6,934 bases of DNA from Acidimicrobiales bacterium (GTDB lineage Bacteria > Actinomycetota > Acidimicrobiia > Acidimicrobiales > Poriferisodaliceae). This document shows positions 1-6,934 of this stretch, piece by piece (position 1 is the stretch's first letter; each line of letters starts with the position of its first letter). The translations under genes and the position numbers were made by a program. The DNA lies in assembly GCA_020631315.1 (NCBI GenBank), contig JAHDHM010000197.1, positions 1 to 6,934 of the forward strand, in the 5' to 3' direction. The notes under the pieces are model-generated. The model made no database searches, was not told the origin of the DNA, and was given only the letters and a program-made list of their open reading frames with translations.

Positions 1-2
1 AG

Positions 3-254
3 GCCGTCTACACCGAGGTGATCGCAAACCCGTCCGGCGCCGTCGCCGACCTCGACTCGGCCCTGGGGGATGTGGTCGATCGTCACCGCCTGATGCGCGA
101 GAACCTGGTCGCCTCAGCCATGAGGCGAACCTATCAGTCCCCGAACTCCGTGCCCGGGCCGCCAGACCCGTGCGGTGGGAGCCTCACAGCGGCCGTTGAT
201 GTAGCTGGTGAGCTGTTCTGTTTTCGGTCTCGACTTCTCGGAGTCGTGCGTTGA
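3..254 (+). CDS. 3' end of an unidentified protein (5' truncated by window edge)
   Basis: The reading frame is open from the first bases of the window to a TGA at 252-254, giving about 83 residues, so this is the C-terminal part of a gene that starts upstream. A GTG at 18 could serve as a start, but the preceding codons are equally gene-like, so a truncated gene is more likely. Codons up to about 150 have strong G/C third positions and read as soluble helical protein (for example DRHRLMRENLVASAMRR). From about 150 onward codon bias weakens and the frame runs antisense over the end of the CBS-domain gene for 71 bp, so the last 25-30 residues may be a poorly conserved extension past an ancestral stop. 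I do not recognise the family. No signal peptide, membrane segment or catalytic motif is visible in this fragment. Confidence 0.5.
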   Translation, partial: AVYTEVIANPSGAVADLDSALGDVVDRHRLMRENLVASAMRRTYQSPNSVPGPPDPCGGSLTAAVDVAGELFCFRSRLLGVVR

Positions 255-534
255 CGATGTCGCCGATAGGCACGATGCCGACGAGTACGCCGTCCTTGGT
301 GGCGGGTAGGTGGCGGAAACGGTCCTCGGTCTTCGGCGACATGAGCTCGTCGGCCGAGGCGTCGGGTGCGCACGTTCGAACCGAACTCGTCATGATGCCG
401 CCGACCGCGCTGCCATCGGCCGAGACGACGAAGGCGCCGATGCCGTTCGAGGGGAGTGATTCGAGCACTGCCGACACGCTTGCGGTCGTCGCGACCGCAG
501 TGTCCTTGCGATGAAGGAGTTGACCGACCTTCAT
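184..534 (-). CDS. Short, degenerate CBS-domain protein (possible pseudogene)
   Basis: A 116-residue protein starting MKVGQLLHRKD, the usual opening of stand-alone CBS-pair proteins, which sense adenosine nucleotides or act as regulatory modules. The first CBS half is present to about residue 47 (NGIGAFVVSADGSAVGGI). The sequence then jumps straight to IMTSSVRTCAPDASADELM, which opens the second half and normally follows about 25 residues of helix and linker (an SERDxVRAL-like stretch). The second half ends RHLPATKDGVLVGIVPIGDIVNARL, a good CBS ending. Intact relatives are about 140 residues, so the gap looks like an in-frame deletion. The C-terminus also looks frameshifted: the expected ending QLTSYINGR lies in the +1 frame at 189-215. 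No good Shine-Dalgarno precedes the ATG. The family call is secure; whether the protein still folds or binds nucleotide is doubtful. It is divergent from the Coq4-like gene and overlaps the preceding gene tail to tail. Confidence 0.75.
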   Translation of the reverse strand: MKVGQLLHRKDTAVATTASVSAVLESLPSNGIGAFVVSADGSAVGGIMTSSVRTCAPDASADELMSPKTEDRFRHLPATKDGVLVGIVPIGDIVNARLREVETENRTAHQLHQRPL

Positions 535-629
535 GTGCCCACAGAGCTAGGCGCCACAGCTGCTCGTCAGCGCTCAGGTCGGCGCGGTGGGGGCGCTCGC
601 GCCGTCAGGGGCGACTCAGTCGTCGATAG

Positions 630-643
630 TTGAACGTGTTCAA
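630..643. promoter_or_regulatory. Palindromic operator, TetR-family type (KstR-like motif)
   Basis: TTGAACGTGTTCAA is an inverted repeat with perfect 6-bp arms (TTGAAC/GTTCAA) around a 2-bp centre. It covers the -35 element of the promoter, so a bound repressor would block RNA polymerase. It fits the TnnAACnnGTTnnA pattern reported for KstR, the TetR-family repressor of sterol and lipid catabolism genes in mycobacteria. That pattern is loose and other TetR proteins could use it. No regulator gene is encoded in the window. Confidence 0.5.
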
Positions 644-658
644 TTAATTCGGTATGGT
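630..658 (+). promoter_or_regulatory. Probable leaderless promoter of the Coq4-family gene
   Basis: A -35-like TTGAAC at 630-635 and a -10-like TATGGT at 653-658 are separated by exactly 17 bp. A start point 6-7 bases past the -10 falls on the ATG at 665, so transcription would begin at or next to the start codon. No Shine-Dalgarno sequence lies before that ATG, which agrees with a leaderless mRNA, a common actinobacterial arrangement. The local A/T richness (CAATTAATT) stands out in this GC-rich window. Inferred from sequence only. Confidence 0.55.
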
Positions 659-670
659 CATTCCATGACC
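656..670. repeat. Inverted repeat across the start codon of the Coq4-family gene
   Basis: GGTCATTCCATGACC has perfect 6-bp arms (GGTCAT/ATGACC) and a 3-base centre. The right arm contains the ATG at 665. If the message is leaderless, only the right arm is transcribed, so this would act as a DNA site (a second operator) and not as an RNA hairpin. It may be chance. Confidence 0.3.
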
Positions 671-1396
671 GACACCGTTGCCATGAAGCCACCGATCGTC
701 GACCGCGACTTCGTCGAGAAGTTCTTCTGGGCGGTGGACCGCCCGATGGAGTACTCCGTGTACCGGCTGCTGCCGCACTGGTGGCAGGCCGCACCACAGC
801 ACGCCATCGACGGCTACGCCGCGCAGCTGGCGAACCTCGAGGGCTCGGAGGAGTTCCTCCGTCAGCGCTTCATCGCCGACACCCTCACTCTCGACAGCCT
901 CGCCGACTGCGCAGAAGGCACTCTCGGAGCGGCCTACCGGTCGTTCATCCTCGACCACGGTCTCGATGCCAACCTGCTCGTGAACTACAAGGACGCCCAC
1001 GCGCAGATGGTCGCCGACGGCGTGTTCGACCGTGTGCCCGACGACCTCGGCTACGTCAGCATCCGGCTCAGCCAGATCCACGACTTCGCCCACACCATCG
1101 CCGGCTTCACGCCCGACCCCGTCGGCGAGATCAAGATGGCCGCCTTCCACCTCGCACAGCTGCGGTTCCCGTACCACTCGCTGCGCCTGGCCGTGGTCTC
1201 TGCGCACGCTGCGTTCGTGACGCCCGGCTTCATGGAGCCCGTCTTCGACGCCATCTCCATCGGATGGCTCATGGGCCGTCGGGCCAAGAACCTGCACTTC
1301 ACCCGCTGGGAAGACGAGATCAACACCCCGCTGCAGGACATCCGCGACCGTCTCGGCATCGACCGTTCGATCGACACCGACGTGAGCGTCGCCTGA
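665..1396 (+). CDS. Coq4-family protein
   Basis: A 243-residue protein of the COQ4 family. The diagnostic metal-binding motif HDxxH-x11-E is complete: H139, D140, H143 and E155 in HDFAHTIAGFTPDPVGE. The segment EGTLGAAYRSFILDHGLDANLL is also typical of the family, as is the total length (mitochondrial COQ4 is only slightly longer with its targeting peptide). In eukaryotes COQ4 belongs to the coenzyme Q assembly and is linked to a C1 modification step of the ring. Actinobacteria generally use menaquinone, so the substrate here is unknown, and I give no coq4 symbol. The ATG at 665 was chosen because it sits at the predicted transcription start of a well-spaced promoter. An in-frame GTG at 587 would place the promoter inside the gene, and ATG 683 is possible but less well placed. 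No signal peptide or clear membrane helix is seen. It is transcribed divergently from the CBS gene and upstream of the HD-GYP gene. Confidence 0.85.
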   Translation: MTDTVAMKPPIVDRDFVEKFFWAVDRPMEYSVYRLLPHWWQAAPQHAIDGYAAQLANLEGSEEFLRQRFIADTLTLDSLADCAEGTLGAAYRSFILDHGLDANLLVNYKDAHAQMVADGVFDRVPDDLGYVSIRLSQIHDFAHTIAGFTPDPVGEIKMAAFHLAQLRFPYHSLRLAVVSAHAAFVTPGFMEPVFDAISIGWLMGRRAKNLHFTRWEDEINTPLQDIRDRLGIDRSIDTDVSVA

Positions 1397-1407
1397 AGCT
1401 GCGCGCC

Positions 1408-1421
1408 GCCGCGTGAGCGGC
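1408..1421 (+). terminator. Weak hairpin after the Coq4-family gene
   Basis: GCCGC-GTGA-GCGGC forms a 5-bp GC stem with a 4-base loop starting 12 bases after the stop codon. There is no T tract after it, so it is at best a weak or Rho-assisted terminator. The remaining sequence to 1473 shows no convincing promoter, so read-through into the HD-GYP gene is possible. Confidence 0.2.
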
Positions 1422-1473
1422 TCGTCGCATATTCGGCCTTGCGGAGCTGCAGTCTGAGCGACAGCTTGCCGAT

Positions 1474-1477
1474 GAGG
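1474..1477 (+). promoter_or_regulatory. Ribosome binding site of the HD-GYP gene
   Basis: GAGG at 1474-1477 precedes the ATG at 1483 by 5 bases, inside the purine run GAGGGGGGA. This supports ATG 1483 as the start. The next in-frame ATG (residue 60) would remove the first membrane helix. Confidence 0.55.
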
Positions 1478-1482
1478 GGGGA

Positions 1483-4400
1483 ATGCGGACGGCGTCGGGA
1501 CCCACCCAGACGACAGATGGGTCCACAACCGAACATCGATGGTCCGGGCGCCCGCGCCTCGCCCGTCTGGTACGCGTCGCCATCTCCGTCGCGCCGCTGC
1601 TGATCTCGCTCTCGTTCACCCTCGTCGTCAGCCGAGTGCTGCCTCCAGCCACGCTCGGCATGAACCGGTGGCTCTGGTGGATCGGCCTCGTGGCCATCAC
1701 GACGCTCGTGATGGCAAGAGCCGACCGGATCGTCCGGCGACTGGCTCCGCTGTCGACGCTGCTGCAACTGTCACTGGTGTTCCCCGACGAGACCCCGGAT
1801 CGCTACAAGGCGGCGATGCGATCGTTCTCGACGCGTCGAGTGCAGCAGCGGATCGACATGGTGCGATCCGCCGGCTTCACGCTCAACCCCAACGAGTCTC
1901 GATCGCAGACCATGCTCGACCTCGTTGCGATGCTGAGCGAACACGACCGACTCACCCGTGGTCATTCTGAGCGTGTACGGGGATACGCAACGGTGATCGG
2001 GCAGGAGCTCGGGTTGAGCGAGCGCGATCTCGACATGTTGCAGTGGGCCGCGCTACTGCATGACATCGGCAAGCTCACGGTGCCATCCCAGATTCTGAAC
2101 AAGGACGGGAAACCCGACGAGCGCGAGTGGAAGATCCTCCAAGGGCACCCGGCAGCAGGGATGCCCTTCGCTGCTCCGGTCATCGAGTGGCTGGGGGCGT
2201 GGTCCTCGGCCATCGGTCAGCACCACGAACGGTGGGACGGCGGCGGCTACCCCGACGGCATCGCCGGCGAAGCGATCCCACTCCCGGCGCGCATCATGGC
2301 CGTCGCTGACGCGTACGACGTGATGACCTCGTCGCGGTCCTACAAGAAGGCCTTTCCGGCCGAGGTGGCACGGCAGGAGATCGCCGCCGGCGCCGGGTCA
2401 CAGTTCTGTCCCACGGTGGCTCGTGCCTTCCTGGCCATCCCCACCTCCCGGCTCAAAGCCATCGCGGGACCGTTGTCGTGGTTGAGCAGTCTCCCTGGTG
2501 TGCGCAACGTGCCGGTCGCCGAAGTGGTCGGTACCTCAGCGACCGCAGTCAGTTCGGTGACCGCCGCCGCAGTGGTCAGTGTGACCGCGATCCCTTCGCT
2601 CGCTCCGCTTCCGGCAGCGGCAGAACCTGCGCCAACCAGCGCGACGGTGATCGAAGAACCGACGACCACCACCGCAGTACCGCCGGACTCCGCTGTCGTG
2701 GTGCCGTCGGTGCAGGCGATCACCACTTCGCTCCCGGTCGAGGCGGCGCCGCCGACCACCGCTGTGGCGAAGGCGACGCCGCCCTCACCGTCGACGACCC
2801 GCAAGGCACCGCCGTCGAGCGCCGCATCGTCATCGAGCACGACCACCACGTCGACCACGACCACCAGGTCGACCACGACCACGACCACGACCACCACCAC
2901 CCCGACCACGACCACGACGACGACCACGACCACGACGACGACCGCGCCGCCCGCTGCGCCGGTGATCGGCTCGAATCAGCTGTTCGCCGTGTCCGAAGCA
3001 GCGGAGGTCGGCAGCGCCGTCGGGCGTGTCAGTGCGAGCGACGGGGACTCACCGATCACCGGTTTCGACATCATCGACGGCAACGGCGACGGCGTCTTCG
3101 CCATCGACTCATCGGGCAACCTCACCATCGCCGACGACACGAATCTCGACTTCGAGACGACCGATGAATACTCGCTGACGGTCACGGCCACCGACGGTGC
3201 CACCACCTCCGAGGCTGCGCTTGTGGGCGTCGTCATCATCAACGCAGTCGAACCGGCTGCCGATGCCGGAGGCCCGTACACGATCGACGAGGGCGAAGCG
3301 CTCGTGCTCGACGCATCGGACTCGACCGGATCACCCACAACCTGGAACTGGGACCTCGACGGCGACGGCGAACACGACGACGCCTCCGGCATGAACCCGA
3401 CACTGAGCTGGGCGGCGCTGGTCGGACTCGGGATCGACGACGATGGCCTGTTCCCGATCTCCGTCGAGGTCGATGGCGGCGAGGATGTCGCCACGGCGTC
3501 CCTGAACGTTCGCAATGTGGCGCCGATGCTCTCGGTGACAGGGCCGTCTACGGCGAGCCTCGGGGTTCCCTACACACTCGACCTCGCTTCGGTCGACCCC
3601 GGCGACGACACCATCACGAGCTGGACCATCAACTGGGGCGACGGCACGATCGAGCAGATCGCAGGAAACCCGTCCTCCGTGACCCACGTGTACACACAAC
3701 AGGGCTTCACGTTCGCTGTGCTCGCCTCGGCGACGGATGAGGACGGCACCGTCCAACAGAACGAGCTCCTCGTCCCCAGCTTCGTCGGCGACAACGTGTA
3801 CCGGTTCGCCGCCACGACCGGAGCCTTCGTCCAGCAGTTCGCCGCAGCCGACGATGCAATCGAGGCGTTGGTCGGTCCCGACGGGAGGCTGTACGTCAGC
3901 GGTGACCAGTCCAGTGACGTGCGCAGATACGACGCGGAGACCGGAGCGTTCATCGACGTGTTCGTCGCAGCTGGCAGTGGCGGACTCGCCCGTGCCGAAG
4001 GCATGGCCTTCGGTCCCGACGGCAACCTCTACGTCGCCAACTGGGCCGGCGCCAACGTCCTGCGCTACGACGGGTCCACAGGCGCGTTCATCGACGTCTT
4101 CACGGCTGGATCACTCGACGGACCCTACGACCTCGTCTTCGGGCCTGACTCCAACCTCTACGTCTCGAGCTACAACGCGAGCTCCGTGAGTCGCTTCAAC
4201 GGCGCGACCGGCGCGTTCATCGACGTGTTCGTCGCTGCGGGAAGCGGTGGTCTGACCACGCCGGAGCAGATGGCGTTCGGGCCGGACGGTGCGCTCTACG
4301 TGACGAGCTTCGGCAGCGACGAGGTGCTCCGCTACGACGGAACGACCGGCGCGTTCATCGACGTGTTCGTCGCTGCGGGAGGCACAGCGGGCCTGCAGCA

Positions 4401-4590
4401 GCCGACGGGACTCGCGTTCGGACCGGATGGCAGCTTGTACGTGGCGGACTACGTGACCCATCGAGTCCTGCGATTCGACGCAGCGACCGGCTCGTTCATC
4501 GATGTGCACGTCGAAGCGGGCGTGGGCGGCTTCCACAACCCGGCACTGATGACGTTCTTGCCGGAACACCAGATCACCGTCGGTCCGTAG
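1483..4590 (+). CDS. Membrane HD-GYP c-di-GMP phosphodiesterase with cadherin/PKD/beta-propeller ectodomain
   Basis: A 1035-residue multidomain protein. After an Arg-rich N-terminus come two membrane helices (about 32-50 and 63-78) followed by a basic stretch (RADRIVRR), which places the next part in the cytoplasm. The HD-GYP domain (about 140-305) hydrolyses cyclic di-GMP and looks catalytically complete: H161 (GHSERVR), H193-D194 in HDIGK, H222 (GHP), HHE at 247-249, DGGGYP at 252-257 and DAYDVMTS at 276-283. A weakly hydrophobic segment (about 348-370) probably crosses the membrane again. It is followed by an Ala/Pro/Ser/Thr linker ending in a nearly pure threonine run (453-487). The likely exterior part has a cadherin-like domain (493-590, with SASDGD, LDFE and TATDG), a PKD-like domain (592-680, [18 protein letters not shown] and DLDGDG), a second PKD-like domain (681-766, INWGDG, VTHVYT) and six NHL/SMP-30-like blades (767-1030). 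No sortase motif is present. The third membrane pass is the least certain element. Ligand and partners are unknown. Confidence 0.88.
2839..2943 (+). repeat. ACG/ACC low-complexity tract encoding the threonine linker
   Basis: About 105 bp made almost wholly of ACG and ACC codons with a few TCG, AGG and CCG, encoding residues 453-487 of the HD-GYP protein, nearly all threonine. The unit is a triplet, so slippage would change linker length without breaking the frame. Such tracts in secreted actinobacterial proteins typically form extended, possibly glycosylated stalks that carry surface domains away from the membrane. Confidence 0.8.
3781..4563 (+). repeat. Six tandem propeller-blade repeats
   Basis: Six protein repeats of 41-47 residues share the pattern V-x-R-[YF]-x3-TGAFIDVF ... 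FGPDGxLYV. The TG positions fall at nucleotides 3817, 3940, 4078, 4207, 4345 and 4486. A 38-bp stretch is identical at 4205-4242 and 4343-4380 (period 138 bp), and its 23-bp core also occurs in the second blade from 3946. The first blade is divergent and the last lacks the PDGxLYV strand, as expected where the ring closes. Synonymous identity at DNA level points to recent duplication or gene conversion. Confidence 0.8.
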
Positions 4591-4610
4591 AGCCAGCCGG
4601 GCGAGCGGCC

Positions 4611-6407
4611 TCAGCGTCCCCTGGTCGCCGCGGCGATGGCCTCGATGTCGACCTTCGGTGTGCGGTCCATGGTGAGGAGGCCGTTGACCTCCTGGTACGT
4701 GTCGGTGAGCTGAGTCCAGCAGCCACCCGCCAACGCCGTCGACTGGTGAACCACCGTCCACAGCTCCCGGTAACGGCGCAACAGTTCGTCGGAGGTGCCG
4801 GCGTCGTCGTAGCCCCAGTTGGCTGCGCCGAACCGCTCGCCGCCTCCGGTGTCGGTGGCCAATGCGATGCCGCCGAACTCCGAGAGGACGACCGCCCGGC
4901 CTCCGGCACTGCGCTGATCGAGGTCGGCGGTCTTGCCGTCGGGCCGTCGACGGGTGAGCACGGCGGCAACCGATGCACCGTCACCCCATCGTTGCATGAG
5001 CACGGCTGGGTCCTGGTCGTAGTCGTGGATGCCGACGAGATCGCCGCCCACCGTCTCCCACCCGTCGTTGGCTGAGACCGGCCGTGTGCCGTCGAGCGCG
5101 ACGGTCGCATCGCGCAGTGCCGTGATGAGCGCTCGCTGCTGCGCATCGCGCTCGCACGCCGGCACACCCCACGACTCGTTGAGCGGGACCCACGCGATGA
5201 CGCTCGGATGGTTGCGATGCGCCTCGACGACGTCGACCCACTCGGACAGCAACGTCGCGGCGGTTCGGGGGCCGGGCTCGTACGCGCTCGGCATCTCGAC
5301 CCAGGTGAGCAGGCCGAGTTGGTCGGCGAGCGCGAAGTAGCGGACGTCCTCCACCTTCTGGTGCTTGCGGGCACCGTTGAAGCCGAGCTGCTTGGTGAGC
5401 TCGATGTCGCGACGCAGCGCCTCGACATCGGGAGGGGTCGCGCCGGTGTCGGGCCAGTAGCCCTGATCGAGCACGAGCCGCAGCGGATACGGCCGGCCGT
5501 TCAGCCGAAGCTGGCCGTCGCTCACGTCGACGCTGCGCAGCGCCGTGTACGACGACACGCGATCGAGTTCGCGGTCCGCGGTGAGGATCAGTTCGGCGTC
5601 GATCAGGGTCGGGGACGCCGGCCACCACACGAGCGAGAAGCGGTCATCGAAGCCGCCATCGCCGAGCGGGAACGTCCTCACGACCGTCGTGTCGGTGACG
5701 GTGATGGCGTCGTCCACGAGCAGCTGGCCTCGGGCCTCCAGCCGAACACCGAGCCGAAGGTCGGTGGGTCGCGGGCCGGCGACGGTCGCCCGCATCGTCA
5801 CCGACATGGCGTCGATGTCGGCGCTCCACGCGACGTCGGTGAGGCGGGTGGCCGGAACGCGCTCGGCCCACACGGTCTTCCAGATCCCTGTCGTGGGCGG
5901 GTACCAGATGGCGTGGGGGACGGCGTTCCAGTCCTGCTTGCCTCGTGGCACTTCGAGGTCGAGCGGGTCGTCGACGGCACGCACCACGAGGTGTGCGTCG
6001 GGTCCGAGGTGGTCGGTGACATCGGCCGAGAAGGTCGTGTACCCGCCGACATGGTGGGCGACGTGATGGGAGCCGTCCCCGTTGGTGATCCAGACGTCAG
6101 CGATCCGATCGACACCACCGAAGTGCACGAGCACGCGGTCATCAGCGGTGGGTGCGTCGAGGTCGAGCCGGCGGCGATACCAGCAGGCACGAACGAAGGC
6201 GCCCTGGAGCACGTCGGGTCCGATGCCCGACGCCGGCGTCTCTGGGGCGTACGGGACGGTGATGGTGGCGTCGAACTCGACGTCACCAGGCTGCCGCGAG
6301 GCTGCGTCCGCATCGAGGTGGAAGTCCCACTCACCATCGAGGCTCACCCAATCTCGCTGGAGGAACGGCTGGGGGTGGTGCACGTCGACGGTCATCTCGC
6401 CGTCCAT
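4611..6407 (-). CDS. Glycoside hydrolase family 2 protein (beta-galactosidase/beta-glucuronidase-like)
   Basis: A 598-residue GH2 enzyme that would cleave a terminal beta-linked sugar with retention of configuration. It has the usual three-part core: a jelly-roll sugar-binding domain (about 10-185, with SLDGEWDF and ending GIWKTVWAE, G174-W176), an immunoglobulin-like domain (about 186-290), and a TIM barrel (about 291-598) opening with LRLNGRPYPLRLVLDQGYWPD. The acid/base is E411 in LNESWG and the nucleophile is E510 in VLSEFGG, so it looks active. It lacks the extra C-terminal domains of LacZ and is closer in length to beta-glucuronidases. The substrate cannot be told from sequence. There is no signal peptide, so it is probably cytoplasmic and would act on imported oligosaccharides. 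ATG 6407 is used; ATG 6395 (M5), preceded by GGCGAG, is an equally reasonable start. No transporter or regulator gene lies next to it. It ends 20 bp from the convergent HD-GYP gene. Confidence 0.9.
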   Translation of the reverse strand: MDGEMTVDVHHPQPFLQRDWVSLDGEWDFHLDADAASRQPGDVEFDATITVPYAPETPASGIGPDVLQGAFVRACWYRRRLDLDAPTADDRVLVHFGGVDRIADVWITNGDGSHHVAHHVGGYTTFSADVTDHLGPDAHLVVRAVDDPLDLEVPRGKQDWNAVPHAIWYPPTTGIWKTVWAERVPATRLTDVAWSADIDAMSVTMRATVAGPRPTDLRLGVRLEARGQLLVDDAITVTDTTVVRTFPLGDGGFDDRFSLVWWPASPTLIDAELILTADRELDRVSSYTALRSVDVSDGQLRLNGRPYPLRLVLDQGYWPDTGATPPDVEALRRDIELTKQLGFNGARKHQKVEDVRYFALADQLGLLTWVEMPSAYEPGPRTAATLLSEWVDVVEAHRNHPSVIAWVPLNESWGVPACERDAQQRALITALRDATVALDGTRPVSANDGWETVGGDLVGIHDYDQDPAVLMQRWGDGASVAAVLTRRRPDGKTADLDQRSAGGRAVVLSEFGGIALATDTGGGERFGAANWGYDDAGTSDELLRRYRELWTVVHQSTALAGGCWTQLTDTYQEVNGLLTMDRTPKVDIEAIAAATRGR

Positions 6408-6430
6408 CAGAGCACGATCTGCCTTCAGAG

Positions 6431-6443
6431 CGAAGACGCTTCG
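6431..6443. promoter_or_regulatory. Short inverted repeat between the GH2 and antitoxin starts
   Basis: CGAAG-ACG-CTTCG has perfect 5-bp arms and lies in the 74-bp divergent region between the GH2 start (6407) and the antitoxin start (6482). It could be an operator for either gene. No clear -35/-10 pair was found on either strand here. Confidence 0.25.
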
Positions 6444-6470
6444 GTTGCCGCCGGATGTTCCTACCCTGGC

Positions 6471-6474
6471 AGGA
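6471..6474 (+). promoter_or_regulatory. Ribosome binding site of the antitoxin remnant
   Basis: AGGA at 6471-6474 lies 7 bases before ATG 6482, good Shine-Dalgarno spacing. It supports 6482, not the upstream in-frame ATG at 6455, as the original antitoxin start. Confidence 0.5.
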
Positions 6475-6564
6475 TTCAGCGATGGCTGTCACCAAGTGGT
6501 CGGTGAGCGTTGACGAGGAGTTCGGCGAGGTCCCGCCGAACGTCGTCGAACAGGTCGACGGTTC

Positions 6565-6895
6565 GTGGCCGTCCTGGTCCTGGACAGCGAAGCGGTCTCA
6601 GCACTCACACGCCCGCAACAGAGTGCTGAACACCACCAACTCGTCCGGTCTGCCATGCGAACCGCGCATGCCCGGAACGCCCCGGTCCGGATACCGGATA
6701 CCGGTTGTCGTGCTCGTCGAGCTGTACCGCGGGGCAGGAACCGACGAAGCGATCGACCTGCTGCTCGATCGCGGTTTCGCGCTCGTCGTGGCCACCGCCG
6801 TCCGTTTTGGGGGCGGCGCAATCGTCGCCCACGATCCCGGCGACATCTCACTCCTCGCCGCCCGCCACTCGAACGTCTCGGTGATCGCCATCTGA
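6565..6895 (+). pseudogene. PIN-domain (VapC-type) toxin pseudogene
   Basis: PIN-domain toxins are Mg-dependent ribonucleases with four conserved acidic residues. From GTG 6565 one frame reads VAVLVLDSEAVSALTRP and continues to HARNAPVRIP, a typical toxin first half with its first acidic residue (LD). At 6687-6700 the frame breaks at a duplicated 7-bp unit. The next frame continues VVVLVELYRG (second acid, E) to the TGA at 6893-6895, passing VVATAVRFGGGAIVAHDPGDISLLAARH, a typical toxin ending with the HDPGD acid. Between IDLLLDR and ALVVATAV about 30-40 residues normally present are absent, including the Asp of the usual DAFVVATA motif. Two independent lesions make this a pseudogene. It directly follows the antitoxin remnant, as expected of a vapBC pair. 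Confidence 0.72.
6687..6700 (+). repeat. 7-bp tandem duplication that frameshifts the PIN toxin
   Basis: CCGGATA occurs twice in direct tandem (6687-6693 and 6694-6700), followed by a further CCGG. Removing one copy restores a continuous toxin frame reading APVRIPVVVLVELYRG across the junction, so this duplication is the frameshifting event. Confidence 0.8.
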
Positions 6896-6934
6896 CCTCA
6901 CCACCGCTCGTGTTTGGGCGACGGGCGTTGTCTC

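Follow-up and report, generated by a model that had tools for sequence, protein, structure and literature searches.

The stretch of DNA analysed here (the window, 6,934 nucleotides from an Acidimicrobiales bacterium) carries a gene at 1483..4590 on the forward strand, whose 1035-aa product is predicted to be a transmembrane HD-GYP receptor phosphodiesterase. In this product, Pfam searches and an AF2 model revealed an HD-GYP domain, followed by a cadherin repeat, a pair of PKD domains and an NHL propeller of six blades. The preferred reading, to which a probability of roughly 0.55 is given with the coupling of head to enzyme included, is that of a receptor made of a single polypeptide. The N-terminus, the ends of a two-helix hairpin and the HD-GYP enzyme would lie on the cytoplasmic side, the third membrane segment (TM3) would take the chain out of the cell, and a Thr/Ser/Pro stalk would carry a surface head composed of cadherin, PKD, PKD and propeller domains. 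Upon binding of a ligand, of matrix or of a neighbouring cell by the head, a signal would pass via TM3, a GPLxWL segment and an FPDxxPxR linker and would alter cyclic-dinucleotide breakdown. The coupling, its direction, the ligand and a putative calcium binding of the head are what we infer.

The gene and its enzyme half

The first-pass annotation had considered that two separate genes might have been fused by an assembly artefact. This was not borne out, since two full-length relatives, each encoded on another contig, cover the enzyme half as well as the ectodomain: P0002 shares 69% identity with the former and 66% with the latter, and P0003 shares 68% and 65%, respectively. An assembly chimera is thereby ruled out.

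All parts of the protein are encoded on the forward strand, and its domains and motifs are plain in the sequence. The hairpin consists of TM1 (residues 24-52, 1552..1638; KD 2.21) and TM2 (residues 62-85, 1666..1737; KD 1.36), both modelled by AF2 as helices with block pLDDT values of 79-96 and 86-96. The FPDxxPxR motif (residues 100-107, 1780..1803) is located in the linker from TM2 to the HD-GYP domain, and F100, P101, P105 and R107 are 100% conserved in 120 aligned rows. The catalytic domain itself (HD_5, residues 149-312, 1927..2418) was recognised with 118.5 bits against a Pfam cut-off of 27.2, and PDB sequence matches and conserved metal residues agree with this. H161, H193, D194, K197, H222, H247, H248, G253, G255, Y256, P257 and D276 are identical in 120/120 rows, the alignment comprising the window protein and 119 homologues and leaving out P0054, in which the HD-GYP domain comes late. 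Among these residues, H161, H193-D194, H222, H247-H248 and D276 are those that we take to be the metal ligands of HD-GYP. The earlier description of an N-terminal HD-GYP domain with its catalytic motifs thus holds. The GPLSWL juxtamembrane segment follows at residues 329-334 (2467..2484), with G329 conserved in 100%, P330 in 98% and W333 in 82% of the 120 rows. The Asp of a QFDP motif, otherwise near-invariant, is Cys in six of the 120 rows, including the window protein (residue 309, codon 2407-2409).

Leu157 aligns with a Glu of 4mcw that is presumably the ligand of a third metal, and the column holds Leu in 93/120 rows. The absence of this Glu, the mark of the trinuclear HD-GYP subgroup, from the window protein bears on the subgroup only; a two-metal site like that of PA4781 would be expected, and the activity may differ. 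The best PDB sequence match of the enzyme is a V. cholerae 3'3'-cGAMP phosphodiesterase (E 1.4e-38), followed by the bimetallic HD-GYP protein PA4781. The same receptor may act on 3'3'-cGAMP or pGpG instead of c-di-GMP, an alternative that is otherwise compatible with the preferred reading and to which both the PDB ranking and the Leu column lend something; we regard it as unlikely. PDB match scores mirror kinship rather than substrate, and GGDEF matches over the Pfam cut-off were found in 29/29 family-bearing genomes (1 to 30 each), which is permissive evidence confined to genomes that bear the family. In three of these (G422, G539 and G637), the GGDEF match is only weak (best E 1e-11 to 1e-14). 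Such enzymes could be a source of cGAMP as well. Most likely, c-di-GMP would be the substrate of the HD-GYP half.

Past the enzyme, TM3 (residues about 348-374, 2524..2604), proposed from hydropathy, AF2 and family conservation to take the chain outside, is followed by the stalk (residues 376-490, 2608..2952), in which 44 T, 14 S and 18 P were counted in 115 aa. The head begins with the cadherin repeat (residues 501-576, 2983..3210; PF00028, E 4e-9). The first PKD-like domain (residues about 592-677, 3256..3513) was found by PKD_4 at an E of 1.7e-5, just below the cut-off, and by AF2 strands; the second PKD domain (residues 678-759, 3514..3759) matches PF18911. The six-bladed NHL-type beta-propeller (residues about 762-1034, 3766..4584) was assigned from model and sequence. 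The threonine stalk, the cadherin-like and two PKD-like domains and the six-blade propeller had all been proposed before, and each was recovered.

The neighbouring genes were also inspected. A Coq4-like protein (587-1396, forward strand; PF05019, E 6e-17) is encoded 86 bases upstream of the HD-GYP gene on the same strand. On the reverse strand lie a glycoside hydrolase of family 2, beta-glucuronidase/galactosidase-like and below the NCBIfam cut-offs (4611-6407), and a small 116-aa protein in which a single CBS domain was recognised (184-534). Overlapping short ORFs in two frames at 6455-6933 on the forward strand look by eye like one small, possibly frame-broken protein, for which Pfam gave nothing with either the listed ORFs or the separate pieces. 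The Coq4-like, GH2 and CBS genes were sought by tblastn in 10 regions around family genes and none recurred, in what was a modest test (seven genomes, two regions of about 4 kb). A conserved gene neighbourhood was therefore rejected, and this absence counts against the preferred reading.

Family extent and the third membrane segment

A search for other proteins with HD-GYP ahead of extracellular repeats, as the first-pass annotation had proposed, returned a large family, and ectodomain types could be tabulated for 41 members. Judged from sequence, the window protein is one member of a large actinobacterial family with a constant enzyme half and an exchangeable outside part. With residues 1-400 as query, 1425 proteins were found at E <= 0.001 among 7989 scored, 120 of which were listed; residues 1-353, which end before TM3, gave 4167 proteins among 7997 scored, with 120 listed and 108 of these new. 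The plan TM1-TM2-HD-GYP-TM3-variable tail recurs among the listed homologues, TM3 being defined as a 19-residue window of KD >= 1.3 within 70-145 residues after GYP: it was found in 119/120 proteins of the first set and in 102/108 additional proteins of the second. The six exceptions in the latter set comprise two proteins that stop just past HD-GYP (P0303, P0304), two that look frame-disturbed by eye (P0272, P0283), a near miss (P0274, KD 1.25) and P0257 (KD 1.16). The window protein itself carries the FPDxxPxR linker, the GPLxWL segment, TM3 at about GYP+95 and a long tail.

Generic HD-GYP proteins look different. When genomes were scanned with residues 1-389, 75 loci of 31-46% identity were obtained, mostly covering the HD-GYP core only, and these were used as controls. 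From 85 fetched loci, 69 distinct generic HD-GYP ORFs were drawn; 65/69 end within 100 aa of GYP, a TM3-type window is present in 1/69, and the FPDxxPxR motif was sought in the same ORFs and found in 0/69. Among loci drawn from genomes, 49/50 were recognised as family (L094 was not), a count that supersedes the 17/23 recognised with an earlier, stricter pattern. Of these, 46 extend for 140 aa or more past GYP, and TM3 is present in 44, with L086 and L134 reaching only 1.08 and 1.02; the remaining three recognised loci run off contig ends. The census gave the family in at least 17/396 genomes with at least 23 genes (E <= 1e-52) for the phylum of G010, and in at least 29/296 genomes with at least 35 genes (E <= 1e-60) for the class of G123. 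The two samples overlap, both containing G123, G041 and G303, and the counts are lower bounds, with at most five or seven candidates scored per genome. The source names split this one family into unrelated-looking annotations, such as tandem-95 repeat, Ig-like, pentapeptide repeat and HD domain protein.

In the window protein alone, TM3 is not striking: its hydrophobicity is moderate and the AF2 helix is of low confidence. In the family it is the rule. Among 111 members whose chains run on for 400 aa or more beyond GYP (shorter tails were left out), a KD of 1.3 is reached by 99% of TM3 windows vs 9.9% of 1038 other tail windows, and a KD of 1.6 by 59% vs 1.8%. The earlier proposal that the third hydrophobic stretch (348-370) is a membrane segment is thus strengthened by the family.

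Charges were counted on 214 of 234 proteins, the 20 that lack the linker motif or two helices being dropped. In stretches of about 15 aa, K+R averages 2.87 ahead of TM1 and 3.19 after TM2, and the TM1-TM2 loop of about 13 aa still has 1.65. Across TM3, K+R is nearly unchanged (0.61 on the enzyme side, 0.42 on the tail side), and D+E climbs from 0.11 to 1.68. In 189 proteins with tails of at least 150 aa, the tails have a median of 3.3% K+R and 11.7% D+E, and the enzyme cores 11.1% and 15.0%. This profile suggests that the enzyme is cytoplasmic and the tail outside, the immediate TM3 flanks saying little. The one-polypeptide topology put forward in the first-pass annotation is supported by TM3, by the extracellular-type domains and by most charge cues, while K+R near TM3 and the TM1-TM2 loop do not give it a clean signal. 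It would be very improbable that TM3 does not span the membrane and that the whole C-terminal part stays in the cytoplasm. The low-confidence helix, the modest hydrophobicity and the nearly equal K+R on both sides, which are what such an arrangement would have in its favour, are set against a segment conserved family-wide, tails low in K+R and domains of extracellular type. In addition, 5/16 ectodomain proteins without HD-GYP, hand-picked from 109, have a signal-like N-terminus by eye; the other 11 have none, and several of them are fragments. A topology with the enzyme inside, TM3 crossing and the tail outside is strongly indicated.

TM3 could alternatively serve as a signal peptide within the chain, with signal peptidase I cutting after the A-x-A at residues 378-380. 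The stalk would then be shed together with the propeller as a secreted adhesin, leaving two products and no direct coupling. A Pro-containing stretch with A-x-A indeed follows TM3 directly in the window protein and in the five relatives nearest to it (6/6), and the strict Pro plus A-x-A form occurs in 33/221 family members, short-tailed proteins having been set aside. Moreover, LPxTG is absent from the window protein and was found in none of 216 family proteins, again without the short-tailed ones, when their 45 C-terminal residues were searched, so that no sortase anchor for the head is apparent. A signal-peptidase motif as a family-wide trait was rejected, as the looser form was observed in 158/221 members vs 181.7 expected from shuffles. 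A lasting one-chain fusion with conserved linker motifs suits coupling better than release. Shedding of the head may occur in the window's own clade; as an account of the protein it seems improbable. A short [LIV]AF motif was seen within 45 aa after TM3 in 42/216 members vs 3.8 expected from shuffles, and is absent there from the window protein.

Exchange of the ectodomain

The ectodomain behaves differently from the enzyme half. P0001, P0004 and P0005 are 69-72% identical to the window enzyme half and gave no ectodomain match to the window protein at E <= 1e-5; their tails bear lamin-tail and Ig repeats. Conversely, in nine proteins the PKD-propeller part is 54-66% identical despite only 46-52% enzyme identity, and this part occurs also in proteins without HD-GYP. 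In 41 members scanned for domains (the window protein and every third of the 120), Big_9 was found in 32, Cadherin_5 in 28, FG-GAP_3 in 11, CshA in nine, LTD in seven and pentapeptide repeats in four. The window's own ectodomain was found in 1/29 family-bearing genomes. Genome G638 (L136-L139), which also harbours three family members, has frames open over 4694 and 5063 codons, and in each of these a single PKD-propeller match is accompanied by a second match to PKD.

A quick tree of 125 enzyme halves was built (LG+G4, SH-aLRT only, P0054 left out), with labels typed from the Pfam columns of the homologue listings. Six labels need at least 26 changes on this tree, where the least possible is five, a figure that may be inflated by proteins that are contig-end fragments. 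The propeller label, for which five rows entered the tree because the ectodomain search had found them, needs four changes, all forced by starred branches. The labels also cluster, with 26 changes vs a shuffled mean of 71.1, which suggests that exchange was repeated rather than constant. On the evidence of the sequences, the enzyme half is retained through repeated exchanges of the ectodomain.

These observations may also be accommodated by a surface adhesin on a three-helix anchor, in which the HD-GYP enzyme is constitutive or senses cytoplasmic cues only and the ectodomain attaches without signalling. The ectodomains are of adhesin type (Ig, cadherin, CshA, FG-GAP) and repeatedly exchanged, and 10/125 tree rows carry none of the five scored ectodomain classes, so that tails could be plain adhesins or spacers. 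However, an inert anchor would have no need of near-invariant linker and juxtamembrane motifs, and we doubt this explanation. Retention of the linker motifs alongside ectodomain swaps is what one would predict for a receptor whose sensors can be exchanged, which is the reading preferred here.

Relation to known systems

The HD-GYP phosphodiesterases PA4781 (4r8z), 4mcw and V-cGAP3 (5z7c) share with the window protein the HD_5 fold and the conserved metal and GYP residues. Unlike them, the window protein has a third TM and a large ectodomain after the enzyme, and Leu in the column of the third-metal Glu. Among actinobacteria, excerpts of PMC6205966 describe Streptomyces HdgA and HdgB as membrane-bound 6TM-HD-GYP proteins; they resemble the window protein in being membrane-bound but have, as described there, nothing after the enzyme. 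The same excerpts give SLUN_31535, in which a degenerate HD-GYP domain comes first and a LuxR-type DNA-binding domain follows. The partner is thus of another kind and the GYP residues are lost, yet the order indicates that an HD-GYP-first arrangement as such is not new. Passages of a review on c-di-GMP sensing describe several sensory domains on the N-terminal side of the enzyme and refer to a supplement with thousands of tabulated architectures, among which the family may be listed (PMC8846402). The family was not found described in searches of an open-access library that covered papers without such supplementary tables.

With bacterial cadherin, tandem-95 and CshA-type surface proteins, the family shares its ectodomain repertoire. 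The 109 ectodomain-matching proteins lack the HD-GYP module that the family has, and the family, the window protein included, is without LPxTG, the C-terminal mark of sortase-anchored adhesins.

Mycobacterial PknD most likely offers, by analogy, the nearest working model. Excerpts of PMC3322341 call the extracellular six-bladed propeller of this kinase a sensor and report an interaction with host laminin. PknD and, by prediction, the window protein have in common a cytoplasmic enzyme, a membrane segment and an extracellular C-terminal six-bladed NHL propeller. Sequence comparison pairs the window propeller with the PknD propeller structure 1rwi (E 1.8e-8), and the membrane segment between enzyme and propeller is indicated by hydropathy and family conservation. 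The window protein differs in that HD-GYP takes the place of the kinase, two further helices stand at the N-terminus, and the propeller is preceded by cadherin and PKD domains. A kinase domain was sought among its Pfam matches and none was found, so that it would be PknD-like in plan rather than a PknD member. With HD-GYP in the enzyme position, the output would be cyclic-dinucleotide breakdown.

To our knowledge, the route from surface contact to a second-messenger change in actinobacteria is poorly known. If the coupling is real, the window protein would provide a one-protein link from an adhesive head to a cyclic-dinucleotide hydrolase. More tentatively, and at somewhat less than even odds, the family may represent an undescribed actinobacterial class of 'enzyme-first' receptors, in which a fixed TM-TM-HD-GYP-TM chassis receives exchangeable adhesin modules and each lineage links its own kind of surface contact directly to the second-messenger pool, with no need of a partner protein. 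The natural ectodomain swaps on a near-constant chassis, for example P0002 and P0003 vs P0001, P0004 and P0005, would make this coupling directly testable.
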